64,000 nt of DNA, from assembly GCA_011109175.1 (NCBI GenBank), contig RDEW01000045.1, positions 239,417 through 303,416 of the forward strand, written 5' to 3'. Shown here piece by piece: positions 1 to 64,000 of the stretch. This stretch comes from Dicyema japonicum (taxonomy: Eukaryota > Dicyemida > Rhombozoa > Dicyemidae). The position numbers and the translations under genes were made by a program. How positions within the stretch are numbered: the first letter of the stretch is position 1; each line of letters opens with the position of its first letter. The notes below the pieces were generated by a model that made no database searches, was not told where the DNA came from, and saw only the letters and a list, made by a program, of their open reading frames with translations.

Positions 1-662
1 GCGTTGGAATTGTGGAGTTCACCGAACCGACGCCTCTGGAGGCCGTTATGAGACTAGACTCCTGATTACGGAAATGCGGCCCCGAAAAATCAGTCTGTCC
101 TGTACGTTTATGTGCGGGCACGGGGAAAAGATGAGGTAGCTGTTAGAATGCATCCGGATCATGTAATAATTAGTTTGGTTTTTATTCATATTCGCTGGGG
201 TCTTCTGGATGAGGGCCCGTGTGACATTCAATTTCTGTAGTCCTTTTGTGAGGACTAAGAAAGCAGTAGGAAGTTCTTGTCAATGTCTGCTGCCAGGTAG
301 TGAGGAAATGGTTAAATAGAGTGGATGACAAAGGCGAACCTTGGGCACTACGTTCGGTAGTAAACGTGATCGTGGTCTAAGGTGGCCCACAGATGACCCT
401 CCCACGTCTTCCAGATAAAAAATTGGCCAACCATAGCTTCAAGTTAGGGTGAATTTTTGAATCAAGATTTTTCCAATTAAATGTTTCATCGGTTCCGAGT
501 CAAACGCCTTGTTGATGTCAATCGAGACCATTGTTGTCATATGTTTGGGTGGTGTTGAAACCATCCGCAATGAACTGCGAAAGCGTTGATAAGAAAGTCG
601 TGGTTGATCCTCTAGAACGGAATGCGTGTTGGAAATTCGGTTGAGTAAGGGAAGGAGTTGTT
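1..662 (-). mobile_element. Family C (Jockey-like) LINE remnant with core deletion
   Basis: The minus strand encodes broken reverse transcriptase. Near 495-535 it reads SIDINKAFDS, the motif A region, followed by a KLWLANFLSGRRGRV stretch and SAQGSPLSS (motif B, about 330-350). About 188-560 is closely similar to the family C copy at 39660-40290, but some 255-260 bases are absent at about 256-261. That gap removes the YADD box and early thumb. A tail segment at 1-140 has an inverted relative at 17520-17690. Dead LINE fragment; its 3' end lies at or before the window edge. Confidence 0.8.
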
Positions 663-1046
663 TGGTTTAAAAAACTAGAATAACAAGTACGTTTTAATTT
701 AAATCAAAAAAATTATGACGATATTTTTAAATGACAAAGTTTTCAGAGTATCCCTTTGGACCTAAGGTCAGATAAATCTATACTTCCGAAGATGCGGGAA
801 AAATACCCCTTCAAAACCAAATGTAATATAGAGACAGACGAGAGTGATTCGTATTTTAATGAATGTTGTGATTAAATCACTATTATTATTGTCAGCATTG
901 GATAATCCTCTGGCAGAGCCGAGGGGGCTTTTAATGCTCGCAAAAAATGCAACTAGACTAGCAAGCACGTTTTATTTATTTATTATTTATTTTATTTTTG
1001 ATATTAAAAAATATTAATATAATAATTTAGTATCTAGGAAACAGAA
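663..1046. other. AT-rich spacer before WDR35
   Basis: No conserved coding frame is visible. A 66-codon minus-strand frame (768-968) has no recognisable motif and is probably chance. The final 80 bases are almost pure A/T and lie directly upstream of the WDR35 start, so they could hold its promoter, but no element stands out. Confidence 0.5.
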
Positions 1047-4000
1047 ATGCATTCATATTTGTTTAAAAAAGTAATAAAAATATATAGCAAAGTACGTATC
1101 CCCCAATAATGAAAGAATTATGTTTGTGTGGAATAAATGTTCTGGTTATTTAGCAATGTGGTGGTGAGGAGGGACTATTAAAAGTATTTCAAATTGATAT
1201 GCAAGGTTTATATTATTACTGTTTGATAGGTTTGAATGATAGGAAACAATTATATTTCCTGAATGTTAATAGAATTCATGAAAGTAGTTATGTAATAATT
1301 AATTAGCAAATATTACTTGTCTCGCATGGTCAGAGAAAACAAAAAAGTTATCCTCAGCTGATGAAAGTGGTATTATTATTATTTGGAGACATTTTGGGGG
1401 TTTAAATTGATGATGACAATAGACTCAATGAAGGAAGAACTAATAAATGATAATAATTTACATAAAATTATTGATATGAAGTGGGATAATTCTGGTAAAC
1501 AAATATGTATAATATATTCTAATGGTATTGATTATCGATTATATAGGGAATATTAATGTGATCACGAATGAGGGTGCCTTAGTTTGGAGTAACGAACAAT
1601 ATAGCAATATTATATCACTACAAGTTGTTATTATAATTTATCAAAGTGGTTCCCAAATTGTGATTCCATTTTGATTGGAAGGAAATCCCAAATTATTATT
1701 TTAGACAAGCGTGGTAATAAAATAGTAATAAATTTAATAAACTAAGGGGAATATTGCAAATGACTCTGAAATATCCTCAATTGTTTGGTATAATGGAGAG
1801 AATGGATGGAGATTTAATATGTGTCCAACATTGGCTATTTGTCTAGAAGATGGAATTTGTAAATTAATGAGGGATGTGAATGACACAGGTTATATGCTTA
1901 ATCTCAGTTAGAATTTATTACAATTAAAACTGAAATGTCAATTTTATGTGCGAAATGGAATAGAGACGGATCAGTTATAGCAATTGGGGGAACTTTCTTG
2001 AATATTAATAAGATTGTCAATATTATCAATTTTTATTCTTTAAATGGGAAAGTAATGTGAATTTGTAGTCATTAGCATTTAAACTCAATCAAATTAAGAG
2101 ATGGTAATTTTAGTTCATAGAGTGGAACAACTCAATGATTGCAGCTTCCATTGACAATGAAATATCATTTATTTCCACCAAACATGATCACAATGTAATT
2201 TTATATTTTATTTAATAGTGGAGTCAATGTTCTGATTCTATGATATATGCTTATCCTCTTCCTTACTCTTCATCCTTCGTTGTTAGATTTTGGAACAAAA
2301 AATTTGTATATTTAATGTGATAATAAGATTGTTAAAAAACTGGTTAATAATTTAGAGTTTTTGGAGGGATGTCACCAGAATTGTTGTATTATTGTCAAAA
2401 ATGAAATTGATGTAAGCTAATACTAATATAAAAGCATTTAGTTACAATATATAATTCTATTGGCAATCCTATTGATTCTCGTACAATAAACATTTCTCCC
2501 TGTTTTTGTCAAATCAATAAAACTCACCTTGTGATTGGTTCAACAAATTTATTATATATTTGGGAATATCACAAATCGAGTGACAAAATATTAGAAATGA
2601 ATAAAGTTATGATTACTATAATATTAGTCAAATGAAATATCATCAATTTGTTTGTTCGATGACCTTTGCATTGTGACTATTGGTTTATATTATAGGGATG
2701 GACAAATGGAGATATTATAATTTACAAAATGCCAGCTGTTTCACTATTAAACAAATTCAATATATGTGGAATTCCTACTACATTACAATTTAACATAAAT
2801 TCAGAGTTATGATTAAATTAACATTTAGCAAAGTATCAATTATTGATTCTTGTGGAATTTTGGCAATAATAAACATCAAGGAGACAACAAAAATGGAAAA
2901 TATAAGAAGGGATGTGAGGGATTTAAAATGGGCAGAGGTATAACGTTTTACTGAATTAAGGATAACCCAAATTTGATGGCAGTAATGGAAAAGTCAAAAT
3001 TATATATTCTTAAAGACGGAGAGCCACAAGTTGATAAATATTAATTTCAGGAGGTTTTGACTGTGTGGACTATATTTATTCGTTCAGTGACTTACGCGTG
3101 AGAACCATAAATATCGATAATTGTCAGTAATGCCGGATTACCAAATGAAGTTTATATTTAATATTTATGAATTAATAAAAGTAAATAATATTAATAATTC
3201 AAGTCAATAAGAATTGTAAAGTGTTTGATAGAATGTAGTGATTTTGAAGGGGCAAAGAGGTATATAATGGATAATTCGCACAAATATTTATGGTATATTG
3301 ATGTGTTATTAAAGGGATATTCTTGGTGAAGCATCTTTAATTAATTTAAACTTAGACATTGGAGAATTGTCATATACAGTTTGTCAAAACTATCCATATA
3401 TTCAGTTTATCAAAAGTCTTAGGAATATCAATGTTATTATTCTCATTAATTTAGGATAATCACATCAAATTAGCCAAGGTTATGACTTTGTTCAAGAATT
3501 ATAAAAAGGCACAGAATATTTACTTGTCAATAAATAGAAAAGATTTGTTAATCCAATTGTTGAGAAAAACTGGTAATTATTTTCAAGTAAATAAATTATT
3601 GGAAAATGATAACCCAGAAATCATAATAAATAATAATTTTATTGGAAACTATTATGCTGACTTTAACAAATGGAAGGAAGCATTAACTTACCTATCAGAT
3701 GATCCTAGAATTATTGACTGCTGTTATGCAATTGAGGACTATGAGGCTCTCAAAAGACATGTTCATCATCTTCCTCAGACCTTTATTTACAAAATAGCTC
3801 ATATTTTTAAAAAGTCAGGAATGTATTTCGAGTCCATTGAAACATACCAAAAATTACAAAATTACGACAAAGCCATTGATGTCTGCATACAAGGAAACTA
3901 TTGGGACATGCCTTGAGTACTAATTTAATTTCTCAAAATATTGACAATCTCGTTAATTCTGGTCAACTGTTTGAGGCCATCACTTTATGTAAAGAAGCTG

Positions 4001-4672
4001 GTAATTATATTGATGCTTGTAAATTTGTTATTGAATTTGCTGATAAATACAAATGCCATTCTTTGGTTACAAAAAAGAAATTATATGTTTTGGGTGGATT
4101 ACTCTTTGAGCAACAACATAATAATATTGATAATCCATGGAAAGGGGCAGAAGCATATCACTTTTTAATATTAACCAATCATTTCATTAGACAACGTTTG
4201 TTTTATGATTATTACAGGTAATTATGAAAATGCTTTTTGGTGCTCATATAGATTGCTGAATTATCAGAATATATTAAAGTCACATAATATTCATGCTTTG
4301 ATAGGTTTTATTGTTTTATTATTTATAGCTCTTTCTGCCCTCTTTACTAATCGATTTAAGATATCTTCCAAACAATTCATATCTCTGGAACAATTGGGAG
4401 TTGAGTACAAACACCTATCTTTCAAAATATTCTCATCGTTTTGATATTTTAATATTATTAGTGAAAAGGGAAAGATAATACTCAATTCTGACACAACTGA
4501 TTTGTATTTTATTATTTTACTATACAGAAATGAAGACTTGACTAAACCAGTTTGTTATTCAACAGGAAAGCCAATTAATATTCAATCATCTTGGCAATGT
4601 AATGTTTGTAAACATTTTGCCAACCAAATTAAAAGATTTTGTCCTCTCTGTCATCACAAAATTGATCTTTGA
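1047..4672 (+). CDS. WDR35: Intraflagellar transport protein 121 (WDR35), many 22-24 nt introns
   Basis: Ortholog of the IFT-A subunit WDR35/IFT121, needed for retrograde ciliary transport and ciliary membrane protein entry. The start at 1047 gives MHSYLFKK, matching the family's short N-terminus. WD repeats follow (AWSEKTKKLSSADESG near 1325-1370), then the TPR-like region (exon from 3455: AQNIYLSINRKDLL, KAIDVCIQGNYWD) and WKGAEAYHF near 4140. It ends in the C-terminal zinc-binding tail CNVCKHF...CPLCH, stop at 4670-4672. At least sixteen introns of 22-24 nt restore frame between 1071 and 2960, with more downstream. Single-base frame slips occur near 1155, 2104-2120, 3040 and 3915, so this copy is either lightly damaged or carries assembly errors. 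Confidence 0.9.
1071..2960 (+). other. Set of sixteen minimal spliceosomal introns in WDR35
   Basis: Inferred introns, each GT...AG and each joining WDR35-like frames: 1071-1092, 1206-1229, 1284-1306, 1400-1422, 1525-1546, 1624-1646, 1725-1746, 1888-1910, 2052-2075, 2195-2218, 2306-2327, 2412-2434, 2606-2627, 2673-2695, 2806-2828 and 2938-2960. Lengths are 22, 23 or 24 nt. The one at 2412-2434 contains TACTAA, a branch-point-like hexamer. Without removal, stops or frame changes break almost every exon junction. Confidence 0.85.
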
Positions 4673-5267
4673 AATTGTCTTTTAATAAAATGCCTTGGTA
4701 CTTTTATAAGACATCATTGAATTTGAAATTAAGTTTAAATATGAGGGACACCGGAAATAACTTCAGTAACACCTCGAATGACCTTAACTCTTTGCTAGGA
4801 TCTCTTCAATAAATAATCCACAGTAGGTTGGACACACAAAAGCAAATCACAGTCCTTCATACGGAAGTTCTCATTCTAAATTCACTTTCACTAATCTCAG
4901 TAATTTATACTGGTTTTCGTTTAACTTAAGACCTCACCGGAGAGCAAACTTTATCTCCTTGTCTTTTCAGCATCAAAATAATTCCCACTTCAGAGAGGAT
5001 AACCAAATCTCTAATCCATATAAGAGTAATGTCTGAACGGTTCTTAGAAAGACAGAGAAAAATTTCCCATCGAATCTTGAGCTGCAATAAAGCCATGAAA
5101 ATATTGAAAGAAGAGTGCTAATGAGGGAAATCTATTTAAGACATTCTTTTCCAAACTTAATAGACAATTTTCTTACACAGTGAAGCTTTTATCCAATCCT
5201 GCAGACAACCTGGAGAATTTGGTCGCCAAAACTGTTTCACTAGAACCTCATGTTGCCAAAATTCTGC
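4673..5267 (+). other. Unrecognised coding-like stretch upstream of the Ginger insertion
   Basis: A frame running from about 5117 to the insertion point reads FFSKLNRQFSYTVKLLSN, then NLENLVAKTV and EPHVAKILQ, with no stop. If the Ginger element and one target copy are removed, it continues without a stop into 7063-7180 (LKGKWSRMIFEMPKS). The rest of 4673-5110 shows no clear frame. I do not recognise the protein. It may be an exon of a host gene disrupted by the transposon, or an older transposon piece. Confidence 0.4.
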
Positions 5268-5272
5268 AAATA
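5268..5272. repeat. Target site duplication AAATA, left copy
   Basis: AAATA directly precedes the left terminal repeat and is repeated exactly at 7058-7062 after the right terminus. Confidence 0.8.
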
Positions 5273-7057
5273 TGTCACATGGGCGGCGAGTAACGCATGG
5301 GCAGCCTGTTACATTTTTTACGCCTTGAAAAGGTCTTTTGATTATTTGACATTTAATTTTGTATATCCGATTTATATCGTGATTTAATCCTGTTAAATTA
5401 GTTTTTTATTCATAAATGTTATGATTATAAAGATTTTATTTTTTATAGCGGTAAACCTAGATTTCTAGCGTGATTTATAGCATGGAAGATTATTTTGTTG
5501 CAATGGCTTCTTACAAGGGTTTTGTGAAAGATTGCGTTGAATATCAAACTTTAAAAGATGCTTTGCATGATAAATTTCCCGAAAATCTTCCGAGGCACCG
5601 AAAATATAGGCTTTTAAAGAAGAAGAGAATTTTTCCATTATCAATGACAGGTATTGTAAATTTTCAATAATTTTAGACTGTATCTTAAATCAACTGATCT
5701 CAAGTTAGTCATATCCCTGGATAATGAAACCGAAATGGAGCATGTTGCGAAATCGTTGCACGAGTTTTCACACGGAGGAGTAAATAAAATTAAGTATGAA
5801 TGTCGACAAAGATACTTCACTGTAAAAAATGAGATTATCAGAAAAGTCATTCGAAATTGTGAAGTCTGCAAATTTTCGCGTCCTTTAAAAGTTCGTGATT
5901 TTTTATAATTGTAGATTGGAGATATAAATCACCATGTGTTTGCTTCTCCAAATGAACGTTTTCAGGTAGATCTAATAGACCTGAAAAAATTTTCAACATT
6001 AAATAAAAATTTCAAATGGATTTTAACGGTCATTGACATATATAGTAGGTTGGTTTTTTTTAATTTATAGATTCGCTTTTGTACGACCACTCTATAATAA
6101 GTCTGGTAAAGAAGTATGTGAAAACTTAAGATCTTTGTTCCGCCTGAATGTGCCATGTAAATTTCTTCAGTCGGACAATGGTTCTGAATTTAAAAATCAA
6201 GAAATAACAAAACTTTGCGAAGATTTTAACATTAAGCAAATTCACTGAAGGCCTAACAATCCACGAGCACAAGGAATTGTCGAAAGATTTAATCAGACGA
6301 TTACGAGGAAGTTGTCAAAAATGCTGGATAACAGTGAAAAAAAGTGGCTTGATAAATTAGAAAGTGCTGTCTACAGTTATAACATATCGGTCCATTCATT
6401 TTCCAACGAAAGTCCTTTCGAAAGATATCGAGGAATTAAGGGAATAAATTCAATAATTCATGGTTATACTTAACATTATGACTTAGATAATTTAAGTGAT
6501 GAGTGTGCGATTCCAGAACAAATTGACGATTTGGTTAATTGTTTGACTCCAGAAAATATTGTAAATTCACGTAATTTGATTTAAAAAATTTATATTTAGA
6601 TAATTCCCAGTCAGATAATTTGTGTCCGAATGCGAACAGATTCAATTCGAAATTAAATCGATTGAAGAAAATTCAATTATTACAAAGCTATGAACAGGAA
6701 AATAAATGTTCATAATAGTAAATATACTTTCAACATGGGAGATAAAGTATGAATTAAAAACATTAATAAATAGGTTCGGGCTAAAAAGAACTTTGGAACA
6801 AATCCCACGTTGCGACTGGATAAGTTTGAGTCTCAGTATTATCCAGTTGCAGAAATAATTAATATTTTATCGAATAATCGCGTGGAGGTAGTTTTAAATA
6901 GTTTAATTTGATAGATAAAAAATTCGAAAGGAGAAATATCGACTGTATTAATGAGTAGACTTTTTTTGTGGTTAATAAATCATTTATAAAATCAATTGAA
7001 GTTAATCTTGGTTCAAGGTTAATGTAACAGGCATAGGTATCGCTTGCCCATGTGACA
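5273..7057 (+). mobile_element. Ginger-like DNA transposon with gypsy-type integrase
   Basis: A 1785-bp element. The left end begins TGTCACATGGGC and continues to GCCTGTTACATT (5273-5315). The right end (7021-7057) is its inverted counterpart with the same two 12-base blocks around a different spacer. A 5-bp duplication AAATA flanks it. Inside is an integrase but no gag, protease or reverse transcriptase and no long direct repeats. This is the architecture of Ginger (gypsy-integrase-related) cut-and-paste transposons, whose termini typically start TGT. The class is known; assignment to a Ginger subgroup is inference. Confidence 0.85.
5482..6475 (+). pseudogene. Ginger-like integrase gene with ~22-26 nt introns and one nonsense codon
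   Basis: The encoded protein has an N-terminal HHCC zinc module (H...H then NCEVCKF at about 5860-5880) and a DDE catalytic core: first D in QVDLIDL (about 5965), second D in QSDNGSEFKN (about 6170), E in GIVERFNQT (about 6280). Introns 5891-5914 (24 nt) and 6049-6070 (22 nt) fuse frames cleanly (IYSR then FAFVRPLY). A possible 5651-5676 intron leaves the frame one base off. TGA at 6246-6248 replaces the glycine expected after the second D region, so this copy is probably inactive. The role would be cutting and joining transposon ends in the nucleus. Confidence 0.8.
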
Positions 7058-7062
7058 AAATA

Positions 7063-8214
7063 TTAAAAGGCAAATGGTCAAGGATGATATTTGAGATGCC
7101 TAAATCCGTCTTTTTAGATTTTCATTTTAGCGGCAGGACTGATCTGAAGAACGGAAATCTTAGACAAGTCATCAAGAACCCCTGAAAGTACTAAAATTTC
7201 AATCGAACTAAGTTTGGCGTTCTTTCCGTCTTTCAAGGCCAAGAATCAAAAACTAGATTTACTCTGTAGAAAATTATAGCGGGAGATATTCGAGGCTTGC
7301 TATGGAGCTTTATAGTAATGACAAGATGCCTCCCATATTTCAGAGACACTCAAAGAAACCTACCCTAAACACCTAACAGGCCCAGAAGCATAATAAAAAT
7401 AGACAGACGTATCTCCAACCATGATTAACATGCGATCAATTATTTCATCTTTTCTACAACCAGCTATATTGGTGAACATCTTATCAAATCTATGAAGGTT
7501 CTCACCGAACAAATCCCACGAACCATTGATGTTTTCAGAAAACTTGTGGTAAAATCCAGTTAATTGGAAAAGTATTCATATGCCTATCTGACAAAGCTGC
7601 TTGTGACTTCATAAGTTCTGAGCTGGATGTAGGGATTCCGCGAGTATACAAGATCGTTATTCATTCGCTTCTTAGAATCATAATCATCCCACATAACACC
7701 TTGTGTAAATTTAATTTGAACTTTGGGATTTTCCCGACCTCCGCCTTGTCTGCCGCGTCTCTAGGTGAATGTGTCACCGTCAGCGATCTTGTCCCAGAAA
7801 AAAATGTCCATGTTCCAAACAAGTGATTTTCTGTGAGAGTATGTAAATAATGATTTTTTCATATGGCCTCTTCCCATCGAATCTGTTTCCATATGGCCTC
7901 TTCCCAAGCCTAAGAGTTCCAGTTGAGCTGAGAACCTTGCAAATCTGAGGTCCCGTATAACAACGTCATTAAGAGCTGCGTGACGTGAGGCACGTTCTGC
8001 GCTCAGTCAGCAAGACTTTACTTATTTTTCAAAAAATTGATAGTTAAAAAAAATTTAAGCATTGAATAGGTCATCAATTTATTTATATGCATCAAGTCTA
8101 GACAGCATCTTATCCTAGAACGGAATTTATTTCTATCAATGATTTTCCATTTGATGTGGAATCGTCACTATCTTTTATGTAGTATTAACTCAACTAGCAA
8201 TGTTTTTTTACAGG
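7063..8214 (+). other. Unrecognised, partly open coding-like region after the Ginger element
   Basis: It begins with the continuation of the frame interrupted at 5272 (to a TGA near 7183). Further on, about 7428-7563, an open plus frame reads HAINYFIFSTTSYIGEHL and RTIDVFRKLVVKSS. About 7570-7840 has another (KVFICLSDKAACDF, GIPRVYKIVIHSLL). Stops and frame changes separate them. A short direct repeat, CATATGGCCTCTTCCCA, occurs at about 7859 and 7889. Product unknown; perhaps exons of a host gene that no longer splice. Confidence 0.3.
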
Positions 8215-9110
8215 GCAGCATGAACCACCTGAAATTAGTGGTGGACCACAATGGCCTTTACCTGACCGTCTACTACCTCTGAGGGAAGTGATCTCCAGTG
8301 TTTATAACAATGAAAGTGCCAGTGGACGAGAGGTTGTCGGTTGTTCCAAAGCAAAATTCCCGAGGATTCTTCGTGCTGCTAGCAATTGATTGCCGACACT
8401 TTTGATGAGAGGTTTTCAACAAGCAAGAGCATTTCAAATCTCAACAAATTACTTATGAAAGGGATTCCTAAGAAAAATAGTGTTGAATTTGGGATGTTTC
8501 CTAGAAAGGAAATTGATAGTTCTACAAAATAAATATGGAATGTGCATGGAGGAGTTGAAGATTCAAATCAAAATTATTCGCATGATTCCACAGGATGCGA
8601 GGCTCCGAACCAGATAATTCCTTTCAGGCTGGTCAAAACGGATGTGTTTACTGCATTGAATGCAGCTATTGCAAATTACATGGCTATTCAACCGCCTATG
8701 GATCTAATTGAAATGACGGATCTTATCTACGCAGGACACTGGCATATGACGTTCTAACATGGAAGTTACCTACATAAAGTAAATGGAAGGAAAATACTGA
8801 AAAAATAGCCATACTTAAAGAAAATCTGTTGCTCCTTAATGGTTTGAAGGTAAATTTAGTAAGGAGGATAAAAAGAGAATGTTAAATACTTCTATGGTTT
8901 ATTTACTTCTTATGGATATAAGAAATCACGATGGGGAGAATTTATCAGAGTAGTTGCAGTCACTATAACAAAATTAGAGTACTGGAAAAAAGACTCACAA
9001 TTCATCAATCGAAAAGAGCATTCAGGAAAGATAATTATGGTTTCAATTTAACAGAATGAGATTTTATCGAAGTCTTATCGATGATGCTCATCGTAGTGTG
9101 TGTGGATAGG
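8215..9110 (+). mobile_element. Family B LINE remnant, N-terminal half of ORF
   Basis: The frame reading IPFRLVKTDVFTALNAA and PPMDLIEMTDLIYAG (8610-8735) matches IPYKLLKKDVLITLNAV and APMDMNEITDIIYAA of the better family B copy at 57945-58065. Upstream, the ERFSTSKS stretch (about 8405-8430) matches ARFSTHKS there. Downstream the homology runs on in broken frames to about 9110. It carries only the region N-terminal of the reverse transcriptase, so it is an inactive fragment. Confidence 0.7.
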
Positions 9111-11509
9111 AAAAGATGAGTGTTTATCTTTTTGGGTAACTATGTGGGAGAAAGTTTAAAGTCAAAAATCTTTTAACGTTGTCGGAAAATGTATACTGGG
9201 TGGATGAGTCTTCACTGGATATACACGTGAACATAATTGAATGTTCACCAAAATGGAAATAATCTGTGTGCGATGTTCTATTGTTTTTTGCCAATAAATT
9301 TGGGCCCTTCACGATATTTTGTGTGATGAGCTATTGAAAATTGTGAGTAAAGGATACACACTGGACAAGTGGTTTTCCATCTGAGTAACCTATCTAATTA
9401 TTTAAAAATAACCAGATGATTGAGTTGACAATTGTGTTTTTAAAACAACAGTTAAAAATCAGCATATGAAGTTTTTTGGAGGTAGAGTTGTCATTTGGAA
9501 CTGTTCTTCCTATTCTACTGGGCAATCTTGTATTCCCTTTCATCTATATTCATCTGTGTCTAAATACTACTCAAATGACCTTCGCGTTGGTATGAATGGT
9601 GATATTTCTAGGATAGGCTAATCAAACTTGTTATTTTCACTATTGGCCATCTCAAACATTGGTTCTGGAATATAAAAACTTAATCCAATGTCTTCTATAT
9701 AATATATATTATTTTGGAAGTTTAAAACTGAATTATCTACATACTATTATATTGTTTCTGAATAAATAAACCCATGAAGACTGCGAGTAAAGCATTGAAT
9801 GAAAAATTTAATCAGATGTAGTTATTTTAATTGTTCTCTTTATTATATGGCTTAGTATACGATTTTTTACTCTCGACCAAAATTACCCTCTTCCTCTAAG
9901 ATGCTTTCCAAAAATAATTTCACTATAGTTAATATTATTTATGTACATTGATAATTTATGGTTTGACATATATTGTTTACTGTAGACTTGGATGAACAAC
10001 TACTATTCAAAGAAATTTACATAAATTTTTTATCTCTTATCCTAACAAATGTCAAGTTAAATCAATTAATAATATTCATAGTTATTATTAAATTTGTCAA
10101 AAAAAATAAAAATGCCATAACTCCATCAATCAAAAAAATCGAAAAATAAGGGCTTTGAATTTCAGAATAGGTTAGAAAAAAACATTAATAAAATTCTGAA
10201 ATAACCCGTAGCTTGACACTTGTCCAGTACTCACTACCAAACAAACTATTTGTTAGTTGCTTGAGAAGAGAGAAGTTGGGTCTAACCACTACATGTGTAG
10301 TCGGTTTTCTTTACGAGCAGATAACCTACGTGCAAACCAATAAAATTTTTCAAATGTTAATGTAAAAATAATTTTCATTGTAATGAATTTAAACCCCAGA
10401 ACTTTGAAATACATAAACAAACACAAGTAAAATTAAATTCACAATATTTTTCAATTCGAAATATGTATGTCAAAATATTTTCTAGTAAATAATGTTGAAA
10501 TTTCTTTAAATAAATTGAATTCTATTAATTCTTTCGTGCATTTAAAGAGTAAATTAGATATAATGGTGCTGATAAAAAAGATTTACAGTTTCAACGACTA
10601 AATATGAGTCTACCCACTAAATGTTACAAATCATTGTTCTACACATGGGAATATTTAATGATTAGGCTTTTTTGGCGTAAACATTATTAGTTGATTCCTC
10701 TATTGTACATACAGTTTGAATATATAATTAAATTTTATTATCTGTATTCTGTTCTGTATAAATTACAGTTAATCTTGTATATATTTTAAATTATTATTGC
10801 GGGACAAGCTTAACGGCAGCAAATGCATAATAAAATCGAAGATAAACACAAGATGCCGAGATTCGTTTTTTATGCTTTGCATCTTCCACTGAGTGAACAT
10901 TAGTTTTCGTTATTTAAAACTTCAAGTGGGAGAAACAGTTTAGTAATTGATTTTATGTACAAATCTTCAGTTTTATGACAAAAATATGAAAATTTGGTTC
11001 TTTCTATGAATTATTTGATTTTTCCAAAATAGTCCGCAAAATTTTTACTTGCATAAAATCAAAACAATTCTCGAATATTTGAGTAAATTATAATTTTTTA
11101 TTTTCGTCAAAATATTTATTGGAAAATAATTTTGAAGAAATTTTCTACAAATATTCAAGAATTTAAATAAATTGACTATTCATGCACATTCCAACACTTA
11201 AATATAGAAAAAACACGTGCATGAATAATTATAACTCCTTCAAAAAAAACAATTGTAGTATTGATTAGTTTAAAGTTTAACTTCAAATTCAGCATTCGAG
11301 TATTCATGTTATATAAAATAAGGATTTTTAAACTTGAACTACTACAGCATAATAATATGGATGTGAATGTAGACTTGCACGTGCAGAATTCTCTACTAGC
11401 CAGTGCAGATCACAATTAAAAAAATTGAATTAGAACATTGATGTGCCAATTGACAAGAAGTGTGTTTAATAATCTGTTTTGATATCAATTCGTTATTTAT
11501 AGTAATTTG
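9111..11509. other. AT-rich spacer without recognisable genes
   Basis: About 2.4 kb of strongly A/T-biased sequence. Frames are short and lack motifs. No tRNA, no inverted termini and no LINE-like protein were found. It ends in the target duplication of the family A copy. Confidence 0.6.
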
Positions 11510-11520
11510 ATATCATAATT
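11510..11520. repeat. Target site duplication of family A copy A1, left
   Basis: ATATCATAATT occurs here and again at 14141-14151, exactly flanking the LINE copy. A long duplication of this kind is typical of target-primed reverse transcription. Confidence 0.8.
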
Positions 11521-11557
11521 TTTTTGGTTGAGGTGGTGACGTCCCTCTACTTGCACT

Positions 11558-13369
11558 ATGTCTTCTTCGTATTGCTTACCAGTTTCTCCCCTCACTCTTG
11601 GATCCCTCAACTGCCGAGGCCTCAATCAGTGCTACAAGAAACAACAATTGGCGCGTGATCTGAGTAAATACAACATCTCTGTCTGTTGTTTGCAAGAGAC
11701 GAAAATAACCGAACAATCTGCAGAACTGTTTCAGAATTTTTACCTTTTGACCCTCACACCAGACTGCAGGCACTATGGGCTCGGATTTGCTGTTCATCGG
11801 CACTTGTTTCACTGTGTCTCAAGAGTATGGGCAGTATCTGACCGTGTCGCGGTGTTACAAATCAAATGCGGAAACAAACTCAACTCAGTGATCTCCATCA
11901 TAAATGTATATGCCCCAACCGGAGCACGTGTATCAACGAATATCGAAGAACTGGATACGTTTTACTCTACTCTCACAAGTGTGTACAACTCACTTTCATC
12001 CTCTTACTTTCTTTTTATCGCCGGGGACTGGAACGCCAGGGCCGGAAAAGCAAGACCTGGTGAAACGTGTATTGGATCCCACGGTAGAAACCGCCGTAAC
12101 ATCCCCGGAGAGGCATTAATACAATTTTGCACGGCATTCAACCTACTCATATGCAACACTTGTTTCAAGCACCCGGCAAGACACAGGACCACGTGGGTTG
12201 GTACCAGAAAAGGCAAATCTGGAAACACAGTCAATATATACAATCAGATCGACTATATTATCTGCAAGCAACATCAGAAGGCCCTCCTACAGGACTCGAG
12301 ATCTTACGGTGGACTTGAAACAAGTAGCGATCATAAACTTGTGGTCGCCCGGCTAGTACTTAAAAGAATCCATGGAATACACGGGAAACACAAAGGCCTT
12401 ACCTCAGTACGTTTCGACACTGAGAGGTTACGCTACGAAGAATCCACCAAATGTCGTTATAGTGCAGTTCTGAGAGATAGCATCAACAGTATTAACCAAA
12501 ATCAGCCGACAAACAGCTTATGGGATGAAATAGTGGTTGCTATCCAAAACACAGCCTTTAGTGTGCTTGGTCACATCACCAAATCTCGTCACAAACAATG
12601 TAATCCGGATATCGGACAACTCTCTGTAACACAGAAAGAGCTCAGACTCCGGATGGAAAACACAAACGCTCCGGAAGATATCAAAGTACTGCGCACCCAG
12701 AGAGGGAGAGTCTTAACGAAGATCAAACAAATACAAAGATTCCTTGCCAAAAATGAAGCTGAGGAGAAAATCTCAGACATATTAAAGTACAAGAACGGAC
12801 CAAGAATGTTCAAAGCAATCCGGCTTCTTAGCAGAGAAAACTGTCCAATTTCGTTAACTGTCCATGACAACCTTGGTCACGACGTTATCGGGACCATTAA
12901 CAAAGCAAACGTTCTGGCATCCCATTTTGACCTTATGTTCAACAAACAGGACGCGGCTGACCAAGCAATGAAATCTCGGAAGTCTTACAAGTACACTCTA
13001 ACTAGCCCTATTACCATATCCGAAACTCAACAAGCTATTAAAAAATTAAATACCGGAAGATCTGCCGGACCAGACTTCATTACTGCAGAACTTTTACAAT
13101 ACGGCCCGGAGGAGCTAATTGAAATGATTACTAACATTTTCAACCGGTCTCTCGAGGGTGCAGATGAACTGGAACTGGGAAAAGGGTGGCTAATTCCACT
13201 ACAAAAACCGGGAAAAAGTAAAGGCCCCCCACAACTTCAGACCTATTATACTCCTAACCTCCATACGAAAAACATTATCCCTCATTGCTTTAAACCGAAT
13301 AAAGGAGAGGGTGAACATATTTCTTTCGGACGGCCAAAGTGGATTCCGGACGGGCAGGTCCACGGCTGA
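11558..13369 (+). CDS. APE-type endonuclease and start of reverse transcriptase (family A)
   Basis: A 603-codon open frame. Residues 10-250 form an apurinic/apyrimidinic-type endonuclease: LGSLNCRGL near residue 15, LQETKI (catalytic E), NVYAPTG, GDWNARAG and SSDHKLVVARL (catalytic D-H pair). It nicks target DNA to prime reverse transcription. A linker follows, then reverse transcriptase fingers (GRSAGPDFITAELL near residue 500, LIPLQKPGKSKGP). The frame is lost after the fingers, near 13270-13370. The endonuclease domain looks intact. Confidence 0.85.
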   Translation: MSSSYCLPVSPLTLGSLNCRGLNQCYKKQQLARDLSKYNISVCCLQETKITEQSAELFQNFYLLTLTPDCRHYGLGFAVHRHLFHCVSRVWAVSDRVAVLQIKCGNKLNSVISIINVYAPTGARVSTNIEELDTFYSTLTSVYNSLSSSYFLFIAGDWNARAGKARPGETCIGSHGRNRRNIPGEALIQFCTAFNLLICNTCFKHPARHRTTWVGTRKGKSGNTVNIYNQIDYIICKQHQKALLQDSRSYGGLETSSDHKLVVARLVLKRIHGIHGKHKGLTSVRFDTERLRYEESTKCRYSAVLRDSINSINQNQPTNSLWDEIVVAIQNTAFSVLGHITKSRHKQCNPDIGQLSVTQKELRLRMENTNAPEDIKVLRTQRGRVLTKIKQIQRFLAKNEAEEKISDILKYKNGPRMFKAIRLLSRENCPISLTVHDNLGHDVIGTINKANVLASHFDLMFNKQDAADQAMKSRKSYKYTLTSPITISETQQAIKKLNTGRSAGPDFITAELLQYGPEELIEMITNIFNRSLEGADELELGKGWLIPLQKPGKSKGPPQLQTYYTPNLHTKNIIPHCFKPNKGEGEHISFGRPKWIPDGQVHG

Positions 13370-14048
13370 CGTGGTATGGGGGCACAGGTGGTATTGTGCC
13401 CTGTGCCAAATATGGTTCTTAACCGTTAACACCGATAAAACAGAGTTCACAACACTTACACGCAATGATCGAAGATCGGACGAGTCTTGGAGAAAGCAAA
13501 AGAAGGTGGGTTCGCTTCTCGGGGACTCAGAAGATGTTTCTCGGAGGAAAATCCTCGCAATGTGTGCACTAAAGAAAGTATCGAATATGTGGGGTCATAA
13601 GAAGAGGATGGGATTAAACAACAAACTCAGAATATATAAGGCTTTTGTCATCCCCGTCCTGACCTACAATTCAGGCACTTGGGGAATCTCTAAACAAGAG
13701 ATGGACCGTCTTGACGCTTTCCACAGGACACAATTGAAATCAGTAATCAAGATCAAGTGGCCTAAGAAGATCTCAAACAATGACCTCTACTCGAAGTGCA
13801 AATCTGGTATACTATCCGAGGAGATCTTCAGATCAAGATGGAGTCTCTTTGGACATATCTTACGTCTAAATGCTCAAGTACCCGCGAATATCGCCATGGA
13901 AAACTACTTAATGCATACGGGAGCCGGTTTCCGTGGAAGACCAAGAGTCACACTCCCAACTATTTTGAATGGAGACCTGTCGGCTGTGGGACTGAAGCTC
14001 ACTTCCGCAGACGACCTAGATACCTTAAGGGAACTGGGCACGAAGTAG
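13311..14048 (+). pseudogene. Family A reverse transcriptase, C-terminal part after internal deletion
   Basis: The frame starts in fingers/palm (SGFRTGRSTADVVWGHRW) and jumps directly to the post-catalytic region (VNTDKTEFT, GSLLGDSEDVSRRK). The motif A aspartate, the SPLLF box and the YADD box seen in copy A2 (56640-56945) are missing. The thumb and C-terminal region follow: VIPVLTYNSGTWG, SLFGHILRLN and FRGRPRVTLP, the family A signature. Catalytically dead. Confidence 0.85.
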
Positions 14049-14151
14049 AGGGTCCTGGAAAAGGCTGATAGAGAGGATGGCTAGAAATACGGCACAAGGG
14101 AGGCTTGACTTCTCGGGAGTGCTTTAAATAATAATAAATAATATCATAATT

Positions 14152-14412
14152 GATAAGATTAGTTATCAAAATATGCATAAACAGAGTTTATTAAGGATAG
14201 ATAAAGTTGTTTGTAAATAATCAAATTTATAAAACGATTGATAGGATGTTTGATAAACTAGAGTCAATTAAGGTTTTTTGAGTTCACTTAAGCCTCTAAT
14301 CTCACTACAAATGTAATTCCCATTCTTCATAATTTAGAGACTGCACAATCTCTGTCAAAACGTTTGATATGCTGTAGTTTGATTAATAAAAGTCCTGAAA
14401 AAATTTGAGAAG
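14152..14412. other. AT-rich spacer between two family A copies
   Basis: No coding frame or repeat recognised; begins after the right target duplication of A1 (14141-14151). Confidence 0.5.
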
Positions 14413-15575
14413 TCAGACGAATCTAATTTGAATAGGAAAATTATTATTATAATTCACATTCGCAATAAGAAGGTTATGTACTACATTCATTTTAAGATCA
14501 ATGTTCATTATTGGCTTCTTTCTAAAAGCTCCTGAGAAGAGGAAGTATGATTCCATAATATCGCAAGCAAGAACGGCATGATTCATCCGTAATATGTGCC
14601 TAAATAACCCCCATCGGGTAATTATTGTATCCAAGTGCTCCGATTTGCAGATTATGTATGTTCTCGGTTTTCGATCACCATAGTGTATCCTCAATAGAGT
14701 CCTTTGTTTTCTGTGAAAAGCATTCAAGTTATATGTCCGAGTTAGTCCACACGTTCCCAAATTGTAGAGCAGTATTGGTAGAACGAAAGAATTGTATAAT
14801 CGTACATTTGCTGGTCTTGAGACATGCACGTATCTTAGCCATGTCGATTATAGTTTCTTCAGTGCTATTGTTGACAACATATTTCTTCCAAGTCGCCAAG
14901 CAAAGACCTGACTTTTTTTGCTCTTATACGAATTCCATTGGTAAGTTTGCTTCATCGTTTGATTGTAATAAGGTCGGTATTTTGTTCGTTCATTTTCAGA
15001 AACCACTTTTCAAATACTACAGGAGCATGATTAAGAGCAATTCTGATATGATTGATTGTCCTCGGAAATAACATTCATGTCATCGTCATCTGCATATATT
15101 ATTTCCAACAAATTTTTGCTTTCGAGTAAAGAGTAGCTTTTAGATAAACAACAAAAAGAATTGGTGATAGTGAGTCACCTTTTGGAGTTGCAAGATACGT
15201 TTTAAATTTGCAAGAGCGTATGCGTTTTCATTTGCGAAACTTCCGTGTTTGAAAGTAGAACCATGGTTAAACTGTTTAGCAACGTTTCTAGTAGTCACAC
15301 GAGCTTTCCTCTACGAACAGTATCAAAAGTTCTCGTTGAATCAATCCCCAGAATATAACTGCCTTTTGAACCTTTGCGTCATAGCGTACATCCATCTATG
15401 TGACCACACAATATCCAAAGTAGACTTCCCTCTTCTGAATCTACTTTGTCCCAGCAACAAGGACTCATCTGCAGTAGGTTTTGTGAAACAAATACAGTCC
15501 GACCTCGTTTCGGAGCATTCTTCATTGGGAGTCTTTTTTCCAGCATTACTTTCCAAATATAAAAATTTTCTGGAG
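14413..15575 (-). mobile_element. Family A LINE copy A5, 5'-truncated and broken
   Basis: On the minus strand 15540-15345 reads SRFRRGKSTLDIVWSHRW, the pre-motif A region. The frame is then interrupted through 15300-14840. 14829-14413 gives the thumb and C-terminal signature (YNSFVLPILLYNLGTCGL, WGLFRHILRMN). Endonuclease and N-terminus are absent. It abuts a pogo fragment on its 5' side. Confidence 0.75.
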
Positions 15576-16473
15576 CCCCAAACCGGGCAAATATAATAAA
15601 CCTCGCTGTTTCGAAAATTTCGATTTTGAAGATTTTGGTGTTTTATATTCAGCTTTCCAAAAGTGCATGGATGACTGGGAACAATTTTAAAAGCTTGTTA
15701 TGCAAGCTAAATGAGAAATTGGTTACTCAACAAAGAAAAAATATTATGCAGAATGTCATAAAACTATTGAATGCTCCAATATTGAATTCTTTTTTTGCAT
15801 AAAAATACGACACCATATACACAGTCATTAGATATGAGGATCATATACTCAAATTTGTTAATCGAATTTTTATGTCTTCAGGACATCGAAAGTGATCTTA
15901 AAAAAACGTCTTTTAAAACTAAACCTTCGTCAGGTTGTAATGCTGATTTCAAAAAGTTAGAATGAAGAAACAGAAATTTTAATCACAGATTGTTGGAAAC
16001 AAATTGAAAAAAATCGTGACTTTTTAAATATTGATGATCGCCTAGCTGATGAAATAATGACCGAAGCTACAAATGAAATATTAACCGAGGCTGATGATGA
16101 AGAAACTATTGAATGCGACACTTTTATCTATAATAAAGATATAGCTGAAAACGAGGACGTGACAGAGAAACAAATTCTGGAAACTTTGAATAGTCTGGAA
16201 CAGAATATTTCCTGCATAACACTAAAGTCATTAAAAAAATCTACGAATTCCGAATGACAGTAATGAGAAACATCCGAAATGGTTACAAAATTGGAGGAAA
16301 AATAACCAATTACTTCGTTAAAGAGCAACTTGATAGATACTATTAATCAGATAATTAAATTTCTTACCTTTTTACATTTATATGGTTTAAATTAAAAGAT
16401 TTTAGAATGGAAAAAACAATAACCTTTGTTTCGGGGCACCCCTGCACAAAGTTCCCAAACCGGGGTTACACTG
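15576..16473 (+). mobile_element. pogo/Tigger-like transposase fragment (catalytic core and C-terminus)
   Basis: Plus frames read GKYNKPRCFENF (compare the GKxxxPRCF box of pogo transposases), then after a frame slip SKSAWMTGNNFKSLL and LVTQQRKNIM, the segment before the second catalytic aspartate; that aspartate seems replaced. About 15985-16257 is an acidic C-terminal frame (ITDCWKQIEKN, EADDEETIECD). The right end, read on the minus strand, starts CAGTGTAACCCCGG just inside a TA (16474-16475), as expected for a pogo terminus. The N-terminal DNA-binding part is missing. Confidence 0.65.
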
Positions 16474-16488
16474 TACATAGACATTCTC

Positions 16489-17199
16489 ATTGACTCTCTT
16501 GCGTGTAGCAGTGTTCACAATTAAGTCACTAGATAAGAGTCTGTAACTGTAAATTTAAGATTACAGATTATGTAATCTATCTCATTGTAGATGGGAACTG
16601 TCTCCCCATTCTGATTTTCCTTAGTCTCACCCAATTAGACATATGTTTTGTCGAATGTTTGAATGCCATGTTACACATAATTTAATTTATTAACCCCGGA
16701 TGTTACACATAAGAATATCAAATGCACAGAACAAGTCAACCAGAGCTGCACCATAAGGATTTTCATTCCTTTGCTATGAATAAAATTTACATCTCTACCA
16801 CACGTTCCCACTTTTGCGTTCCAATCGCCTGCAAATAAAGTAAGGGGGAAGCATATCTCCCAAGATTCTAGTATAAATTTTCAATTTCTTAAGAACATTT
16901 CATTGCTATAACCATTCTCGTTTTCCGGTTGTTAATTGTAAATCTTCTATCCTGTTACTTACACTCCAGCACTTTTGAATCGAGTTGGCATATCATTTAT
17001 GGATCACAAACCCATAGTATTGTCGACATTCTGGGTTTAGGAAGATTTACCTGTATGATCCTACTTAGTCCTTTAGCTTAGTCTCTTAGAGGCAATCTAC
17101 TGAAACTCCATAACGGACGAAACTCCATAACTCAGATAAGTTCTTCGAAGAGAAAAGGATATTCCTCCAACGCTGAGAGTCACAAGTAAAATTTCTTCA
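16489..17199 (-). mobile_element. Endonuclease fragment of an APE-type LINE plus spacer
   Basis: The minus strand around 16845-16730 reads LFAGDWNAKVGTCGRD, the GDWNA box of the family A endonuclease, and continues in broken frame to about 16690. The remaining sequence up to 17199 has only weak LINE-like traces. A short piece at 16681-16700 (TTTATTAACCCCGG) resembles the end of the dispersed D repeat. Confidence 0.5.
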
Positions 17200-17460
17200 G
17201 GGTGTTTTGTAGACATTGGTGCAGTTTAGAACAGATTATTCGGCATGTGTGAAAAATAAATAATTTAAGTACCACGTCATCAGTTCGACCAAAAAGAGGA
17301 AGGCCTAGAGTCACCCTCCCTGTGGCTCTAGACAAGCATCTTAATGGAAATAAAGAAAACTTAAATCTGCAGAAGACCTAGAAGATCTACGGGAAGATGC
17401 GCAAAGCAGAGGGCGAAGTAGACGCCTAGTGAAGCAAATTTCGAAACGTGTGACACAAAC
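17200..17460 (+). mobile_element. Family A LINE 3' end fragment
   Basis: A plus frame reads RPKRGRPRVTLPVALDKHL, the C-terminal RGRPRVTLP signature of family A, followed by a leucine/aspartate-rich tail (SAEDLEDLRED in broken frame). The endonuclease and reverse transcriptase are absent. Confidence 0.65.
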
Positions 17461-17489
17461 GGGAACTTAGTTAATGTAACGTTCTTTGG

Positions 17490-17690
17490 TTCCTGATGTG
17501 TTAAACAGTGACTTCATCTTTTTCTCGGCGTTGCTCCCTCGTGCCCGCGCATAATTGTTACAAAACGGGCTGACTGAATTTACGAGCACATTATGGAGTC
17601 TAGTCTCATAAGAACATTCAGAGTCGTCGTTCCGGTTCGGCGATTTCTAACGCTCCGTTATTCTGATAGCCCTAAATTTATAATTTGATG
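17490..17690 (+). repeat. Inverted relative of the window start (family C 3' region)
   Basis: The reverse complement of about 17525-17680 resembles 1-140, sharing TTATGAGACTAGACTCC and a GCGGGCACG-containing block. It therefore appears to be the 3' part of a family C LINE in the opposite orientation. Confidence 0.6.
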
Positions 17691-17899
17691 ATGATTAATA
17701 GATTCTTGAAATTTATAATCTCAAAATAATTATTCAACTTTTTTGAAATAATATAATTTAAATAAATGGAGGAAAAAGGGTAATTTTAATTTGAATATTC
17801 TATTTTCAAAAATTTGATTGTTGTTAATTTCGATTTTCAGACCTGGAGGAGATCGATGCTTCCCTCAGAGACATCCTCGGGAAATACATGCGGACAATC

Positions 17900-18970
17900 T
17901 TTCGTTTCCGTATGGGGAAGGTCATCCGCGCATGACAAGTCTGATTTTGAGTAAAATAATGCATAGAAAAAGTTTATGCGATGTCGAGCGAAGTGTAGGT
18001 ACTAGGAAAATCGTACCTACTACAATCGGAAAATCAATGCTCTCCAGCGAGTAATTAAGAAGGGATTTGTGGAACCGGAGAGTGAAAGATAGAAGAGGGC
18101 AGCGAAAGGGTGAATCCCGACTTTTGGATGAGCTGAAGAGCTTGTCGGGTAGAGGGAAGGATTCTTCTACCCGTACCTTGTGTCGCTCGGATGGTTCTAA
18201 AACTTCGGATTCAGCCAAAATTGCTGAGATATCTGCAGCAAATTTTGGTTCCATTTCGATAATTCTTCCAAGTGAATTGGTCTAGAAGTCTGCCTGTCAG
18301 TGCATAATAAAAGACACCCTATCAGACCTTCAGATGGGGTTTCTAGAGGGGCCATCCTGTGGTGATTGCCTTTGTGGGTTGACCATTCATATCCGACTGG
18401 TGTAGTTAAGGTGGTGTTTAAGTACAGATAGTGATCTCGCATCCAATATAGTGCGGTTTACATAAGCGACTACTTTGTCCATGGAAGTAATACCATCCAG
18501 GTGCTGCAATAGATTGTCATTAAGTGTACGGTGAAGTCTCCAATCTGCGCGTTTGTAGTTGAATTGTTCTGGGGATCTCCTCCTAGTTGACGTTTCTCTC
18601 TTGATCTCCAAAAAAATGGAATTATGGTCGCTTCTTGAGTTGTAGGTGACTGACCAAGTCGATATTGCCGCCAGGGGGAGAACAAAGCGTGATGTCTGGA
18701 GAAGTTAGTTGGTCTGACTCCCTGAAGGAAGTTCTCGTATGTTTCCTTTGAAATCTGTTGAGATATAGGCCTTCTTTAACTTAACTTTCTTCTTAATCTT
18801 ATGTGTGGTAAAATAAATGTGCTCGACTTTTCTGGATTTACCACGAGCCCGTTCTTTAGAAGTCGAACAGGTCCAGGTTAATTTCAACGATATTATACTC
18901 CGAGCTCGCAAAAGATACATTCGTTTCGAGATATCACTATCTTTTTCCAATCCCTGGCTGTCTAACAAAG
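17900..18970 (-). mobile_element. Family C LINE remnant, endonuclease region
   Basis: The minus frame 18611-18387 reads RRSPEQFNYKRADWRLHR and VNRTILDARSLSVLKHHL, matching SYNYKAANWE and ILEARSLAIPKHPLN in the copy at 38490-38640. 18685-18470 and 18968-18705 hold upstream endonuclease pieces in other frames. Multiple frameshifts; no intact domain. Confidence 0.6.
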
Positions 18971-19004
18971 TTATTGTGGTTTGAAGTTCATCAGGATCTT
19001 CTCG

Positions 19005-19340
19005 ACTACCTCAAGCAGATCCTTATAGTCCTTGTGTCCACTTTCCGATAACGACATTCTATAAGACATTCACAAAGAATATTATATTGCGCGCATGACC
19101 TTTCTAAGATATTCAAGGCACTTTTTGCATTACTCACTGATACAAGGCGTGCGCACCATAGGTGATCATAGGCAACACCATGTTGTTTAACACTTTGGCC
19201 CAGACATCAAGGCTTAGCTGAAAAGCCTTCAACGCTTCTAATCTCTGCTCATCTAACATCTTAACGAGGGCAATGTGATCCAGGAAACTAAATTGGAGTT
19301 GCAAGTCACTCCAAGGTAGCTCATTTGCCCTATGACCTCT
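19005..19340 (-). mobile_element. Reverse transcriptase thumb fragment
   Basis: The minus strand reads SYLGVTCNSNLVSWDHIA (after one slip), then MLDEQRLEALKAFQL and VLPMITYGAHALYQ. YLGV and LPxxTYG are hallmarks of the thumb region of LINE reverse transcriptases. The family is uncertain. Confidence 0.6.
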
Positions 19341-19384
19341 ATTTCAATATTTGCCGAATTGGAAGGCTCCAGGTTGTGATGGGA

Positions 19385-20600
19385 TCTATAATTTCTTCAT
19401 TAAGAAATTTAATCATCTTTTATTTATTGACGATTTAAAACTTATTTCGACTAGTGAAGATGTTATTAGATGATGGAAATGTTAATTTGTACTTCAATGC
19501 TGTGGGGCTGGAAAGGAATCTAGAAAAGTCCGCTACAAATGTCTTGTTGTTATCAGATGAAGCCAAGGTGCTAGAGGGAATAAATGGATATAAATACATC
19601 GGTGTATTGGAAGGTCCTTCCGGACAAATTCAAAAGCCAGAAATGTTAAAAATAATTTCTTCGCAAGTAAACCAGAGAATTGAGAAATTGGTGAATACAA
19701 AACTAAATGCAGTGAATTTGTTTAGGGCTATTAACGAGCATGCTCTGTCTTTATATAACTATTATATTGGACTCATTAATGTGGAACCCTGTGAATACGA
19801 TTTGAATGACTCAGCTATCCGCACCATATTGATTAAACATCGAGTCAATCTCAAACCTGCATGCAAGCAGAGGCTTTATTTAACGAGGAATTACCTTGGG
19901 AGAGGGCTACGCTCAATTTCTCTTCTAAGTGAGAAGATGTTATATGGATTTTTTCATGATTTGAAACTCAGAAGTACTGTTTGCAGTTGAAGTGCCGCAA
20001 TTCTTCAAGCCGAAATTTCAGAGAAAACACATTTGGCATTAATTGAAGAATTTCTAAGGCACAAGTATTCTGTTTGCGACACTTCTGAGTTGGATACAAA
20101 ATTGATATAGAACATGCAAAAAGAAGGTTTAATGAATCAAATAAGATTGAAGAGTCTTCATTCCGTTATTTATAAGAATCATTCAGTGCAATCCATTGTA
20201 ATGAATGACTCAGTTGAAATCAGAGTTGACACCTTCATCAAAACGGACATAATTATTGAGCATAACAAGCCAGACTCGTTCGTTTTTGATTAAAAGAGAT
20301 ACAAAATTATCTTGGTCGAAGTGGGAATAACATCTTCCCAAAATCTGCAGCAGGTGGAATGCGAAAAGCTGAGGAAATATGACCTTCTTTCCAAAGAGCT
20401 GGAGTTGATACACCACACAGAGGTCAAGATTGTCCCGATTGTACTCACTTGGGATGGCCTAGTGACTTCGCATTCGTGGAAGTATGCCAGATCTCTGAAT
20501 ATAAGTGAAAGAACGTATGCGTATGTCCAATCGCTGGTAATCAAGAAGACTTTGGAGAGTATGATTGTATCATATAGAAAAGCTTTTATTTAATTTTAAT
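19385..20600 (+). mobile_element. Family B LINE copy, thumb and restriction-like endonuclease
   Basis: About 19400-19450 reads NHLLFIDDLKLISTSEDV, the IDD catalytic box. The frame 19454-19990 holds the thumb (GYKYIGVLEG, KLNAVNLFRAINEHALSLY), almost matching KLNAVNLFKAINEFALSLY at 59450. 20215-20593 carries the C-terminal nuclease, with PD in HNKPDSFVFD, LVEVGIT as the acidic strand and a following ECEKLRKY helix. This is the PD-(D/E)xK arrangement of R2/R4-like LINEs. Stops interrupt it (about 20107 and 20291). Confidence 0.75.
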
Positions 20601-20639
20601 TAAAATTTTAGGAGGAATAAGCAGGAATTTAATATTATC

Positions 20640-21384
20640 ATCGTATGCTCCCATGTTCCGGAATTCGCTCCTTAACAGGTATGGAGTCGTATGTATCTAC
20701 CCGTTAAGGGGCAAATTCCTATACTTTGCTTCCATACTCCCCGTATACCTAATATGAAGTGTGGAAAAATAATATTTATTACATGTTATTTCTAAGAGAG
20801 TGTCTGATAAATTCCAAAGAGTATCGTGGTATTCCTGTATTTAACTCTTTCGTGGAATCATGTTCACGATAATCCTGAAAGTTTTAATATAGAAGAATTG
20901 GATTCCAAAAAGTATTTAGGTATTCTTGGATTCTACACAGTTGTGGATTTAGATTTTCAAGAAAATCCAAATAGTTTTAATATGGAAGAATTGGAAGTTG
21001 TAGAAAATTCCGACATTTATAATAAAGGTTTTTTATTGTTATTTATTAGTAAAGATGATGAGTACCAGGTTAACTTTGAGAGGGTGATTTTGCAGTCTTC
21101 ATATCATAGAAGAATGAATAGGAAGATGGGAGTGCATCGATCAAATATGAGTTAGACGTTGGAGATATTTTATTCTATTTTTAATTACTTAAAGGTTCGT
21201 ATTCAAAAAGATTATGGGACAAATCCCTCACAATTTTGTCAAAGTCGAAGATAGTGCTGGGTCTATTAAGAAAGTTTATTCACGACGACTAAAAAATTCA
21301 AGACGACTTGAAATAATAGTAATTATCACTTGTTAATTCCTAATAATTGGTCTTAGTTAACTTTGATGTAATATATTATTTTTA
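20640..21384 (+). repeat. Dispersed repeat E, copy 1 (long)
   Basis: Nearly the same sequence as 34690-35100 over the block from TCTAAGAGAGTGTCTGAT through the frame MVFLYLTLSWNHVHDNPESF (20826). This copy is longer and duplicates the PESFNIEELD module as PNSFNMEELE. It ends in TTATTTTTATTTTTGAC, exactly where a family C reverse transcriptase piece starts. The protein is not recognised. It could be the 5' part of a mobile element or a separate short transposon. Confidence 0.6.
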
Positions 21385-22175
21385 TTTTTGACGATGATTG
21401 ACAGGCTTTCGACTATGTGTCAAGGCGGATTCTTACTTGGAAAATTTATCTAACAAAGATCCCCGGAAAACTCAAACTCTGGCTAGCTAACTTCTTTAGT
21501 GGTCGGAGGGGACGCGTCTGCATTGGCCAGTCAAGGTCTACTTCACGGCTTCTCCCTAACGGGGTTTCCCAAGGATCCCCTTTGTCTCCAGTTTTATTCA
21601 ACCTATTCATGGCGGACCTTTTCACTCCAGACTCCGAAAATGATATTATTCTAACTTATGCCGACGACATCGTCATTGCCTCACGCGATCAGGACATCCA
21701 AATTGCCACTTCGAAATTGCAAGAAAATCTGGACCGACTTGACAAATGGCTATCGAAGAATCGTTTAACTAGGGGGTCCTTACGGACATATACCATGTGT
21801 CTATTAATTTAGATTTTGTGCATATGCTCTGAAAAACAATCGACAATAATCCTTACTTTAAAACCCAACAAGGACCCGCGTAACCTAGGATCCTTGTGAC
21901 CAATTTCATTCCTCTGGGCTGCATCAAAGATCTTCAAGAGATGGACATACCCACATCTAAATTTCTTCAAATCTCAGCACAGCTTCAGCAGCAAATATTC
22001 AATCTCAACTCACATAATCGAGCTAACTGACTTTATTGCGGTTGGATTCAACAATCACAAATTACCACTCCGTACTATCCCGGCCTTTATCGACATTTGT
22101 AAGACGTTTTATAGGATCTCCCGGCACGTTGTTTGCAACAAGATAACTTCATCGAGTATTCCTTAATTTATAAGA
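21385..22175 (+). mobile_element. Family C reverse transcriptase in permuted order
   Basis: The first piece (21400-21812) starts at the end of motif A (AFDYVSRRIL), continues through KLWLANFFSGRRGRV, GVSQGSPLSPVLFNLF (motif B) and ILTYADDIVIA (motif C). The second piece (21850-22165) holds what should come before it: LKPNKDPRNLGSL fingers, SISTHIIELTDFI, then AFIDICKTFYRISRHVV (degraded motif A). The 5' half therefore lies 3' of the palm. Either two truncated tandem copies or a circular-like rearrangement. Confidence 0.75.
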
Positions 22176-23612
22176 TATAGTTGAAACCGCAGTGGACTCT
22201 GCTCAGATGGTAACATGCACAAGATTTTTGACATCACCAGATTGCGTCCCTGTTTTCCAGGCAGAAAGGAAGTTGCCATTTATGAATCATTGAAAGAATA
22301 TTCAATGAAGTTTCTAAAACATGACAGGAAATACTGCAAAAGTTTAGCTTGTGTCAATAGAGGCTAGGTTTGTGGTGGTTTAATCTTTTCATAATTAAGT
22401 GGTTCAATTCAGGTTCCATTTCTACGACATGATACATGCAAGAAGGTGTTGATTGGCTACTGTTTTCGAATTTATGTAATAAATCCAAACTTCCCTTATT
22501 AGTAGTTCAATGCTCGTATCCCCACAACATTCAAACTCTGTCGAGCACTGCGCCCAAGGTAAGTCCAGTTTCGTTACGTAGGATTCTTAGACCAAGCGAC
22601 TATTGTTCGAAAGCAATGAGAGGCAAACAGACAGTACAGCTTTCATAAGGGACCTTAGCCCAATGTAGGGGATTTCAGTAAAACCAAGACTGCTAGACAC
22701 GGTTGTACGAGTGTTTCGTAACAGACATAACCCTTACAGCAGCACTGACTCCCCTTCCATCAGATTTCGATTCATCCTCTCTTTTAGTTTTTTAGAATTT
22801 TCATGTTTTTTTACGTGCTTCACAATTGTTTCTCCCCCTCTTCCTTTAGGTAATTGCTCAGCCTCAATTTTTAGTAACCGTAACCCAGAGGTGTGGTCAT
22901 TAATACTGATGGAATCATCGATTAATGACGTGAAACATTCCGCTGCAGAAATATGGGCACCTTAAGTATCTTTAGTGAAATCAGTCTAGTTTTCGGGGTC
23001 TCATATAATGTAGAAAATAGGTTTAGATGCTTCCAGAATACGGGAAATCATTTACTTATACAAATTGGTGGTTCTGGTTGTGATCAACATGCATGCAACA
23101 CGCACTGTCCCATTTGTAATGGGATCCATCGTCGGTTTAGACACTAACGTACCCAAGATGGAAACATCTCCCACAAGACGTACAGTTCAAGCCTTACTTC
23201 CTTCGTTGCAATGTAAACGAGATACGCACACCTCCTCGGATCTCACAGGTAAAATATGACCTAATACGTCTCCTGATACTCTGTTAATTGATCCTTCATT
23301 GATTTTCGGTATCCTTTCATTTTATTTTCTTCTTTCTTTCCTCATTGCAGAGAATTCACTCCACATTACTAATTAAACTATCTTGAACTGTCTACATATT
23401 TACCTCCGGTTAGGCTATGACCCAAATCGCTACGTACCACCAGATATCAAAAAGGGGAGGATTGCGAGAAGGATTACCGACTGAGCGCATTTCCATAAAA
23501 ATCTGGAGTTAGGCAAATAAAATGCCTAAAAAATCGTTGGGAGTGGTTCTCTTCAAATGACTCAGATAGGTTGTCTCACAACTGTTATTTATTCACAAGT
23601 AAACTGAAAATC
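22176..23612. other. Unresolved region with weak LINE-like traces
   Basis: About 22200-22365 has a plus frame KIFDITRLRPCFPGRKEVAIY that I cannot assign. The minus strand of 22560-22640 reads SHCFRTIVAWSKNPT, also unassigned. No clear termini, domain or host gene is visible in the rest. Confidence 0.3.
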
Positions 23613-23858
23613 CGGTGTCCAGACATTTGGCCGACAGATATTAGGCCGACAGGAAATTCTGGTTTTAAAATTCAGAGATAAAATTCAAGATAAAAACATT
23701 TACTTAAATTAAAAAGCGCAGTCAAAAATGGTTTGTAAAAATTCCATTTTTTACCGTTATTAAAATACATAGTGTATTTATTGATCATTTATGCTTAATT
23801 GAATTGTCGGCTAATGTCCTGTCGGCTAAATATCTGTCGGCCAAATGTCCTAGTACCG
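23613..23858. mobile_element. MITE with GGCCGACAG termini
   Basis: A 246-bp non-coding element. Both ends, read inward, begin CGGT and after a few mismatches share GACATTTGGCCGACAGATAT followed by a second GCCGACAGGA. The GCCGACA unit is therefore repeated within each arm. The interior is AT-rich. It has no transposase and would need one supplied from elsewhere. Confidence 0.75.
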
Positions 23859-24720
23859 AATATCCCGTGGCAGTTCAAGAATTTTCACGACCTTCTGGAA
23901 TTTTTGAGAATAATCTAGAAGCATGTAGACTATCGTGGAAAATATATCCTCACTGTTGATATTTTTAACGAAAATGAAAATATTCCTGTCCAGTAGGTTT
24001 GCAGAGAAGTTGTCCCCGATATTCCACACGAGGGATACGATACAGAGTGTCTTCAAATCGTCGGTTTCAGTCGACTTATCCTCTGAGGTGGCAATTTGGT
24101 TACATTTCCTCTGCAGAATTGCCTTGTTCTGAGTGAACATGAAGCTATGTCTTTTTCGACAAATTGGGAAAAAGGTCGTATAGTTGGGTCAATTGCTGAG
24201 TTTTTATGAAGAGGCCCATCTGTATGTTTGGGAGAATCCCTGAGTAACCGAATAGTCTCACTGTTTGGTAATATCATCACTAAACTGTGTTTTGGATCAT
24301 CATGAGAGTTATAAGCGGGCTTTTCTGTCAAAAAACTCCCTTATAAAAGTATTCGTATAAAGGGAGATAGCCAAATCCACGTTAAAAATACCATGGATTC
24401 AGCCAAGTTTAGAACATTCTGGAAAGACCCATTAATTCCTTCTGGATTGATTCCAAAATTAAGGACAAACTTGAGGAAAAATATCCGTTCAAAGTCGTCA
24501 TTGTTGAGGGAAAAGTCAATTCGGTTAAGTATCGGGACATCGGAGTACAGTATTTGCAGCTAAGTGTGCCAGATATGTCAAGTCCTAGGTTTCTTCGATG
24601 TAGCATAGGACTGTCTCCACATCATTGAATGAACAGATCCTGTCGATGCCCTCACACTCATCAACAATGTCTTAGTCTCTGAGAGGGATCCACCGATTGT
24701 AATCTTTCCATCTTTCGAGG
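23850..24720 (-). other. Unrecognised coding-like frames next to the MITE
   Basis: Minus frames at 24140-23850 (DLKTLCIVSLVWNIGDNF, VKNINSEDIFSTIVYMLL) and 24331-24053 (NSETIRLLRDSPKHTD, IRPFSQFVEKDIA) appear to be one protein with a frame change near 24130. 24680-24540 reads DRICSFNDVETVLCYIEE. Composition is protein-like but I recognise no domain. The first frame stops inside the MITE edge, suggesting the MITE landed in or beside an exon. Confidence 0.35.
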
Positions 24721-25000
24721 TAAATCTACAATTTTAACTTAGTCTGTATTGCTTCGATTCTCATATTGAAAACCTCTTTCCTCCTCTCGATCACGTACTT
24801 GTTTTTATGAGTTTATATTCTTCCTCAGTTAATTCGTCCTTTAGCCTTCTTCCTAAGCCCAACTTGATTGCTGCTCTCCTTGTCTTTTCTAGTAAGGATA
24901 TAATTTTGTTCTTATCTTTGGAGAAAAAACATCCCTCACTCCTTACAGAGAGAATATGTTGGCAGCTGAACCACCTCAGTGGCCTCTTCTGTACCATTCA
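24721..25000 (-). mobile_element. Family G LINE thumb fragment
   Basis: The minus frame 24997-24791 reads SEGCFFSKDKNKIISLLE, RRAAIKLGLGRRLKDEL and EEEYKLIKT. It matches the decayed CEGW...EEETLIKS stretch after the family G reverse transcriptase at 36820-36960. Only this tail piece is present. Confidence 0.6.
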
Positions 25001-26050
25001 ATGTGATAGCCACGTGGGTCCTATCTCCTTTGGAATTAGAACTTTTGGAACAGGGAGTTTCCTATTTCCCTTGAAGGAACGACATGTACTCTTGGTAAAG
25101 AGGGTCAATTCCTTAATTTCATATTGTTATCATCAACCCAAAAGGGCAAGTTCTTCAAACACAATTTTGGACGATCTCACTAGGATTTCATTTAAGTAAT
25201 GGTTTCCAAGACAGAAATGTGAGGTAGCATTAACGTGATCACAAAAGTTCCTTTAATCCTCGACGGAAAATCTCAGAGCCTTTGTGGCTCAATCTGATAG
25301 ATCCCATCAAGTCGAAGAAGTATAATACGTTAGAGATTCTGATGGCTCCCAAATTAGATGTTACAGAGATCTGTATAAATATATTCCCTAAGTATTCAGA
25401 AGCTGAAGGATCATGAGGGATAGTGGAATTCTCAACATTGACTCCGTCTTATTTTTTTCCAATAATTGTTGCTATAGAATTTCCAGCGTTCGCCATGCCC
25501 TCCTGGAATGCGCATGCAAAAGCAACTCCATGTGGCTTCCTCGCTACAACACTACACATTGTAACTTTTTCCTTCATAGTCTTTTCTACTTTAGTATTTT
25601 ATACACGAGACACTTGAAAATTAAACGATTCGTATTTAGATCAACTATCAGTTATCTTCACAAACCCAATATATCTCTCCCAAAACAAGTTGGCTGATCA
25701 GAGTCAACAACAACTGGTCTTGCTGTCTCTGAACTGTCATGTGGTCTTCTATCTGCTGAAACAGACAGAGTCGTTCACGGACAAGCATCAAATATTCACG
25801 GTTAAACTCGATAACACGTGATAATATTGCCAGTTTTCTTTCCACGAGGCATCTATATTGCATCCTCGGTGTTCAGAGGAGTCAACGAGATTCACAAACT
25901 CATCGTCCAGTAGTTTAAGCAGTCAGAGCACTTTTTCACACTCTTGGGGACTTTCGAGGCAGGATTTGATCATTTCGACTGTTTTGGGACTTAATGAAGG
26001 CTAAGCTGATGAGTCGTCAATTTTGTATAATATTCGCAGATGATTATCAT
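25001..26050 (-). other. Unrecognised coding-like region upstream of the synaptophysin-like gene
   Basis: The minus frame 25863-25648 (LVERKLAILSRVIEFNRE, RERLCLFQQIEDHMTVQR) is rich in charged helical residues and is preceded in another frame by TVEMIKSCLESPQECEKV (about 25985-25930). They look like exons of one helical protein, divergent from the gene at 26169. No family is recognised. 25001-25600 shows no convincing frame. Confidence 0.35.
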
Positions 26051-26168
26051 AGATTTTTTAAATATATTATTAATTAATTTTATTATAAATGTTTTCTATT
26101 AATTAATATTTATATTGGGAAACCAAAATCTGATAAAATATTACTCAATAGATATATTTGGAAATTTT

Positions 26169-26948
26169 ATGATGCTACCTCAATTTGATTTCAATACTTT
26201 AAAAAAACCAGAGATTGTGTTCAGAACCATTATTTTTGTATTATAATTAAATTATCAAAATAGATATTCTCTACTTTTATGTTCCTCGCAGTTCTCTCCA
26301 CCAAGGACGTTGTCTTGTTTAATCTAAAATGCGACAATGTGACACAGATAGTCTCAATCCCAGTCGAATACCCTTTCAGGTAATATTGTTCGTTTATGTA
26401 TAGATTTGGAAATACTAAAGTTATCCAAAATTGTTCTTCAGTATTGTACCCGAGTTATCGATAGCTTCTGTGTCTTTCTACGTGTCTTGTCTCGTTCTTT
26501 GTGGGATCTATTCCCTGTCCAGTGTTCTCTTTATGCTATTCCGCCAAGATATTGTGGAAGGGAATGAAAATGTTAGAAAAATTGTATTATTACAATTTAA
26601 TAAATTTAGGATGCGATTTTTTCTTTATTTTTTGTTTGTTACTGTGGGATAAGCTTTGCCTCATGGGCCCCCAGTCTCATGGAACTGCGAAGCATGCTTA
26701 GAAGCGATTACTTCTGCCATGAATTCAAAGGCCAGTGTATGGTTATCGAATTCCCTCCCCTCAATCATTTGATGTTCTCATTGGTCAGTTTTTGAGTTAT
26801 TTCTAGGTGATTCTGTTTCTTACTATATTTTGTTGGATTGTTGTGTTCTCCCTCGCCTTTAAGAAGACGTCTTGGATTGATGCCATTAAAAGAAAACATG
26901 ACAGAAGACAATCCTTCTATATCAGCGGAAAATTTTAGTTTAAACTGA
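26169..26948 (+). CDS. Synaptophysin/synaptogyrin-family four-TM membrane protein
   Basis: MARVEL-type vesicle membrane protein. Spliced exons give TM1 (IFSTFMFLAVLS), a luminal loop with a cysteine (LKCDN) and the conserved IPVEYPFRF, TM2 (ASVSFYVSCLVLCG), TM3 (DAIFSLFFVCYCGISFASWA, aligning with the SSSAWA box), a second luminal loop with paired cysteines (FCHEFKGQC) and TM4 (VILFLTIFCWIVVFSLAFK), then a short basic cytosolic tail. Introns: 26238-26263 (26 nt), 26380-26403 (24), one starting at 26420 (end ambiguous, 22 or 35 nt), 26584-26609 (26) and 26784-26806 (23). Start chosen for the MMLPQFDF N-terminus. Synaptophysin versus synaptogyrin is not resolvable by eye. Confidence 0.8.
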
Positions 26949-27860
26949 TTATTGTCTTAGTTTGTCAAATGATATAATCACAGTTTTCAATTGATATAAT
27001 AATTTAATTATAAGGCTAGTTTTGAGATTTTTTGAGATGAGCGATAAGCAGAAAGTCTTTCTTCAAGATCCTGGGAATTGGTCATGCTCAAAAGCATGTC
27101 TGCAAAATTAAGTGACCTCAAGTTACCATCTGAAAGACAACACGGCGTGCATTATATCGACAAGAATAAATAACAAAAGGGTGTTCTGTTTTCCATTTAT
27201 TGGCTTTATTTTGTTATTCGTGGAATTTCAAATTAGTTCTTTTTAGCAGACATCAAGGATAGAGTCAAGTTAAAAACTGACAAATTAGTTCCTTCCTAAT
27301 TGCATATTTTTTTGGAAATAACTCTCCATTTTGGAGAAGCCAGGTCATCTTTATTTTGTTTGGATTCAGCGATACTTTCTTAAACGCGAATCTGCTAAAG
27401 TCATCGCTGTGCACGGGTTAGTGTAATGCTGAAGATTCGAAAAGGAGAAATGAAGATGCTGTCCACTCGAGTGGTTGAGAGCAATCGAAAACTCGGTAGA
27501 TCAGAACTATTTACTACGAATACTATCTTCTAAGTGAACCTAACATGAATACAAAAGCATAGAGACAAATCCTTTTAAAATCCATTTATTATTAATTCAA
27601 GAACACCAATACTTAATTTAATTACTAAATTAATTAAGTGATCTCGACAATCTCAACCAGATTTCTCATCCTTTTTTGTGCTCCTTATGGGATCCAACGC
27701 AGCTTCTCTGTGGGGGGATGATTTTGAGAATAGAAGTTGGAGAGGGATGATATATACTCTTCTTTTAAGACACGTCCTAGATTTGTACTTTTGGAGCCTG
27801 CATAGGACTGAGTAGTTTTTCTAAATATTTTACATTTCTTGATTCGTTGTTCTTGTACCA
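26949..27860. other. Intergenic spacer
   Basis: No recognised gene. A minus frame at 27906-27685 has no motif and overlaps the start of the Tc1/IS630-like remnant, so it is likely chance. Confidence 0.45.
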
Positions 27861-28850
27861 ATGACAAGAAAAAATTCAAAAATGTTAGAAGATACGAGAA
27901 GAGCACTTATAAATAAGGATGAAGAGGGTGGCGATTATATACAGCATGCTCGAGATCTTGGAGTCAAGAGGACAACAGCTATAGCCATCGTAAAAAATGG
28001 AAATCCGTATGATGTAAACGTGGAGGTAGAAGGGAAGCTACGATTAAACTTACGGATGATAATATGAATTTGATAATTGAAAAAATTGAGAATAATCCAT
28101 CGATAACATTGAAGGAAATACGAAAATTGGTAAATAATAAAGTTTGTATTGCGACAATATATAACCGACTTGATGGCCGATTGATTACCTACAAAATGCT
28201 GTGAAGAGAACCAATTTCAGGAATGGAAAATATAGAAAAAAAATATTTTCATTGGATTATCAACTAATACAAATAGAAAAATACATTTGGACGAAACAAA
28301 ATTCAATCTCTTTACATTAAAAAATTCAGCCGATCCCATATAGGATCACGTGCGATAGTTCCAGTAAGGACAAGCAAAGGGGTGAATCTCAACGTTATTT
28401 TAGCAAATGATGACAACGGAACAATTGTGAGAATTGAATCACACATTGGATCTATAAAATCGAGAATTATCAATTTTATGACGGTATTATCTGACAGTTT
28501 AGCTGGAGAGGAACTTATTATTTATATAAATAAAGCTCCAATCCATAAAAAACAAGAAATTTTGAAGGTATACGAGTAGAACATACTATACGAAGATTTG
28601 ATGCACCATATTCTCCTAACTTAATCCATGCGAAGGCTGTTTTTCTATTCTTATTTATCACAACAATCCCCATAATGATGTTATTGCACCAGGAAATGGA
28701 ACCCTGACCGAATTTCGAGCTCAATTACTACAAAATGCTTTGGACTATTTTATAACATCTAACACGGGAGAAAATACGACATTTTTACAGGAATGTTGAA
28801 ATAAATGGAAATTGTACGATTAGGATTCCATTATATGATTTTGTTAATTA
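27861..28850 (+). mobile_element. Tc1/IS630-like transposase remnant
   Basis: 27861-28067 encodes a helix-turn-helix-like N-terminus (QHARDLGVKRTTAIAIV). About 28090-28200 gives ITLKEIRKLVNNKVCIATIY, a second helix-turn-helix. The catalytic region follows in shifting frames: LDETKFNLFT (first D), GVNLNVILANDDNG, INKAPIHKKQEI (degraded DNAPxH box) and PYSPNLIHAKAVF (PYSPxLNPxE-like third acidic box, E lost). Stops at 28202 and elsewhere show it is inactive. Confidence 0.7.
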
Positions 28851-29040
28851 ATATTGTTAATTGTCAAATTATATTGTTAAAATAGATTTAAAAATGTTAA
28901 AATTGAATATCGCATTGTTAAAATTGATGCAAAATATGTCAATATTGCTTATTGTCAATGATGAATATTGCTTTGTCAAAATAGATATAAAAAATGTCAG
29001 AATTGAACTGAAAATGGTATAGTTTTCCGAAATTACTAAT
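28851..29040. repeat. Degenerate tandem repeat with TTGTCAAAAT/TTGTTAAAAT units
   Basis: Roughly eight variants of TGTTAAAAT or TGTCAAAAT spaced 15-30 bases apart. It sits at the 3' side of the Tc1/IS630 remnant and could be its sub-terminal repeats. Confidence 0.45.
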
Positions 29041-30000
29041 AGTAGTTACTGTCAGGGACTGAATTTCACTGACTTTCTGTTTATTTGTCCAGGATAGATT
29101 GATTCCCTACAATACTCTGACAGATGGCCAAGTGAATTTTTTTACAATAATTTTAACGCGGGGAAAGGGGTTTAATGTCACAAAATAGAGTTTCTTATCT
29201 CTAGCTTCCTTGAACAGCTTTTGAAATGCCTTCGACATGAGATGAAAAAGATATGTATCGATGGTGATACCAAAGATTTTCAGTTTCTTAGTGAAAGGTA
29301 TTTAAGTCTGGTTGATAAAATATCCACGGTCATTTTTCCAAGTAGTTTGTCTAAGGTAAATAAGGATGTAAATGATTTTTCAGGAGATCTGTCAAGTCAA
29401 TTAGAATTTAGCCAACTTTGAATCTTGTGAAGTTATTCTTGTAGTTTTTTAAATGCTTTGGGATCTTTGTATAGGTGACTAACATTTGATAGGGGAAATC
29501 GTCTTTATTATCGGGTCGTGGTAAATCAGACATATACAAGTTAAATAAGCTAGTGAAACACCATTGGGCGTTTAATCTTGAAACTGACTTGGTCTGATCC
29601 ATGTATACCCTGACCCTTCTATTGATGAAATTAGTAAGCCAGAGTTTTATATTGGGCTTAACGGAGAGATTAAACATTTATTGGGTTAGGATTTTTCTGG
29701 AGACAAATTCAAGGCCTTTTCCAAAATCGCCGAGTAAACGACGGTTTTGAGGTGACAAGGATTTGTGTTAAACCTTCAAGGATAAGTTGATTGACGGCAG
29801 TGAGGCGAGTAGAGCTTGAATAATCCCTTCTGAATCCATTTTGTGAAGACAGGAAGGGGTTATAAGATTAATTTTTTCAAATTATTTTGATAAGGTGCAA
29901 AGTAAAAAAGATTGGAGAAATGATGCAGGATTGTCCTTATGTTTTCCAGGTTCAAGGATTGGGCGTATATAGGACAATTTCCAGATACAGTAATCTCAGA
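29041..30000 (-). mobile_element. Family C LINE remnant, reverse transcriptase
   Basis: On the minus strand 29985-29700 reads IRPILEPGKHKDNPASF (fingers) in broken frame. 29677-29408 gives IKLWLTNFINRRVRV and LFNLYMSDLPRPDNKD, around motif B; the YADD box is degraded to YTKI. 29400-29220 continues with KLKIFGITIDTYL, the thumb KxLGVTxD signature. No endonuclease. Confidence 0.7.
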
Positions 30001-30108
30001 TTTGCCATTTTTAAAAAATTTTTCCAATTTTAGTAGAAATTTGCCAGAATTTTTTATTGTTTAAAAAAATTACTGAAAATTAAAACAATAAAACTTTATT
30101 CAACTATC

Positions 30109-30662
30109 ATGCCTCGTTGTTATTCTATTGGTCAATATACAAAACTCACTATCGAACAAAAAGTGCAAATACTGCGTTATAAGGACGACAACGACTTATT
30201 ATCAAGCCAGAAAATTGCTGATAACTTATCCTTTTTGTTTAAAGTGAACATTTGCCAGAGGACAGTTAACGCTATCTTAAAGAGCCGTGAGTCAATTTTG
30301 GAACAATTAAAAACTAAAAATTCCTCGACAAAAACAGTCAAAAAGTTAAAGTTCCCGCAACTTGATGAAAAGCTTGTTGAGTGGATGGATTCGATGGAAT
30401 CAAAAGGTATTCTAATTGTTTTTAAATTTTAAGGTGCATTGTTGAACGATGCATTAATATTTAGTAAGAAGAATTCTTCGCTAAGCAATTTTCTCGTGAC
30501 TATTTCAAAAACTTATAAATTTTTATCCAAATTTAAGAAAAGGCATGGATTTCGGATGAGGAAATTACACGGACAAATGTGCACTGACAAAAGTGTCGAT
30601 ATTGAAGGGTTTCTCAAAGAATTTCAAAAAGTTTCAAAGTACAATCAGGCCATGGAATCATA
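30109..30662 (+). mobile_element. pogo/Tigger-like transposase, DNA-binding half
   Basis: Starts MPRCYSIGQYTKL and contains KLTIEQKVQILRYK, a pipsqueak/CENP-B helix-turn-helix. An intron of about 27 nt (30406-30432) leads to the CENP-B-type HTH (FLSKFKKRHGFRMRKLHG). The frame reaches YNQAMES, the YNADE-like first catalytic box, where family A copy A3 is inserted. The likely continuation after A3 is YFSVLNKTTYRQR at 33668-33710. Confidence 0.7.
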
Positions 30663-33600
30663 TTATTTTTTATTATTTAAGCACTTCACGAGAGCCATAC
30701 TTATTATAGCCCCGCATGTGCAGCAAAAGAAACAAGGTTAGATGTCATACTTTTCCATGCTCCCCTGTTCCTAGCCAAAGCTCTCATGTTGTCCAGGTCG
30801 TCGGTATTTTTTAGATTTCTTTTGATATTGACCAGGTCTTTTTGTAAAACTATTGGCAGTGTGCTCTAGGTCTTCCACGATAGCGGCCTTCTTGACTAAC
30901 ATAGTATGTTTCCATATATATATATTTGGTGGGATGTTAATTCCATCCTCAGCACGTGTCCGAAGAGCTTCCATCGGGATTCCAGTACTTCTAAGCTGAT
31001 AGGTCTAGTGCTGCATCTCTTATGTAAAGCATTTCTCGATATTCTCGTAGGCCAAGTAGTTCCTGTTATTTTTTCTCAGCTGACCTCTGTGGAACGATAT
31101 AGTCTTTCCATACCCGCTGATGAGGTCACCCAAGTTCCAGCGTTATACAAAAGTACGGGTTTTATGAATGAGTCGAATAATAGGATTCTCATTTTCGTGT
31201 CGATACCTCTTTGATTGAGCCATAGATTCTTCAGTTTATATACGCAGCATTGGCTAGAGTTTTCATACGTAAGATATCTTTGCTATCTACCATAAGTGAA
31301 CCGAGTTTCTTTACTTGTCGCCACTTCTCATCTAGGACGTTACTTCATATCTGTGAGTTCTGTTTTCTCTCTGTTCACAGTAAGAAACCATCTGGTGCTT
31401 TTTCTAATAGGTTTTCCATGACCTCTTTGTCTTCATAAATTAGGTCTACATCGTCCGCGTAGATCACTTCTTCCGTCTTTCCTTGGTATAACGGTAAGTT
31501 CCCTCATTGTGGCTTCCAAATAAATTATGAATAGTAGAGGAGAAAGAGAGTCTCCTTGTGGAGTGCCCGTGTTTGTTTCAAATTTTCTTGAATAGGTCTT
31601 TCCGACTCTCACAAGGAGCTCAGTGTTGGAAAGTAGAATTCCGGTCATCCTTAGACTCGACTCATCAAGAAATCCGCTCAGTACCCCATTAACTTGTTCC
31701 TGTTAACCGTATTAAAAGCTCTTGATAGGTCAATTCCCAGAATATTGGTGACGTTACGGTATCTTTAATATGTTGCACACCTCCATCTGTGACTCCATAC
31801 CGCATCAGCTGTGGATCTCCCTTCTCGAAAACCACTTTGACTATCTGGTAGGTATTTGTAAGCAGATCCTTTTATTCGTTCAAGCACAATGTTTGCCAAG
31901 ACTTTGCGTAATGAATTTAGTAGTATGATGGGTCGAAAATTTTCGAGCGGTCTTCTGGTTTTGTTGATTTTTTGTATGGGGATTAGTAGTCCCGTACCCA
32001 GAGGTAGAGTTGAGTTGTTGAAAACATTTCATTTAGTAGTGTAGCGATTTTTTCAAAAAGGAGGTCAGGGCCGTATTTCAGTAGTTCTGGATCGCATTGG
32101 TCCGGGGCTTCTGTTATTCTTGAGTTTTCGGCAGGCCGTTTTGATTTCCTCGGCCGTGATTGGTATCTCAAGGGGTCTTGGCCTTCCATCAAATGGGTGG
32201 ATTTCTATGGTTTTGATGTTGAAAAGCTTCTCAAAGTGAGCCGCGATGGCTTCAGTTTGTTCTTTGGTGTTCAGTATCAGCTTACCGTTCTCGTCTTTTA
32301 TGGTTAGTCGACTTCGGTTTGTTCGCCGCAGCAAACGGGCAGCGACGTACACCTGTGCGTTGTCTTTCACTTTGTTTACTTCTATATACAGGAAGCTATT
32401 TCTTCTATGAAAAGCTTCTTGTTCAGACCCTTTATTTTTCTGACACGTTGTCTTTCGCCTTGAAGGGCTTTTTCGCATTAGTGTCAGTGGCATTTGATTT
32501 TCTCATATTTATTTCTTTTAGACTTTTCGCAAGCTCAGGAACATCTGGATGAATAGCCTTCAGGTGCATTTTACTATTCTCCCTTTTGCCAAGACATGCC
32601 TCAGCAGCTTCGTTGATGGTATCCTTTGTGCGTTTCCAGGCGTCTTCTAACGAGGTATCCAATACGTCCTGCAATGAGTCTGAATGTATTGTTGATATCT
32701 CTCAGTAGTCTCTGGTTAAGAAATCAGCCTTTCAGTCGCGTAATCACCTCTGACTTTCTCAAATTCGTGATGTTTGGCATTCTTGTATTTGTGGCATGTT
32801 TTTTCAAAATGAAGATCGCAATAACCATCTTGTGGTCGCTGAAAGTCGTCGAACCTTCAAATGAACTTGCGTTTACTAGAAGGTGTTTGTCTTTACTCCG
32901 GCTTATGACATAATCTATTTGGTTGTATATTGGGACCAGCTTTCCCTCTGAGTTCATTCGCTTCCCCATCCACGTAGTTTTGTGGCAGGATGCGTAAATG
33001 CAGTATTGCATAGGAAAAGGTTGTTTGCCATACAAAATGACCAAGTATTGTCCCGGGTAGGTTTCTTATTTCACGTCCATGTTCTCCCAAGAAAACATCA
33101 TCCGGGTTATTCTTCATCCCGATTTTCGCATTCAAATCCCCAGAATGAGTATTAGTGATGACGACTCATATTCGTTGTACGTCCGTAATGTTGAATAGAA
33201 GTTGTCTAGTTCTGTCGGATCTTTCGCTACTCTCCCGCAGTGTGACGCATAAACATTTACAATTGTCAGAAAGCTCTTCGAAGGAGTAAGTCGTTTAGAC
33301 GGATTTGTATAACACAGATCCTGTCATTCACACTCCATATACTGTGGACTGCACTTGTCAACTTTGAATGGATGGCAAATCCAAGTCCATAATATTTTGA
33401 GTCGCTTGGTAGACATATAATTCGATATTCTTCATAGTCCTCATCAAGGCTACAAGTAACTTTCGTCTCTTGTAGACCCAATAGATACGTCGTATCTCTC
33501 CAGGTCGTCACAGAGAATCTTCCTCGACCAGGTCGTAGATAAGCCTCTAGTATTGAACGTAAGGAGCTTTGACGAGATGCATCCCTTTGTACCCCTTGCT

Positions 33601-33664
33601 TTTTAGACATTTTTCTCAACTGTGATCCAATTAATAAACGAGGAACGTCACCACCTCACCAAAA
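30663..33664 (-). mobile_element. Family A LINE copy A3, full-length, inserted in pogo
   Basis: 3002 bp, flanked by AATCATA at 30656-30662 and 33665-33671. The 5' end (minus strand, about 33660) shares GAGGTGGTGACGT with copy A1. The endonuclease is at about 33600-32750 (LQETKVT, NAKIG, FSDHKMVIAI). Linker and fingers run 32674-31983, with motif B at 31620-31500 (TGTPQGDSLSPLLF), YADDVDL at about 31462-31442 and thumb and RGRPR tail to about 30770. The 3' tail is AAATAATAAAAAATAATA. Numerous frameshifts. Confidence 0.88.
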
Positions 33665-33671
33665 AAATCAT

Positions 33672-33925
33672 ACTTTTCTGTGTTAAACAAAACAACGTAT
33701 CGACAACGTTGCCGTCGACGCTCGACATAGAACTCACTTGCATAGGAAAAAAAACTGAAAACAAAAGAGGATCTGGATGATCTGAGGGCGGTTTTGAAAA
33801 ACAGGGGGATGGAACGAATGCATCCAGAGATGCATGGTAAAAGTGGAATCTCAAATTAGTTAACTTTTCTGGTTCCGCGGACATTGCTATTAATAATAAG
33901 TGCACTTTTAGTAACTACATTGTCC
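33672..33925 (+). mobile_element. Probable downstream part of the split pogo element
   Basis: Directly after the right target duplication the plus frame gives SVLNKTTYRQR, resembling the LLPNKTY box that follows YNADE in pogo transposases. The remaining sequence is frame-broken and only weakly similar. The right end was not found. Confidence 0.4.
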
Positions 33926-34090
33926 CTAAGGAAAGAATAGTGGATCCTCTTGGTGGCGGCCAGGCATTGGGCGTCTCCTCAGTAAGGTGGATCCAATTAC
34001 ACCATCAGAGGGAGGGAAAATAATTTTTGACATACTAACCACATAGCACAACATGACGCCACGCGGCTGTTCAAAATTCAATAAAATCAA
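33926..34090 (-). repeat. SINE-like repeat D, partial copy
   Basis: Shares with 44970-45118 the blocks GGATCCT/GATCCTTT, GGCACTGGGCGTC-like, GGTGGATC and ATGACGCCACGCGG. Only the half away from the TTTATTAACCCC end is present here. Orientation is inferred from the tail of the complete copy. Confidence 0.65.
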
Positions 34091-34389
34091 TTTAGTTATT
34101 TTCATCGATGAGAAGTTTCCCAATAACTATTTAAAATTATTCTAAAATTTGCCATTTTTCAAATTTGCCGCAAAAAATGCTAGAACCAAAAATGGCAAAT
34201 TTGGGAGTTTACTGTACTTGGATTCATGTTTTTTGAATTAGATAATTTATTCGTGTTACTTTATTTCCACCTTATTATTTTTACAAATTTATTAAAATAT
34301 TTTCTAATCATAGGGATGATAGTAAATTTATGTTAATCCACAGTCAACAATCACATAATAAAAAACGTGTTTTTGATAATATAATTTTA

Positions 34390-34610
34390 AAGTAATTTAA
34401 TTTATTAACCCCGTATACACAGAGAAAGTAGTTAAGTGTATTAAGTCAACTGCTACACTAACAGAGTTAATCGGAACCAGCATAAAAGGTAAAATATGTC
34501 TATTACTTGCAGTTGTGGAAATTCCTCCAGTGAAGTGGGGAGAAGAAATGATCTTTTTTTGTGCAATCCTGGCACTAAGCGCCACCTGAGATGCTCTGCA
34601 AAATCTGAAC
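34390..34610 (-). repeat. SINE-like repeat D, partial copy
   Basis: Begins TTTATTAACCCCGTATACAC and contains AGCATAAAAGGTAA, GCAGTTGTGGAAA and CCTGGCACTAAGCGCCACCT, in the same order as the copy at 44796-45118. Non-coding. Confidence 0.7.
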
Positions 34611-34689
34611 AAAAATAAGAGTCTGGGCATTACGGAACTTCTGACACATTCGTCGCCTTCACTGGCCTACCAACTATTCAGCATGTTAA

Positions 34690-35100
34690 ACAACATTTTT
34701 ATGAGACACGTTCCGGAATATGCCCCCTAACGGGTAGGGGGTGTATTCCTATACTTTGTTATTTCTAAGAGAGTGTCTGATCGATTCCAAAGAGTATCGT
34801 GGTATTCCTGTATTTAACTCTTTCGTGGAATCATGTTCACGATAATCCAGAAAGTTTTAATTTAGAAGAATTGGAAGTTGTTGAAAATCTCTACACTTAT
34901 GCAAAAGGTTTTTTAATGTTATTTATTTGTAAGGATTATGAGTTCCAGTTTAACTTTGAGAGGGTAAATTTGCAGTCTTCGTATTATAAATAAATGAAAA
35001 TGGGAGTGGTTTTTCACAACGACTAAAAAATCAATACCAATGAAAATAATAGTTAATTAGCACTTTTATAAAAATTGTTATAATAGATTATTTTTATTTT
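34690..35100 (+). repeat. Dispersed repeat E, copy 2 (short)
   Basis: Matches 20650-21380, including TTCCGGAATNNGC, the TCTAAGAGAGTGTCTGAT block and the frame MVFLYLTLSWNHVHDNPESF (34799). It lacks the internal duplication seen in copy 1. It also ends in TTATTTTTATTTTTGAC and is again followed at once by family C sequence. Confidence 0.65.
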
Positions 35101-35835
35101 TGACATTGATGGATCACTCTCAGCGATCGATCACCCTCAGCGCTCCCGACATATTAAATTTTCCCACTCTTCCTTCCGTCAAACAATTAGTGAAATGGTT
35201 AAACTCCACCTTTAACGCTGCGAAAAGGAAGTACATTCTTATGGGGAGGCAACCTACGTCATCAAAACGATTCAACACAACGACGAAACATCTGATCCGA
35301 GAAAGAAATAATCTAAAGATGGTAAAATCGCCTCAGAAGAAGACATCAGGAAAATACGAGAAGGCTTCCTACTATCACCCCAACTCTTCAATCTCTACAT
35401 AAACGACATGCCACAAACCTGTAATTAAAACTGCCTAATTTTCTCATATGTCGAGGATATCATTCTTGCCTCTAAGAACAGAAGCATTCAATTAGCGACT
35501 CAGTCCGCTCGACAAATGCTTGACAAGCTAAAACTATGGCTCTCGAAACGGAGACTCGACACATCAGCAACAAAGTCCTCTGTCATGCTTTTTACCACTT
35601 AAAAAAGATAGCTCTCCAAAAATCTTTATGAAGAACGAGATTATTCCTATTAAAAAAACTAAGATTCTGGGAATCATCTTTGATCAGGGACTCACCTTTA
35701 TCCAACTTGTTCAGAACAAAGAAACTTCTGCTCTGAAGAAAATGAGAATTTTAAAAGTGCTCTCAAAAACAGAATTGTTTCCCGGATTTTCTATTATTAA
35801 CTCTTGAATTCTCGAATACTAATGACCGTAACGCT
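35101..35835 (+). mobile_element. Family C LINE remnant with internal deletion
   Basis: 35150-35370 holds the region after the endonuclease (LVKWLNSTFNAAKRKYIL, HLIRERNNLK). Near 35370 it jumps to the end of motif B (NLYINDMPQT in broken frame) and then SYVEDIILASKN, where the catalytic YADD has become YVED. 35500-35640 is thumb (DKLKLWLSKRRLDTS). Fingers and motif A are deleted. Confidence 0.65.
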
Positions 35836-37130
35836 TTTACTACGGAGCTAGAAAAAAGTTTCCGTTTGGTGTGAATGGCCACAGAGTTTCAACAATGAGG
35901 TTACGCCCAGCTGAAGTGGTTCTGAAAAGGATCCCCTCATGGGTTACAGAAGAAGATCTTCGTGAGTTCTTGTTGGAGAATTGATGATCCCAAAACCAGG
36001 AAAATCAAGCATGGATCTCTCTAATAAACTCAATTGGAGAGGCTGATCAATAAAAGTTTAAACGTCATATTGAATCACGGAATCAAGGAACAATGGGGCT
36101 TTCGCCCAGGGAGATCACGTGGAGATTGTTTTTTCATCTTGAACTCTGAGATTGAGAAGGCCAGGAACTTCAAATATCAGCTGAGTGTAGTCTGCCTGGA
36201 TATATCGAAGGCCTTCGATAGTGACATGACTCACTGTTTTGTCAGCTAGTCGCAGCTGGAATCCCAAAACTTTTACTTAATTGGTTAAGAAATCTTCTGA
36301 CAGTGAAAAGATCATTTGTGAGATGTGGAGGATTTACTTCTGAAGAGATTGTTGTGAAAAGGGGAGTGTCACAAGGTTTAGTCTTGAGTCCTCTGCTATT
36401 TAATATATTTATGAGAGATTTTCCGGCTCTCAGGAATCCTAGTACTAATGTGATTATTTACGCGGAAGACATACTGATGTCTGACATCTGGAACAGTCCG
36501 GTGGTGTGAGGGAAGATTACAGGATTTTTAGAAGAAATTCTCTGGTGTTGTAAATTTCGTGGCTAAAGTATCTCAATGGAAAAGTCAAAAGCCATGAGAA
36601 TTTCACTTATATAAAGTTTTTTCGACAGGAGTACACACTGAGTATTTGCGTTATTTGGGTGTCTGTTTTGGATGCAGAGGAGACTACTTTGAAGGTTTCA
36701 AAATGAAAAATAAAAAGGACTTACCAAGCATTTCTGTGTCTACGAATACTAAATTTGAAGAAGGAGACCTTTATCTTTATTTTTGAAGGAATTATTCTAC
36801 CCTCTCTCGTCTACGAATGTGAAGGATGGTGATTTTCTCCAAAAGAGAAAGAGTAATCAATCTTTTGGATAAAACGAGGAAATAGGCAATCAAGCTGGCC
36901 CTTTCATAAAAAGGGTGAGGAACCACTAGATGAGGAGGAAACCCTGATCAAGTCAGTAAGGAGCGTAATAGTGGAACGGATTGAGGGTTTTCTTCTGAGG
37001 ACCAAAGTGGATGACACGCTCATTCAGAAGATACTGTGAATGCTAAAGAGGTGTAAAACTGCAAAAGAATCCAGGTCTCACGGCAGGATTTTTAATAACG
37101 TAATCCCCCATAACTATCGCTATGTCTTGG
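35836..37130 (+). mobile_element. Family G LINE reverse transcriptase
   Basis: 35845-35980 reads RLRPAEVVLKRIPSWVTEE and then PKPGKSSM. 36034-36249 carries WGFRPGRSRGDCFFIL and VVCLDISKAFDS (motif A). 36303-36509 has GVSQGLVLSPLLFNIF (motif B) and IIYAEDILMS, where YADD is altered to YAED. The thumb and tail, in broken frames to about 37100, include ILPSLVYECEG and EEETLIKSVRS. The altered catalytic box and frameshifts mark it as dead. Confidence 0.75.
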
Positions 37131-37620
37131 TATTTAATAAAAAAGGTTATGTTATGTTAATTTCAGATTGAAAAGCTATATAAATATTTTGCGGAAAATG
37201 TATAAGTTTAGATACGAAAAATTGGCCGCGTATATCAATAGACTAGAGAAATTGATATGTAAAACAGTTATGACACCTTTTCTTTTTATGATGCAAACGA
37301 TGAATATACTTTACGAGTATAGCATCATCTATTCGAATACGCGGCCATTAAATTTTTACTATTTTAACATAAAGCATAACTTTACACTAAAAAAATTCTT
37401 AAGAATTTCAATAGCTCACACTTTTAGTTAAATGATGAAATTCCATTCACAATAAAACTTGTTTCTACAAAATTGAGATTGCCAGTTTGAGTTTATTTGT
37501 AGATCATATTCCAATTATTGCATATGGACACTACAAATTGTATGAAAATAAATGATTGCACTTTTATGCTTCCACTTAGTGTACGTGTTTCGAACTTTGG
37601 TTCAAAATAGTAGCATGGCG
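37131..37620. repeat. AT-rich spacer with an inverted-arm element (about 37215-37357)
   Basis: TGGCCGCGTAT with flanking AATAGA occurs at 37222-37240 and, inverted, at 37331-37348, with 90 bases between. This could be a small MITE or a palindrome. No gene is seen in the rest of the interval. Confidence 0.4.
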
Positions 37621-39597
37621 TTATGTGGTCCACCAATTCAAAAAATTCAAAAGATTTGGCAACGCCCAGAGGGCTTCTAATACCCTCTCGAAAAGGACCA
37701 TTAGACCCCTTCCCCCCGGGGGTCATTATCGACCCCCGGCGATGTGCTTCAAGAAAGTCCAAACATTCCCGGCGAAAACCCTCAGCCCAGAAAAAAAATT
37801 TACTGCTCTCCAATTGAAAATCAACGGAATTAAAGGCAAGGTCAGGGAACTCCGTTCAATCCTGGCAAATCAGAATATCGACGTGGCCATGATTCAAGAA
37901 ACTATGATTCCACTCCTTCATTCCCTGGATACGAGGCAATCAGGATAGACCGTAAAAAGAGAAGAGGGGGTGGACTACTTACTCTATTCAAAAAAAAAGC
38001 CTGAAATGTAGAGACATTACTTCGGAAGTGAGGAAACTTGTTGGAAATGACGAGGTTACTGAGGCAATTGGAATCTCGCTTGGGACAACGAAAGGAAGTA
38101 TGCCTCTTGAATATCTACTTGCCTCCTCCGGCTCCTGCCCAAAGGACTATGTTATTCCAAACCTATAAGATTGGCTATCTACGATTAATAAGCATATGTG
38201 GAGATTTAAACGCAAAGCACCCATTATTGTTGTCAACCCGACAAGCCGACACGAGAGGAAAGCTATTGTTATTGAAATCGGACTCCCTAACGATACTGAA
38301 CGATCCAGCGAAAAATACAAGGACCCCACTCAGAGAGACGGATCAGCTTACCTCACTGGATGTAACACTCTGCTCTTCGTCGCTTTCATCAAAAATTGAT
38401 TGGTCAGTCCTCTACGAAACAAGAAGCGACCAATATCCAATTGTGATGAAGGTCATGAGAGAAGTCAGAGTGAAGAGAACACCTGCTAGTTATAACTATA
38501 AAGCTGCTAATTGGGAATCTCTGATGATAGACTGAAGAATTGTTATCTGGTCAGCTTCAAATCGCTAGAAAAAGCGATCAAATATTTTACTTGCATTATC
38601 CTAGAAGCAAGATCATTGGCTATTCCCAAGCATCCTCTAAACTCCTCTAATGGTCGAGGGAAGTCGGCATTGATCAAAGAAAGAAATCACTTAAAAAATC
38701 TAATTGGATCACATTAGAAACGAAACTCCGGATCAGAGCTCTAAACAACGAAATAAAGGCCAGAGAGTTCAAGGCCAAGAAATAGAAGTGGAATCGGATT
38801 CTTACAAAGGTAACTCGCAACCGTAGTACCAGAGAAGAGTGGAAAGCCATCCGAAATGTTGCAAAGGGAGAAGAAACTTCCCCCGAGGATGAGTATACTC
38901 AACGAGAGGTTAACAAATTGATAAAATTCTACACAAAATTTTTGTACAAGAACACAGGAAGTCGGAAATGCTTCTCTCTTCATTGAGAAAACAGAAGAAG
39001 GATTCTAACCCAGTTTACTTTTCGGATGAAGACGAGAAGAATGCGCTGCGTTTTACAAGAACAACGTACTCTGCCGGTCCCGACAACATTCCAGTAGTGT
39101 TCTTGAAGAACCTTGGAGATATTGGAGTCGGTTTCTAACGTCGGTGTATAACTATTCAATTAATTGTAATGTAATACCGTTGTTATTGAAGCAAGCCAAC
39201 ATCCGACCTATACTGAAACCTGGAAAACCTAAGGAAGATCCGGCATCATTTAGACCTGTGTCATTGCTATGTTCCATATTGAAAATCCTGGAGAGGCTTG
39301 TGATTGGGAGAATCAAGGTTTTCTTACCAGAAAAGGATTTTCAACACGGATTCAAGAGCGATTGTTCTACATCAACGTACCTACAGAAATTAATCAACTT
39401 CATTAGAGATGAATTTTCAAACAAACCAAGGCATTTGAAAACAGTCTTATGTTCCATTGATATTAACAAGGCCTTTGATTCTATTTCAATAAAAATATTA
39501 TCAAAGAAAATTTTCCAGTCGAGATCCTTGGGAAGCTTAAACTTTGGATAACAAATTTTTTAAGTGGACGAAGGGACCTATATGCCTCGGAAGACTG
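37621..39597 (+). mobile_element. Family C LINE, endonuclease through motif A
   Basis: 37690-37950 encodes PEKKFTALQLKINGIKGKVR, LANQNIDVAMIQETMI, the endonuclease N-terminus with catalytic E. 38100-38540 gives LNIYLPPP, GDLNAKHPLL and SDQYPIVMKVM, the remaining catalytic boxes. 39000-39590 is the reverse transcriptase fingers (NIRPILKPGKPKEDPASF, VLCSIDINKAFDSISIK) up to LWITNFLSGRRD. It then ends abruptly against an oppositely oriented family C copy. Several frameshifts. Confidence 0.8.
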
Positions 39598-40330
39598 AAA
39601 TCAGGCATATTCCACGGCGATTGTCTGACGATATATAATTCCGATTGCTTCAGTAATATTCACTGGGGTCTTCTGGATAAGATCCCATGTGGCATTCATT
39701 TTCTGTAGTCTTTTGGTGAGGACTTTTGCATGGTAGGTAAAATTAAGCAGCCTATCGTATGTCACTACCAGGATTGAGGGGTTTCTTGTGACAGGTATCC
39801 GAGTATGGTCCTTCATTAGAATGAAGGTCTGAAGTGAATAGAGTACATGTTGATTTTGGAGCCGATACCGATAGACTGTTATCTATCAACAAATCGTGGA
39901 TACAATCCACTTTCTTCTGTGCGAGTGAGACTGCTTCTGATGTCAAACGGCTTCTTGTTGCATTGATGATATCGTCAGCATATAAAAGCAGTAGGAAGTT
40001 CTTGTCAGTGTCTGCTGCCAGGTCGTGGAGGAAATGGTTGAATAGAGTGGCGGACAAAGTCGAACCTTAGGGCACTACGTTCGGTAATAAACGTGATCGT
40101 GATCTGAGGTCGCCACAGATGACCTTCCCACCTCTTCCAGATAAAAAAAATGGCCAGCCATAGCTTCAAGTTAGGGTGAATTTTTGAATCAAAGAGTTTT
40201 CAATTAAATGTTTCCCCGGTACCGAGTTAAACTCCTTGTTGATGTCAATAGAGATTATTGTTGTCCGGATGTGTCTTGGGGTGAACCGAAGATACTTTGT
40301 CAGGGCCCGTGAGTTTTTTGATCAGGCGAT
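39598..40330 (-). mobile_element. Family C LINE, motif A through thumb, tail-to-tail with its neighbour
   Basis: Minus strand: about 40255-40220 gives SIDINKEFNSV (motif A, one residue changed). 40057-39752 has LFNHFLHDLAADTDKNFLLL then YADDIINATRS (motif C intact). 39816-39601 is thumb (SILVVTYDRLLNFTYH). It overlaps the motif A region already present in the plus-strand copy at 39460, so two separate copies meet here. The better-preserved relative of the copy at 188-560. Confidence 0.8.
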
Positions 40331-41394
40331 AACCCCAGATACCTGCTTGTCTGAAAATAGTTTTTGGTAAGGTTACTTCTTCGATTTATAGAAACGTACT
40401 TTGATATACAAGTGTTTCGAGAAAAGCTGAGGTCAGCTGACTTACGTTCATTAAGGGTATACTGTTATTTACAATTGTGAGTAGGGCTCAACCTGATGTT
40501 CCCTGACGTTCCTTACGGATCACTTTGTATCCTGGAAAAGAAGGTGTTTGAGTGGAGGATGAGAGCTTGGATTCCTTGATAAGGAGAGGAGAGCTCTTAG
40601 CTCAAAATTCTTCCTTCTAATTCCATTTATATTTAGTAATAAAATTATTGTCTCCACATGGACCAAGGTTTGTTGCAATGTCGCCTCATCAATCACCAAT
40701 CCATAAATTCCACTCATTTAAGCTTTTTGTGAACTATATTTAGAGAAAAAAGTATCTATAGTCATAATTTTGAAAACATCGAGGCATTTTTGTTCTTGAA
40801 ATCATCACTGGTTTCAACGTATAGAGACACGGTCTCTTTTAGAATCTAGCATAATAGAGACACGGTATTTTAGAATCTTCAAAAATAGTGTAATTCTTTA
40901 GTATTGATTATTTATTGTTTTTCTCGATATCGTCTTTCGCTAAATGTGAGAATTTATCAGCTAACTGATAACACGAAATAGCATCATTTTCTTATTTATA
41001 ATTTAAGTTTTTTAATTAAAAGTAAGGCGACTATAGCGTCCACAAAGAGATCAAAGATTAAACCTCATTTGTCACCATCACTCTCTAATTTGATTTGTTT
41101 AATGTTTTCGCAAACAAAAACTATTTATTGAACTAATTATGTAGAATGATATAAGGTTAACCATTTCATAATATACAATTCTTCAACTAATCTTACCCCT
41201 GAGGCTTCGAGTTTTCTCAGGCACAAGCAGAAAATTTTCTAACCCTCTCTTTTTCGACTTTCTTTATCCAGGTGTGTTGTAATGGAGAAAACATTCCTGA
41301 ATTCATGTGGAATAGTATCGCTCGAAGGCACTGACGAATAATATCAAGTTTGTTCAGTATTTTTTTCTTCAGAACAAAGAAGTGATATTATTAG
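40331..41394. other. Spacer with faint LINE traces
   Basis: The first 120 bases continue weak family C reverse transcriptase similarity on the minus strand. The rest is AT-rich. A 65-codon minus frame at 40717-40520 (IILLLNINGIRRKNFELR) resembles an endonuclease N-terminus of family C and may be a further fragment. A short repeat, GAGACACGGT, is found at about 40826 and 40857. Confidence 0.4.
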
Positions 41395-41717
41395 CACTTT
41401 CACGAGAGCCATAATATTTATAGCCCCGCATGTGCAGCAAAATATATAAGAGAATTAGTTAGGTTGCTCCAAGTTCTTCTGTTCTTTGCTAGGTCCCTCA
41501 GTGAGTCCAGATCGTCACCAGATGCCAATGTTTCTTCACGGCTTTCAGATCTTTTTGTAGAACGACCGGGAGGGTAGTTCTTGGTCTTCCACGAAAGCGT
41601 TTTACATTGGAGGAGTAGTAATCTTCCATTGCGATATTCGGGGGATATCGGGTCCAACCTCTGGAAGTGTCCAAAAAATTTCCAACGAGAATGATCTTGT
41701 GACTTAATGGTGTACAG

Positions 41718-43913
41718 CAGAGGTTGTCAAACGGTGTGCCGCGAGACAATTTCTAGTGTGCCGCCTGCCAAATACAAATTTGAATAAATTTATATACATT
41801 TTTTGACCTAATTAATTTAAAAAGATAAATAAATTAAAATAATCATTTTTTATTATATATTAAATGACATTTACATTGGTTAACCATTATTTAATAATTT
41901 TTTAATAACGTGCGCATCAACGTGGTTATGGGTAAATCAGTTCGTAGTTCTTATAAAGATTCTTATTTGTCATTTGGATTTATATGCATAGATAAAAATA
42001 AACTACCTCAATGTCTAATTTGCATGGAAGTCTTGGCAAATGATGCTATGGTTCCTAGCAAACTAAAGAGACATTTTACTTCCAAGCATCCGGAGTATTC
42101 CGGAAAAATCTGTGGATTATTTTATCCATTTGAAAAAACAACACAAGTATTATTTAGTTTTTACTATTAATCGTAGATCTAGTCAAATGATGTTCAGTGA
42201 AACTTTTGTAAACACAAAGGAATCATTGAAATGTTCATACCTGATCTCAGAATTGATAGCAAAACAACTAAAACCTCACACTATTGGCGAAAACTTGATA
42301 ATCCCTGCTTGTCGTGTTATTGCTCGGACAATGTTTGGTCATAAATATGAACAAAAAATAATGAAGATACCTTTGTCAGATAACACTGTTTCTCGTCGGA
42401 TTTGTGCTTTGTCGGAGAATATTGAAAATAATGTCTCATTTTCTATTAAAGAAACTCGGTTTTCATTACAACTTGATGAATCCACGGATATTTCGGGAAT
42501 GGCACATTTGTTGGCATATATACGATTTGTTTATTTTGGGAAAATTACAGAACAATTCTTGTTTTGTAAGCCTCTTTTAACTACTACTCGAGCAATTGAC
42601 ATGTTCACGATATTAAAGTATTATTTCAATATCAATAATATTTCATTTGCAAATTGTATTGGTGTATGTACAGATGGAGCCCCGTCAATGTCTGGTCGTA
42701 TTAATGGACTTGTTTCATTAGTAAAATCTAAAAATAATGAGATAATATCAACACATTGTTTTTTGCATCGAGAAGTATTGGTTGTAAAAACATTACCTAT
42801 GAATTTGAAATCTGTCTTGGATGATATTATCCGAATGATTAATAATATAAAAAGTCGACCCAAAAAGTCTCGCATTTTTACTACTATTTGCGATGAAATT
42901 GGGGCAAACTTTACAAATTTGTTACTTCATACCGAAATTCGATGGCTATCAAGGGGTAAAGCATTAACGAGGGTTTTTGAATTAAAGGACGAAATGTGTG
43001 AGTTTTTTAAATTGGAAGGGCATTCTGAATTTGTTGAAAAAATTCAGAATCCAATGTGGTCTATAAAACTTGCGTATTTATCTGACATTTTACAAATATT
43101 AAACGAGGTTAATGCAAGTATGCAAGGAGGTTCTGAGACTATTTTATCGTCGACGGACAAATTAAATTCTTTGAAAATGAAAATCAGTTTTTGGAGAAAA
43201 AGGGTTTTAGATGGCGATTATACTATGTTTCCTAATACGAATGGTTTATTTTATATTTTAATTATAATAAGGATATAATGGTGAATCGATAAAGGGACTG
43301 ATTAATGAACATTTAATAATTTTGGAAAACAAAATGGATGCTTATTTTCCAGACTTAGAAATTGAAAAATTCGATTGGGTTATTATTTTTTAAATATTTT
43401 TTAGATACGAAATCCTTTTCTTGTGTCAGAATCAAAACACTTATCTGTTAAAGAAAATGAAGAACTTATTGCACTGTTTAATGATCGATCTTTAAGATTA
43501 ATGATGACGGAGTTAGACATTGGAGAATTCTGGATATATATTCGAAACATATATCCCAGTTTATCAAAACAAGCACTGACCATAATTTTACAGTTTTCAA
43601 CGACCTATTTATTCGAAACAGGTTTTTCTACGCTGCATAATATGAAATATAACAAACGCGAAAGTTTGAGAAACATTGATGCTGAAATGCGGGTGGCTTT
43701 GTCAACCATTCGACCTGATATTGATGATATATGCAAAAACAATAATAATTAAGATTTTATTTCTATTATTAATAAAAATTTGGGCATTAAATTACCAATT
43801 TTTGTACTTAGTTTTACACATCTTAAAAATTTATTTTTTTTATTTTTAATGTGTGCCGTGAATTATTTTTTTACGATTAGTGTGCCGCGGGAATTATTTT
43901 TTGAAAAGCTCTG
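41718..43913 (+). mobile_element. hAT transposon of ZBED5-like type
   Basis: Termini: left CAGAGGTTGTCAAACGG; right, read inward, CAGAGCTTTTCAAAAAATAA. Each is followed internally by CGCGGCACAC or its near match. Flanks are GTGTACAG (41710-41717) and GTGTATAG (43914-43921), an 8-bp target duplication with one substitution, as expected for hAT. 2196 bp, with a transposase gene filling the interior. Inserted in a dead family A copy. Confidence 0.9.
41910..43752 (+). CDS. hAT transposase (BED finger, RNase H-like core), with 26-30 nt introns
   Basis: N-terminal BED zinc finger: LPQCLICMEVLAN with C-x2-C and LKRHFTSKHPE with H-x4-H. Core: RFSLQLDESTDIS (first catalytic D), GVCTDGAPSMSG (second D), THCFLHREVL, LLHTEIRWLSRGK. 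C-terminal dimerisation region: TTYLFETGFSTL, then KRESLRNIDAEMRVAL, stop at 43750-43752. Inferred introns 42147-42176 (30 nt), 43244-43271 (28) and 43379-43404 (26) all restore frame (FDW then IRNPF). One extra base in the A run near 42103 shifts frame. Otherwise almost complete, and the youngest-looking DNA element here. Confidence 0.85.
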
Positions 43914-44795
43914 GTGTATAGTCACACTTATTGTACAGTCCATTCCGCAAAATCTTGGATTGCCATGACATTCCAGTTATGTTTCTTAGATGATTCCTAT
44001 GAAATGAGTCTAGCCTCTCCAATTCCTTTTTAGAGGTGGCCCAGGTCCCAGAGTTGTATAATAGGATTGGTTTGATGAAGGTGTCGTATAACATAATCCT
44101 ATGTTTTATGTTATACCCTTTCCGTTTTAGTCAAAGATTTTTCAGCCTGTGTAATGCCGCATTTGCCAATGTTTTTCTCCGTATGATGTCTTCGCTATCT
44201 CCTAGTAGAGAACCAAGTTTCCTTATGTGTCTCCATTTTTCTTCGAGTGAGTTGTTCATTCTTCTTATCTCTGTCTGTTCTGTTTTTTCCTTGTTCACGG
44301 TGAGAAACAATTTCCCAAGTATATCTGGTGCTTTTTCTAGTACATGTTCCAGGAGTTCTTTGTCTTCAGAAATTAGGTCGACATCATCAGCATAAATCAC
44401 TTCTTCTATTTTTCCTTGGTTAATGGTCTCAGTTCCCTCATAGCGGCCTCCAAGTATATTGTGAATAGTAGAGGAGAGAGGGAGTCTCCTTTAGGAGTGC
44501 CTGTGTTGGTTTCAAATTTTCTTGAGTAGGTTTTTCCAACTCTCACAAGGAGCTCTGTGTTAGATAGAAGGATTTGAATCATTCTTAGACTCGATTCGTC
44601 AATAAACCCTTCCAGCACTGTCATTAATTTGTCCCTGTTATCGAGTCAAAGGCTTTTGATAGATCTATTCCCAGAATGTTGGTGGCATTGCAATATCTTT
44701 GATGTGTTGCACATCTCCACCTGTTACTCCAGACTGCATCAGCTGTTGATCTTCCTTCTCTGAACCCACTTTGACTTTCGGGTAGGTATCTCATT

Positions 44796-45120
44796 ATTTA
44801 TTTATTTATTAACCCCGGATACACCGAGAAAGAAGTTAAAGTAAACAACTATTTAAGTGTATCAAGTTTCCACTTCTACAGAAACAGAGTCCATCCGGAA
44901 TCAGCATAAAAGGTAAGACGTCCACTACATGCAGTTGTGGAAACCCCTCCAGTGGAGTGGGGGAGAGCAAATGATCCTTTTTCGTGCCGGCCTGGCACTG
45001 GGCGTCACCTAGACAGGTGGATCACATGACGCCACTCTAATAGGAAGAGAGAGGAGGAACAGACAAGCAAGCAGAAAACTTCAACCAATTAACCACGCAG
45101 CACCACATGGCGCCACGCGG
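44796..45120 (-). repeat. SINE-like repeat D, most complete copy
   Basis: About 325 bp, non-coding. On the plus strand it starts with a TTTA run (TTATTTATTTATTTATTAAC) and ends GGCGCCACGCGG. Read on the minus strand that gives a (TAAA)n 3' tail, like a SINE. Internal blocks AGCATAAAAGGTAA, GCAGTTGTGGAAA, GGCACTGGGCGTCACC and CATGACGCCAC recur in partial copies at 33926-34090, 34390-34610 and 51005-51105. No convincing tRNA-type promoter boxes were found. Confidence 0.7.
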
Positions 45121-45181
45121 ATATAGCTTAATGTTTAATTTAAAATTGAAAAATGATAATTTTATAAATTAATTAATTCAA

Positions 45182-47019
45182 ATGTATGAATGGTTGGATA
45201 TGCAGGACGTGGAGTTTAATCCACCAAAATCAAATCAGAATGAAAGCTCATTTTCACCAAGAATTGCCAATTACACGGCTGATGGAGTTATCAACTTCAT
45301 TGAATCAGAGTTTACTAATCATAAAATGAATGAACTAAAGTGGGACCTTGAGAGAGCAGAATATAATGTTATATGATAAATATATGTTTAGGCAAAAATA
45401 GCTTATTTGAAGGATTTATGTGAAAAGGACAAATTGGTAATACGAGAATTGGTCAATCGTATTAAAATTCTTGAAAATTCTTTGATTTCTGTTAATAATA
45501 AAGACCCGAAATTGTTCGAACGTAATTTTATTTACTTTTATAGATAATTTGATTAATAACACTGATAATTCTAAATGGAGGGATGGAAGAGATTAACTTA
45601 AGCGGTTTTAGTTATTATAATATTTAGGTATTTAGAGGAAATCGGAGTTGATGACTTTTTAGTTGACTTACGGGATTCACATGTCCGTCTTAAATTAGGC
45701 CTTCCACAGCATAAAGAGCTTACTAAGAACAATTTTGACAGGATTGAGGAAAATAAGAAAATTGATAATCCCATTCTTATAGAAGAGAATACACTAAGTG
45801 AAACAGAAATTGATGATAAATTCATAATCAGTCTCAATTCCCAGTATTCACATCACTATGTAAATTAACATATCCTGCCGTTAAGGCAAAAGCTTGATGA
45901 AATCAAAAACTCAAATGTTCGTCTTTTATAGTAAACTTTAGCCTAATTTTCCCGCTAAAACTATCGAAATTTGTTATGGGTTTGTTATCATAATATAACT
46001 AAGTCATCTTCTGCCTGCTAGATCTACTGCTTTCCACCCTAAACTCCCTCTATTAGCTACTGGATCAGATGACCACCTTGTTAGACTCTGGTATTTGGAT
46101 TTAGATAACGAAAAGTATTATTTTTGAATAACTAAGTGAACTATTCGTACCAAGTCTCACATACTATGGAAGTCTGTCCCCAGTTCTTTGCATTGTATTC
46201 ACAGAGGATGGTTGTAAACTTGTCGCAGGCACCTTAACTGGGAATTTTATGATCTGGAATTGTCCTCGTGATCCTTTGATTGAAAACTTTAATAATTTAT
46301 ATTATTCAGAATTAACAAAAAGTGTGGAGATTTGCACACATTTGGATGCAGTATGGAATATTTGTATGAATTCTAATTTTGTGATATCTCTGTCTGCTGA
46401 TGGTTGGATTAAGATGACCAGTTTGACAACTTTGAGTCTTGATAAGTCCTTTCAGTTGATAGGAGGTATTACAGTCATTAATTCAAAGACAGGAGGGCGG
46501 TTTCGATGACTGTGGCTGATGGAAGATTGTTGATTGGGTACAACACATCGACTGTTGAAATAAGGTCAATGGATACCTTTGATGTTGTTTTTGAGTTGAA
46601 ATTATGTATTTAATGATTTTAATTAAAGGTTCTTCTGTTTGTCAGGTCATTTCTACAAAATTTTATCCTTTTTATGTTGTGACTTGTTTAGATGGGATAG
46701 TTCACTTTTTAAACATGAATGGAGGTTTTTTATGTTTGACCATCTTAGAGACTCAAATGATTGAGGCACATGATTGTCCAATTACATCAGCAGTGTTGGA
46801 TGGTTGTAGACTTATAATGCAGGTTATTCATTGTAAGGGACCGATGGTTGTGTGAAAATATGGAATATAGAAACATCTGAATGTGTCTATGAATTTAAAT
46901 TTGAACGGAGTAATTTTGATGAATGTGTTGTTTCTGTGGGATTTGATAGACTGAGAGATCTCAATGCTGTTTCCTTTGGTGATGGCTCAATTGTAATGTT
47001 ACATGGAAATTATTGTTGA
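45182..47019 (+). CDS. STRN: Striatin, scaffold subunit of the STRIPAK complex
   Basis: Striatins are B-type subunits of PP2A that hold kinases and MOB proteins in STRIPAK. Start at 45182. Residues 30-100 match the striatin N-terminus (YTADGVINFIESEF, the caveolin-binding-like segment, and a coiled coil with AKIAYLKDLCEKD and RELVNRIKILENSL). The middle contains YLEEIGVDDFLVDLRDSH. The C-terminal half has WD repeats: AFHPKLPLLATGSDDH, THLDAVWNICMNSN, FYVVTCLDGIVHFLN and TDGCVKIWNIETSECVYEF, ending near SIVMLHGNYC. Introns 45368-45391 (24 nt), 45522-45543 (22), 46115-46136 (22) and 46606-46628 (23). One junction near 46820-46836 needs either a very short intron or one indel. Confidence 0.88.
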
Positions 47020-47818
47020 CTATGTTATGGTTAATCAGTGTTTTTTGTAGTTGTCATCCCTAAAGTTTGGAATTTAACAAATGAAACCAAATTTTATTTA
47101 ACTAGTCCCAATTAATCCTCTTAGCGAATAATTATATAATTTCGCATTACCACTCATGGACATCCCTTAAGTGACAGAACAAGTCTTACATATTAAAAGC
47201 ATCCTATTATTAATTAACTTAATACACAATCAAGTTACCACCACATTTACTCAGTTCCTACAATCACAAAGACAAGGCCTTCCTGCACACAAGTCCATTT
47301 ATAATCATTGTGGGGGCTTCCAATACAAACTCCATTGTAATGAAAAGTACTAATGATTTTTGATACCGTCCTTGCACTGGCTACTTCATGAGACAGGTGT
47401 ATCACCTGATTAACCATGAAGAAAGTTTCCGATCCATGCTTGAGATTCAATTTGGAATAAGTTACCGATCTTAAATCTCCAAAACAATCACTCCCTTCAG
47501 AGCCCCAAGAAAGTTGACTAACCAGAAGGCGTCCAGTAATATCAGACTGAATATTTTTCAAGTAAGTTTTTCGGAGTCAAACGTTTAATGAATATCTACA
47601 AAATAGATGACAGCCTTCATATGTCTGAGTTTATTTGAGAATCCAGTACTGACGAAATCCTTCAACGTTGTTAAATGGATGGAAGAAGAGCGTTCAGTTA
47701 TGGATACGGCAAAAATTACATGTTGGTACAAAGTTCTTAATTTTTGAAAGGAATATTTTTTTTGAACATTTTTAACATTATACAGAGAAATTTTATTATC
47801 AAATGAATAAAAATTAAA
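47020..47818 (-). other. Intergenic with an unassigned 104-codon minus frame
   Basis: The minus frame 47561-47247 reads GRLLVSQLSWGSEGSDCF and HLSHEVASARTVSKIIS. Composition is protein-like, but I recognise no family. Just upstream (about 47640-47590) the strand reads AVIYFVDIH, vaguely like a motif A of reverse transcriptases, so a LINE origin is possible. Confidence 0.3.
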
Positions 47819-50530
47819 TTAAGGCATCTGAATGGCCATGCTATTTCCCCTAACAATAGCCAACGAGATACGTTCTCGGAACCAACCAGTCTCTCGCGGA
47901 TCCATGGTCACAGCTTGAATCATTGAGCCGATCTTACGAACCAACTCATCTGCTTGGGGGCCAAGGATTCCTGACGTTTCCACCGCGAATGGAACAAAAA
48001 GATACTCCTCCGAAATTCTCTGGTACTTCCTCCTCTTTCGTTCCTCGGCCTGCTTTGAAGCATGTCCTGGGTCTGAAGCAGAAGCAACCAAATTAGACGG
48101 GGAATAAGTATCAACACACGTCGCGTCCCAGATCAGGTTTCGTCCGTTGGCGAATGGAAAAGTCGTCATCCCATCAGGGCGTTTTCCATCGTTTCGGAAA
48201 GACCAGCAGGTTCTAACAGGCAATGGTGTCAGCAGAGGCAAGGGAATTCTTTAATGTCATGTTAAGACAGGAGTGCCTGGGGAAACGACCCGCACTCATC
48301 TTGCATGACAAGGGATGATAACCAAAAGGATCGATCCAACGTCCACAGCGGCATTTTCTTTCGGCACACAATTTAAGACCAAGACGAAGCGAGGTAGCTA
48401 TTCTCACAGCCTCATCATCCAACAAGTTTCCAATTTTGGCAGATGGATAAGCGTTCATCCAGGCCCTCGTCGAGTGACAACTGGCTGTTTTGAGGCAGGC
48501 AAGCCTTCTTACATCTTCCGTCTTTTCAAGGGACTCTTTCTTCTTTTCGAAGACACAAAACAAATAGGACTTTTGCTTATCACAATTGGCCGAAGCATTC
48601 AGGTACAAATTCATCCCAGGCTCCCGACGGCGTCAGCGGTACGTTTAGTCCGGAAGTAGAGTGAAGGACCGTATCCACTAAACGCCTTGACGAGCCGAAC
48701 GAATATAAATAGGCGCCCAAAGCAACGTCCGAAGGAAGAGAAAGACCCAAACCACCGTAGGCTACAGGGAGTGAGGCCTGTAACCATCCGAAATCATCAA
48801 AACAAACATTAAGAATGGACCCCATCGTTGACCGGATATCCATATCAATTAACGATAGAAGGTCTTTTTCGGCGTAGCATGGGGATCCCCGTAGAATAAA
48901 AAGGAGTTTTGGGAGGAGACAATTCTTCAGCATAAAAAAGGCGACATGACGGTCCAAAAAACTCATCCTGTCGGCATACTGACGTAAATTAGTCCTCTTG
49001 CCTTCCAATAACTCCCTCACCCGGTTTACCAAAATCCCACACCCAAGGAAGTCGAGAGAATCAATATGAGTCTCCCTAACCCCTGGGATGATATCGCAGA
49101 GTTTTCTATGAAAAAGGTAGAATGAATCGGAACTCAAATTCAGATTAATTGCTTCGCACTTTTCATTGTTAAATTCCAGACCGATTTTTCCACACAAACG
49201 TCTGATCGATGCAACTTTGGAGAGAATATCATCGGGACTTCCACCGAGAATACAATCGTCCAGATACCAGACGTTTAGTGGAGTGCAACGGTCCTGGGCA
49301 ATATGGTCGATAGACAAGGAAAATAGAAGAGGACCGAGTGGGTCCCCCTGTTGAACTCCGGATCCGGATGAAATAATTCCGCTGCCAAAAACAAGAGGGG
49401 ATGGATCCGAATACGCGAGATATACAAAGGGATAAATCTGAGGAATCCTCCTACAGGTATCAAGAACGGTGTCCCTTTGACTGAATTGAAGGCATTCCGG
49501 AGGTCCAATTTGAATAAAACTCTGTCCTCAACATTCAATTCAGCTGATTGTGATGCAAATTCTCTCACTGCGTGGAACCCCAGCTTCACACACCAAGCTG
49601 CGAAGGACAAAATTCGGCTGAAATTCGGGAGATAACAAAACGACAAGCCATTTTTGCGGATAAACGTCGAAATACGTTTCCAATTGCAATGGGGCGAATA
49701 CCACCATCTTTTTTTCCAAGGCTCGTTAGATTCGCTGAAAAGAGGAGATTCCGACCAAAATCGGAAACGTTTCCGGAAAGCATGCGAGCTACGAGATCCC
49801 GGGTTCGCTCCAAGAGTAGCGATCCAGGCCTGCCGACAAAGTGGGACACCAAGTCTGACAGATGGCCAGGTTTGAGACCGTCAACTTTTCCACTGCTACT
49901 TCTTCGGAAAGAACAAAGAGAATTGTAAATGGCTGAAGTGGAAATATCATGCATAGATTGTTCTGGACGAACAGGTTTACAAAAGTCTTCTGGTTCTGGA
50001 AAATGTTTCTGTCCCAATATACAGAATGTCTCCTGAGTGGTTTTCACTGGGTCAAAATCCGTACAAACAGTTCGAACTGCAGCAGTAAGATCGCCTCCAG
50101 CAATTTCCTCCTGACACGAGAGCGATGCCTCTCAGGAGCCATACTGGATTGTTTGGAATTGGACTTTGGGAAGTAATCAACTGGGGAAACAAATAATTCT
50201 TCAGCCAGGGACTCCCATTAATCCATAAAGGCACTCACGCGCTTCTTCAGGACATGGGATAGAGAGGGTTTCCGAGAAGATGGGGCAGGCTTACGCTCTA
50301 ACCCCATAGCCAGGACAGGGAAAGAGAAAAGAATTATCCAATCCTTTTTCGAGTCATTGGACACAGCTTTCTCAATGCAAGAAGAAAGGGCAGAAGCAAT
50401 TGAGATCCGGGAAGCTTTGGGGATCCTGACAGGGATAATCTTCCTTTGTCGCGTGTTTGATAATAAAACCAGAAATTCCTCCGGAGACATGGCTTCCAGA
50501 AGATCTGATACAGATGATGATGACACAAAA
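47819..50530 (-). mobile_element. Family H LINE, nearly complete but frameshifted
   Basis: Minus strand, N to C: 50526-50218 with RIPKASRISIASALSSCI; 50047-49586 with SGKVDGLKPGHLSDLV and KKDGGIRPIAIGNVF (fingers); 49550-49500 FKLDLRNAFNSV (motif A); YLDD box at 49255-49266; thumb LDFLGCGIL and LRGSPCYAEKDLL. Then a zinc knuckle (CRCGRWIDPFGYHPLSC, about 48350-48300) and a C-terminal domain RPDGMTTFPFANGRNLIWDA with CVDTY. The PD...D pattern looks like a PD-(D/E)xK nuclease, though assignment is inference. At least four frame changes. Confidence 0.8.
48580..49317 (-). pseudogene. Family H reverse transcriptase, palm and thumb segment
   Basis: The longest uninterrupted frame of this element (245 codons). 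It opens just before TPLNVWYLDDCILGGSPDD, the catalytic Y-x-D-D turn, then KIGLEFNNEKCEAINL (primer-grip region) and a thumb with RMSFLDRHVAFFMLKNCL and LLSLIDMDIRSTMGSIL. The end GLGLSLPSDVALGAYL is the conserved segment before the zinc knuckle. Motif B is lost in the frame break upstream (49320-49400), so the enzyme is not complete. Confidence 0.8.
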
Positions 50531-52211
50531 TGATCATGAGGTTCAATTTTAGTGAGTTCCAGTCGGCACGACCAGCACGACCACGAGGGAAGTGATCGAG
50601 CAATTTTCTTGGATAGTTTTTCACAACCTATGTGGTAGTAACCAACACATACAGAACATCGAATCCCGCACTTGCGAGAATTGGATACTCTGCACCCTTT
50701 GAGGTGTCTTGGTGTAGTACATCATAAAAAACAGACATGAATAGATAATAGGAGAGAGAACTGTATATATTAATGAATTGGTAATTTCCAAAAGAATTTG
50801 TGGCCTTGTGGAAAGTATTATCTCCATTTTGATTACTCGTGGAAGATAAGGCATAACTAAAATGAAGTAATATTTGAATTTTGTAGATTTATTCAAATAA
50901 TCGTATTAACTTTCATTTACACGTGGAGGTTCTTGCTCAGATGGAAGGCAGTCATTATGAATCTAAGTAGACACTGCAACCAACTAGCCAATGCACTTGA
51001 TTATTGTCACACAACCCATCCCAAACCACAATAAAAGGTGGAAACGTCTATTCCATCAAGTTGTGGGAACCTCTCCATTGTATTGGGGAAGAGAATTTGG
51101 GCAGAAAATTTCATATTGCTACCAATAGTAGTTCGCATTCGTTGTTCTTATGTCTCTGTCTCCAACCAACTGTCATATGCAGGACACACACTTTATTTAA
51201 GTAAAGAACAGTTAATTTTAACTAATCGTAGAACCAAGGAATGATCTTAACTTCTTTTTTCTTTTTCTTGTGTGTGGGTTTTTTTAACTATCCAGTTCCG
51301 CAGTGAGGTCCACTGATGACGGAGTCACTCGTCAAACCTTTTCAAGAGAGATACGATTAGTATACATTCAAACTTAGGAACTTTTTTTGGGGGAGTCAAT
51401 CTCTGCTTACTTTGAAGTCGGGTTCTTTAATTTTAGTTTACATTGTCGATTTTAGACGTGTCTCTTTCAAATAACAAATTAAATCATATCCATAATTATT
51501 GGAACCCGTTCGGTGAAATATGGAAGAGATATCCTTTAAAGATACTGTCCGATCACTTTGCTTCTCCCGAGACAGGCGGTTCCCTTGACGCTTCATGATT
51601 TGGCGAAAAGCAGTAAGAAAATCTTCCTTGTATTTTTATTTTTGAATTATTTAACACGTAAAAATTGCCAAGTAAGTCAAACACAACTGTCCAAGAAATG
51701 ACTGCCAATTTTCTACCTTTACCCCTAAAAGTAATAGGTAAACCAAATGTAAGACTAATAGATAGGCCTTTAGCTATATTCTCAAGAAAAATTCAAAAAA
51801 ATAACTTGCATCCTATTGGTGATACTCGTCCCAGTTCCTAAGGTTGTCGTGATGGGAGGAATTTGATTTTTAGTGTTAAGCATTTGACTTTTTTTTAGTT
51901 CTGAAATATCGCGTATCTGATGTCTACTGAGTAACTTATTTTGCCTGTGTATATTATTATTAACTTACCAATATGACCCCAGCACGAACAGTCATAGCTA
52001 ATTAATCCAATGAAAAAACCAAAGGAGGAACATCTGCTTGTGCCGAGTGTATTTGATGAGAGAAGTGCTGATGCCACATTGAGATATTTCATAGTAACAG
52101 TTCACAAAATCACTGTGTTATTATTATTATTTATCAAACTTAAATTAATAAAATTACTTTCATTATAAATTTAAATAAATAAATTGAGTTAACGTGCATT
52201 TCTTGTGGATT
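50531..52211. other. Mostly non-coding spacer with one D-repeat piece
   Basis: 51005-51105 shares ATAAAAGGTGGAAACGTCTA and GTTGTGGGAACCTCTCCA-type blocks with the middle of repeat D. The remaining sequence, including the AT-rich part near 52100-52200, has no recognised gene. Several frames of 65-90 codons are without motifs. Confidence 0.45.
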
Positions 52212-52740
52212 ATGGTATTTTCCTATCATAATTGTCTTTAGCAAAGAAGATAAGTGCGTTTGAGAGGTGAATATATTTATCGTAAGTCAATTGAACAACG
52301 AGACCAACAAATAGCTGAAAATAAACAAAAAAATGCGGAAAGCAGTTGAAAACAACGCGCAGATTTCTCACGTGAATCACTGTGACTACGAATATCGCTG
52401 GACAGGGGTGACGGATCCGAAAAAAATCATCACCACCTCTCGAGACCCCAGTTCTCGTCTTCGCCAATTCGCGCAGGAAATGCGACTGGTATTTCCCAAT
52501 TCGCACCGAATAAACCGTGGTAACTGCCAAGAACAGGAACTCATCAACGCTGTACGTGGCAATGATACTACCGACGTAATAATTTTGATGGAAATACGTG
52601 GAAAACCTGGTAACTTTAAAATTAAATCCAGATGGGTTTGTTGTCTCCCATTTTCCTTTTGGTTTAACAGCCTACTTTACTTTGTACAACTGTGTGCTAA
52701 GGTACGATATTGTGAGTGGATGGACACACTATATTACTGA
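52212..52740 (+). pseudogene. IMP4: IMP4-like U3 snoRNP protein, N-terminal half, apparently broken
   Basis: IMP4 is a Brix-domain protein of the U3 snoRNP that helps pre-18S rRNA processing in the nucleolus. After ATG at 52212 and a 27-nt intron (52215-52241) the frame gives QRR-stop-VRLRGEYIYRK, aligned with the family N-terminus except that TAA (52251-52253) stands where a charged residue is expected. A one-base shift occurs in the A run near 52331. Then YEYRWTGVTDPKKIITTSRD, SSRLRQFAQEMRLVFP and, after a 22-nt intron (52609-52630), SHFPFGLTAYFTLYN. Similarity stops near LRYDI (about 52710), so roughly the last 120 residues are missing. Confidence 0.75.
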
Positions 52741-53790
52741 ATTTAGATTGGTTGTGTCCATTACTCCCCGCTGATCTACAAACTGACTTGAAGTTCTCTT
52801 GACGGTATTTGTTTACATAACTCCAGTTTCACGAAGCCATCTACGTTAATGTACGCGACAGTTTGTTTCCTAAACACGTGACTGATTATTTATTTTATGA
52901 ATTTCGCGCTAGTACCAAGTTGACGACTCTGTTGGTGAGAGAAGACATCTAATGTTTGGATAGAATGTGCATTTTGTCCATGTTTGATATAATAATCTCT
53001 ACAACACGTCCTATTATTCATAGCTTGGATGACTTCGGGACAATTATTGGATTAAAAAGATGTGTCAGAATGGTTATTGGTTGTGTTGTAGTTCGGGTTA
53101 TCCCTGATCACATTCCTTACAATATTTGTATTTTTGGCTCTTTTGGTTGAGGAATTATCTCAGTTTATGGGGGATTTTATTTGTGAGGACATTTCGATGT
53201 GATTATCTGTTTATGGGGAATTCTATTTGTGAGGACATTTCGATCCGATTATCTTATTGTTGAGGGAGGTTGACCAAAAATACTACGATAGATAATGCCA
53301 CCCAAGGGAGTTATGAAATCGATGAAAATATTTCGGTTTGTGGATGTGGAAACTTGCTCACTAAGGATTATTGGTGGAAGATTAAAAGTTTTAGTCTGTT
53401 TCGGTAAGAAATACTCATGAAATTTATTGAATTTTAGGCGGAAGACTCACTGAGAGTGTTTGTTGAATCCAACTATGCTGACGGACTAATGTCTGTGTTC
53501 GTATAGTCAAATTATTATTTCCTCGTTTGACCAACAGCAGTCTCATTACCTCTCTGATGATATATCATGTGAGCATACTCCCTCCACTGACATTCCATTA
53601 ATAGCGGTCTGTCTACTTATGAATGAAAACCTCGCAGAAATGTTGGCAAATTATTATGACAAACTACAAGACTGTCTAACCAAATACACGTGTCAACTTG
53701 TTATTGTCGAATACTCTCAATCACAAAACTCCCATTAATGATTTATACAAGCAATTTCCGTCGATAAAATTGGAATTAAATAAATTTGTG
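52741..53790 (+). other. Unrecognised exon-like frames and a direct repeat
   Basis: About 52830-52940 reads HEAIYVNVRDSLFPKHVT and ASTKLTTLLVRED. 52956-53150 has RPIIHSLDDFGTIIGLKR. 53297-53400 starts MPPKGVMKSMKIFRFVDV and, after an intron-like gap, continues AEDSLRVFVESNYADG. 53560-53710 gives NENLAEMLANYYDKLQD. They look like exons of one or two small host genes, but I cannot name them. At 53154-53252 a unit of about 50 bases containing ATTTGTGAGGACATTTCGAT is duplicated in tandem. Confidence 0.35.
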
Positions 53791-55480
53791 ATGATTTGTA
53801 GTATATGTGTATTCGTGTTAGTGGGAATTATATTCCCTTTGATTAGGAGTTTTGGGGGTCATACAGTCCGTTGATGAGGTCAAACAGAAGTGGAGTATAT
53901 TTTGAATGATATGGAGGATTTGTCAATGGTTATTTGGGGGAGACTAATCTATATATTTATTAAAACTCAATGTTGATGTTTATGACACTATAACTCGCGG
54001 ATAAATGGACTTATTTTAATTTAAAAAAACTTTCGAATAGATAAAAACATTTCCAAAAAAGTGAGTGAGTTTCTGAAAACATTATCCTGTCAAATGGCGT
54101 GACCTCAATGTTAATTTCACTTAATTATTTTAGGCACTAATACAAGATCCCATGGATCCAGGAGATGGTAGACAATAGGAGATAGCTTACGTGGGTAAAA
54201 ATTATTAAAGGCAATCGAGGATACATGCACAAAAATGCGGGATGAAGAATCAGAAGAACAGCAGAAACGTCATATAACTGAATTGAGAACACATGCAAAA
54301 CAATGGGGGATGATGAATCAGCAGAACATCATAGCAGTCGGTTCCCAGAATTGAGAACACAAGTCTGAATGTGTTCATCCTCTCATTATTTTGCATGTGT
54401 TGAGAACACATTCCTGCAAGTCTGAAGTCTGAGGTGTAGAGGTCCCAGAAGAGTGTGACGTCCTTTATCAAATAATCGAAGCTCCCGACAGGCCATTTCC
54501 AGTATTGTAATAATTACTATGGACTTTCTCATTGACAAACTACCGTAATTAACTGACTTGTAACTATCAGATGCTTTCTTACTTTATGTCCTCTACCACG
54601 TTGTCTTTAAAAGTTATGACTGTAATTTAATCTTTTAGATCAAAGAATTGTGAGAATACTGAATATTTATATGTCATTTGAGATTATTTCGTTCAGATTT
54701 TGCCTGTTGTTATAATACAATGTCTTATCAAAGATTGTTGTGAAAATTAGAAAATTATAACAAAACAAAAGACATTCCCAATTCCAAACATTTTTGGTAT
54801 CGACAATTATTTCTGTTCTCTTCGTCGACCATACATGTCACATACTTTAAACACTTGTAGGTCGCATTGGCTATATGAGACCCTCTGTAAAAGTTCTATA
54901 GTTATAATGATTTAGTTACTTTGCATCCTTCGCCTGAATGCTGGTGAAGTTGTGTTTGTCATGGCCACTCAAAAAATGGAGGATTGCCATCCGGGTCTTT
55001 CGGATAGAACGCGAAACGGTCGCGTAGCGCTTCGTATTTCTTCTCCTTTGCCCTTGTCGTTTTTTCCGCGGCATACAGTGTGTCTACCGCGCTCCCGCCA
55101 ATGTTGGACAGACAAAGTATTATTTAAATTTAATTCTGCAACATTAATTATGGAATAATAATAAATTTAATTCAAATCATTGATTTGTTGTTCAGATGAT
55201 TTTTTAACATACTTATAACTGGGTAACCTATGTTCGTTCAACTAGTGTTCACATGGATCCTTTCTCCACATAGGCCACTGATGTTCCTATTTATTAAGAC
55301 TATTTTTGTCATTAAAATCAAAAATTCATATGTTCTTTAAAATCGTTAAAACTCTCAAAAATATTTTTTTTTCTAATAATATAAATAGAGTCAAAAATTT
55401 GTCAAATTTGATTGTAATTTAAATTTTAAGTCAATAAAATCTGTTTTTTATTAACCGCGGACTCAGAATCGATCTAACTT
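53791..55480. other. Intergenic region with local repeats
   Basis: No recognised gene. Around 54230-54430, GAGAACACA-containing units recur in direct and inverted orientation (for example ACACATGCAAAACAATGG and, inverted, TTATTTTGCATGTGTTG), so a hairpin is possible. A 68-codon plus frame at 54952 (MATQKMEDCHPGLSDRTR) shows no family motif. Confidence 0.4.
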
Positions 55481-56360
55481 CTCATCATCACGGACTATTC
55501 CGGTGAAAATCATCATTGTCGCTCTCACAGTCGCTGCGGAGGACCTTTCTAGTACAATCGAGGATGCCTTCCTGACAAATTCAATACAAGACTTGGTTCG
55601 TCATGCTGAGACTTAATCGCAAGGGTAACTGAAATGAGTCTCTCGCTGTCACCATGAAGACAACCATTCGTTTTTATTAAAGGAACCCATTCCTCGGTTA
55701 ACCAACACCTTAACAAAATGCGGGAAACGTATAGTCAGAACAAGGAAGTAGAAGTGTTTCCTCTCAAGAAAACTGATCGCTCGATCGGACGCTGAACTAG
55801 TGGCATGCATGGCTTGGGAAGTCGAGTGTTGGATTCCTGAAGAACGCTGATAAACAACGAGAATGGGACAAGCTTTTATGATCATAGAAGAGATAAATCC
55901 TGTGCTTGATCAGTATCGTCTAGCTTGTCTGGCTTCTGCATCGACAAACAAGAGTGGAGCATAACTCAGAGCTTCATCATGTACCTCACTTGTGACACTA
56001 TTGGATGACGACGCAATGAGGATTGAGGTTTCAGTCGCCTCGGAATAGATGTTTGCACGATTCATCTCTGTAGATGTGAGGAATGGTCGGTGCGAAAGGT
56101 CTTCATGCTCTTTCCTGTCGGAGGATTTCTGAAAAAAGTCAAAGACACGCCTCAATAAACGAAGTTATTGGTAAGGTTAGATTTCCTGTCCAATTGGAGC
56201 TGCTTGGACTTGCTCGAGCCAACCGTAGACTGGACGTAACTACTCGACAGTTCATTTTTGAACCAGTCGCAGTGGAACCGTCAGGAATCATTGAAACAGG
56301 TCACTGGTCCTGCTAAACAGAATCGGATCGCTCATCGGGTGGAAAAAATGATAGGAGAGA
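55481..56360 (+). mobile_element. Family H LINE fragment, zinc knuckle and C-terminus
   Basis: Plus strand about 55910-56080 reads LACLASASTNKSGA and LVTLLDDDAMRIEV, the segment LLDDE.VR.. found before the zinc knuckle in copies at 48400 and 62760. 56083-56316 gives GAKGLHALSCRRI and SQRHASINEVIGKV, then FIFEPVAVEPSGI. The first cysteines of the knuckle are degraded and the PD box is lost. Reverse transcriptase absent. Confidence 0.65.
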
Positions 56361-56513
56361 AAGGAGATAACTCATTGAGCACATTTCCTTGCAAATCGTC
56401 AGGGGAAATGCCTTCTCAATTATGCGTTATATAAAAAAGTTTTTTTTTTTTTTAATTTTTTTTTATAAAAAAGTTGATATAATTATTATTAATCGTAAAT
56501 TTTTTTTGTTCTA

Positions 56514-57545
56514 GTGGTTTGGCGGATCTTACCAGCTAGTCAAAGTGTGTTCCGAGAAGGGAGGTCTACGGCAGACATTGTATGGAGCCACAGATGGCGC
56601 TGCGCAACGCACCAAAGATTCAAGAGCGCAACGACCGTGTTGGGAATAGATCTCTCCAGAGCTTTCGATTCAATAAACAGACAGAAACTGATGAATGTGC
56701 TTGAGCAAATATTGGATGAATCGTCGGTTAAGATAATCAGACTACTACTTGCGAACACAAGACTATCTGTGAGGACAGAAGGAGCAACTTCACGCAGTTT
56801 CAAAACAACGATTGGGACACCCCAAGGTGATTCCCTCTCCCCTTTACTATTCACCATATACCTTGAATCTGTACTCCGCGACCTCCGTAAATGCTATATA
56901 GGAGACATAGAAGAGACATCTTATGCGGATGATGTGGATTTCGTATCACTGGACGTGACAGCACTCCAACACCTACTAGAAAATGCACCTGCGGAGCTTG
57001 AGAAATGGTTTTTAGCGTAAATGTAAACAAAACTGAAATTACGGAAATCAAAAGAGAAGACGATATTACTCATGAAAGATGGAGACGTACTAATAAGCTC
57101 GGCTCTCTAGACGTACTAATAAGCTCAGCTCTAGGAGACGCTGAAGATGTACTAAGGAGGAAAACACTGGCAAATGCGGCAACGGCTAAACTGAAGAAAG
57201 GATGGCTAAAAGCCAAAGACTTGGAATTGACATCAGATGCAGGCTTTACAACGCGTTTGTGAAACCGATCCTACTGTATAACGCTGGGACATGGGGAAGT
57301 TCCTTCAACGAACTATTGAAACTGGATTCTTCCATAGAAGGCAACTAAGAAGCTTACTCGGAATGGAGTGGCCACGTAGAATATCAACCACTGGTATCTA
57401 CAACAAGTGTATGTGTTCTTACATCAGCAAGGATGTGATAGATGCCCGGTGGAGGCTATTTGGGCATGTACTAAAATTGAACCCGGACGCACCCGCTAAC
57501 AAAGCGATGGAAGATTACTTTGACAGTTGCGACAAACCCTTCTTA
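56514..57545 (+). mobile_element. Family A LINE copy A2, reverse transcriptase with intact YADD
   Basis: 56514-57020 is one open frame: VFREGRSTADIVWSHRW, GIDLSRAFDSINRQK (motif A), TIGTPQGDSLSPLLF (motif B) and TSYADDVDFVS (motif C). After a frame change 57005-57262 continues VNKTEITEIKRED, with a small internal duplication of the GSL...LGDAEDV area. 57291-57545 is thumb (WPRRISTTGIYNKC, RLFGHVLKLNPDAPAN). 5' truncated; the 3' end is fused to family B near 57545. Confidence 0.82.
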
Positions 57546-59910
57546 CAAAAAAATATTGAAGATATAAACCAATTAGAAGTGAGAAGTGTGTCTTCAGGAC
57601 TACATGATGCCAATGGAACTAGCATACGATGTGGGAAATGTTCCTGCTCATCTGCTGTCCCTAAAAGCATTAGTCACTGAGATTCGATCAGGTGACAGGA
57701 TCAAGTGGATCTCAATGGTTGTCAACTCTGCGAAAAGGAGATTCGGGAGAATCCCTCGTGGTGGATGGAGTCTCATCGTCCAGCAACTCAATGCTCGTTT
57801 CTCCACTCATAAAAGTGTACTGGTGTTAGAAAATTATTGAATGTAAAGCCTAATAAAAAGACGCCCGTTGACCAGAAAAGTCGAGATGCTTGTTCAAATT
57901 GAGAGAGTTAAATTAGTTTCCCGAGATGGAAGGAAACCCACACAAAAGATTCCATACAAGTTGCTTAAAAAGGATGTTCTTATTACATTAAATGCAGTGA
58001 TTTCAAATTATGTGTCATCATCTGCGCCAATGGACATGAATGAGATAACCGACATAATTTATGCTGCACAATGCGTATATGAAAATTTGACAAAGAAGCA
58101 ATCAGTAAAAAGCTGTTAGAGGAAAAATGTGGAGAAGAGAATTGCAAAATTCAAAGAAAATTGCGCCTTAGTTTATGGGTTTACTGGGAAGCAGTCAAGG
58201 GAAGAAAGGAAAAAAACGCTTGATTTTTTATGCTCGCTTGGATACAAGAAATCAAAGAAGGGAGAACTGAAAAGGATATCTAGCCTAATTGAAGACAAAA
58301 TCAAGATCATGGAGAAAAATCTCAATTCATGAATCAAGAAAATCCTTTAGACGAGATAATTTTTATTTTGAGCTGAACAAGAGGAGGTTTTATCGGAGGC
58401 TCAATGATGACGTCAATAATAGTGACTGTAAAGTTACAGAAAATGAGTGCGTGTCATTTTGGAAAGATGTGTGGGAAAAGGATCAGAATTATTTTCACAG
58501 AAATATTGTTGGGAGGCGAATAACAGGAGCAGAGGAGTTACCTGTTAGATATGACAGTTGAGTTCGTTAAGAACATTATTCACTATACGCCGAATTGGAA
58601 GAGCTCTTGCTGTGAGTATATGGATTATTTGTCAAGAAAGTTGATTTTTTTTATAGTTGGAGAGATTATCAAGATAGTGAGTGGTGAATATTGCCTGGAA
58701 GAATGGTTCTATACTGGGATTACGTACCTCATTCCGAATAAAGAAGACTGCTTTTCTCCGAATGACTTACGACCAATTACGTGCATGCCTATATTGTACA
58801 AACTTGTCACAAAATGTGTTAATACAAAACTTACGGATTATATTGAAGGTTTTAATCTTATCTCGGATAATCAGTTTGGAGCAAGAAGGCAGTGCAAAGG
58901 AGCAGGCTTTAATAAATAAGTGTGTTAATGCTGAACATGGAAATAGCTTATTCACAACATGGATTGTGAAGTTTATCAAAAATTTAATAAGCAAGTTGAA
59001 TGTTATTTTGAACCTTAACAAAAAAAGAATTGGAAAGGTCAAACTCGGGAGAGGAATCTTGCAAGGAGACTCACTCTCCCTCCAGCTGTTTACTCTGGAA
59101 ATGGACCCACTAAGCCGAATATTAAATATAAAATTCCCGAACATATGTATTGATCAGAGTGATCGGTCTATTGTGACATGTGCGACTAACCATTTTCTTT
59201 TTATTGACGACCTGAAAATAATTGCCGAATATGAAGATACTTTTCTAAAAATGATGGAGGATATTGATGCTATCTAAAAAAGTCTGCAACTAATCTGAAA
59301 TGTGCCAAAGATACAAGTTATCTGGATGGTTGTGAGGGATATAGCTATCTTGGAGTGTTAGAAGATAAAGGGAGTAAGGTTATGAAAGACAAAGTTATGG
59401 AAAAAATTGCTGAAACTGTGAAGAAAAGGATAGAGATGCTGGCGAATTCGAAATTAAACGCTGTAAACTTGTTTAAAGCGATAAATGAATTCGCACTCTC
59501 GCTATATAATTATTATATTGGGCTTATTGAACCACGTGAATTCGAAGCTATTGATTTAGAAATCCGGTGTATACTTTCTAACTTACGAGTGCACAACCTT
59601 CTAACAAAGAAAGATTGTATCTCAACAGGAATAGTTTTGGAGGAGGATTAACCTCAATAAGAGTGAATGCATGTTATTTCAATTTTTGACTGACCTTGAG
59701 AGGAAATCTTCCATGTGTCTTTGAAGGGCAGGAATCTTGCGGGTCCTAAAACAAAGGAAAACACATATGACAACTATCGCAAGATTTATTTCACTCAAAT
59801 ACAATGTGGATGACCTATCTAACTTGAATACTAACATTATAAAGGAATATCAAAAAAGAATTATTTGCATACACCTACAACTATGTCATCAATTTGGAAT
59901 AAACTAAAAA
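57546..59910 (+). mobile_element. Family B LINE, longest copy
   Basis: 57720-58120 is the N-terminal part (RFGRIPRGGWSLIVQQL, IPYKLLKKDVLITLNAV). 58129-58560 is a lysine-rich linker ending VSFWKDVWEKDQN. 58640-58920 gives fingers (TYLIPNKEDCFSPNDLRP, DNQFGARRQCKGA). Motif A is missing or lost in the frame change near 58925. Motif B GRGILQGDSLSLQLF is at about 59045, HFLFIDDLKIIAEYED (IDD box) near 59195 and thumb with KLNAVNLFKAINEFALSL at 59450. The C-terminal nuclease is not clearly retained after 59660. Confidence 0.75.
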
Positions 59911-60264
59911 AACTTTAGAGAGCATGATAATCGAGCATAGAAATGGGTTGAAAGTTGATAACTATGATGATCATCTTATCTCAAGAGGCTTATAACTCGG
60001 AGGTGACGACGAAGAGGAACCATGAGAAACAACTGTTTTGTCTAGAGATTTGCTTTTTCAAGTTGTATCTGAAAGAAACAGTGAGGGTGATACAAAGGGC
60101 CAATGCCCAAAAAAGAGAAGAATGCATAGTGTTAATTAATTACAATTGATTTTCTTTGGTTTTAGTTAATTTATTATAAGAATCGTAATAAAACTACTAA
60201 TTATAACCATTTAAGCTTTAATCTTAATTTGTGTAAAATCCTTGTTTTACCCTAATATTGATTA
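59911..60264. other. Spacer downstream of the kinase gene
   Basis: AT-rich. A short plus frame (59955-60149) may be the last relics of family B; nothing else recognised. Confidence 0.4.
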
Positions 60265-61342
60265 TTATGAGATTACATGAATATACTCTGTTGGGTTAAA
60301 CGATTTGTCTCTAATTGCCTGTAAATTCAAATTCTGTATAATAACAAAAATTATACTTTGAAAAACGGATGATCCAACACATCACTATCCTTTAAGGACC
60401 CAAGTCGTTTGTTTGGGTTTTTAACAAGTAACTGAGATTCACAAAGTGTAATACCTTCGAGATTATATCCTTGCACATTTTATTTGTTCCAATGGGGAAG
60501 TAAGGGTAGAGTCCGAGAATATCCGAGCATAGTTTTAGAATATCCATTTTTAAGTAAGGAAACAAAATATAAATAAAACAATAATACTTTTCGAAAGTAC
60601 ATGTAATAAATGACAATCCCTAAACACCACCAATCCACACTATAGTTGAATTGATGGTAGATTATCAGTTCAGGTGAGGCATAAACCGGGGACCCAGCCA
60701 TTGATTTGCAAGATTCATCTCGACTAACTTTCATTTCGCTGATACCAAAGTCAGTAATTTTAACGTAACCATCCGACCCCAACAACAAATTTTCTAATTT
60801 AAGGTCCCCAAGGTGGGCAAAAAGAACGAACCTATGAATGATCATGTTATCATGAAGGAACTCCAATCCAAGTGCTACGCAGGCGGAATAAAACTTTACT
60901 TGGCGCAAACTAAAACGATGTCTTCTCTGCAGATATTCTAAATCTCCCAAATCAAAGTACTCTAGAGCGAAACAAATATTGGACTAAAGTTAGACCGAAC
61001 TAAACCTCATCATAAAAGTAGGAATTTATGTGAACAAATAAGTGACTGTCCGATCTTGTTACCAAATCAAAAATCACCAATTCATTTCGTATTCTTTTTA
61101 ATTCTACGGATTCGTCAATATTTTGACTTTTCACTGCGGCTTTATTTTGACTCCTATCTTCGAACAAGGCAACCTATTATTTTAGTCAAACTACCTTTCC
61201 AAATCCCCCAATTGCTATTGTCCCTATTTTAGTATAATCAGTTGGGGAGGACCTAATCAATATATCACATGTTGTACATTTTAACCATCAAATTTAGAGT
61301 ATTCAACAAATTTTTTAATTTTTCAATATTTTTGTCACTCAT
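60265..61342 (-). CDS. AGC-family protein kinase, PKN/PKC-like catalytic domain
   Basis: Short serine/threonine kinase of about 300 residues with no regulatory region. Exons, minus strand: MSDKNIEKLKNLLN start (61342), glycine loop IGTIAIGGFGKV (first glycine replaced by alanine), catalytic lysine in AAVKSQ, CFALEYFDLGDLEYL hinge, VKFYSACVALGLEFLHD (very PKN-like), IIHR...DLKLENLLL catalytic loop, ITDFGIS (DFG), GSPVYASPEL (APE altered to SPE), SVDWWCLGIVIYYM, then NPNKRLGSLKDSDVLDHPFF and a short tail. Introns 61252-61276 (25 nt), 61174-61194 (21), 60984-61005 (22), 60808-60831 (24, atypical end) and more downstream, including one of 23 nt before the last exon. Stop at 60265-60267. Confidence 0.8.
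60808..60831 (-). other. 24-nt segment splitting the kinase HRD motif
   Basis: On the minus strand the codons for H-R and D-L-K are separated by 24 bases beginning GTTCGTTC and ending CCTTGG. Removing them gives an unbroken HRDLKLEN. The length and GT start fit the local intron class, but the 3' dinucleotide is GG, not AG. Left in, it would add eight residues without a stop. Confidence 0.6.
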
Positions 61343-62394
61343 TGAATATTTTATCGGTTTTTTATTTATAATTGGGGAATTAATTTTCTTAAAAATAATT
61401 TTTGTAGTTATTAAACTTTAATTTTATTTCATTTTCCGATTTATGATTTATTTTATGAAAATTAATAAAAAGTTAATTTGTTGTCTAAGTAAAGCTATTC
61501 TACCAAAAACCAGATATGGACTGAAGGAATTCACTTCCTTATCCATCCTCGTTATACGGTACATGTGACACAAATTACTGGGGCGAGATCACCGCTTATG
61601 AAAGACCATCTTTTTGTTAAAGACAAGTTCGAGATCTCTTTGCTTCCTTAGAAGCGAAGGATCTCTGTGAGCGATCTGACTTAAAATTCAATTTAAAACT
61701 ATTTTCTTAGAATATAAACTATAATGCAGATAACTTGTTACATTATGAGGCAGGTTAAATTTTCAACTCTAAACTTTATCTAATTCGGCAATTCTCTTTG
61801 AATAATTCTATCAATGTCAAAAATCAATCAATCTTATTGGTACTATATAAAAAAAACGTCCGGATGGAATGACCATCTTTCAGTTTGTCGGTGAAAAGCT
61901 TATTGTCTGGATTGTCACATTCACGAATACCTTCGCCTTAAACAACGTCCATCAGAGTGCTGTCAAAACCTGTTCAGTCACTGGAACAGCTGAGACATTG
62001 AAGCCTCTGAATTTTTGCTGATGCAATGTTTGTTTTCATAATTATAAATCTCTAGAGATCTCTCACTCTTTTCCTAGGATTTTTTAAAATACTCGGAAAC
62101 AAATGTTCTGGCTGGCGTAGTGTATTCTTTTTAGATACTTTTCATACAACAGGCAAACCAAAACAAAACCACATTTTTCATAGGAATCCTAGTACCGTCC
62201 GACCCCGAATTGGGGCAGACCCCAGGGGTGGGGCACCCTCGGATTTTGGGGCATTTTTTTTGGCCAACATTTTGGCAGAGTAAAATGGAAAATCGATAAA
62301 AAATATGGAAATTTTGGGGCACTATAAAATTGTGGGGAATGAAATTATAAGTAAATAAAATTATATTTTATTAATAAATATATAATTTTAATTT
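61343..62394. other. Intergenic, with weak coding traces and a G-rich repeat
   Basis: Minus strand 61680-61500 reads LELVFNKKMVFHKR and HMYRITRMDKEVNSF in one frame, unassigned. Around 62210-62340 the motif TTTTGGGGCA or TTGGGGCA recurs four times (for example 62212, 62244, 62315). No gene identified. Confidence 0.4.
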
Positions 62395-64000
62395 ACACGT
62401 TTTCTCCCGCTTTCATTGCCGACCTCAAAAGTTTCGACTGGGAAAAGCTGTCAGTACAGGCAGCATCCCAAATTAAGCATTTGCCCCGAGAGAAGGGGAA
62501 GACAGTTAATTCCATCGGTCGCTTCCCATCATCCCTACTCAAGCCCGTTGGCTATAGAATGGATGGGTATCCCGCCAACTCGAGGGCGCGCTTCACCACT
62601 TCATTTATAGCCTTGTGTCTAGCGAATCGGCCTGCGCTTTTTCGACAAGAAAGGGCATGATGTCCATAGCAGTTGACCTTCCGGCCGCATCGGCACTCAT
62701 GTGGTTGACAAACTTTCAATCCAAGTCTGATGGAGACTCCGGTGCGGACCGTTTCATCGTCTAGGTGAGTTCCCACGTTTCCAATGGGTAGGGCATTGAT
62801 CCAAGCCCCGCTCCACTCGCATCTTGCAGTTAAAAGAAAGGCTCGTCGGTGTTGGTTAGATATTTTCAAAAGCCTCTCGTATTTATCCTCGCAAACAGAC
62901 TCATAAAGGTCTCTCTGCCCGAGTTGTTTGACTTTATGGTGTACCAAATCTTCGATCTTTGACGACTCTGATGGGAGCTGGAGAATCATCATGATCAAAT
63001 TCTGATTGGAGTCCAATGAGGATTGATATGCCGGGTGTGCTAAATCAGATGGTGAGACAATTTTGAGTCCACCAAAGCGAACGGGCAAGGTTGCTTGTCC
63101 CAATCCTTGTTCGTCGAATTCGACATTAGTAATACGTTCGGTCGTAGACCGGAATAGGGAGTCAATTCGCCCCAAGTTGTTGCATTTTCAGGTAACATGG
63201 AGCTCCTCGAAGGACGTAATTTAATTTCTGCGTGGATAAAGCGTTTTTCACGAGAAAAAGAGAGGTATGTGCATCCAGCATCCCAAGGCGTAAAAAAGTT
63301 TTTCTTAGTTGCTGTTCTTTAGCCAACAGAGTGTCGTTAATTCCAGTTTCAGCCAGAGGGCATCCAAGTATTTCCAAATGATCCGGCTCGATTTCCGATA
63401 TTTTAGGAATAATCCCCCGAAACATTAATAGGATCCGATTCCATTCATATCGGGAGAATCCATAATTAACAATTTCGCATTTGGATGCGTTTAGCTTTAA
63501 ACCAAGCGTATCCAATTGGTTGTAATCTCTGTAGACAGTCATATACATTGTTAGGATGACCTCCCAGGGTGCAATCATCCAAATACCACACGTTCAGCGG
63601 AGTAGTAAGGCATCTCATGACACGGTCGACACCGAGGCAGAACAATGCCGGTCCTAGTGGGTCTCCTTGTTGAACCCCACACGACGAGGGAATGAAGTAT
63701 TTCCCATGTACAAGACTGGACGGTTTTCCATACGAACAATGAACATAATTATATATAGACGGGTAATGGGTAAGACAATCTTCCAAAATTACATCGCGCC
63801 GTATGGTATTGAAGGCGTTTTTTATGTCAATCTTGAGGACCACACAAGGCATGTTCGTTCTGTTTCCAGTAAACATCCGAACGGCATGAACCGCCGCCTC
63901 ACATCCACCAGGAGTACCGACCCCTACTTGGGTTGGTCGCAGTTGTTTGACAAGCATCGGAAGGATTGCTCTGCTAGCAAGTTTAGAAGCCAGTCGACGA
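62395..64000 (-). mobile_element. Family H LINE, second copy, runs off the window
   Basis: Minus strand from the edge: LRPTQVGVGTPGGCEAAV, VLKIDIKNAFNTIRRD (motif A, D intact), SCGVQQGDPLGPALFCLG (motif B), TPLNVWYLDDCTLGG (motif C) in a 163-codon frame (63957-63466). 63578-63162 is thumb (EILGCPLAETGIND). 63175-62552 holds RFGGLKIVSPSDLAHPA, HLDDETVRTGVSIRLGLK and the zinc knuckle CRCGRKVNCYGHHALSC with HKAINEVVKRAL. The last part has GKRPMELTVF, so the PD of the nuclease-like box is changed to PM, and it stops early after SAMKAGENV. Better preserved than the copy at 47.8-50.5 kb but 3' truncated. Confidence 0.82.
63466..63957 (-). CDS. Family H reverse transcriptase, motifs A to C
   Basis: A 163-codon open frame with all three metal-binding/palm boxes in order (KIDIKNAFN, QQGDPLGPALF, YLDD), the best-preserved reverse transcriptase core of its family in the window. 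It is followed by a frame change into 63578-63162, where the thumb lies. The frame is probably open further upstream beyond the window edge. Confidence 0.8.
   Translation of the reverse strand: MLVKQLRPTQVGVGTPGGCEAAVHAVRMFTGNRTNMPCVVLKIDIKNAFNTIRRDVILEDCLTHYPSIYNYVHCSYGKPSSLVHGKYFIPSSCGVQQGDPLGPALFCLGVDRVMRCLTTPLNVWYLDDCTLGGHPNNVYDCLQRLQPIGYAWFKAKRIQMRNC

Follow-up and report, generated by a model that had tools for sequence, protein, structure and literature searches.

Probable spliceosomal introns of 21-24 nucleotides in a dicyemid-like WDR35/IFT121 gene, with a possible branch-point signal close to their 3' ends

Tiny introns have been on record since 2007 in Dicyemida, minute parasites of octopuses and related animals. 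For published Dicyema introns, a mean of 26.2 nt (D. acuticephalum, 16 introns, PMC2222250) and a median of 27 bp (Dicyema sp., PMC6543705) have been given, and a table of 41 Dicyema introns lists a median of 25 and an average of 24.93 (PMC2483917). Annotated introns of D. japonicum, a genome of 67.5 Mb, average 38.2 bp (PMC6736024), and the median intron of orthonectids measures 57 bp (PMC6543705). A 2008 survey of 41 Dicyema introns reported no branch-point signature in them (PMC2483917). In human cells, the factor pair SMU1/RED is required when the donor lies close to the branch site (PMC6692369).

The DNA studied here (hereafter the window) is a stretch of 64,000 nucleotides, part of contig C133 in an assembly of 64.67 Mb and 191 contigs. 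Human WDR35 was aligned to positions 1040-4720 with a splice-aware protein-to-DNA aligner, in which introns of 14-60 nt were permitted. When the resulting spliced model was compared with the PDB using phmmer, it matched chains named WD repeat-containing protein 35 (8fgw_A, E=2.4e-158) and the chain named IFT121 in 8bda (E=2.1e-137), with weaker matches to the IFT121-type chains of 8hmc and 8f5o. Similarity to 8fgw_A extends over the full length of the model: the matching residues (2-429, 434-885 and 867-1024 of 1026) correspond to the N-terminal WD repeats, the middle and the C-terminal parts of WDR35, although the score is partly circular, as the reference protein guided the splice choices. 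Both the identity and the limits of the gene given in the original prediction are thus upheld (Table 1). A search over 5.8 billion proteins returned 4770 candidates, none of them at E 0.001 or better.

Table 1. Position of the WDR35/IFT121 gene and of its introns in the window.
Feature	Length (nt)	Positions	Strand	Basis	Remarks
WDR35/IFT121 gene		1047..4672	+	splice-aware alignment and phmmer vs PDB	ATG at 1047, TGA at 4670-4672; 24 introns
Intron 1	22	1071..1092	+	alignment	phase 0
Intron 2	24	1206..1229	+	added by eye	phase 1; neither frameshift nor stop
Intron 3	23	1284..1306	+	alignment	
Intron 4	23	1400..1422	+	alignment	
Intron 5	22	1525..1546	+	alignment	
Intron 6	23	1624..1646	+	by eye	aligner: 1627-1646, 20 nt; both fit
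Intron 7	22	1725..1746	+	alignment	
Intron 8	23	1889..1911	+	alignment	
Intron 9	24	2052..2075	+	alignment	in-frame stop
Intron 10	24	2195..2218	+	alignment	in-frame stop
Intron 11	22	2306..2327	+	alignment	
Intron 12	23	2412..2434	+	alignment	
Intron 13	22	2606..2627	+	alignment	
Intron 14	23	2673..2695	+	alignment	
Intron 15	23	2806..2828	+	alignment	phase 2
Intron 16	23	2938..2960	+	alignment	
Intron 17	21	3030..3050	+	alignment	in-frame stop
Intron 18	23	3181..3203	+	alignment	
Intron 19	22	3293..3314	+	alignment	
Intron 20	22	3433..3454	+	alignment	
Intron 21	22	4196..4217	+	alignment	
Intron 22	24	4305..4328	+	alignment	neither frameshift nor stop
Intron 23	24	4438..4461	+	alignment	in-frame stop
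Intron 24	24	4504..4527	+	alignment	neither frameshift nor stop

The raw alignment covered WDR35 end to end and contained 24 GT-AG introns, all of 20-25 nt except one of 17 nt. The latter, called at 2104, was dropped because WDR35 relatives in the PDB retain that exon. Refinement by eye also added intron 2, which the aligner had kept as exon, and moved the start of intron 6 from 1627 to 1624. A 69-nt "intron" of a first alignment (2627-2695) is in fact two introns with an exon in between. The refined set comprises 24 introns of 21-24 nt (mean 22.8 nt): one of 21 nt, eight of 22 nt, nine of 23 nt and six of 24 nt. At least sixteen introns of 22, 23 or 24 nt had been predicted, each of them breaking the reading frame if retained. 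The observation is borne out, with a count of 24 introns; the predicted lengths apply to 23 of them, the exception being the 21-nt intron. As to the frame, 17 introns would shift it and four more would introduce an in-frame stop, whereas the remaining three (introns 2, 22 and 24, all of 24 nt) would do neither, so that the claim holds for 21 of the 24.

The alignment scores 577 with GT-AG introns, against 279.5 and 19 frameshifts when introns are priced out; the reversed protein and the opposite strand reach 22.5 and 18.5, respectively. As only GT-AG or GC-AG ends were accepted by the aligner for the counted intron sets, the observation that all 24 introns run from GT to AG, as originally proposed, rests on a control with other boundary dinucleotides. 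Each of the 11 other pairs scores lower (323.5-555.5) and yields scattered lengths, with 2-12 introns of 20-25 nt instead of 23. The nearest scores belong to TA..AT and TT..AA, with one frameshift each versus four for GT-AG, which is expected as these dinucleotides are very common in AT-rich DNA.

Other genes, on many contigs of the assembly, have introns of the same size class. Searching for the AAA_6 domain of dynein produced 52 matches in exons, and 13 places were examined, with introns of up to 150 nt allowed in the alignment. One place (L028, called introns of 24, 83, 142 and 51 nt) looks like a pseudogene and was excluded. The other 12 loci hold 75 introns (median 24 nt), 74 of which measure 20-29 nt and one 53 nt. 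Introns are of 24, 23 and 25 nt in Pax6, of 23, 23 and 26 nt in METTL16, and of 22-23 nt in six cases in U2AF2, which also has introns of 42 and 68 nt. Outside WDR35, 86 of 89 introns are thus 20-29 nt long, and 110 of the 113 introns of all 16 loci do not exceed 29 nt. These counts leave out L028, a WDR35 relic on contig C77 (one 48-nt call) and a kinase in the window (four called introns of 18, 22, 28 and 23 nt). The original prediction anticipated a genome-wide peak of intron lengths near 22-26 nt; lengths were tallied for the 16 loci above. When 149,520 bases were scanned, independently of homology, for GT-N-AG gaps that join open frames, no clear length peak emerged and the result was uninformative (51 gaps of 22 nt and 59 of 23 nt, with 19-53 at each of 19-21 and 24-28 nt). 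Separately, in-frame stops occur in 22 of 27 dynein introns of 3n length, against 25 of 47 (p=0.023); nothing is built on this excess, as the aligner misses stopless 3n introns.

The PAX domain is found at four places in the assembly, one of which is a Pax6 gene with both paired domain and homeodomain. Paired-box genes indicate an animal genome, and tiny introns within Pax6 argue against host contamination. In this gene, the paired domain is interrupted by a single phase-0 intron and the homeodomain by two introns of phases 1 and 0, the same phases as in Dicyema acuticephalum Pax6; since these intron positions are common to other animals, they mark the gene and not the phylum (PMC2222250). Paired-box genes together with introns of 29 nt or less in nearly all cases lend sequence support to the predicted dicyemid-like genome, and the assembly is similar in size to the genome of D. 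japonicum. We consider it improbable that the genome belongs instead to a protist with Paramecium-like mini-introns or to another animal: Paramecium bursaria does have introns of a similar median length (PMC12862383), but the paired-box genes, the intron phases of Pax6, the weak donors described below and the longer introns of orthonectids speak against it.

To characterize splice signals, we used a set of 98 introns, 24 from WDR35 and 74 from dynein genes, of which 93 start with GT and five with GC. In this set, A occupies donor position -2 in 71% of cases and A or G position -1 in 88%; only 12% have G at +5, compared with 20.8% of exon bases. Relative to exon composition, positions -3 to -1 contain 1.22 bits of information and positions +3 to +6 only 0.52 bits (1.08 bits against equal base frequencies). 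Other GT sites score lower than the true donors, with 0.94 against 1.96 for the exon triplet and 0.77 against 0.93 for the +4 to +6 triplet. Beyond GT, most of the donor signal resides in the exon. With exon positions of the donor assigned to U5 and intron positions to U6, the two sides show no trade-off (anticorrelation) in these donors (Spearman -0.10, p=0.30). Besides 93 true GT-N-AG pairs, the same transcripts contain 427 decoys of 20-29 nt, and a combination of donor, acceptor, composition and length separates the two groups with an AUC of 0.961, each gene being predicted from the others.

The assembly also encodes splicing components. There are 25 matches to U2 snRNA (22 above the Rfam cut-off), 10 to U6 (nine above the cut-off) and 11 to U1, all of the latter below the Rfam gathering score. 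In the copies read, the usual recognition sequences are kept, namely the U2 branch-pairing region, the U6 ACAGAG and the 5' pairing end of U1. Among proteins, matches were obtained for METTL16, RED_N, SF1-HH and a U2AF large-subunit gene; every exon match of the last is below the curated whole-protein cut-off, and 220 of its 420 residues are identical to U2AF2. GT-AG ends, near-constant lengths and the presence of U1, U2 and U6 genes all support the original view of spliceosomal introns in WDR35. Judging from the sequence, we consider it very probable that a dicyemid, or an animal very closely related to dicyemids, carries here a functioning WDR35 gene whose introns are of the ordinary U2 type but reduced to 21-24 nt.

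How a branch point and an acceptor fit into such a short space was a question raised at the outset, to which the 98 introns provide a first answer. The motif TNAY with its A located 6-8 nt from the 3' end is found in 50 of them, versus 27.5 expected from dinucleotide shuffles (none of 1000 as high). Both subsets show the excess, dynein with 35 of 74 versus 18.0 (0/1000) and WDR35 with 15 of 24 versus 9.4 (12/1000). No clear excess appears in the 98 introns with A at 9-11 nt (31 versus 27.2) or 12-14 nt (28 versus 27.4). As the 6-8 nt window had been picked after inspection of these same introns, 12 introns added later were tested, and seven of them carry the motif versus 2.1 expected (0/1000). 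Up to an intron length of 24 nt, anchoring of TNAY to the 3' end and to the 5' end are indistinguishable. In introns of at least 25 nt, the distance to the 3' end is kept (10 of 27 versus 5.1, 13/1000 shuffles), while that to the 5' end is not (5 versus 5.4, 667/1000). In addition, internal AG dinucleotides are depleted over the final 13 nt (17 versus 38.2 after base shuffling, 0/400 as low; versus 22.7 after dinucleotide shuffling, 13/400).

In our opinion, the chances are about even that dicyemids possess a functional branch point consisting of a weak TNAY that stays 6-8 nt from the 3' end in introns of any length, combined with a 5' splice site which is almost wholly exonic and has largely lost its U6 contact at +4 to +6. 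If so, an animal spliceosome would act on introns of 21-24 nt with nearly ordinary snRNAs. The competing explanation, that the signal is an artefact of composition and that the branch point has no favoured position, is less probable but deserves serious consideration. It agrees with the 2008 survey, and neither strong branch form exceeds expectation in the 98 introns (TRAC 11 versus 11.2, TAAC 5 versus 7.2), while U2-pairing scores barely exceed those of shuffles (mean best 4.5 versus 4.33, 15/500 as high; 4.13 versus 4.02 in another run). On the other hand, shuffles preserving dinucleotides are exceeded in the dynein, WDR35 and later-added sets alike, and in longer introns the motif tracks the 3' end.

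In the preferred reading as U2-type introns, they would be spliced from RNA and recognized as units (intron definition). Given the little signal at +4 to +6, U1 and U5 would read mainly the exon side of the donor, as A/C, A and A/G followed by GT and A/T. The branch adenosine would be that of the weak TNAY, roughly 16 nt into the intron and 6-8 nt before its 3' end; a distinct polypyrimidine tract would not fit, and the (T)AG shortly downstream would act as acceptor. Homologues of RED, SF1 and U2AF2 are present, and RED belongs to the human pair SMU1/RED that serves short donor-to-branch spacing.

The main rival to a working gene is a recent pseudogene, in which the introns would be real fossils and the frame breaks true mutations. 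The spliced WDR35 frame is indeed broken at five single bases (near 1156, 2115, 3066, 3119 and 3908), which the original prediction did not mention, and a decayed WDR35 copy exists on contig C77. However, similar breaks affect other conserved genes: there are five in a cytoplasmic-type dynein gene (L019), one in each of three further dynein loci (L021, L023 and L025) and one each in Pax6 and METTL16, versus none in U2AF2 and eight of the 12 dynein loci. This uneven distribution suggests patchy assembly quality, and the WDR35 breaks are probably assembly errors. Moreover, apart from the breaks, the aligned exons are devoid of stop codons (which the aligner penalizes); the C77 relic is of a different nature, having lost several bases at a time in many places and being alignable only in short stretches; and the window copy is the sole full-length WDR35 match in the DNA of the assembly. 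We therefore regard a pseudogene as quite improbable. As for removal of the gaps from DNA rather than RNA, as internal eliminated sequences, dicyemids are reported to discard DNA in somatic cells and TA..AT boundaries reach a score of 555.5 with fewer frameshifts, but both of these dinucleotides are abundant here, GT-AG both scores best and is alone in giving tight lengths (23 of 24 within 20-25 nt versus 10 of 27 for TA..AT), and donor, acceptor and branch-like signals along with intact snRNA genes fit splicing, which makes this explanation scarcely credible.

Spliced introns in a working gene being the preferred reading, the WDR35 introns are among the shortest in animals, but of the known dicyemid kind. 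They are slightly shorter than the published Dicyema means and, as in those animal genes, their 5' sites are very weak; depending on its background, the 0.5 bits reported for dicyemid donors (PMC2483917) may be set beside either of our two values. The difference lies in the positional branch-like motif, where the 2008 survey reported none (PMC2483917). Such a signal, together with an exon-weighted donor, may be new: among the papers listed by a literature search, only PMC2483917 covers dicyemid introns along with branch points or splice sites, and Ogino et al. 2010 may already report one. The 2008 statement is now open to a genome-wide recheck.

Outside animals, still smaller introns are known, so that the lengths found here do not represent a physical lower limit for spliceosomal introns, as had been suggested: those of Stentor measure 15 nt (PMC12862383, PMC9505925) and those of the Bigelowiella nucleomorph 18-21 nt (PMC2222250). 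The ciliate Stentor coeruleus similarly has tiny GT-AG introns without a strong branch consensus, but they are shorter and more uniform, and their branch A usually occupies position 10 of the 15 and is nearly fixed, whereas its placement here is only statistical (PMC9505925). In another ciliate, Paramecium bursaria, introns have a comparable length (median about 24 nt), and an ordinary U2-dependent spliceosome is accompanied by conserved short-intron factors (PMC12862383). Human short introns share the short donor-to-branch distance and the truncated polypyrimidine tract (SMU1/RED, PMC6692369; SPF45/RBM17, PMC8363638), but they are longer, with 56 nt in the SPF45 model (PMC8363638). Finally, of the two classes of 5' splice sites described as read by U5 or U6 (PMC9803359), the donors analysed here lean to the exon (U5) side, although their two sides are not anticorrelated. 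A known dicyemid trait is extended to a many-exon cilium gene, in an animal with ordinary-looking U1, U2 and U6 that appears to splice introns about as short as those of Paramecium, which makes it valuable material for asking where the branch point lies and how donors with little signal at +4 to +6 are chosen.

GC replaces GT at the start of 5 of the 98 introns (13 loci), and these five introns are spread over five dynein loci, one in each. Outside this set, one intron of the METTL16 locus likewise starts with GC. In the 12 dynein loci, 22 of the 27 introns with lengths divisible by three contain an in-frame stop, a higher share than the 25 of 47 seen at other lengths (p=0.023); aligner bias may contribute to this difference.

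The dynein heavy-chain locus L028, which shows one in-frame stop, two frame breaks and odd gaps, looks like a pseudogene. L019, a cytoplasmic-type dynein heavy-chain locus, carries five single-base frame breaks within 1.4 kb, whereas frame breaks are absent from 8 of the 11 other counted dynein loci. In addition, the assembly holds a partial, decayed copy of WDR35, with numerous multi-base deletions and surviving traces of intron sequence.

The endonuclease and reverse-transcriptase matches in the window, two of the latter scoring below the Pfam cut-off, are remains of LINE-like retroelements. The window also contains a protein kinase gene with called introns of 18, 22, 28 and 23 nt, in which eight additional residues interrupt the HRD motif. 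As excising the corresponding 24 bases would require a GC-rich GT..GG gap (judged by eye), this stretch may be a real insertion. The closest PDB chain to this kinase is PKC theta (E=2.7e-27).

Coordinates of features in the window and on contigs C2, C77 and C83 of the genome assembly (G000)
Feature	Location	Strand	Remark
AGC-type protein kinase gene	window 60432-61191	-	PDB match
Dynein heavy chain (L028)	C83:1080800-1082000		pseudogene-like
Dynein heavy chain (L019)	C2:627650-629050		cytoplasmic-type
WDR35 copy (L034, L035)	C77:837400-841700		partial, decayed
Endonuclease/reverse-transcriptase match	window 11540-14048		
Endonuclease/reverse-transcriptase match	window 38032-39551		
Endonuclease/reverse-transcriptase match	window 48580-49527	-	
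Endonuclease/reverse-transcriptase match	window 56499-57020		
Endonuclease/reverse-transcriptase match	window 58681-59277
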